34,235 nucleotides of DNA from Oscillospiraceae bacterium (GTDB lineage: Bacteria; Bacillota; Clostridia; Oscillospirales; Acutalibacteraceae). Position 1 is the stretch's first letter, and every line of letters begins with the position of its first letter. Location of the stretch: positions 1-34,235 of the forward strand of contig JAITNG010000016.1 in the NCBI GenBank assembly GCA_031290595.1. Direction: 5' to 3'. Below the pieces are notes generated by a model that made no database searches, was not told the DNA's origin, and saw only the letters and a list, made by a program, of their open reading frames with translations. Both the position numbers and the translations under genes were made by a program. This document shows positions 1 to 34,235 of the stretch, piece after piece.

Positions 1-57
1 CCCACGGAGGGGAATTGTCACACGAACCCAACGGCTACGGAAATTCCCCTCCGTGGG
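1..57. repeat. Inverted repeat CCCACGGAGGGGAATT (1-16) / AATTCCCCTCCGTGGG (42-57)
   Basis: Perfect 16-bp inverted repeat read directly, followed by the GC-rich palindromic tract GGTGCCCCGAAGGGGC; REP/MITE-like end cut by the window edge. Confidence 0.7.
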
Positions 58-131
58 AGGGGTGCCCCGAAGGGGCGGGGTGGTGGCGCGGAGCGCAGCA
101 CGGTCGGTTGTAGATGCAGAACAGATAAGCC

Positions 132-161
132 CCCCCTGGGCGGCTCAAACCGCCCAGGGGG
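132..161. repeat. Strong GC hairpin CCCCCTGGGCGG-CTCAAA-CCGCCCAGGGGG
   Basis: 12-bp perfect stem with 6-nt loop; no clear U-tract on either strand, so terminator role is unproven. Confidence 0.7.
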
Positions 162-219
162 ATCCGCAAAAAACCGCAAATTTGAAAGCGGCACAGCCGC
201 CCGGCCGCACCGCAGGCGC

Positions 220-1554
220 CTAGGCGGTGACTTCTTTGCTTAGTGCGTCGATCCCTGCCAGCAGGGGGAGATAGACGGCGCGGAGGTATGCTTCATCCTT
301 GCCCATGCCGATCAGCGTGCCGTGGTCGCCCCTTGTGGTGGGCATCACGTACCAGCGGTTGGGTTTTGCTTGCGCCCAGGCGAAGTCCGTTTCAGCCGCG
401 ACGGTTTCGCTGGGTTCATTGAAGGGTGCGGTGGCCGAAATTGTGTTGACCAGGCCGTCGTTGGGCAGCCATGTGGCGTCGATGGTCACATCGCCCGCGC
501 TGCCTTGCCAGTCGCCGATGATGCGCGCCGGGATTTGCAGCAGGGCGATCATGTCGCTGGTCGGCACGCGCTTGGTTGCGCCGCCGCTATCCGCCGTGCC
601 ATCCACGGGGTAGGAAAAATAGTAGCAGCCCTTGACCGTCGCGGTCAGGCGGTTCAGCGCCGCCGCGCCCTGGATGCTCAAATCGTAGTAGGCGTTATCG
701 GGCGTGGTGAGGGCGTGGAGGGTATCGGTCACAGTCTTGCCGGTGATGTTTTTGCCCAGGTCGTCCAGGGAATCTGCCAGCCCCGCAAGTGCAAGGCCGC
801 CGATGGAGGTGAGGCCATAGCCTTCCAGCGCGGCGAGGATACGCGAAAGATCCCAGCTTTGGCCGAAGGTTTGCAGCGTGCCAACCAGTATTCTGCCGGG
901 GACGGAATCCGCAATATTCTGCACCAGCGCCAGGATGCTCACGCCGTTGTGGGGTGCAGCCAGGCAGGTGAGGCTAAAGACCCAATCGGCCTTTTCGCCC
1001 GCAAAAAGGGGGGAGCAGTCGTCGGGCGAAGCCTCCCGCTCCGCTGCGCTGCCATCCTTGAGCAATGCCGCCAGCAGGCGGATGGTTGCGCCGCCAAAGC
1101 TGTGGCCGACCAGGTTGACCTTGCGCAGGTTGCCGTCTGCATCCACCTTGCCCCAATCGGGGAAGAGCGGCGTTGCATACGTCAGCCCGTAGCGATCCGT
1201 GTGGCCGTTGGCCGCGCTGTGCGCCGCGCCGTAATCCACCTGCCCGCCGGTCAGCTGGGCATAGAGTTCACAGGCGCGATCCCACGCGCTGCCCATCGGG
1301 TCAACCGAGGGCGCGTAGCATTCGTAGCCCTCCCCCTGGAGCAGGGGCATCAGCTTCACCCCGGATGTGCTGCCCCAATACGAAACCGCGTCGATTTTAT
1401 CATCGCCAAAGCCGTTGAGGCCGTGGACGAAGACGTAGGGGTATGTTGTGGGGACGCCGGGCTTTGGCTTGCGGCAGCTGCTCAAAAAGGCGACGGCGGA
1501 GCAGAGCAGGGCAAAGCAGAGCAAAATAGCGACGCTGCGTTTGGTGATTTTCAT
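220..1554 (-). CDS. Lipase-like alpha/beta hydrolase, putative lipoprotein
   Basis: YPYVFVHGLNGFGDD oxyanion-type motif, GHSFGG nucleophile elbow, NDGLVNT and DHGTLIG C-terminal motifs; N-terminal signal with AFLSSC lipobox. Confidence 0.85.
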   Translation of the reverse strand: MKITKRSVAILLCFALLCSAVAFLSSCRKPKPGVPTTYPYVFVHGLNGFGDDKIDAVSYWGSTSGVKLMPLLQGEGYECYAPSVDPMGSAWDRACELYAQLTGGQVDYGAAHSAANGHTDRYGLTYATPLFPDWGKVDADGNLRKVNLVGHSFGGATIRLLAALLKDGSAAEREASPDDCSPLFAGEKADWVFSLTCLAAPHNGVSILALVQNIADSVPGRILVGTLQTFGQSWDLSRILAALEGYGLTSIGGLALAGLADSLDDLGKNITGKTVTDTLHALTTPDNAYYDLSIQGAAALNRLTATVKGCYYFSYPVDGTADSGGATKRVPTSDMIALLQIPARIIGDWQGSAGDVTIDATWLPNDGLVNTISATAPFNEPSETVAAETDFAWAQAKPNRWYVMPTTRGDHGTLIGMGKDEAYLRAVYLPLLAGIDALSKEVTA

Positions 1555-1581
1555 GGCGGTTCCTTTCTTGGGGCGGGCGCG

Positions 1582-2487
1582 CTATTTTTTGCGCAGCTTC
1601 CCCTGCAAAATCCACCAAATCCTTGGCAGATTGACCCGGCGGAATTTCAGATCCACCGCTTCGTATTGTGCCGACAGGGCGTAGGTGTGCAGCCCCTCCG
1701 GGCGCTTTGCCGTGTTGCACAAAAGTATATTTTCGGGCAAGGCATTGTATGCCTCGCTTTCGCGGTAGTCGTCTTCGTTCAGGGCTTCGATTGCCCGGAA
1801 CGCAATGCCTGTGCCGTATTGCCCGCCGGCCGAAAGCTGCGCGGGGCGCAACAGGCGGCCGCCCAGGGCAACCACCGCCCCCGCCGGGCGCAGGCTTTGC
1901 GCTTCCGCCACCGGGCTTTTGCTGTGTTGCCGCAACGTGTTATCGGCGTCCAATGCGAACAGCAGCAGCTTTGTGCGGTACTGTTCCTGCGTCAGCTGCG
2001 CGGTAAAGAGCCACGCGCTGCCGTCCTTCTGATACAGGGTGGAATCGACTGCGCGTATGTTTTCCAGCAACGGCTTGCAGGGTTCCCAGCGCGTGGGGAA
2101 TTCCACACAGCGGTAGAGCGCAACGGTCCCCGCCGCCTCGCTTTCGGGCAAAAGAAAGAGCGCACCGCCCCGGCGGAACACGCAGGGGTAGGAAAGATGG
2201 TGCGCTTCTTCCAGCACCACCTGCGGGGGCGAAAGCGTGGCGTCCGCCCGCAAGGCGGAACAGGCGATCACGCCCCGCCCTTTTCGGTTGTCGAACAGTT
2301 CAAAAAAGAGCCAGGTTTCCCCCGCCTCTTCAAAGAGGAACGGGTCGGCGACCCAGTAGCCCTTCGGCGGTTGAAACAGCGCAAACGCCCGTGACGCCGC
2401 GCCCGCAGGGAGTTCCTTCCCCTGTTCCCGGCGGCGCAGCGCCACGGTCCAATATTCTTCCAGCAAAATTTCGCGCAACGGGCGCAC
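1582..2487 (-). CDS. Five-bladed beta-propeller, GH43-like / glucosamine inositolphosphorylceramide transferase N-terminal-like protein
   Basis: Motifs ADPFLFEEAGETWLFFEL, HHLSYPCVFRRGGALFLLPES, VDSTLYQKDGSAWLFTA typical of this propeller family. Confidence 0.55.
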   Translation of the reverse strand: MRPLREILLEEYWTVALRRREQGKELPAGAASRAFALFQPPKGYWVADPFLFEEAGETWLFFELFDNRKGRGVIACSALRADATLSPPQVVLEEAHHLSYPCVFRRGGALFLLPESEAAGTVALYRCVEFPTRWEPCKPLLENIRAVDSTLYQKDGSAWLFTAQLTQEQYRTKLLLFALDADNTLRQHSKSPVAEAQSLRPAGAVVALGGRLLRPAQLSAGGQYGTGIAFRAIEALNEDDYRESEAYNALPENILLCNTAKRPEGLHTYALSAQYEAVDLKFRRVNLPRIWWILQGKLRKK

Positions 2488-2490
2488 GGG

Positions 2491-3861
2491 TCATTCCCCC
2501 TCTGCGCCCCCGCTCTCCTTGGGGGCGAGCTTCACTTGCAGGGTGGCGATGCGCTTGTCTTCCACCGCTTCCACAAGGAAGCGTAGGCCTTCGTATTCCA
2601 CTTCGGGGGTTTCGCCTTCCTGGGGCAAATACCCCAGTTGGCGGATCACGAAACCCGCAATGGTGTCATATTCCCCTTCCGGCAGCACAACGCCGGTCAG
2701 TTCTTCAATCTCTTCAATATCCGTCGCGCCATCCAGGCGGAAGGTGCTTTCGTCAATCTTCAGGATGTCTTCGGCCTCGTCGTCGTATTCATCCTGGATA
2801 CTGCCCACGATGGATTCCAGCACATCTTCCAGCGTCACAAGCCCCGCCGTGCCGCCGTATTCATCGACCACAATGGCGATTTGAATGCGCTTGGCCGTCA
2901 TCTCTTTAAAGAGTTCGCCGCAGCGTTTGGTTTCCGGCACAAAGTAGGCCGTGCGCATCACATCGCGCAGCGAGCTTTCGCCGGGCAACGCCGCGCCGAT
3001 GTATTTGAGCAAATCCTTGATATAGACGATCCCAATAATCGTATCCAGATCCTCTTCATAGACCGGGATGCGCGAGCAGCCTTCGCGTATGGAGGCTTCC
3101 ACCACGCTCCCAAGGGGGGCGTCCACTTCCACGCCAATGATTTCGGTGCGATGGGTCATGATGTCGCCCACGTCAATGTCATCAAATTCAAAGATGTTGT
3201 TGATCATCTCTTTTTGCGCGTCTTCAATCACGCCTTTTTCGCCGCCCGCATCCACCATCATGCGGATCTCTTCTTCGGTGACGTCCTCTTCCGCGGCGTT
3301 GGGGTCAATGCCGATCAGGCGCAGCACCCCGTTGGCGGAAGCGGAAACCACCCACACAAACGGGCGCAAAAACCAGGAACAAACCGAAAGGATCCCCGCG
3401 ATGCCCAGCGAAATGCGTTCCGGGTACTTCATCGCAAGGCGCTTGGGGACGATTTCGCCCAGCACCAGCGAAACATACGAAATCAGCAGCGTGATCACCA
3501 CCGTCGCCACGCCCCCCATGATGCTTTGCAGACGCGGGAGCGCAACAAACGCACGTTCCAGCGCCCCCTGGAGGGATTCCACGAAACTCTGGGCGGCGCT
3601 GGCCGAAGCCAAAAAGCCCGCCAGGGTCACGCCGATCTGGATCATGGAAAGGAAGCGGCTGGAATTGGCGGTCAGCTTCAGGAGGCGGCGCGCACGCCGA
3701 TTGCCCTCCGCCGCCAGGCGGTCAATCTTGGCGTCAGAGAGGGAGATGACGGCGATTTCGCTCATGGCGAAAAACGCGTTGATCAAAATCAGGGCAAACA
3801 GCAGGATAATCTGCGCAAAGATTGTGTTGGCAGACGCAGGGTCAGGGTCAGGGTCGAGCAT
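2491..3861 (-). CDS. Hemolysin C/CNNM-type transporter (DUF21 + CBS pair + CorC/HlyC C-terminal domain)
   Basis: N-terminal TM DUF21 region (FFAMSEIAVISLSDAKIDRLA), CBS motifs, IVVDEYGGTAGLVTLEDVLESIVGSIQDEYD. Confidence 0.93.
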   Translation of the reverse strand: MLDPDPDPASANTIFAQIILLFALILINAFFAMSEIAVISLSDAKIDRLAAEGNRRARRLLKLTANSSRFLSMIQIGVTLAGFLASASAAQSFVESLQGALERAFVALPRLQSIMGGVATVVITLLISYVSLVLGEIVPKRLAMKYPERISLGIAGILSVCSWFLRPFVWVVSASANGVLRLIGIDPNAAEEDVTEEEIRMMVDAGGEKGVIEDAQKEMINNIFEFDDIDVGDIMTHRTEIIGVEVDAPLGSVVEASIREGCSRIPVYEEDLDTIIGIVYIKDLLKYIGAALPGESSLRDVMRTAYFVPETKRCGELFKEMTAKRIQIAIVVDEYGGTAGLVTLEDVLESIVGSIQDEYDDEAEDILKIDESTFRLDGATDIEEIEELTGVVLPEGEYDTIAGFVIRQLGYLPQEGETPEVEYEGLRFLVEAVEDKRIATLQVKLAPKESGGAEGE

Positions 3862-3918
3862 ACGGTTCTCCTTTTTGAAATGAGGGTTGGGTTATAGTAT
3901 GGGGCGTTGTTTTGATTT

Positions 3919-3947
3919 ATTATACAATAAAGCACAGGGAAAGTCAA
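3919..3947 (-). promoter_or_regulatory. Sigma-A-like promoter TTGACT-N17-TATAAT for the 3861 gene
   Basis: Minus-strand boxes at 3942-3947 (-35) and 3919-3924 (-10), 17-nt spacer. Confidence 0.75.
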
Positions 3948-3985
3948 GGGGGGCAAGCTGCCGTGTCGCGGCAATCTAATTTGGG

Positions 3986-4173
3986 CTAATACTGTTCCGC
4001 TTTAAAAAGCAATGCATTATCACAGGCACCTGGACACGGCACGCCGTGTCCCTACAAACCGGGATGAAACGCCAACGCACCTCTGATTTTTTATGCACCC
4101 TTGTAGGGACACGGCGTGCCGTGTCCAGGCACATAAAAATGAAGCACTGCTTTTGATCAAGGAATAGTATTAG
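3986..4173. repeat. MITE-like palindromic element (copy 1), about 188 bp
   Basis: Imperfect termini CTAATACTGTTCC / GGAATAGTATTAG plus internal perfect 29-bp inverted repeat CCTGGACACGGCACGCCGTGTCCCTACAA (4029-4057) / complement (4101-4129). Confidence 0.8.
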
Positions 4174-4240
4174 ATGACAAACAGTATAAATTTCAAATGA
4201 GCGATGACGAAATCAAAGCAGTGCTTCAAAAAAGAAAGGG

Positions 4241-5173
4241 ATGATCAAAATCATGCCAACACGCAAGCCACTGGCAAGCGTTTGTGCGCTGCTGCTTGCC
4301 CTGGGCGTTTTGCTGGCCGGGTGCGGCGGCAAGGCGGCGGTGCTTTTGCCCAAGAGCGGCAGTTTGCCCGGCAACAGCAACAACGGCGGCTATGTTTTGG
4401 CCGACGGGGCGTATATTTATTACACCGATTTTGCCAACGGGCGCAGGCTTTGCCGCTCCCATTGGGATGGCACGGGGGAGGAAGTGATCAGCGGGGCAAG
4501 CTGCATCGCCCTCAACGCCGACGAGGATTGGATCTATTACAAGAACCGGGAGCAGAACAACAGCCTTTGGCGCGTGCGCAAGGATGGCAGCGACACGCAG
4601 CAGTTGACGCAGGACGCGGTGATTTATCCCCAACTGCTGGGCGGATGGCTCTATTACCTGCAAATGGATGACGACCGCAAGCTGTTTCGCATCCAAACGG
4701 ACGGCGCCGGGGCGGAGCAGATCAGCGGCGACCACTGCGCGTACCCCAACGCAACGCCGGGCGGCATTTATTATGTGAATGTCGGCGATGAAAACCGCCT
4801 GTATCATGTGGCGCTTGATGGCGCGGGCGGCGGCGAGCGGGCGCTTGACGCACGCTGCGGCCAGCTGAACATCCTGGATGGCTGGGCGTATTACATCAGC
4901 CGGGGCTACCAGCCCGGCGTTTTCCGCTGGCAAACCGGCACGGCAAACATGCCGGAGCGCCTGGCCGACGCGGAGGACAACAGCATCCTTGTGGCGGCGG
5001 ATAATACGCTGTATTTCACCCGCAGCACAGGTATATTCAGCATCCCCGCAAGCGGCGGCGCAGAAACCTGCCTGGCCGAAGAAAACAACATCCAAAACCT
5101 TTTTGTGGCAGGGGAGCGGGTGTATTGGCTCGGCAGCGGCGGCGGGGCGCTTGCATCAAGTAATATAAATTAG
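4241..5173 (+). CDS. DUF5050-like beta-propeller lipoprotein
   Basis: Signal peptide with LLAGC lipobox; repeated IYYTD/IYYKN/LYYLQ/IYYVN blades. Confidence 0.85.
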   Translation: MIKIMPTRKPLASVCALLLALGVLLAGCGGKAAVLLPKSGSLPGNSNNGGYVLADGAYIYYTDFANGRRLCRSHWDGTGEEVISGASCIALNADEDWIYYKNREQNNSLWRVRKDGSDTQQLTQDAVIYPQLLGGWLYYLQMDDDRKLFRIQTDGAGAEQISGDHCAYPNATPGGIYYVNVGDENRLYHVALDGAGGGERALDARCGQLNILDGWAYYISRGYQPGVFRWQTGTANMPERLADAEDNSILVAADNTLYFTRSTGIFSIPASGGAETCLAEENNIQNLFVAGERVYWLGSGGGALASSNIN

Positions 5174-5186
5174 GAGGACATGCATC

Positions 5187-6188
5187 ATGCCGGAAGAAAC
5201 ACAGCGCAAACGCGTGCTGAGTCTGATCCAACCCACCAGCGTGCCGACCATCGGCAATTATTTTGGGGCATTGCGCAACTGGGCGGATATGGCCGAAGAC
5301 TACGACTGCATCTATGGCGTGGCCGATCTCCATGCGCTCACCGTGCGCCCCGAACCCGCCGCCCTGCGCCGCCAGACCGCCGAGGTGATGGCGATGCTGC
5401 TGGCGCTGCGTCTGCGGCAGGGCAACAACATCCTTTTTGTGCAGAGCCATGTGGCGCAGCACTGCCAACTGGCCTGGGTGCTGAACAACTACACGCAGTT
5501 TGGCGAAGCCATGCGCATGACGCAGTTCAAGGAAAAATCGTCTTCCCATGCCGATAACATCAACCTGGGGCTGTTCAGCTACCCCACGCTGATGGCGGCG
5601 GATATTTTGATCTATCAGGCCAACTACGTCCCCATCGGCGCCGACCAGAAGCAGCACCTGGAACTGGCGCGTAATATTGCCGAACGCTTTAACGGCCTTT
5701 ACGGCCAGGTCTTCACCGTGCCGGAACCCTACATTGGCAAGGTGGGTTCGCGCATCATGTCGCTGCAAGAACCCGCGATGAAGATGAGCAAATCCGACCC
5801 CAACCCCAAGGGTTCGGTCAGTTTGCTGGATCCCCCGGAGCAGATCATCAAAAAAATCAAGAGCGCCGTCACGGATTCCGAGGCCTGTGTGCGCTATGCC
5901 GATGGCAAAGATGGCGTCAACAACCTGATGGCGATTTACAGCTGCTCCACCGGCAAAGATTTTGCGGCAATCGAGCAGGAATTTGCGGGGCAGGGCTACG
6001 GCAGCTTTAAGCAGGCCGTGGCCGAAGCGCTGGTGGAAGAGCTGTGCCCCTTCCAGGAGGAATACAAGCGACTGCTGGCCGATAAAGCCTACCTGGAACA
6101 GGTGGCGCACGAAGGCGCGGAAGCCGCGGGTCGCATCGCCCAGCGGACGACAGCCAAGGCGATGAAGAAGGTTGGTTTATGGATATAG
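5187..6188 (+). CDS. trpS: Tryptophanyl-tRNA synthetase
   Basis: IQPTSVPTIGNYFGALRNW (HIGH-like), KMSKSDPN (KMSKS), AGGAGG RBS upstream. Confidence 0.97.
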   Translation: MPEETQRKRVLSLIQPTSVPTIGNYFGALRNWADMAEDYDCIYGVADLHALTVRPEPAALRRQTAEVMAMLLALRLRQGNNILFVQSHVAQHCQLAWVLNNYTQFGEAMRMTQFKEKSSSHADNINLGLFSYPTLMAADILIYQANYVPIGADQKQHLELARNIAERFNGLYGQVFTVPEPYIGKVGSRIMSLQEPAMKMSKSDPNPKGSVSLLDPPEQIIKKIKSAVTDSEACVRYADGKDGVNNLMAIYSCSTGKDFAAIEQEFAGQGYGSFKQAVAEALVEELCPFQEEYKRLLADKAYLEQVAHEGAEAAGRIAQRTTAKAMKKVGLWI

Positions 6189-6628
6189 AAACGAGAGAGG
6201 GTTTGCCGGCGAGAACCCTTGATATGGAACCGTTGCGCAGGGCGGTCGGTGCGCTGGGGCGCAGCTGCGCCGTTTGGGCGGCGCTGCCGGAAGAACAGCA
6301 CGGCGGCGATATGGCAGAAACCCTGCGTGCCGGGGTGATTCAGTCGTTTGAATTCACCTATGAACTTTGCTGGAAGTTCATGCGCCGCTGGCTGGAAATG
6401 AACATTGCCGCCGACGCTGCCGACGGCGTGACCCGCCGGGAACTGTTTCGCCTGTGCGCCGAACAAAAGCTGCTTGATGACGTGGAGGTGTGGATGGGCT
6501 TTCACTTTGCACGGAACATCACATCCCACGTTTATGACGCAGAAAAAGCGGAAGAGGTGCTGGCGGCGGCACTGGCATTTTTGCCTGTTGCGGAAAATCT
6601 GCTGGGCAGGTTGGAGGAAAAGGCTTGA
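6179..6628 (+). CDS. HEPN-type nucleotidyltransferase substrate-binding protein (HI0074/HepT-like)
   Basis: Helical protein with RNITSHVY = RX4HXY HEPN motif; start overlaps the trpS end; paired with MNT gene. Confidence 0.85.
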   Translation: MDIETREGLPARTLDMEPLRRAVGALGRSCAVWAALPEEQHGGDMAETLRAGVIQSFEFTYELCWKFMRRWLEMNIAADAADGVTRRELFRLCAEQKLLDDVEVWMGFHFARNITSHVYDAEKAEEVLAAALAFLPVAENLLGRLEEKA

Positions 6629-6921
6629 TAGTGATCACGGAGCAGGAGCGGGCGGTCATTTTGGCGATCCTGGCGCAGCATGTGCCGGGCTGCCGGGTGC
6701 TTGCATTCGGTTCCCGCTGCACGGGGCGGCACAAGCCGTATTCTGATCTGGATTTGGCGGTCATCGCGCCCGCACCGCTGCCCCTGACGCAATGGGGTCT
6801 GTTGGGCGAAGCATTTGAAGCGTCCGGTTTGCCCTACCGGGTGGATGTTGTGGATTATCGCAGCGCTTCGGCAACATTCCGCGCAATCATTGATGAAATC
6901 AACGAGGTTCTTGTGGCATGA
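6625..6921 (+). CDS. Minimal nucleotidyltransferase (MNT/MntA-like)
   Basis: GSRCTGRHKPYSDLD = exact GSX10DXD motif; putative TTG start overlapping the stop of the HEPN gene. Confidence 0.88.
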   Translation: MIVITEQERAVILAILAQHVPGCRVLAFGSRCTGRHKPYSDLDLAVIAPAPLPLTQWGLLGEAFEASGLPYRVDVVDYRSASATFRAIIDEINEVLVA

Positions 6922-6940
6922 TTTTTTGCAAACTTCCCCC

Positions 6941-6968
6941 TTGACAAATGAAAATTCCGTGGTATAAT
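6941..6968 (+). promoter_or_regulatory. Promoter TTGACA-N16-TATAAT upstream of argG
   Basis: Near-consensus boxes; supports argG starting at 7034 rather than 6971. Confidence 0.85.
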
Positions 6969-7033
6969 ATGTGCATACAGGCGAATATAAAATGAATACG
7001 CCGCATAATATGCAGCGAGAAAGAAGGCGCTTT

Positions 7034-8257
7034 ATGGGTACGCAAATCAAAAAAGTTGTTCTGATGTATTCCGGCGGGCTGGATACCTCCATCATCATCC
7101 CCTGGCTGAAGGAGAACTACGACGGCTGCGAGGTGATCGCTGTTTCCGCCGACGTGGGGCAGGGGACGGAGCTGGACGGCCTGGAGGAAAAGGCGTTGAA
7201 GACCGGCGCTTCCAAGCTCTATATTGAGGATTTGCAGCGGGAATTTGTCGAAGACTTCATCTGGCCGACCCTCAAGGCCGGTGCGCGTTACGAAAAAGAT
7301 TATCTGCTTGGCACCAGCTTTGCCCGGCCGCTGATCGCCAAGCGCGTGGCGGAAATCGCCAAGGCCGAGGGCGCGGACGCCATCTGCCACGGCTGCACCG
7401 GCAAGGGCAACGACCAGGTGCGTTTTGAGCTGACGTTCAAGGCCTTCGCGCCGGAAATGCAGATCATCGCCCCCTGGCGCACTTGGGATATAAAATCCCG
7501 CGAAGAAGAGATCGAATACGCCGAAGCGCACAATATCCCCCTCAAAATCAACCGCGAAACCAACTATTCCAAAGACAAAAACCTGTGGCACCTCAGCCAC
7601 GAGGGCATGGATCTGGAAGACCCGGCCAACGAGCCGCAATACCAGAAGCCCGGCTTTTTGGAACTCGGCGTTTCGCCCGAACAGGCGCCCGATGCGGCGG
7701 CCTATGTGACGCTCACCTTTGAACAGGGTACCCCCGTGGCGCTGGATGGCGAGCGCCTGGGCGGCGTGGAGCTGATCGCGAAGCTCAACGCCATCGGCGG
7801 CGCGCACGGTGTGGGCATCGATGATTTGGTCGAAAACCGCCTGGTGGGCATGAAATCCCGCGGCGTTTACGAAAATCCGGCGGGCAAAATCCTCTTCCGC
7901 GCCCACGATGTGCTGGAAACCATCACCCTTGACCGCGACACCCAGCATTACAAGGAACTGTTAGCCCAGCGCTATGCGGAGCTGGTCTACTTTGGCCAAT
8001 GGTACACCCCGCTGCGCGAAGCCCTGGACGCGTTCGTCGCAAAAACGCAGGAAACCGTGACGGGCGAAGTGCGGCTGAAGCTCTACAAGGGCAACATCAT
8101 CAACGCGGGCGTCACCAGCCCCCACTCCCTTTGGAGCGAGGCCTTCGCTACCTTCGACGGCGACAACGTGTATGACCAAAACGATTCGGCAGGGTTCATC
8201 AACCTGTTCGGCCTGCCAATCAAGGTCAGGGCGCTGCTGGCGCAGGGGAAGGTTTAA
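7034..8257 (+). CDS. argG: Argininosuccinate synthase
   Basis: [45 protein letters not shown]. Confidence 0.97.
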
Positions 8258-8270
8258 TAACATAGATGTA

Positions 8271-8310
8271 CCCCCCGGCGGCGTTGGTGCTGGCCGGGGG
8301 GATTATTGTT
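8271..8310 (+). terminator. Rho-independent-type terminator after argG
   Basis: CCCCCCGGC (8271-8279) / GCCGGGGGG (8293-8301) followed by ATTATTGTT. Confidence 0.75.
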
Positions 8311-8330
8311 CCATAAAAAATTTATGGAAC
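8308..8330. promoter_or_regulatory. Candidate operator GTTCCATAAA-AAA-TTTATGGAAC
   Basis: Perfect 10-bp inverted repeat upstream of the rloA-like -35; third half-site TTTATGGAA at 8349-8357 inside the promoter spacer. Confidence 0.65.
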
Positions 8331-8343
8331 GAACGAATATCCC

Positions 8344-8372
8344 TTGACTTTATGGAATACTAGTGTTATGAT
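8344..8372 (+). promoter_or_regulatory. Promoter TTGACT-N17-TATGAT for the RloAB-like operon
   Basis: -35 at 8344-8349, -10 at 8367-8372; RBS AAAGGGG before ATG 8396. Confidence 0.8.
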
Positions 8373-8395
8373 ATATTGTGAAAGGGGATGATACT

Positions 8396-9595
8396 ATGTT
8401 AGTGCAGTTTTCGGTAAAGAATTTTCGCTCGTTTAAAGATGAGGTCACGCTTGATATGCGTGCGGTTGATGGAATCACAGAGAAGAGCGATACATTACAC
8501 GGAGGCCTTCTGCCTGTCGCAGCACTCTATGGCCCGAATGGCGGAGGTAAGTCGAATCTGCTTAAAGCGATCACATATTTGAACTATCTTATCGTTGCGC
8601 CAATCCATTATACAAAACTGGATAGCAAGGAAGACGGCAAGAGAATGATCCCCAAAATTGATTCCAGTGACGTGTTTGCGCTTGACAAGACTTCATGCGA
8701 TTTGCCAACGGAATTTAATCTTGTGTTTAGAATTGGAAAGTATGAGTACCAGTACGGTATTGCGTTTTTGCACGGAGAAGTTCTTTCCGAAATTTTGAGA
8801 AAGAAGGGGCTATATGCAGAAAGGGCTTCGCGTGTTTTTGAGCGGAGTAATGGAAAAAACAAAAAGATTGAATTTTCCGCGCAGCTTAAAAAAGTGGTCA
8901 CAAATGCAAATGTAAAGGCAAACATTCCGTTGTTGACATATCTTGGCGTTTTATATGACTTGCCGCAGATCAATGCAATCATAGCATGGTTTGAAGGAAA
9001 TCTGCTTTTTTCACCGCGTGACAACAAATACCTCTTTCCTACAGATGAAGCGGCTGAAAAGATAGCTGTATCGGTGATGAGGAGCGTAGGAATTCCCATT
9101 GTTGGCTTCCGTAGTGATGATGAAGCGGGTGAATTCTACACAAAGCATGAGGTCGACAATGTGGAGTATGAATTGAATTTCTTAAATGAATCCGATGGCA
9201 CAATACGAATGGTTTCACTTGCTCTACCTCTGTCGGAAGCAATGAGGAGCGGCAGCCGCTTGGTGGTGGATGAGCTTGACGCCCGGTTGCATCCGCAGTT
9301 GCTGCGCTATATTATTGGTTTGTTTCAAGACCCCGAAATAAATAAACATGGCGCACAGCTGATCTTTTCCTCGCACGATATGTCCACAATGAACAAAAAT
9401 GTGTTCCGACGGGATGAAATCTGGTTTGTCGCGAAGAACAAAGCTGAGTCCAGCGAATTATACTCGCTCAGTGACTTCCGCGACGAACACGGGAACCGCC
9501 CAAGCCCTAATGCAGCTTATGACAAACAATATCTTGCTGGGCGATATGGTGCAGACCCCTATTTGCAGAACTTGATACAGTGGGGGCAACCGTGA
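8396..9595 (+). CDS. RloA/AbiLi-like AAA family (ABC/OLD-type) ATPase
   Basis: FSVKNFRSFKDEVTLDM N-terminus, Walker A GPNGGGKSN, Walker B LVVDELDARLHP, FSSHD switch. Confidence 0.88.
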   Translation: MLVQFSVKNFRSFKDEVTLDMRAVDGITEKSDTLHGGLLPVAALYGPNGGGKSNLLKAITYLNYLIVAPIHYTKLDSKEDGKRMIPKIDSSDVFALDKTSCDLPTEFNLVFRIGKYEYQYGIAFLHGEVLSEILRKKGLYAERASRVFERSNGKNKKIEFSAQLKKVVTNANVKANIPLLTYLGVLYDLPQINAIIAWFEGNLLFSPRDNKYLFPTDEAAEKIAVSVMRSVGIPIVGFRSDDEAGEFYTKHEVDNVEYELNFLNESDGTIRMVSLALPLSEAMRSGSRLVVDELDARLHPQLLRYIIGLFQDPEINKHGAQLIFSSHDMSTMNKNVFRRDEIWFVAKNKAESSELYSLSDFRDEHGNRPSPNAAYDKQYLAGRYGADPYLQNLIQWGQP

Positions 9596-10323
9596 TGTCA
9601 AAAAAGCCGCCCAAGCATTCAGAACGGAAACAGATGCCCTTCTATAAAACCAGCCGACAAATAAGACGGGAAGCGCCGGACTATCATCTGATTGTGATGG
9701 AAGGAAGCGAAACCGAACCGCCCTACTTCAACGCGTTGGCAAACAAGGTCAATGCGCAATTTGCGAATCGAGTAGTTGAATTCGTGTTCCACAGTATTCA
9801 TGGAGGAACAGCGAAGACGGTCTTGGAGGAAGCGGGAATAGCGCTAAAGAAGAATCCCCGGTGTAGGCATGTGTGGCTGGTGTATGACAAAGATCAAAAC
9901 AGCGCGGATGATTTCAATCAGGTTGCCCAAACATGCGCGAATAGAAGTAGCCAAGAGGAAGAGGAAGAGGAAGTGCAGTGGCACGCCCTTTGGTCCAATA
10001 ACTGCTTTGAAGTTTGGTTTTTGCTGCATTTTTGCACAACTATACCAACGGCGCAAGGTTACCCGGAAGGAAAGAATTATAGGGAGCATCTTTGCGATTT
10101 GCTAACGGAACACCTAGGCGAAAAATACACAAAGAGCGAAAAGGGAATGTATCAAAAACTGGAAATCCACTTGGAAGCCGCCATTCGCAACGCCGAACGG
10201 TATGAAAAAGAATTTGCCAAGACAAAGGCAACGCCCGCCGATTGTGATCCGTTCAGCACGGTGTATCAATTGATAAATGAATTGAAGCTGGCGGGTAACC
10301 AGGGCAAATCAGCGAACGAATAA
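9595..10323 (+). CDS. RloB-like protein (AbiLii-like)
   Basis: LIVMEGSETEPPYFNAL, VWLVYDKDQN, NNCFEVWFLLHF; TGATG overlap with the upstream ATPase gene. Confidence 0.85.
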   Translation: MSKKPPKHSERKQMPFYKTSRQIRREAPDYHLIVMEGSETEPPYFNALANKVNAQFANRVVEFVFHSIHGGTAKTVLEEAGIALKKNPRCRHVWLVYDKDQNSADDFNQVAQTCANRSSQEEEEEEVQWHALWSNNCFEVWFLLHFCTTIPTAQGYPEGKNYREHLCDLLTEHLGEKYTKSEKGMYQKLEIHLEAAIRNAERYEKEFAKTKATPADCDPFSTVYQLINELKLAGNQGKSANE

Positions 10324-10361
10324 CTTTCCACCAGAAGGCTCCCCTTGCCCCGCATCCCCCC

Positions 10362-11573
10362 CTACTCGTACTCCACCGTAACCTTCCCCTTGCCGCCCCG
10401 CCCAAACAGGGCGCAGAGGAAGGAGGTCAGCGGGATTGTTAGCACGACGCTGAAGCAGCTGGCCAGGGATTGCAGGATTTCGACGGCGATCATTTCTTTG
10501 TTGAGTACCTGCGATGCGTTGGCCGAATAGTTGACCAGCAGCAGGATTTCGCTCATGGAGCCGCCGATGAAGGCCAGCACCAGGGTGTTGGCCATGGTGC
10601 CAATCAGATCTTTGCCGATGCTGTTGCCCGAATGCATCAGTTCACGGGCGGGCAGGTTGGGTTCCTTTTCGCGGATTTCATGCAGCGCGGAAGCGATGGT
10701 CATCGAAATATCCATCAGCGCACCCACGCAGCCGATGAGGAACATGCACGAAATTGTCGCCTGCACATTGAGGGGCGGGTCGAGGTAGGTCAGCATTACG
10801 GCCTCCTCATCCATCAGCCCGGTCAGGTGCATGGGGCCTTTCATGACCATGGCGATCAGCCCGGGGAAGAGTAGCCCCCCCAGGCAGCCTGCGGCGGCGG
10901 TGAGGCTCTTTGCGTTGACCCCCTGCACAAGCAGCAGGTTGGTCAACACCACAAAGGCGCAAATGATCATCGTCCAGCCATAGATGCTGCGCCCGGTCAG
11001 CACGGCGGGCAGCAGCACGGTGAAGATTGCCAGGATGGTGATGCCCATCGAAAGCAGGGTATCAAACCCCTTTTTGCGGGCAAAAAACAACACAACCAAA
11101 GCGTAAAACGCAGCCAGGATCAAAAGCGGCGTCGTGCGGGCAAAATCCAGCATGACGTATTGCAGTTCGCCCTCGCCCTGTTCCGTGTTTTCGCGCACCA
11201 CATCAAGCAAAATAGTATCCCCCACCTGCACGGGGAAGGACTGCTGGCCGTAAAGGTCGTTGAGTTCCTGCGTGGCGGTGATGGTTTTGCGCTTGTTTTC
11301 GCCGCTGCGCAGCCGTGCGGTGAAGGTGATGACCCGCGTGGTGTTGGTGTTTTCCCCCATGCCGGTCACATCGTAGCTGCTCTGCGTTTCGTTGGTGATC
11401 TGCAACACGCGTGCCTGTAATATCTCGGCTTCCCCCGCGCCGCCAAAGATTTGCCGTCCGCCCTGGGCGATATGGTTCCCCACCAGCAAAAAGAGGATGG
11501 AAAACAACAGCGTCAGGGCATAAATCAGCAGGTTGCGGCGCGGCAATTTGGGTTTGTTTATGTTTTTTTTCAT
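10362..11573 (-). CDS. YibE/F family membrane protein
   Basis: Multi-TM; start MKKNINKPKLPRRN at 11573 chosen over the longer ORF because it overlaps the upstream gene end. Confidence 0.85.
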   Translation of the reverse strand: MKKNINKPKLPRRNLLIYALTLLFSILFLLVGNHIAQGGRQIFGGAGEAEILQARVLQITNETQSSYDVTGMGENTNTTRVITFTARLRSGENKRKTITATQELNDLYGQQSFPVQVGDTILLDVVRENTEQGEGELQYVMLDFARTTPLLILAAFYALVVLFFARKKGFDTLLSMGITILAIFTVLLPAVLTGRSIYGWTMIICAFVVLTNLLLVQGVNAKSLTAAAGCLGGLLFPGLIAMVMKGPMHLTGLMDEEAVMLTYLDPPLNVQATISCMFLIGCVGALMDISMTIASALHEIREKEPNLPARELMHSGNSIGKDLIGTMANTLVLAFIGGSMSEILLLVNYSANASQVLNKEMIAVEILQSLASCFSVVLTIPLTSFLCALFGRGGKGKVTVEYE

Positions 11574-12646
11574 GCGCGTTCCTCCAGTTTTTGCAGCGCT
11601 TTGGCCAGGCACAGCGAAAACGCCTGGGCAAGGGGCAGCGGTTCGCGGCGGGTGGAATAGAGGCCGATGCCCTGGGTATCCCCCTGGGCAAAATCCACGG
11701 CGCCATCCCGCCGGGTCAAGGGCATCAGGCAATTTTGCGCCTGCTTTGCCGCTTCCAGGCAGGTGGATTTTTCTTGCATGTGTGCATCCGGCAGCAGTTC
11801 GGCCAGCAGCGCAAACCCATAGCCGAGCATGGCTGTGGCGGAAGCCTCCGGGCGATCCTCCGCCAGGGGCAGCCACGGCCAGCCGCCGCCCGGCAATTTT
11901 ATGCGCAGCAGCGCTTTGCTAAAGGCAAGCGCCTGTTCCACCAGCCACGTGCGTTCCGCCGCCGCCGCATCCAGCGCGGCGGCGCTTTGCGTGAGGGCGA
12001 GGAACAGGAAGGCGCAGCCCCTTCCCCAGCCGTAAACCCCGGCGGGGGTTCCGTCAGGCGGCGCAAAGCTGTGCGCGGGCAGCCCCGTCAGGGGGTGCAG
12101 CCCCTGCGCCAGGTATTCCTGCAACTGCCGTTTGGCCAAATCCGTGCAGCGGGCGTCCTGCGCCTGTGCGCCGTAAAGGAAGAGGAAAGGGCAGACCATC
12201 CAGAGCGTATCGACCAGGCGCAGCTGCGGCAGCGCGGCGCTGTAAGGCAAGGTGCCGCCCGCTTCTGCCGCCCGGCGCAAAAATGCTTCGGCCAGGTCGT
12301 GTATCCAGCGTTCCGTGTGGCTTTGCCCGCCGCGCAGCGCCGCAAAAGCCGCTACGCCCCATTCCACGCCGGGCGGCAAACCCTCCGGCGGGCGGAGGCT
12401 TGCGGCGGCGGCAGCCGACGGCAGCGCCAGCGCGAGGGATGCACGGTGCCAAAAGCGCAAGCGTTTGCCACCCTGCCGCCCGCATAAAAGAAGACGTGCG
12501 GCCAGGCCGGTTGCATCCGTCAGCGGCACGGCGGGGGGGCGCTTCCACTGCCTGTGGCAACGCCGTTCCACCGCCGCCGCCCAGATGGCAGCCGACGGCC
12601 AGTGTCCAATATGAATCCGCGCCAGCCAGCGCAAAAATGTATGCAT
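11570..12646 (-). CDS. GH88/GH105-like (unsaturated rhamnogalacturonyl hydrolase-type) alpha/alpha-barrel protein
   Basis: VDTLWMVCPFLFLYG, LPAHSFAPPDGTPAGVYGWGRGCAF resemble DTLFM/WARG motifs of GH105; start MHTFLRW at 12646. Confidence 0.6.
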   Translation of the reverse strand: MHTFLRWLARIHIGHWPSAAIWAAAVERRCHRQWKRPPAVPLTDATGLAARLLLCGRQGGKRLRFWHRASLALALPSAAAAASLRPPEGLPPGVEWGVAAFAALRGGQSHTERWIHDLAEAFLRRAAEAGGTLPYSAALPQLRLVDTLWMVCPFLFLYGAQAQDARCTDLAKRQLQEYLAQGLHPLTGLPAHSFAPPDGTPAGVYGWGRGCAFLFLALTQSAAALDAAAAERTWLVEQALAFSKALLRIKLPGGGWPWLPLAEDRPEASATAMLGYGFALLAELLPDAHMQEKSTCLEAAKQAQNCLMPLTRRDGAVDFAQGDTQGIGLYSTRREPLPLAQAFSLCLAKALQKLEERA

Positions 12647-12647
12647 A

Positions 12648-13112
12648 CTAATCAACCTCAAATGTACCCGCTTCAATTTGCGCGATCATCGCGACCCGCG
12701 CCGCGTGGCGGTCGCCTTCGTAGGCGGAATCCAGCCAGGCGTCGAGGATCATTTTGGCATATTCAACGCCCACCACCCTTGCGCCCATGCAGAGGATGTT
12801 GGAATCGTTGTGCTGGCGCGAGAGCTTGGCCGAAAACGGTTCGCTGCAACAGCAGGCGCGGATGCCGCTGACCTTGTTGGCGGCGATGGAAATCCCCACG
12901 CCCGTGCCGCACAGGAGGATCCCCCGCTCGCACTGCCCCCCGGCCACCGCCGTGGCGACCTTGAAGGCCGAAACCGGGTAATCCGCTTTTGCGTCGCCGG
13001 ATGTGCCATAATCCCGGCACGCAACGCCCCTTGCGGCAAGATGTTGCTTCAGTTCTTCCTTGAGCGCCGTCGCGGCGTGGTCACAGCCGATTGCTATCAT
13101 GTTTGATGTCAC
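12648..13112 (-). CDS. rpiB: Ribose-5-phosphate isomerase B / RpiB-LacA-LacB family
   Basis: IAIGCDHAATALKEELKQHL, YPVSAFKVATAVAGGQCERGILLCGTGVGISIAANKVSGIRA. Confidence 0.93.
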   Translation of the reverse strand: MTSNMIAIGCDHAATALKEELKQHLAARGVACRDYGTSGDAKADYPVSAFKVATAVAGGQCERGILLCGTGVGISIAANKVSGIRACCCSEPFSAKLSRQHNDSNILCMGARVVGVEYAKMILDAWLDSAYEGDRHAARVAMIAQIEAGTFEVD

Positions 13113-13131
13113 TCCCCACAGATTATTAAAA

Positions 13132-14337
13132 TTATATTTTTGCGCTGGCCAGTACGTTGGTTGCGAACGAAAACGCCAGATCTTCCTGGGCGCGGTGGCG
13201 CTGGAAGGCCAGGCGGATCATTTCATCGAGCAGCGCGGGGTACGGCACGCCCGTGGGTTCCCAGAGATAGAACGAGAGCGAGCCGGGGATGGTGTTGATT
13301 TCATTGAGCCAGATTTCGCCCGTTTTGCCGTCCATCAAAAAGTCGATGCGGGCAACGCCGTTTGCGTCAAGCGCCTGGAAGGCTTGCACCGCCAGCGCCT
13401 GGATGTGCGCCGCCTGTTCTGCGGGGAGCTCCGCCGGGATTTTACGTTCCAGGCTTGCCATGCCCTTCGAGGGCTGCGCCGTGGCCGACGGCGTTTTGGT
13501 GTAGGCCTTGGCGGCCTTGGATTTCCCGCCGCTGCCAAGGTATTTGTTTTCGTAGCTCAAAATTTCATCGGCATTGAGCGGTTCTTCGCAGACCGAAGCC
13601 CGGGCAGCATCGGCGTTGCCCAAAACGGAGCAGTTGATTTCCCGCAGGTTCTGCACGGCGGGTTCCACCAGCACGCGGGCGGCGAAGCGGAAGGCCAGAT
13701 CCAGGGCAAGGCGCAGGGCGGCTTGATCCTTGGCTTTGCCGATGCCCACGCTGGAACCGAGGTTGACCGGCTTGACGACCACCGGGTAGCCGAAGGTTTC
13801 TTCAAGGCGCAGCAGCAGCGCCGCTTCATCCGCGTCGTATTCCGCCTGGCGCAGACAGAGCGCATCCAGCACCGGGATACCCGCCGCCTTGAACAGCGCC
13901 TTTTGGGCATATTTATCCATGCCGATGGCCGCCGCCGTCACATCGCAGCCCACAAACGGAACCCCCAGCAGACGCAGCAGCCCCTGGAGCGCGCCGTCTT
14001 CCACATTGGTGCCGTGCACGATGGGGAAAACCGCGTCCAGCTCGGCCAGCGCCTGTTTGCCAAAGGCCTTGGCGGGCTGGCGCAACAGCACGGCCTTGCC
14101 CTCCACCCGGGCGGGCAGCACCTGCTGGCTCTGCGCCAGCAGCTTCGGAATATCCCGGTACGCGGCGATGTTGCCGATTTGTTCGCCGATATAAAAGACG
14201 TTTTCCTTGGTCATATAAACCGGCAGCACGTCGTATTTTTCCGTATCCAGCGCCGCCGCTGCCTGGAGCGCCGAGATGATGGAAATTTCATGTTCCACGC
14301 TTTTGCCGCCAAAAAGCAGCGCGAGTTTCAGTTTCAT
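13132..14337 (-). CDS. D-alanine-D-alanine ligase family protein
   Basis: ALLFGGKSVEHEISIISA, VVKPVNLGSSVGIGK, RIDFLMDGKTGEIWLNEINTIPGSLSFYLW; AGGAGG RBS before ATG 14337. Confidence 0.93.
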   Translation of the reverse strand: MKLKLALLFGGKSVEHEISIISALQAAAALDTEKYDVLPVYMTKENVFYIGEQIGNIAAYRDIPKLLAQSQQVLPARVEGKAVLLRQPAKAFGKQALAELDAVFPIVHGTNVEDGALQGLLRLLGVPFVGCDVTAAAIGMDKYAQKALFKAAGIPVLDALCLRQAEYDADEAALLLRLEETFGYPVVVKPVNLGSSVGIGKAKDQAALRLALDLAFRFAARVLVEPAVQNLREINCSVLGNADAARASVCEEPLNADEILSYENKYLGSGGKSKAAKAYTKTPSATAQPSKGMASLERKIPAELPAEQAAHIQALAVQAFQALDANGVARIDFLMDGKTGEIWLNEINTIPGSLSFYLWEPTGVPYPALLDEMIRLAFQRHRAQEDLAFSFATNVLASAKI

Positions 14338-14364
14338 AAAAAGCCTCCTGTGCAAAAGTAAGAA

Positions 14365-15885
14365 TCAAAAGTTATCCGGCAAATCGTTTTCCAGCAAAAT
14401 CACCTTGCGGCGCTGGCCGGGGAGGGCGTATACCCACGCGAGGGCGTCCTGGAGCGTCGCCGCCACGTGCAGGTTCCCCGGGGCAAAGCCCGCTTCCAGT
14501 ATGCCTTCGCGGATCGGCCGGGTTTGCGCTTCGCCCACCAGGGCAATCGCATCGCACACCGCCGCCGCCTGCCCGCCGAAGACCTTGTTCAGCGCCGCCT
14601 GTTCTGTGCCGAGTTCAATCATGCCGGGGGTGACGAGGATTTTTTGGCAGCCCGCAAAAAGCTGTAGCGCATCCAGCGCGGCCTTTGCGCCGGTGGGGTT
14701 GGAATTGTAAGCGTCGTCAATCACCAGCACGCCGCCTTTGTCGAGCAGTTCCAGCCGGTGCGGCACGGGCTGGAGCTTGCGTACCGCCCCGCGCAGGGCG
14801 GCCAGGGGAATGCCGAAGGTGTGCGCTACGGCAATCGCGCCCATCAAATTGAGGACGTTGTGCCGCCCCAGCAAGCGGGTGGTGTAACGCTCCCGTTCCC
14901 CGCCGGGGGCGACGGCGGTGAAGCTGACGCCGCTTTCGCCGCAGGTGATCTCTTCGGCATAATAATTTGCATCAAAATCAATGGCAGTTGCGTAGGTCAC
15001 TACGCGCGGGTAGTTTTTGCACTTTGCCCGGATGTTTGCATCCTCCGCATTGGCGAACAGGATGCTCCCCGGGTCAGACGCGGGCAGTGCATCGGCCAGC
15101 TCAAATTTGGTTTTGATCACGTTTTCGAGCGTATGGAAGCTCTCCAGGTGCTGCGGGCCGATGGAGGTCAGCACGCCGCACCGGGGCTGCACCAGGTCGC
15201 AAAGCTCCTGGATGTCGCCCACGTTCTTCGCGCCCATTTCGCAAAGGAAGATTTCGTGCGCCGCCGTGAGGGATTCGCGCACGCTGCGCACCACGCCCAT
15301 GGGGGTGTTGGTGCCTTCGGGGGTCATGAAGACGTTGAACTGCACCCGCAGCAGCGCGTTCAGGCAATACTTCATACTGGTTTTGCCGTAGCTCCCGGTG
15401 ACGCCGATCACCCGGAGGTCGCTGTGCGCCCGCAGCTTTTGGATGGCCTCTTTGGTGTAGTGGTTCCGTATCGATTTTTCGACAGGGGCATTGATTTGAT
15501 TGGCCAAAAGCAGTAGCCAGGGCGTCAGCGGCGCAGCGAAGAGGCAAAGCGCAAGCGTTAAAAAGAACCTGCCAGGCAGCCCCAACACAGCAAAAAGCAC
15601 CAGGGCGACTGCGCCGGGCAACGCTGCGGTGCAGAGCAGCCGCTGCATCCGCGCGGTGTAAACCAGCGGCTTTTTGGCTTTGCGCGGCCAAAAGAAGAAT
15701 CCACCGGCCAGCGGTACCCAGCGCAGCGCCATGCGCCGCCGGTTTTTGCGCAGCCATTGCCGCTGCACGCCGGGTTTATAGGAATTGAGCTGGAACATGT
15801 GCGCGGCGTGGCGCAAGGCCAAAGCAGCGCCGCACAGCGCCCCCAAAAGCGGGAGCAGCAGCAAAAGGGACGGCACAGGCATCAA
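14365..15885 (-). CDS. MurF-like Mur ligase with N-terminal transmembrane region
   Basis: GVTGSYGKTSMKYCLNALL P-loop, EMGAKNVGDI, HNVLNLMGAIAVA, DDAYNSNPTG; about 130 aa hydrophobic N-terminus. Confidence 0.88.
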   Translation of the reverse strand: MMPVPSLLLLLPLLGALCGAALALRHAAHMFQLNSYKPGVQRQWLRKNRRRMALRWVPLAGGFFFWPRKAKKPLVYTARMQRLLCTAALPGAVALVLFAVLGLPGRFFLTLALCLFAAPLTPWLLLLANQINAPVEKSIRNHYTKEAIQKLRAHSDLRVIGVTGSYGKTSMKYCLNALLRVQFNVFMTPEGTNTPMGVVRSVRESLTAAHEIFLCEMGAKNVGDIQELCDLVQPRCGVLTSIGPQHLESFHTLENVIKTKFELADALPASDPGSILFANAEDANIRAKCKNYPRVVTYATAIDFDANYYAEEITCGESGVSFTAVAPGGERERYTTRLLGRHNVLNLMGAIAVAHTFGIPLAALRGAVRKLQPVPHRLELLDKGGVLVIDDAYNSNPTGAKAALDALQLFAGCQKILVTPGMIELGTEQAALNKVFGGQAAAVCDAIALVGEAQTRPIREGILEAGFAPGNLHVAATLQDALAWVYALPGQRRKVILLENDLPDNF

Positions 15886-15890
15886 CTCCT

Positions 15891-16658
15891 TTATAGTTTA
15901 AAGAATGAGGCGATCACCCGCAAAAACTGCGGCTGTTGTTCCAAAAACGAAAAATGCCCCGCGTTTTCCAGGATCACCAGGCCTGCGCCGGGGATTCTGG
16001 ATTCCATCAGCCGACCGTCGGCCAGGGGGGTATCCGCATCGTTGCGCCCCCAAATCAGGAGGGTTGGCGGCTGGATTTGGGGCAGCAGGGGGGTCAAATC
16101 TTCCGCGACCGTCCTGACCAGCACCTGGCGCATCAGCGGGGAGGCCGCCTTATAATCGGCGGAGCCGTGCTTTTGCCGCAGGGCTTCCAGCGCACCGGGG
16201 CAGAGCCGCCGCACCGGCGGGCATTCCAGCAGCTTGCGCCCCAGTCGGTAGCGTCTGCTGCGGCGCAGGGCTTGCTTGCCGGGCGTGGGTTTGATACCGG
16301 CGCTGTCGATCAGCACAATTTTTGTGAAGCGGGGTTCCGGCAACTGCCGCGCGGCCAGCTTGAGGATCACGCGCCCGCCGAAGGAATGCCCCACCAGGGC
16401 GCACTGTGCAACGCCCAGCGCCGCCAGGAAGCCCAGCACCCAATCGGCGTAAGCGTCCACATCCCAGGCGGCGGGGGGTTCAGGGCTTTCGCCAAAGCCG
16501 GGGAAGTCCGGCGCCAGCACCCGGTATTTTTGCGCCAACAGCTGTTGCAAAGGGGCATAGAGCCGTGCGCTTGCGCCCCAGCCGTGCAGCAGGAGGATCA
16601 CTTCCCCCCGCCCCGCTTCTTCAAATGCAACGGGCTGCCCCGCAACGTCGATGGTCAT
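15891..16658 (-). CDS. Alpha/beta hydrolase
   Basis: LLLHGWGASARLY, VGHSFGGRVIL nucleophile elbow, C-terminal ENAGHFSFLEQQP. Confidence 0.92.
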   Translation of the reverse strand: MTIDVAGQPVAFEEAGRGEVILLLHGWGASARLYAPLQQLLAQKYRVLAPDFPGFGESPEPPAAWDVDAYADWVLGFLAALGVAQCALVGHSFGGRVILKLAARQLPEPRFTKIVLIDSAGIKPTPGKQALRRSRRYRLGRKLLECPPVRRLCPGALEALRQKHGSADYKAASPLMRQVLVRTVAEDLTPLLPQIQPPTLLIWGRNDADTPLADGRLMESRIPGAGLVILENAGHFSFLEQQPQFLRVIASFFKL

Positions 16659-16738
16659 AGCGCCCCCCAGTTTTTCATGGCTTGGATTCGCACAGTATTT
16701 ATATTACGTATTATTTATTACCAGTATATGTAAGAATA

Positions 16739-16769
16739 CCCCTGCGCGACCACAGATGCCCGCGCGGGG
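16739..16769 (-). terminator. Hairpin terminator candidate downstream of the 2-TM gene
   Basis: CCCC(T)GCGCG / CGCGCGGGG stem, followed on the minus strand by TATTCTTAC. Confidence 0.5.
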
Positions 16770-16775
16770 TAGGCG

Positions 16776-17267
16776 TCAATTCTCTTGTTCCGAAGTTGCA
16801 ACCAAGAAAGCATCCCGGATCCGGCTGTCGTTTTCCTGCATCTTTTGCACCAATGCGATCATATTCTGATCCTCGTTTTTGGGGAAGAGATGCTCTGCGA
16901 TGATCCTGGGCAGAATGACCAGGGCTGAGATACTGCTGGCAATCGTGCCGATGGCAACGCCAAGCGCGGGGAGCGAAACACTTTTTCGGATAACAAGCAC
17001 AGTAGCCAAAACGATTGGAATGACCACAACGCACGCAAAGACCGCCATAACACAAACAAAAAACACGCGCTTATACCACTTGTTTCCCTTGCTTTTTTCT
17101 TTGTATTGCAGGATGTAATCGCCGAGCAAGGCCGTGTAGGCTTTATCCCGCCGCGCATACTCTTCATCAATCCGAAATTTTTTGAGAACCACAGAATCTT
17201 CAGCCGGCGAAATCCGCTTGGTGGAGAGGTCTTCGCTTATGTTTTTCAGCTGTTCGTTTACATCCAA
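16776..17267 (-). CDS. Hypothetical protein with two transmembrane helices
   Basis: TMs VFFVCVMAVFACVVVIPIVLATVLVI and LPALGVAIGTIASSISALVILPRII; putative TTG start 3 nt after the ImmA-like stop. Confidence 0.7.
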   Translation of the reverse strand: MDVNEQLKNISEDLSTKRISPAEDSVVLKKFRIDEEYARRDKAYTALLGDYILQYKEKSKGNKWYKRVFFVCVMAVFACVVVIPIVLATVLVIRKSVSLPALGVAIGTIASSISALVILPRIIAEHLFPKNEDQNMIALVQKMQENDSRIRDAFLVATSEQEN

Positions 17268-17270
17268 GGC

Positions 17271-17804
17271 TTAACCCCCAATCAAGCCGAGTTGGTCAAG
17301 GCGAACCAACGCGGCTTCATGCGAAACAGCAAAAGCGGAGGCGACCTGATCCGCGAGAACGCTTTGCGGGTAGCCGTCCAAACCACGCAGGAACTTTTCC
17401 ATCAGCGCTGTTGGCATCAAAAGGTTGGAAGCAAAGATGTTTGCTTCCCGCTCAATCCCGTCGTTTTGCCCTGCATCCCTGTGGGCATAAATTGGCTCGT
17501 TCCCCTCCCTGTGCAGCACATAATGCGCCAGCTCGTGCGCAATTGTGAACCGCTGTCTGCCTGCGCTATCGCAAGAATTCATGACAATGAGGTGCCCGGT
17601 TCCAAAATCCTGAAACGGTTCCTCCTGAATCACGATGAACCCGGAAACGGCGGGAGGAAGCATATGCCCAAATACTGTGATACCGCATTGTTCACAAAGT
17701 GTAATCACGTTCACAGGGAACCGATTCACCCGGTGTTCCTTGCAAAACGCTTCGGCCTTTTGAATGATCTCTTCCTTATGCAAAAAAATCGCCCCCCATT
17801 CCAT
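17271..17804 (-). CDS. ImmA/IrrE family metallo-endopeptidase
   Basis: FTIAHELAHYVLH zinc motif, EREANIFASNLLMP; start at ATG 17804 (MEWGAIF) because the longer ORF start lies in the -10 box. Confidence 0.9.
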   Translation of the reverse strand: MEWGAIFLHKEEIIQKAEAFCKEHRVNRFPVNVITLCEQCGITVFGHMLPPAVSGFIVIQEEPFQDFGTGHLIVMNSCDSAGRQRFTIAHELAHYVLHREGNEPIYAHRDAGQNDGIEREANIFASNLLMPTALMEKFLRGLDGYPQSVLADQVASAFAVSHEAALVRLDQLGLIGG

Positions 17805-17816
17805 CGTTCTACTTCT

Positions 17817-17845
17817 ATTATACACAGGTTTCGTTTGGAAATCAA
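17817..17845 (-). promoter_or_regulatory. Promoter TTGATT-N17-TATAAT for the ImmA-like gene
   Basis: -35 at 17840-17845, -10 at 17817-17822; only 12 nt between -10 and ATG. Confidence 0.8.
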
Positions 17846-17857
17846 CCGAAAAATACC

Positions 17858-19123
17858 CTACACCCGCTCAAAACTTTTTGCCACCGGCGTGGGCAGGTGT
17901 TGGCTGCCCCAAATATCGCGCCAGTTTTCGCGCAGGTCGCCGCGTTTGCGGGCCAGGATTTCAAAGGCAAAGGCGGGGTAGAGGCCGTCGAAGGTGAAAA
18001 TGCCGTCGTAGTTGTTGCCGCTGCCGATGGAGATGCTGGCCTGGTAGCTGCCGGGGGCAAGGGTGTGGCCGCTGAAGGCCATGGTCACCTGGTAGGTTTC
18101 GCCCGCCGTGAGTTCCGGCGCAAAAACTTCGCTGAACGCCATGCCAACCGGGCCGCGTGCGTTGGCAAGTTCAAAGCGCATGGTAGCGTTTTGGGCGCTG
18201 AGTAGGCAGCGCAGCGTCACGCGGAAGACCACCGTCGCTTCCGGCTCATAGACGCAGTCGTTTGTTTCCAGCAGCTCCAGCCGGGTCATCAGCACTTCGC
18301 CGGAAATGTGCCCCATCCGCGCCATGTTGCTCAGGTCAATATCGCGCTCCAGGCCGCCGCCTTCCATCAGGTAGCGGCGGATGCCTTCGTCGGTTTCGCC
18401 GTCGTAAACCACTTCGCCATCCTTGAGCAGGATCACGCGGTTGCACAGCTGGCGGATGGTCGGCATCTGGTGGCTGACGAACAGCACCGTGTTGCCGCTT
18501 TCAACCACTGAGGCCATCTGTTCCAGGCACTTTTTTTGGAACTTTGCGTCGCCCACGGCCAGGACTTCATCCACCACCATAATATCGGGCTGCAAATGCG
18601 CCGCCACAGCAAAGCCAAGGCGGACGAACATCCCGCTGGAATAGCGCTTGACGGGGGTATCGATGAACTTGCCGATTTCGGAAAATTCATAGATGGAATC
18701 GTATTTGCGATCCACCTCTGCGCGGGTCATGCCCAGGATTGCGCCGTTGAGGTAGATGTTTTCGCGCCCGGTCAGCTCGCCGTTGAAGCCGGTGCCGACT
18801 TCGAGCATGGCGGAAAGCCGCCCCGTGATGGCGATGCGCCCCGTCGTCGGTTCCGTGATGCGCGAAAATAGCTTGAGTAGGGTGGATTTCCCCGCCCCGT
18901 TCTTGCCAATGATCCCGACGCTTTCGCCCTTGCGGATCTCGATGTTGACATCCCGCAGCGCCCAAAAATCCTGTTTTTTGCTGCGCTGCGCAAGCTGGCG
19001 GAGCCGCGCCGCCGCGCCGCCGCCGGCCAGGGTATCAATCTTGGCGGTGGGGGCTTTGATGCGGTAACATTTGCCCAGATTTTCGGTGCGGATTGCCATC
19101 GGCTGTTCTTGCATACTTTCCAC
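17858..19123 (-). CDS. ABC exporter ATP-binding protein with Wzt-type C-terminal domain
   Basis: GIIGKNGAGKSTLLKLFSRI, YSSGMFVRLGFAVAAHLQPDIMVVDEVLAVGD; extra C-terminal beta-rich domain (421 aa). Confidence 0.93.
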   Translation of the reverse strand: MESMQEQPMAIRTENLGKCYRIKAPTAKIDTLAGGGAAARLRQLAQRSKKQDFWALRDVNIEIRKGESVGIIGKNGAGKSTLLKLFSRITEPTTGRIAITGRLSAMLEVGTGFNGELTGRENIYLNGAILGMTRAEVDRKYDSIYEFSEIGKFIDTPVKRYSSGMFVRLGFAVAAHLQPDIMVVDEVLAVGDAKFQKKCLEQMASVVESGNTVLFVSHQMPTIRQLCNRVILLKDGEVVYDGETDEGIRRYLMEGGGLERDIDLSNMARMGHISGEVLMTRLELLETNDCVYEPEATVVFRVTLRCLLSAQNATMRFELANARGPVGMAFSEVFAPELTAGETYQVTMAFSGHTLAPGSYQASISIGSGNNYDGIFTFDGLYPAFAFEILARKRGDLRENWRDIWGSQHLPTPVAKSFERV

Positions 19124-19129
19124 CTTCTT

Positions 19130-20026
19130 TTATACCAAATCCACAAACGAGCGTTCCGCCTTGCGGAAGCGCCACACGCCAAGCACGAGGAAGATTGCCA
19201 GCCAGCCAAAGCTCACGGCAAGGTAGAGGGGCTCAAAGGTAAACGCCGGGTCGTCGAGCAACAGCCACTTGAAGGTGACGATGAACCCCGTCATGGGGTT
19301 CAGGCGATAGACATAAGGGAGCAGCATCTGCAACAGAGGGCCATGCCCTGCCAGGCGACTGGTGAGGTCATCCAGTGTATAGGATACCGGCGCAAAAAAC
19401 TGCCCCAGTTGGAGGATCACGGGGATTGCGAAGGCAAAATCGCGCCAGCGGATAATAAAGGAGGCCAGGAACAGCCCCACAAAGGTCCCCAGCAGGGCGA
19501 TGGGCAGCAGCAGCGGCAGGCTCCAAAGCATCCGCAGCGGCGGCAGATACACCGACCCGCCCCGCAGGGCGTAAAGGCCGATCATCACAAAAAGCATGGC
19601 ATACGAAATCAGCGTATCCACAATGGCGGAAAGCATACTGCTCAACGGCGAAATCAGGCGGGGGTAATATACCTTTTTCATCAGCGCGGCGTTGGTGATG
19701 AAGGTGTTGCTCCCCTGGCTGAGGCAGCGGGCAAACAGCCCCCAGGGCAGCCCGCCGACGTAAACACAGATGCTGTAGGGGATGGCGATGCCTTCCCCGA
19801 TGCCCGCCAGGACGCCAAAGACAAGGGTGGCCATCACCATGGTGAACAGCGGGTTGATCAGGCTCCACGCCACGCCGATGAAGGTTTGCTTGTAGCGCAC
19901 GGTGAAATCCCGCCGCGTCATGTGCGTCATCAGGCCGCGGTAGACCCAAAGGTCTTTCCAATAGCGGAAATCCTTGCCCCCTGCGGTGATAATGACCGTT
20001 TTTGGTTGCTGCGATTGGCTTGCCAT
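19130..20026 (-). CDS. ABC exporter permease (Wzm/ABC-2 type)
   Basis: LMTHMTRRDFTVRYKQTFIGVAWSLINPLFTMVMATLVFG; multi-TM; adjacent to the Wzt-like ATPase. Confidence 0.92.
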   Translation of the reverse strand: MASQSQQPKTVIITAGGKDFRYWKDLWVYRGLMTHMTRRDFTVRYKQTFIGVAWSLINPLFTMVMATLVFGVLAGIGEGIAIPYSICVYVGGLPWGLFARCLSQGSNTFITNAALMKKVYYPRLISPLSSMLSAIVDTLISYAMLFVMIGLYALRGGSVYLPPLRMLWSLPLLLPIALLGTFVGLFLASFIIRWRDFAFAIPVILQLGQFFAPVSYTLDDLTSRLAGHGPLLQMLLPYVYRLNPMTGFIVTFKWLLLDDPAFTFEPLYLAVSFGWLAIFLVLGVWRFRKAERSFVDLV

Positions 20027-20058
20027 CGTTTTGTTCGCCCTCTCTTGCCCGGTTCGTA

Positions 20059-21558
20059 TTATTCTGCCTGGTTTTCGGCGATTTCCGCCCGGAAGCGCAG
20101 CGCGGCTTCATGCACCTCTTCTTTGCGTGCGCCCGTCAGGCGATAGAAGAGGAAGGGCAGCACGCCCAGGAACATGAACACCCCCTGCCCCAGGGTATAA
20201 ACCCCCAGCAGCGCCATTTTGGTGCGCAGCGCCTGCTCCTGATAGACTTCCACAAGCTGACCCTCCACCAGTTGCTTGATTGGCAGGATGTAATGCATAA
20301 AGTTGAGCTTGGAATTGCCGTAGAGGAACTGCGGCCACAGGCCTTCCACCACCGTCCCGCTCAGGAAAGTACCCACGCTGATGGCAAAGGCCAGGCTGGC
20401 GTCAAGCCGCCGGTGTGTCTTGACCTCCAGATCCTCCAGAATATCCGCCTGGATCATGCTTGGCAGGAGGTTGGATCCCCCGTATTGCAGCCCGACGAGG
20501 AACAAAAACACAATAAACACGACGGTATAAACCGGGCTTGTGCGCGTAAAAGCCAGTGCGCCCGCGCCAAAAGCAAGGCCGTTGACCACTACGGAATAAA
20601 AGCCCGAACCGATGCTGATCTGTTTGCTGTTGAAGCGCTTGAGCAGGAAGTTGACCACCAGCATCCCCACCGCGGTGCCGATCCCCGTCGGCAGGCCGAA
20701 GATCAGGAACTTGGAGGGGCTGCCCAGCAGCGCCGCCGCCAAAAAGGTCCCCATGTAACTTGCCACGCGGCGGAAGTTTTTGAGCAGCTCGCTGAGCATC
20801 ACCAGCAGGGCATAGGGGTTTTTCGCAATATCCAGCAGCCCGGTGAGCGGATTGACCCGCTTGCTGCTGTAAGTGATGCGCTCCTTCACCACGCGCATGG
20901 CGAGCAGCAGGGTCAGGGTGCTGGCCACGGCGCACAGCGCGGCGGAAATCATCCACAGCGCGGCGGAATCCGGAATCGGGCGACCGGGGTGATCCTTGGA
21001 AGCCTTGGCAAGGCCAAGCACCATCACCACCACCAGCGGCGCTGAATTGCCAATGGCGCTGGCGATGCCCCGGAAGCTCATCACCTTATCCCGCTCCTGG
21101 TGGTCGGGGGTGATCACGGCGGCGATGCTGTTCACCGTCCCGGCAAAATAGCAGGATGTGTTGTAGCACAGCGTGACGGCGCACTGGTATGTAATCATCA
21201 GCACGACGGAAAGTTCGTTGAAGATGCTGGGGGTGAAGAACATCAAAATGGCAAACACGCCCGAAGGCACCGCCGAAAGCAGCACCAGGGGGCGGAATTT
21301 ATCCTTGCCCGGTTTGGGTGCGCGGTCAACAATCATGGCAAAAAAGAAGGAAAGCACAAAGCTGACCACGGTTGTGAAGACGCTGATGAACGAAACCGCG
21401 CCGGGTTCCAGCTGCAACGCATCCACCAGATAATTGCGCCGGAAGTTGCCCGCCATGCCCTGCATGTTGGTGAAGAAGAATGCGCAGGCCATGAACGCCA
21501 GGAATTCCTTGTTGGCAACCACCCCCGTTTTGGCGGCTGCATTTGCTTTTTTGCCCAT
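20059..21558 (-). CDS. MFS transporter, GPH/MelB-like
   Basis: About 12 TMs, FAMIVDRAPKPGKDKFRPLVLLSAVPSGVFA motif. Confidence 0.82.
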   Translation of the reverse strand: MGKKANAAAKTGVVANKEFLAFMACAFFFTNMQGMAGNFRRNYLVDALQLEPGAVSFISVFTTVVSFVLSFFFAMIVDRAPKPGKDKFRPLVLLSAVPSGVFAILMFFTPSIFNELSVVLMITYQCAVTLCYNTSCYFAGTVNSIAAVITPDHQERDKVMSFRGIASAIGNSAPLVVVMVLGLAKASKDHPGRPIPDSAALWMISAALCAVASTLTLLLAMRVVKERITYSSKRVNPLTGLLDIAKNPYALLVMLSELLKNFRRVASYMGTFLAAALLGSPSKFLIFGLPTGIGTAVGMLVVNFLLKRFNSKQISIGSGFYSVVVNGLAFGAGALAFTRTSPVYTVVFIVFLFLVGLQYGGSNLLPSMIQADILEDLEVKTHRRLDASLAFAISVGTFLSGTVVEGLWPQFLYGNSKLNFMHYILPIKQLVEGQLVEVYQEQALRTKMALLGVYTLGQGVFMFLGVLPFLFYRLTGARKEEVHEAALRFRAEIAENQAE

Positions 21559-21621
21559 TGAAGATCCCCCCCCCTAAATAATAATGAATAAAAAACGAAA
21601 ATTTGAAAGCGCCACAGGCGA

Positions 21622-22656
21622 CTAAAGCAGGAATTCTAGGATTGTTTTGCCGAAGCTCTGTTGGGCGTCCAGGCGGAATGCCTTGTGAATATCGGCGACG
21701 CTACGCACAGGGACAACTTCACTGACCAGGCGTTCCAGCGCCTGGCCAAGGCCGGGGTTCGCTTCCAGCAGCGCGGCGGTTCTTTGGAAATCCGCCAGGC
21801 CGGAGCGCGAGGAGCCAAAGAGGCGCAGGCCTTTTTCGAGCACCATGCGGGTGCCCAGCGCCACCGGGTTTTCGCTCACGCCAAGCAGCGCCATGGCGCC
21901 TTCCGGCGCAATGACGTCGATCATTTGGTTCAGCGCGGGTTGGCAGCCGCCGCCGCCCACGCATTCAAAGGCGTGGTCGCAAAGGGTTTCCCTTGCGCCA
22001 AGGTGCAAGGAATCCACCAACAGGCGTTGATCTGCAAAGGAAAAGAGGGATAGCTTTTCTTCCACCGCCCCCAAAACAATCAGCTGCGCGGCGGGGTAGA
22101 GCGCACGTAGCAGCAGTGCGGTGATGTAGCCAAGGTTCCCGTCGCCCCACACGGCCAGGCGTTCGCGCCGCCCGTGGGCGATGCCTTCAAAGCGGGTGAT
22201 GGCGTGCATCGCCACGCTCACAAGTTCCAAAAAAGCGCAAACCTCCGGGGGGACGCCCCGGGGGGCGGCGACCAGGCGTTCCGGCGCCTCCAGCAGGTAT
22301 TCCTGCAAATACCCGTCAAAGCCGCTGGAACGGAAGCGGCTGGTGAAGCGGTAATTTTCGGCAATATAAGGGTCGGTTTCGCCGGGGAGGTTCGGCACGG
22401 GGATCACCAGCGCCCCGGGGGCGAAAGCGCCGCTGGGGTCGCGCAGCACCTCGGCCGCGCATTCGTGGATCAAGGCCATGGGGAGCTTCGCCTTGAGCGC
22501 TTCGGGGGACCGCTGCCCCTGGTAGTAGCGCTGATCCGCCCGGCAGATGGAAAGCCAGCGCGGGCGCAGCAAAACCTCCCCGCCGCTCACCGGGAGTTCG
22601 CGGCAGGTGGGTTCAAGCATGCCCGGCGCCGTCAGGCGATAAATCGTGCTGATCAA
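21622..22656 (-). CDS. tarJ: Ribitol-5-phosphate dehydrogenase-like alcohol dehydrogenase
   Basis: SICRADQRYYQG, AENYRFTSRFRSSGFDGYLQEYLL, VWGDGNLGYITALLLR, HAFECVGGGG, ALNQMIDVIAPEGAMALLGVSE as in TarJ. Confidence 0.85.
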   Translation of the reverse strand: MISTIYRLTAPGMLEPTCRELPVSGGEVLLRPRWLSICRADQRYYQGQRSPEALKAKLPMALIHECAAEVLRDPSGAFAPGALVIPVPNLPGETDPYIAENYRFTSRFRSSGFDGYLQEYLLEAPERLVAAPRGVPPEVCAFLELVSVAMHAITRFEGIAHGRRERLAVWGDGNLGYITALLLRALYPAAQLIVLGAVEEKLSLFSFADQRLLVDSLHLGARETLCDHAFECVGGGGCQPALNQMIDVIAPEGAMALLGVSENPVALGTRMVLEKGLRLFGSSRSGLADFQRTAALLEANPGLGQALERLVSEVVPVRSVADIHKAFRLDAQQSFGKTILEFLL

Positions 22657-23372
22657 TGGGATTCCTCCAAGGCCTGGCCAAGCAGCGTCTGCGCCACCTG
22701 GAGGTCATAGGGATAGGTGATTTTGATGTTGTGGTTTTCGCCGCTGACAAGGGCGACGGGTTCGCCGCGCAGGGTGAAGATTTTGCACGCATCGGTGAGC
22801 AGACTCTCCTCTTCCGGGCGCAGGCTCGCCATCAGTGTGCGCAACTTGCCGACGCGGAAGCTCTGGGGGGTCTGCCCCTGGAACATGTGCTGGCGCTCCG
22901 GGATCGTGCGGATGAACGCGCCGTCCGCGCTTTCCACAATGGTATCGGTGGCGGGGATCACCGTGTCGCACGCGCCGAATTCCGCCGCTGCCTGAATATT
23001 ATCGCTGATGATGCGGTGGGTCACAAAGGGGCGCACCGCATCGTGGGTGAGCAGAACATGGTCTTCATCGCCGCCAAAGTGCGCGGTGATGAAATCCAGC
23101 GCACGGCGCAGGGTGTCGTTGCGGCTCTGGCCGCCTTCCACCACGCTGATTTTCGTTTCGCCCGGGAGCGCGGCGGCCAGGATGCTTTCGGTGTGGCTCA
23201 ACCAGGCGCGGGGCGTGAGGACGACCACATGCTCCACCCGGGGGTGCACCAAAAACTTTTCGACCGTATGCACCAGGATCGGCTTGCTCCCCAGCGCAAG
23301 GTATTGTTTTGGCATCCCGGCGCTGCCAAAGCGCGTGCCGGTGCCGCCGGCAAGGATCGCGGCAAGTACCAT
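22653..23372 (-). CDS. tarI: Ribitol-5-phosphate cytidylyltransferase (TarI/IspD family)
   Basis: ILAGGTGTRFGSAGMPKQYL, LTHDAVRPFVTHRII, ATDTIVES, MFQGQTPQSF, LTDACKIF, NIKITYPYDL; ATGA-type overlap with tarJ. Confidence 0.85.
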   Translation of the reverse strand: MVLAAILAGGTGTRFGSAGMPKQYLALGSKPILVHTVEKFLVHPRVEHVVVLTPRAWLSHTESILAAALPGETKISVVEGGQSRNDTLRRALDFITAHFGGDEDHVLLTHDAVRPFVTHRIISDNIQAAAEFGACDTVIPATDTIVESADGAFIRTIPERQHMFQGQTPQSFRVGKLRTLMASLRPEEESLLTDACKIFTLRGEPVALVSGENHNIKITYPYDLQVAQTLLGQALEESH

Positions 23373-23386
23373 GATGAAGCCCTCCT

Positions 23387-24127
23387 CTATTTTTTGGTCA
23401 TAGCGTCATAAATTGCGCAAACCTCTTCGGCCCCGCCCTGGGCAATCATGCGGCCCTTATCGAGCAGAATCGCTTTGTTGCACAGCGTGCGCACCTGGGC
23501 GGTGTTGTGTGAAACAAACAGAACCGTCACGCCCCGGTCAAACATGCTCTGGATTTTTTTCTCGCTCTTTTGGCGGAACTTTGCGTCGCCCACGCTGAGG
23601 ACTTCATCCACAATCAGCACCTCCGGGTCCACCGCTGTGGCGATGGAAAAGCCCAGCCGCGCCCGCATCCCCGAAGAATAGTTTTTCACCTGTTGGTCAA
23701 CAAAATCCTTCAGTTCGCTGAATTCCAGGATTTCGTCATAGCGTTCCTGGATGTATTTGCGCGAATAGCCCATCGTCGCGCCATAAAGGAAGATGTTTTC
23801 ACGCCCGGAATAGTTCATATCGAACCCCGCGCCGAGTTCGAGCAGCGGCGCAATCACGCCCTGGATTTCCACCCGGCCGACCGTGGGGCGCATCACCCCG
23901 GCGATCACCTTGAGCAGGGTGCTTTTGCCCGCGCCGTTGAAGCCCAGCACGCCCAGGCGCTCGCCTTTTTCCACCGTGAAGGAAACATCGCGCAGCGCCC
24001 AAAATTCGGTGAACTGCATTTTGCGCTTGAGGATGCGGATCATGTATTCCTTGAGGTTATCGACCTTTTCGTTGCTCAAACGGAACATCATGCCGACGTC
24101 TTCCACCAGGATTGCGGGAGTTTCCAT
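23387..24127 (-). CDS. ABC exporter ATP-binding protein (short Wzt/TagH-like)
   Basis: GVLGFNGAGKSTLLKVIAGVMRP, YSSGMRARLGFSIATAVDPEVLIVDEVLSVGD; no C-terminal substrate domain (246 aa). Confidence 0.93.
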   Translation of the reverse strand: METPAILVEDVGMMFRLSNEKVDNLKEYMIRILKRKMQFTEFWALRDVSFTVEKGERLGVLGFNGAGKSTLLKVIAGVMRPTVGRVEIQGVIAPLLELGAGFDMNYSGRENIFLYGATMGYSRKYIQERYDEILEFSELKDFVDQQVKNYSSGMRARLGFSIATAVDPEVLIVDEVLSVGDAKFRQKSEKKIQSMFDRGVTVLFVSHNTAQVRTLCNKAILLDKGRMIAQGGAEEVCAIYDAMTKK

Positions 24128-24142
24128 GGGCGCATCCCTTTC

Positions 24143-24946
24143 TTATATATATAGTATGAATTTTTCTTGCTTGCGCCAGAACACCAGGCCGCCGATGAGC
24201 AGCATCAGCAGCGAAAAGCCCAGGGCATACAGCAGGTGGTTGGGGTTGAGCAAACGGCCGCGCAGCACGCAATCGCGGAACATTTCCACAATCGAATACA
24301 GCGGATTGGCTTGCAGCGCCATTTGGCGTATTTTGCTATCCCCCAGCTTTGAGGGCGCGTAAAAGATTGGCGTGCCATAAAACAGGAGCAGACAAAACAC
24401 ATCGTAAAGATATTCCACATCCTTAAAAAACACCGAAAGCGTCGAAAGAATCAGCCCGACGCCCGTGCAAAGCAGAAACAGAATGAGCAGCGGCACCGGC
24501 ATCAGGAGGATGTGCCAGTTGATGACAGGCGGCTTATCCCCCACAAAAAGGAAAAACACAATGAAGCCCACCAGCACCAGCAGGGAAATCAAAAATGTGA
24601 TGAAATTGGAAACGATGTTGGCAAGGGGATAGATATACTTTGGCACCTTCACTTTTTTGAGCACCGAAGCGCTGCCGGTGATGGAGCGCATCGCCCGCTT
24701 GGTGGATTGGGAATAGAACTCATAGAGCAGCCGCCCTGTCAGCACATAGATGGGGTAATTGATCATGCTGGCAGTCGCGTTGCCAAAGAGTGTGCTGAAC
24801 AGCGAAACCAGCACCAGCGTGGTCAGCAGGGGCTGCAAAAAAGTCCAGAACATCCCCAGCACGGAATTGCGGTACTGAATCTTGATGTTCTTCACCACAA
24901 TTTCGCGCATCAGGTAACGGTAAGCATACAGTTCACGAAAAAACAT
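24143..24946 (-). CDS. ABC exporter permease (Wzm/TagG-like)
   Basis: MREIVVKNIKIQYRNSVLGMFWTFLQPLLTTLVLVSLFSTLFG; start MFFRELY preferred. Confidence 0.9.
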   Translation of the reverse strand: MFFRELYAYRYLMREIVVKNIKIQYRNSVLGMFWTFLQPLLTTLVLVSLFSTLFGNATASMINYPIYVLTGRLLYEFYSQSTKRAMRSITGSASVLKKVKVPKYIYPLANIVSNFITFLISLLVLVGFIVFFLFVGDKPPVINWHILLMPVPLLILFLLCTGVGLILSTLSVFFKDVEYLYDVFCLLLFYGTPIFYAPSKLGDSKIRQMALQANPLYSIVEMFRDCVLRGRLLNPNHLLYALGFSLLMLLIGGLVFWRKQEKFILYI

Positions 24947-24991
24947 AATTTCCCCCGCCTGTGGCGCTTTCATTTTTTTGCTTGCTTTTGT

Positions 24992-25795
24992 TCATTTGGC
25001 AGCGGCGCAGTTGACAGGTTTGGCGCAGGTGTGCCGCCATTTCCTGAAATATTTTAACATGGAACTGACTTGCACCATGGCCAGCCAAGCGTTCTTTTTG
25101 CTTTCGCGCCCCCACACGTGCTGAATCACCGCATCGGGGTAATAGAGCACCCTGCCCCGCTGCACCAGGCTGCGGGTCAGGTCGCAATCTTCAAAATAGA
25201 GGAAAAATTGCTCGTCAAAGCCGCCGATGGCGCGTAAATCCGCCGTGCGCACCAGCATGAAGCAGCCGGTGGCGTTCTCAATTTCAAAGGGCAGACTCAG
25301 GTCTTCATCGCGCATGGCATATTCCCGCAGCGCCTTGCCGCCGAGCTTGCCGCGCAGGCGGCTGGCGACCAGGTAACGCAGGGTCGGGTTGCGTTTGCCC
25401 AGGATCTGATCCTCCCCGGTTTCGGGGAAGACGATGCGGGGGGAGAGCAGCACCACATCTTCGTGCGCATCCATGTATTGCGCCATGCTGGTGATCGCGT
25501 CGCTGCTTAGCAGCACATCCGGGTTGATGAACGCATGGTATTTGCTGTTCAGTCGGTGCAGCACCCGGTTATGCCCCGCGCCAAAGCCGAGGTTTTTTTC
25601 GTTGCGCAGCAGCTCCGCTTCCGGCCAGGCGGCGGCGGCCAGCTCCGGGCTGCCGTCCGCCGAGGCGTTGTCAATCAGATAAAGCTGAAAGGGAACGCCT
25701 GTGGTATGTTCTTTTAAGCTGTGCAACGTGGCTTCGATATTGCTTTTGTTGTTGTGCAACACAATGCTGCCGGAAACCGTGTAAGACGTCGTCAT
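24992..25795 (-). CDS. GT2 glycosyltransferase (rhamnosyltransferase-like)
   Basis: GSIVLHNNKSNIEATLHSL, LIDNASADGS, NLGFGAGHN, FINPDV, FLYFEDCDLTRSL. Confidence 0.92.
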   Translation of the reverse strand: MTTSYTVSGSIVLHNNKSNIEATLHSLKEHTTGVPFQLYLIDNASADGSPELAAAAWPEAELLRNEKNLGFGAGHNRVLHRLNSKYHAFINPDVLLSSDAITSMAQYMDAHEDVVLLSPRIVFPETGEDQILGKRNPTLRYLVASRLRGKLGGKALREYAMRDEDLSLPFEIENATGCFMLVRTADLRAIGGFDEQFFLYFEDCDLTRSLVQRGRVLYYPDAVIQHVWGRESKKNAWLAMVQVSSMLKYFRKWRHTCAKPVNCAAAK

Positions 25796-25801
25796 TCAAC
25801 A

Positions 25802-26554
25802 TTACTCCGTGGATGATTTTTTATTTGTATTTTTCTTGACTTTCATCAAACGCCGCGCCAGTGCGGCCAGGAGGGTTGTGCGCCAGCGCAGCTTTTGCGC
25901 GAATGAACCGCCGCGGGCGGTCAGCGAGCTTGCCAGGCGGCGGTGGAGCAGCAATGGCTCCGGCAGCCAGGCGACCTTGCCGCTGCACTGCGCCAGTAGG
26001 CCAAGCCACTGGTCGTGCATGGGGATCCCTTGCGGGAAGGGCAGGGCGAGCGGAAGCAGTTCCCGGCGCAGCGCCATGCAACAGCCGGTGTAGCCGTTGC
26101 GCAGGATGTTTTGCAGCGCCCCGGGTTTTACATGCCGCAAAGCGAACAGAGATCGTTCCTGCACCTGCAAATCCGCATCCGTCAGCACAGCATCGTGAAC
26201 CGCCAGCAACGCACCTTCCGCCAGCACATCAAAGAGTGCTTCGAGCTTCCCCGGTAGCCAAACGTCATCCTGGTCGCTGAGCAGGATGCATTGCCCCCGG
26301 GCTTGCCCCAACAGGAATTCTACATTACGGATCACGCCCTGCCGGGGGCCTTGCAGCACGCGGATCCGGGCGTCCCGCGCAGCATAGGCTTCGGCCAGCG
26401 CCCGGGTGGCCGGGCAATCCGGCGGGGAATCATCGGAAAGCAACAGCTCGTCCGCATCCCCCAGCTGGGGCAGGATGGAATCCAGCTGCGCGGGCAAATA
26501 CTGCTCCCCGCAATAGGCGGCCAGCAGCACGGAACAACGAATGTCGTTATGCAT
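25802..26554 (-). CDS. GT2 glycosyltransferase
   Basis: CSVLLAAYCGEQYLPAQLDSIL, LLSDDSPPD, ILLSDQDDVWLPGKLE. Confidence 0.92.
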   Translation of the reverse strand: MHNDIRCSVLLAAYCGEQYLPAQLDSILPQLGDADELLLSDDSPPDCPATRALAEAYAARDARIRVLQGPRQGVIRNVEFLLGQARGQCILLSDQDDVWLPGKLEALFDVLAEGALLAVHDAVLTDADLQVQERSLFALRHVKPGALQNILRNGYTGCCMALRRELLPLALPFPQGIPMHDQWLGLLAQCSGKVAWLPEPLLLHRRLASSLTARGGSFAQKLRWRTTLLAALARRLMKVKKNTNKKSSTE

Positions 26555-28052
26555 GGCTCTTCATAGTGGGGAATAATTGCACGTCGCGTATCGTGTGGCT
26601 GTCCGTCAGGAGCATCACCAGGCGGTCGATGCCGATGCCTTCGCCGCCCGCGGGGGGCATCCCGTATTCGAGCGCTGTGAGGAAATCTTCATCCGTGTGC
26701 TGGGCTTCTTCATCCCCGGCGGCAAAGAGGGCTTCCTGATCGGCAAAACGCCCCCGCTGGTCAATCGGGTCGTTGAGTTCGGAATAGGCGTTGGCAAATT
26801 CCCGCCCGGTGATGAACAGTTCAAAGCGTTCCACATGCTCCGGCTGGCCGGGCTTGCGCTTGGTCAGGGGCGAAATTTCGACCGGGTGATCCAGCACAAA
26901 GGTGGGCTGCACCAGGGTTTCTTCCACATATTCTTCAAAGAAGAGGTTTAAAATATCCCCCTTGCGGTGCCGGGCGCTGGGGGCAAGGCCGCGCGCCTTG
27001 GCCAGTTCACGCGCCCGGGCTTCGTCAATGGACGCAAAATCAATGCCGGTGGCGCTGCGCACGGCTTCGGTCATGGTGATGCGGGCAAAGGGGCTTTCGA
27101 GGTCGATTTCCACCCCTTCATAGCTGATGTGCGCCGTGCCAAGGACGTTTTGCGCCACGGTGCGGATCAGGTTTTCCGTCAAATCCATCATGCCGTTGTA
27201 ATCGGTATAGGCCTGGTAAAATTCCAGGAGCGTGAATTCCGGGCTGTGGCGGGCGTCAACGCCTTCGTTGCGGAAGCACTTGCCCATTTCGTAGACGCGC
27301 TCCATCCCGCCCACCAGCAGGCGCTTTAAGTAAAGCTCCAGCGATATGCGCAGCTTGAGGTCTTCATCCAGGGCATTGTGGTGGGTCAAAAATGGCCGCG
27401 CAGCAGCGCCCCCGGCGTTGTGTACCAGGATGGGCGTATCGACTTCCCAGAAGCCCTGGTCATCCATATAGCGGCGGATTTCCCGCAGGATCAGCGTGCG
27501 GCGGCGGAAGGTTTCCTGGCTTTCCGGGTTCATGATCAAATCAAGGTACCGGCGGCGGTAACGCGCGTCGGTATCGGTGAGGCCATGGAATTTTTCCGGC
27601 AGGGGGAGCAGGGACTTGGTGAGCAGCCGCAGCGCCGTTGCGTGGACGGAAACTTCGCCCCGGCGGGTGCGGAAGACCGTGCCGCGCACCTCCAAAATGT
27701 CGCCAATATCCCACTTTTTGTATTCCGTGTAGCAATCCTCGCCCACATCATCGATGCGGACGTAGATCTGCATCCGGCCACTGCGGTCGCGCAAATCGAT
27801 GAAGTTGGCCTTGCCCATATCGCGCCGGCTCATCATGCGGCCGCAAAGGCTGACTTCGCTGCCTTCCAGCGCTGCAAACTGCGGGGCGATTTCGCCCGCG
27901 CCGATGCTCTGCACCGCCGTTGTGACGGCAAAGGGATCCTGCCCGGCCGCCTGGAGCGCCGTCAGCTTTTCCACACGCACCTGCCGCAGGGCATTGGTAT
28001 CCTCTTCGGGCGGCTGTTCCGCCGCACGACCTTCCAATACTTCTTCTGCCAT
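26547..28052 (-). CDS. lysS: Lysyl-tRNA synthetase (class II)
   Basis: VSLCGRMMSRRDMGKANFIDLRD OB-fold, FRNEGVDARHSPEFTLLEFYQAY, GEGIGIDRLVMLLTDS. Confidence 0.97.
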   Translation of the reverse strand: MAEEVLEGRAAEQPPEEDTNALRQVRVEKLTALQAAGQDPFAVTTAVQSIGAGEIAPQFAALEGSEVSLCGRMMSRRDMGKANFIDLRDRSGRMQIYVRIDDVGEDCYTEYKKWDIGDILEVRGTVFRTRRGEVSVHATALRLLTKSLLPLPEKFHGLTDTDARYRRRYLDLIMNPESQETFRRRTLILREIRRYMDDQGFWEVDTPILVHNAGGAAARPFLTHHNALDEDLKLRISLELYLKRLLVGGMERVYEMGKCFRNEGVDARHSPEFTLLEFYQAYTDYNGMMDLTENLIRTVAQNVLGTAHISYEGVEIDLESPFARITMTEAVRSATGIDFASIDEARARELAKARGLAPSARHRKGDILNLFFEEYVEETLVQPTFVLDHPVEISPLTKRKPGQPEHVERFELFITGREFANAYSELNDPIDQRGRFADQEALFAAGDEEAQHTDEDFLTALEYGMPPAGGEGIGIDRLVMLLTDSHTIRDVQLFPTMKSHA

Positions 28053-28070
28053 GGATTTGTATCCTCCAAC

Positions 28071-28547
28071 TTACTGCAAAATACTCTTGATTTCCAGGCG
28101 CAGGGTGCCGTTTGGCACCTCAATTTCCACCTGATCGCCCACCTTGTGGCCAAGCAGCGCTTTGCCAACGGGGGATTCATCGGAAATACGGTTCTCTTCC
28201 GGGTTGGCCTGGGATTTGCCGATGATCTGGAACTGTAGATCCTCCTGATAGGTGTGGTCGTAAAGCTCCACATGGGAACCGATGCCCACCACTTCCGTGC
28301 TGAGTTCGTCTTCATCCAGGATCCGCGCATTTTTCAGCTCGTCTTCCAGCCGCGAAATCTTGGCTTCCATGATCGCCTGTTCGTTCATCGCCTCGTCGTA
28401 TTCCGCGTTTTCCGAAAGATCGCCGAAGGAACGCGCCTCCTTGATCTTTTCGGCGATTTGATCCCGCCCCGTTGTGCGGAGCGCTTCGAGTTCGTCCGTC
28501 AGCCGTTTGTAGCCTTCGGCGGTAAGGAATGTTTGATTGCTTGCCAT
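28071..28547 (-). CDS. greA: Transcription elongation factor GreA
   Basis: FLTAEGYKRLTDELEALRT, ARSFGDLSENAEYDEAMNEQAIMEAKI, SPVGKALLGHKVGDQVEI. Confidence 0.97.
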   Translation of the reverse strand: MASNQTFLTAEGYKRLTDELEALRTTGRDQIAEKIKEARSFGDLSENAEYDEAMNEQAIMEAKISRLEDELKNARILDEDELSTEVVGIGSHVELYDHTYQEDLQFQIIGKSQANPEENRISDESPVGKALLGHKVGDQVEIEVPNGTLRLEIKSILQ

Positions 28548-28702
28548 GCTTACGCACCCTTTCTAATTTTACATGAACTATCGTAGTTGATTCCCCCCAT
28601 ACGCAAAAGCACACAAAACCCCCGACCGGCGAACCAAGTAAAGTCCGTCGGAACAGAGCCACAGGAAGGCACAACTGTTTGATTTTGCCATTACACACCT
28701 AT

Positions 28703-28730
28703 AGTATACACCTTTTTTGGAAAAAGTCAA
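28703..28730 (-). promoter_or_regulatory. Promoter TTGACT-N16-TATACT for greA
   Basis: -35 at 28725-28730, -10 at 28703-28708; implies a leader of about 150 nt. Confidence 0.75.
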
Positions 28731-28750
28731 GGGGCAGCGCGGGCGGCGGC

Positions 28751-28781
28751 AAAAACGCACGCACCCCCCGGGGGAGGGTGC
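28751..28781 (-). terminator. Terminator of the remnant gene at 28792-28884
   Basis: Minus strand GCACCC...GGGTGC stem followed by CGTTTTT. Confidence 0.65.
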
Positions 28782-28791
28782 GCTGCTGCTA

Positions 28792-28884
28792 CTACTGGAT
28801 AACCACAGGGAACGTGACCAACACGGCGTTTTCGCAATCCTCCCCCCAGAAAAACGTTGCCACCCCTTCATAGGTTCCTGCGCC
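28792..28884 (-). pseudogene. 3' remnant of a truncated gene
   Basis: Minus frame ...GAGTYEGVATFFWGEDCENAVLVTFPVVIQ-stop, with terminator directly after; upstream part abuts the palindromic repeat. Confidence 0.5.
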
Positions 28885-28941
28885 CGATGTGCATCTGTAT
28901 TTTTATGCGCCTTTGTAGGGACACGGCGTGCCGTGTCCAGG
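28885..28941. repeat. Half copy (A) of the palindromic element
   Basis: GATGTGCATCTGTATTTTTATGCGCC followed by TTGTAGGGACACGGCGTGCCGTGTCCAGG (28913-28941). Confidence 0.85.
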
Positions 28942-28980
28942 CGCCTACAACGAAGCATTGCCGCCGTGGCCATTATTAAA

Positions 28981-29007
28981 ATTGCGTTGAATAGCATTCA
29001 ACGCAAT
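28981..29007. repeat. Hairpin ATTGCGTTGAAT-AGC-ATTCAACGCAAT
   Basis: 12-bp perfect arms with 3-nt centre. Confidence 0.85.
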
Positions 29008-29060
29008 CCTCATCAAACGCCCGGCCACACGCCGCCACCATAGGGCACCGCCATAACGCA

Positions 29061-29162
29061 CCTGGACACGGCACGCCGTGTCCCTACAAACCGGGATAAA
29101 ACGCCCAATGTGCATCTGCATTTTCATGCGCCTTTGTAGGGACACGGCGTGCCGTGTCCAGG
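29061..29162. repeat. MITE-like palindromic element core (copy 2; units B and C)
   Basis: Same 29-bp inverted repeats as 4029-4129 (29061-29089 and 29134-29162), with conserved ACCGGGATRAAACGCC next to the left arm. Confidence 0.85.
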
Positions 29163-29193
29163 TGCGTGCGGGCGCGTGGTTTGCGTCGCCAAT

Positions 29194-30582
29194 TCACACT
29201 TCCAGATTTAGCCACAAAGCAGGGCGCACGCCGCCAGAGCTGTCGTTTACATCGTCGCCATTGAGGCGGACATTGCCACCATAGCTGACACCCGCGGCAC
29301 CGTCAGGAGTGTCGCCGGGCGACCGAAGCCACCACCAGGACTGTTCTCCCTTTAAATCGCTGCAAACTCGTGCTTTGTTATAGTCATCGTCAATCCACAA
29401 GAAATCCCCATTGCTATTAAGTGGCTTCTCATCCCATTTACTTGGCTTTCCTTCGCCAAAATATTTCCGCACCGCGCTCAGGCTCAACAAAAACACCTTG
29501 TCATCAGTGGGTTCACCGCCCTTTGTATTGAAAGGCGTCTTTTCATTAACCCCATATGTATTGTTGAAATTTTTGTTGTGGGCGACTAGGATGCGCTTCT
29601 GATCCTCTCCTGAAAAGCCATTGTAAAACGCGCCGTTCAGGTATTTCCGCAGGGTGCATTCTTCCCAGGTTGTCGCCGTGAGGCTATTATTGTAGGCTCT
29701 TTGCTCAATGACGTTTTTGGCGAGCAGCAGGGCTTTGCCTTCCTCCACCGCCAACACGCTCCAATCGTAGTCGCCAAAGCGGAAATCTTGCCCTTTTGTC
29801 AGCGTTAGCTTTGGCTTTGGGGCTACAATTGGCGCTGCAACGTGCCGCTCCATTGCGGCAATTTGCTCACGCAGGGCAGTGATCTCACCTTCCAGCGCCT
29901 GTTTTTCCGCAAGCAATTGCGCACAAGTTTTGTCCCTGTCCCCCAGCGTTTGTTTTGCCTTGGTTAGCGAAACATTTAAGCCGTCACGTTCATGCAGCAG
30001 TTCAGTGCGCTGTTGCTCAAGTTTTCGCAAACTGTCGTTTGCCTTGGCAAGTTCCTGCGCAATAGCTGAATCTGTGGGCAGTTCAGATGCTCTGACCCAA
30101 CTGGCATCAGGCCGTTGTTCGTTTTCAACAGCCTTGTTGAGCGCGTTTATGATCTTCAGCACCAGTTTGCCTACGTCTGGCCAAAAGGCTGCCACGCAAT
30201 TGTTTGTCGCTCTTTTTCTGAACGCCCTAAGTTTTTCTGCATTTTCCGGGTCATTATAATATGTATCATTTTTTGACGGAAACACCAGCACGCGTTTCTT
30301 CCCCAATTTTTCACATGCATAATCATATTCTTTTTCTGTGTAGCTCTTGCCGTCTGGCGCGGGTGAACCGTACCGCCCTGCGATAATAACGATATAGTAA
30401 TCAGAAACATCGATGTATTTTTTGATGCACTCAAACTGCTCGTCCCCGTCAGCGACAAAGGCTTCCATGCTGACCGGGAAGAACTTCCCGGCTTCCAGCA
30501 AAGCATTTATCACTTGCAGCCGTTCTTCCTTTAAATCTTCATAGGTTGAGCTAATGAACACCTGATACCGTTTTTCCCCCAT
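29194..30582 (-). CDS. DUF4062 - coiled coil - DUF6273 fusion protein
   Basis: N-terminal YQVFISSTYEDLKEERLQV...IVIIAGRYGS (DUF4062); coiled coil ELAKANDSLRKLEQQRTELLHERDG...; C-terminal WWLRSPG...GGVRPALWLNLE (DUF6273-like). Confidence 0.88.
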   Translation of the reverse strand: MGEKRYQVFISSTYEDLKEERLQVINALLEAGKFFPVSMEAFVADGDEQFECIKKYIDVSDYYIVIIAGRYGSPAPDGKSYTEKEYDYACEKLGKKRVLVFPSKNDTYYNDPENAEKLRAFRKRATNNCVAAFWPDVGKLVLKIINALNKAVENEQRPDASWVRASELPTDSAIAQELAKANDSLRKLEQQRTELLHERDGLNVSLTKAKQTLGDRDKTCAQLLAEKQALEGEITALREQIAAMERHVAAPIVAPKPKLTLTKGQDFRFGDYDWSVLAVEEGKALLLAKNVIEQRAYNNSLTATTWEECTLRKYLNGAFYNGFSGEDQKRILVAHNKNFNNTYGVNEKTPFNTKGGEPTDDKVFLLSLSAVRKYFGEGKPSKWDEKPLNSNGDFLWIDDDYNKARVCSDLKGEQSWWWLRSPGDTPDGAAGVSYGGNVRLNGDDVNDSSGGVRPALWLNLEV

Positions 30583-30619
30583 TTGGCTACCTCCTCAGCA
30601 TAAATCCCTTTCACACAAC

Positions 30620-30648
30620 AGTATAGCAAAGAATTCGGCATTATGCAA
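30620..30648 (-). promoter_or_regulatory. Promoter TTGCAT-N17-TATACT for the DUF4062 gene
   Basis: -35 at 30643-30648, -10 at 30620-30625; GAGGAGG RBS before ATG 30582. Confidence 0.75.
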
Positions 30649-30699
30649 GATAATATTTCCAATTTCTTGGCGCCTGCGCCGGAAAAATAAAAAAGGGGC

Positions 30700-30728
30700 T
30701 TGCAAAACCCGCGAAGATATGCTATACT
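30700..30728 (+). promoter_or_regulatory. Promoter TTGCAA-N17-TATACT for tRNA-Pro
   Basis: Boxes 11 nt upstream of the tRNA 5' end. Confidence 0.75.
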
Positions 30729-30738
30729 ATGTAGCGTT

Positions 30739-30814
30739 CCGGGTGTGGCGCAGTTGGTAGCGCGCTTGACTGGGGGTCAAGAGGCCGTGAGTTCAAGTCT
30801 CGCCACTCGGACCA
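30739..30814 (+). tRNA. tRNA-Pro (anticodon GGG)
   Basis: Acceptor CCGGGTG/CACTCGG, anticodon loop CTGGGGG in stem CTTGA/TCAAG, T-arm GTGAG-TTCAAGT-CTCGC, encoded CCA. Confidence 0.95.
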
Positions 30815-30820
30815 AACAGC

Positions 30821-30875
30821 GCAAAGGAAGCGGGCAAGTCCTTGAGTATCAAGGCTTGTCCGCTTCCTGCTTTGC
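30821..30875. repeat. Long imperfect inverted repeat just after tRNA-Pro
   Basis: GCAAAGGAAGCGGGCAAGTCCTTGA-GTA-TCAAGGCTTGTCCGCTTCCTGCTTTGC, about 23 pairs with two small bulges. Confidence 0.85.
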
Positions 30876-30996
30876 CAGAGAGGACAACCAAGAAAGCCCC
30901 AAAGGACAAGAAACCAACGCTTGACTTTTCCCGATTTTTCGCGGGGTTAAACGTCTATTTACCTCACGCCTTAAATATCTATGGAGAAGAAAGGGC

Positions 30997-31977
30997 GTGA
31001 AAGGCATGGTGCAAACAAGACGAAAACTCACAATTCAACCCAAGGGCGGGATAACGCTGGAAGAGGGCTTTGAGCAGTTTTGCCAGAGCAAGGCGGTGAT
31101 GAACGCGGCGGACGACACCATCAAGCACTACCGCAACGTGTTTCGCTATTTTTTGGAGTTCTACGGCGCGGGGCGGCTGTGTTCGGAGGTACGGGATCAG
31201 ACCATCATTGAATATTTGGCGCATATTCGCCAGACCAAGCCCGACCTTGCGAGCAAGACGGTGAACACCTACACCAAGGGGCTACGGGCGATTTTCTATT
31301 ACATGATGAAAAATGGCTGGATGAGCGAGTTCAAAATCACCCTCCCCCGCGTGGACGAGACCATCAAGGAGACCTACACGGATTTTGAGGTGCAACAGCT
31401 CATCAAAAAGCCCGACACGAAGGGGTGCAGCTTCGCCGAGTTCCGCAACTGGGCGATGGTGTGCTATTTTCTCGCCACAGGCAACCGCCTTAGCACCGTG
31501 CGCAACCTGAAAATCAGCGACATTGATTTTGCCGCCGACGAGATTTTAATCAGGAAAACCAAGAACCGCAAGCAACAAATTATCCCCATGAGCAGCGAAT
31601 TAAAGGCGGTGCTGCGCGAATATTTGACCTATCGCAAGGGCGAGCCTGATGATTGCCTGTTCTGCAACGCCTACGGCGACCCACTCAGCAAGGACGGTAT
31701 GGAGGGCTGCATTATCCGCTATAACCATGGGCGCGGCGTTACCAAGACCTCTATTCATCTGTTTCGGCACACGTTCGCCAAGAATTGGATTATGGGCGGC
31801 GGCGATATTTTTCGCTTGCAGAAGATTTTAGGGCATAGCACCCTCGACATGGTGAAGAACTATGTGGCGATTTTCGGCGGCGATTTGAAGCGGGACTATG
31901 ACCGCTTTAGCGCGTTAGACCAAGCCAGAGCCACCAGCGAAGAGCGGCGGGGGCAGTCCATTAAGATGAGGAAGTAA
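30997..31977 (+). CDS. Tyrosine recombinase/integrase
   Basis: SAM-like N-terminal domain; catalytic TGNRLSTVRNL, HLFRHTFA, LGHSTLDMVKNYV. Confidence 0.95.
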   Translation: MKGMVQTRRKLTIQPKGGITLEEGFEQFCQSKAVMNAADDTIKHYRNVFRYFLEFYGAGRLCSEVRDQTIIEYLAHIRQTKPDLASKTVNTYTKGLRAIFYYMMKNGWMSEFKITLPRVDETIKETYTDFEVQQLIKKPDTKGCSFAEFRNWAMVCYFLATGNRLSTVRNLKISDIDFAADEILIRKTKNRKQQIIPMSSELKAVLREYLTYRKGEPDDCLFCNAYGDPLSKDGMEGCIIRYNHGRGVTKTSIHLFRHTFAKNWIMGGGDIFRLQKILGHSTLDMVKNYVAIFGGDLKRDYDRFSALDQARATSEERRGQSIKMRK

Positions 31978-32002
31978 GCGGGGCAATCCAAAAAATTGGG
32001 GG

Positions 32003-32032
32003 TTGACAAAGGTTAGCCCCCTCCTCTATTAT
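32003..32032 (+). promoter_or_regulatory. Promoter TTGACA-N18-TATTAT
   Basis: -35 32003-32008, -10 32027-32032, upstream of the DUF6291-like gene. Confidence 0.6.
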
Positions 32033-32203
32033 CTTTTTGCGCAAATGCGCCAACCCTTTTCGGCAAAATGGGGGTTGTAAAAAGCATAAGCACGGTACAT
32101 AATCGGAGCTAATCCTTTTATGTTCGTGGTGGCAAGATGGAAACATTTTGCCAAATATGTGTTTATGCACATCTTGCCCCGACGAATATAAAGGGATTTT
32201 TTT

Positions 32204-32947
32204 ATGGCGCAACCGCACAAAAACAGCTTTGTTCTTTACGCCGACCTATTGGATAAATTGGAGCGGCTGACAAACGAGCAAATTGGCATGGTGTTCAAGG
32301 CGATTTTGGAGTTCGAGAACGGCTTAGAGCCTGTGATTGCCGACCCTTTAGCGCAACTTTCTTTTGATTTTATCAAACCCGACCTCATCAAAAACAATGA
32401 GAAATATCAGGAAGCCGTGAAACGCAGCCGTGAAAATGGCGCGAAAGGCGGCAGACCCCGCAAAGAAAACCCACAAAACCCAGCAGGTTTTAATGAAACC
32501 AAACAGGATAATCAAAAATCCAGCGGGTTAAATCAAAACCCAGAAAAACATGATAATGATAATGGCAATGAGAATGATAGAAAAAATATAACCGCTGGCG
32601 CGGTTGCTGATTTTTATGACAAGTTCAAGCCCCCCAAAACGCTCTCCCCTGTGCGGCAATGGCAGACAGAGGCGGCGCGGCTAGCCGATTATTTCAAGCT
32701 GGATTTGGACGTGACATTTACAAAACCCAAGAGCCATAAGGCTTACAAGATTGCAGACAGCTGGTATCGCCTCTTTCGCGATGGCGGTGATTTGGTCGTT
32801 GGTCGGCTTGAAACGGCCTACAGCTATTTTGCTGACCAAGAACGATTTTTGGCGCTCCCAGACGCTACAAAATGGGGCTATTTGCGCGATATAGCGCACA
32901 ATGGGCTGGCGAAGTTCAAACAAAAGGGCGTTTATAATGCAACATAA
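32204..32947 (+). CDS. DUF6291-like protein, putative replication protein
   Basis: KNSFVLYADLLDKLERLTNEQIGMVFKAILEFENG...RSRENGAKGGRPRK; polar linker; separate C-terminal helical domain. Confidence 0.7.
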   Translation: MAQPHKNSFVLYADLLDKLERLTNEQIGMVFKAILEFENGLEPVIADPLAQLSFDFIKPDLIKNNEKYQEAVKRSRENGAKGGRPRKENPQNPAGFNETKQDNQKSSGLNQNPEKHDNDNGNENDRKNITAGAVADFYDKFKPPKTLSPVRQWQTEAARLADYFKLDLDVTFTKPKSHKAYKIADSWYRLFRDGGDLVVGRLETAYSYFADQERFLALPDATKWGYLRDIAHNGLAKFKQKGVYNAT

Positions 32948-32955
32948 ACTACAAC

Positions 32956-32978
32956 TTCTATTAGAACTTCTAATAGAA
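32956..32978. promoter_or_regulatory. Tandem palindromes TTCTATTAGAA-C-TTCTAATAGAA (candidate partition site/operator)
   Basis: Two 11-bp palindromes on a 12-bp period upstream of the parA-like -10 (TATAAT 32993-32998); additional half-sites TAGAA 32979-32983 and TAGAACTT 33010-33017. Confidence 0.6.
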
Positions 32979-33037
32979 TAGAAAATATGTTATATAATCC
33001 AATAAAAAATAGAACTTAAAATATAGCAGAAACTGCA

Positions 33038-33811
33038 ATGACAAATATAACAGGCTTTATATCAGGGCGTGGCGGGGCGAGCAAATCGACCAGCAGTCAA
33101 GCCCTGCACACATGGCTCAACACCCACAACCACAAGGCTTTGCTGATCGATTTTGACCAACAGGGCAACACCAGTTACACTTACGGGTTGGAAGTGAGCA
33201 ACCTGCCAACCATGTATCATGTGTTCAACAATGATATTGACATAAAAAATGCGATCAATCATACGCGAAACGGCGATATTATCAACGGAAACGCCAGCTT
33301 AAATAAGATTGAGGCACTTTATAACGCTGATAACTACCTTGAGGGTGTGCCGAAACTGCGAGAAAAATTGCACGAAGCGGGGGAGAATTACTCCCATATC
33401 ATCATTGACACCGCGCCCAAAATCCAAGGCATGATGGCAACGCAAGTTTTGGTGGCAAGCACCTCAATTGTTGTGCCGATTAGTCCTGATATTTACAGTA
33501 TTCAAGGGCTGGCGCGGATTAGCCAGGTGATTGCGCCCATCAAAGCGGGCTACAACCCAGACCTGCGCATTGACGGCGTGTTGCTCACGAAATATAACGA
33601 TAGATTGGTGTTAAACGCCAGCCTCAAACAGGCGGTGGAGCAATGGGCGGCGCAAAACGACACGCGGATTTATGCCAAGCCAATCCGCGAAAGCGTGGCC
33701 GTGCGTGAAGCGCAAGCCAAGCGCGATAGCCTGTGGGATTATGCGTCAGAAAGCAATCCGTCCCTTGACTATCAAGCATTTATTGCTGAATATCTGGAAA
33801 GGAACGCATGA
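33038..33811 (+). CDS. ParA family ATPase with atypical Walker A
   Basis: ISGRGGASKSTSSQALHTWLN, LLIDFDQQGNTSYTYGL, HIIIDTAP, VPISPDIYSIQGL. Confidence 0.88.
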   Translation: MTNITGFISGRGGASKSTSSQALHTWLNTHNHKALLIDFDQQGNTSYTYGLEVSNLPTMYHVFNNDIDIKNAINHTRNGDIINGNASLNKIEALYNADNYLEGVPKLREKLHEAGENYSHIIIDTAPKIQGMMATQVLVASTSIVVPISPDIYSIQGLARISQVIAPIKAGYNPDLRIDGVLLTKYNDRLVLNASLKQAVEQWAAQNDTRIYAKPIRESVAVREAQAKRDSLWDYASESNPSLDYQAFIAEYLERNA

Positions 33812-34083
33812 AAAAAGATTTTAGTCTAGACACGATGGACGCGTTGACACTGCCGCCGCCCGCTTTGCCTAAAACAACCCAAACCGCCGCCCTTGCCTGC
33901 AAAAAAGAACCGTTTGGGGTCATGGGCAGTCTTGTTTTCGCCACTAAAAGCGCAAGACGCACCATCAGCATTTATTTGCGCGAAAGCACGATTTTGCAGT
34001 TGGAACAAGCGGCAAAAAACAGGGGCGTGAGCAGAAGTGAAATGTTAGAGGCGTTGTTGGATAAAGTGTTGTTTGAGGGTTAA
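33808..34083 (+). CDS. Ribbon-helix-helix protein, putative ParA partner
   Basis: C-terminal RRTISIYLRESTILQLEQAAKNRGVSRSEMLEALLDKVL; ATGA overlap with the parA-like stop. Confidence 0.8.
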   Translation: MKKDFSLDTMDALTLPPPALPKTTQTAALACKKEPFGVMGSLVFATKSARRTISIYLRESTILQLEQAAKNRGVSRSEMLEALLDKVLFEG

Positions 34084-34235
34084 GGCGCAAGCCAATAAAA
34101 AAGCCCCCCTCCAACGCGGCAAGTTGTAAAATAAATTGCCCAAGGAAAACCAAAAGGGGTTCCAAAACGGAACGCAACCAGTTAAACTTTAAGTGAAGAG
34201 CAAAAAGAGACTGGAGTGAACCGAAATGGAACAAG

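Follow-up and report, generated by a model that had tools for sequence, protein, structure and literature searches.

A DUF4062-coiled coil-DUF6273 protein with a DGR-type variable C-terminus: a candidate single-gene sensor/effector of an Oscillospiraceae bacterium

What might a protein do that carries a DUF4062 head on a long coiled coil and ends in a DUF6273 domain, and what could such a protein recognize? The question is raised by one gene in a stretch of 34,235 nucleotides from an Oscillospiraceae bacterium (assembly GCA_031290595.1, contig JAITNG010000016.1), here called the window, in which a reading of the bare sequence had proposed a single-gene sensor/effector system of this architecture. 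The architecture itself is as that reading described it. The open reading frame at 29194-30582 on the minus strand begins with ATG and encodes 462 amino acids, Pfam places DUF4062 and DUF6273 at its two ends with matches far above the cut-offs for both, and a helix is predicted between them at residues 171-248. The AlphaFold2 model of the protein is confident in the alpha/beta head (pLDDT ~90) and poor in the C-terminal domain. It also still holds that no function has been described for the combination, and our literature search returned no paper joining DUF4062 with "diversity-generating," the term that will prove central here. The features of the gene and its flanks are as follows.

28919..29159, no strand assigned: palindrome GGACACGGCRYGCCGTGTCC, three copies in the 3' flank of the gene (sequence)
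29194..30582, minus strand: whole gene, DUF4062 - coiled coil - DUF6273, 462 aa (ORF, Pfam)
29200..29340, minus strand: 3'-terminal DGR-type variable region (first and second positions variable in ~15 NNY codons)
29206..29742, minus strand: putative DUF6273 sensor domain, residues 281-459 (Pfam PF19789, E 1e-27)
29839..30072, minus strand: predicted coiled-coil stalk, a single continuous helix, residues 171-248 (AlphaFold2 model; coiled-coil-type Pfam/NCBIfam matches)
30316..30564, minus strand: DUF4062 TIR-like domain, residues 7-89 (Pfam PF13271, E 1.3e-26; genome search, 96.9 bits)
30334..30336, minus strand: E83, predicted catalytic glutamate, TEKEYDYA motif (KpSwz alignment, DUF4062 family alignment)
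30589..30596, minus strand: Shine-Dalgarno GAGGAGGT (sequence)

The gene had been credited with its own ribosome-binding site and its own promoter. The former is present as the Shine-Dalgarno sequence GAGGAGGT, 6 bases upstream of the ATG. The latter found no support, as a sigma-70 scan gave no minus-strand site directly upstream, where a TATACT-like -10 is visible without a good -35.

That DUF4062 is a TIR-like module, as had been supposed, is now backed by homology to KpSwz, by TIR-type structural matches and by a 2026 preprint on a DUF4062 NADase. In a phmmer search against the PDB, KpSwz (10wc) matches both head and stalk (residues 3-189, E 2.3e-32), and the best Foldseek matches of the full model include TIR-STING (9lmq), plant and animal TIRs, SPARTA and SEFIR, in a list that is also mixed with flavodoxin-like folds. 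E83 aligns with the glutamate of the KpSwz TEK motif at chain index 82, which would be E97 with residue 16 as the first of the chain, and the DUF4062 family alignment has E83, K84, E85, D87, Y88, and A89 nearly invariant. DUF4062 proteins hydrolyze NAD+ in anti-phage defense, and KpSwz itself requires E97 and is activated when its AUX domain binds the phage portal, leading to abortive infection (Swarozyc preprint, bioRxiv 2026, PMC13174449). By analogy, the head is presumably an NADase, and a single-gene sensor/effector system is plausible because KpSwz works in this way.

The partner domain of this head is unusual. In a survey of DUF4062 relatives across bacteria (80 loci), those whose C-terminus could be read end for the most part in an HTH/winged-like tail, and in none of them is it DUF6273. 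The fusion was found in the window gene and in the congener G005, where the contig breaks off within the DUF6273 part of the gene; none beyond that congener appeared in 80 genome-collection loci, 398 family genomes or 394 order genomes, a count to be read as a lower bound because the searches score few candidates per genome. TIR-like heads, as judged from their sequences, are fused to DUF6273 in several genera of the order (L245, L246, L248, L255, L257, L344).

For DUF6273, a lectin-like fold had been suggested. Published models of phage DUF6273 proteins favor it, but our own low-confidence model (pLDDT 64) lends no support, its sole PDB match being a DUF6273-bearing IgA peptidase. In phages, DUF6273 is a binding domain diversified by diversity-generating retroelements (DGRs) and C-type-lectin-like by DALI (tentaclins, PMC10743442; Faecalibacterium phages, PMC11792537). 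A tblastn search of our DUF6273 domain against annotated phages gave no match. The domain is also present in secreted and surface proteins, and for this reason DUF6273 alone does not imply immunity; within the order it is found in secreted, zinc-ribbon, and kinase-like proteins.

What the sequence-only reading did not contain is that the protein ends in a variable region of DGR type common to other effector genes, and this changes what the protein is. The last ~140 bp of the gene form a hypervariable block that also ends two sister genes of the same genome, all three having unrelated heads: a TIR_2 head on contig C76 (1.6e-17) and, on contig C23, a P-loop NTPase head that has the GKGKT motif without a Pfam NTPase match. 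The window gene has no NTPase domain. The block spans TCC-TGG-TGG-TGG to the last codons; its constant codons are almost letter-identical across the three genes, while the differences sit in ~15 NNY codons, at the first and second positions and almost never at the third. Upstream of the block, the DUF6273 DNA of the three genes is 51-65% identical, as against 93-95% in those block columns that are not template adenines. Synonymous differences affect 4% of the same-amino-acid codons of the trio, and position-3 differences 5% of the changed codons; the same two measures give 28 and 46% for the DUF6273 copies of genome G084, and 47 and 47% for other DUF6273 genes compared pairwise. In the congener G005 the blocks are likewise alike within the genome, with synonymous choices of their own, which points to template copying in each lineage. 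Genome G084 has ~17 DUF6273 copies, many near contig ends (L092, L093, L193-L204); considered as a DGR repertoire in its own right, it was rejected on a failed codon-position test and the absence of an RT.

A template of the expected kind exists in another genome of the family, G333, where a single locus (L271 = G333:C11, 8919-13498) is a complete DGR with RT, template repeat, and target. The block occurs there twice, 715 bp apart. The first copy is the end of a YobI-ATPase/Tmn-DUF6273 gene (YobI-ATPase 8.6e-67, PADLOC Tmn 7.4e-27, plus DUF6273), and the second is an asparagine-rich non-target, after which comes an RT carrying the DGR motif GLPLGNQTSQ. Between variable region and template, 14 of 27 template adenines are changed and none of 91 other bases (p 3.8e-11; here and below, the Fisher tests treat columns as independent), so that the target is a Tmn-like defense protein with a hypermutated end. 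The same adenines mark the variable positions of our own genome: 19 of the 27 are variable columns in the trio, as against 7 of the 91 remaining positions (p 2e-10), and in the G005 trio the figures are 24/27 and 9/91. The window copy (contig C54) differs from the G333 template at 13/27 adenines and at 11/91 other positions, and most of these 11 are common to the sister copies; that the non-adenine differences are mostly identical in the three genes is as expected if their template has diverged. Moreover, the block of G269, of the same genus as G333, matches the template version of our own genome, so the cassette has moved between genera.

In database searches the G333 RT scores best with DGR RTs from gut phages (phage nd12, Faecalibacterium phages), and the targets of phage nd12 carry DUF6273. 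RTs related to that of G333 were found in 30 of the 398 family genomes, and an adenine-bias scan, with the TR/VR pair of phage FP_Mushu and 13 further family DGR loci as positive controls, found template/variable pairs in 14 fetched family loci. A search of viral contigs for the template by its N-rich pattern returned none. One phage contig encodes a stand-alone DUF6273 protein of 203 amino acids adjoining a ParA-like gene (L180:5142-5753), with a variable block whose constant codons are similar to those of the host block; phage and host may have exchanged the cassette. Several other candidates were set aside. Two phage records with a similar block (L258, L259) have RTs with QGTxxSP motifs that are not of DGR type, the RTs of two genus relatives (G009, G010) are 600-650 aa, of QGxxxSP type, and were read as group II introns, and that of G011 is a fragment only. 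Locus L274 of G162 ends in an asparagine-rich stretch, but most of its differences from the template lie at bases other than adenine, and it was left out.

Could such a block have arisen without any retroelement, through gene conversion between paralogues and diversifying selection on exposed loops? DUF6273 loops are, after all, variable in all members, including those of RT-less genomes such as G084. We nevertheless regard this as very improbable, given that position 3 of the variable codons is near-frozen in the own trio, at a level far from that of the G084 paralogues, and that the variation falls on adenine positions of a genuine, independent DGR template. More weight attaches to the question of whether the end of the window gene is still being rewritten. 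A PF00078 search of the own assembly found no RT, the block used as a DNA query found no template repeat there, and 14 genomes of the genus yielded no DGR RT. The assembly is a draft, 91% complete and in 210 contigs, and mobile elements and repeats are often lost from draft bins; it is possible that RT and template were missed through assembly or binning. Three explanations offer themselves: the draft bins dropped the DGR, a mobile element carries it and it works from there, or it has disappeared and left the gene as a relic of earlier diversification.

According to the last of these possibilities, the end of the gene was written by a DGR at some earlier time, or in a donor, after which transfer spread the gene; the sensor of today would be an ordinary one, fixed in the germline. 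The lack of an RT and template in the own assembly, and of a DGR RT in the genus, would suit this account, as would the match of G269, another genus, to the own template version, which indicates a cassette that moves between genera. So would the 3' end of the window copy. A TGCGYC-CGCA-GRCGCA hairpin with a compensatory change lies just 3' of the block in C76, C23, and G005 C55; it is absent from the window copy, where GGACACGGCRYGCCGTGTCC palindromes stand instead, and owing to this loss the window copy may no longer be a homing target. Against a fixed repertoire, the constant codons of the own trio are almost without synonymous divergence, indicating that homing was recent relative to the age of the genes, and contigs C22 and C78 of the own assembly end inside the same 3' block, from which it follows that further copies exist beyond those assembled. 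On balance we find a fixed sensor rather doubtful, and tentatively suppose that a DGR may still act on the window copy. Somewhat more tentatively than the diversified end itself, it may be that one DGR, perhaps a mobile one, works in trans on several unlinked abortive-infection genes with differing heads (DUF4062, TIR, STAND-like, Tmn). If true, a trans-acting DGR would amount to a fast-changing repertoire of immune receptors with interchangeable effectors.

The position of the gene bears on its likely role. It had been placed between palindromic repeats and a tRNA-Pro integration site; the repeats on its 3' side and the nearby tRNA are there, but the gene flanks the integration site on the chromosomal side and does not lie inside an element. 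Just downstream of it, the perfect 20-bp palindrome GGACACGGCRYGCCGTGTCC occurs at 28919, 29064, and 29140, where none is expected, and two further copies at 4032 and 4107 bring the total in the window to five. Similar sequence is also found near the contig ends of C22 and C78 in the same genome, as a dispersed repeat. Upstream of the gene stands tRNA-Pro(GGG) at 30739-30814, followed by a tyrosine recombinase at 30997-31977; from 30739 to 34235 the window holds the tRNA, the recombinase, a DUF6291 protein and a ParA-like ATPase before the contig ends. The recombinase, DUF6291, and ParA-like genes on this side are probably the start of an integrated element, and the gene lies outside it, since the integrase is on the far side of the tRNA. 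The other side of the gene is occupied by greA and lysS, and the defense-island setting in which such a system might be sought is accordingly not found in the neighborhood examined.

Taken as a whole, we think it probable that the protein is a DUF4062 effector of NADase type (Swarozyc-kind), acting in abortive infection through a DGR-diversified sensor, and that it is one of several heads on a single variable cassette. By analogy it would sense phage and bring about suicide of the cell. In the resting state, the coiled coil would hold the TIR-like heads inactive in a stalk-linked assembly, with the C-terminal DUF6273 as the surface that recognizes a cue of infection, most probably a protein of the phage. 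Binding of the cue by the variable face would rearrange the heads through the coiled coil, and the rearranged heads would hydrolyze NAD+ and so stop the infected cell. The surface would have been written by an error-prone RT that copies the template repeat and randomizes its adenines, the cDNA then taking the place of the gene's 3' end. A single template of the lineage may have served several effector heads (DUF4062, TIR, and P-loop NTPase, with a Tmn/YobI NTPase in a relative), and the shared variable cassette would yield a repertoire of receptors.

The same protein might instead be a signaling or regulatory TIR-like protein that answers to a metabolite, a competitor, or a host factor, and has no part in anti-phage defense. 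The housekeeping neighborhood is in keeping with this, as are the DUF6273-bearing IgA peptidase and the order's secreted, zinc-ribbon, and kinase-like proteins with this domain. We consider a non-phage ligand unlikely all the same, because DUF4062 homologs with other sensors defend against phage through NAD+ depletion, and heads carried on the same variable block are of defense types (TIR, Tmn).

How, then, does the abortive-infection effector that we favor compare with known systems? With Swarozyc (KpSwz, PMC13174449) it shares a homologous TIR-like head and stalk, the same active-site glutamate, and a single-gene layout. KpSwz, however, senses the portal by an HTH/winged AUX domain, whereas the window protein has DUF6273 with a DGR-type region instead; lacking the defining portal-binding domain, it is not Swarozyc proper. 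In the DGR-diversified STAND and ternary conflict systems (Dore et al., 2024, PMC10907252; Kaur et al., 2020, PMC7159879), an immune-type protein likewise has a C-terminus rewritten by a DGR: these are NTPase/TIR proteins with a C-terminal CLec, proposed as antigen sensors. They involve clade 5 DGRs, an FGE-type CLec and mostly multicellular bacteria, in contrast to the DUF6273 domain, the DUF4062 head, the dispersed and unlinked targets sharing one block, and the RT nearest to gut-phage DGR RTs that are found here. Phage DGR targets establish DUF6273 as a proven DGR variable domain (PMC10743442, PMC11792537), although they are virion or receptor-binding proteins, while in the window gene the domain is fused to an immune-type effector head. 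Tmn (YobI-like NTPase) defense is represented by the NTPase of the G333 DGR target, a sister architecture with a variable C-terminal DUF6273. DGR-diversified immune sensors have thus been proposed before, mostly in multi-component systems of multicellular bacteria, and their authors describe them as not yet tested (Dore et al., 2024, PMC10907252). The idea of such a sensor is known; what is new is the head, the CLec family, the RT lineage, and the several unlinked targets that share a block. In this case the sensor is part of a small effector encoded by one gene, and for relatives of that effector an assay, a structure, and a known trigger class are at hand; retroelement hypermutation of bacterial immune receptors becomes testable with one gene. 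If our reading is true, Swarozyc heads accept different sensors, and a single variable cassette serves several death effectors.
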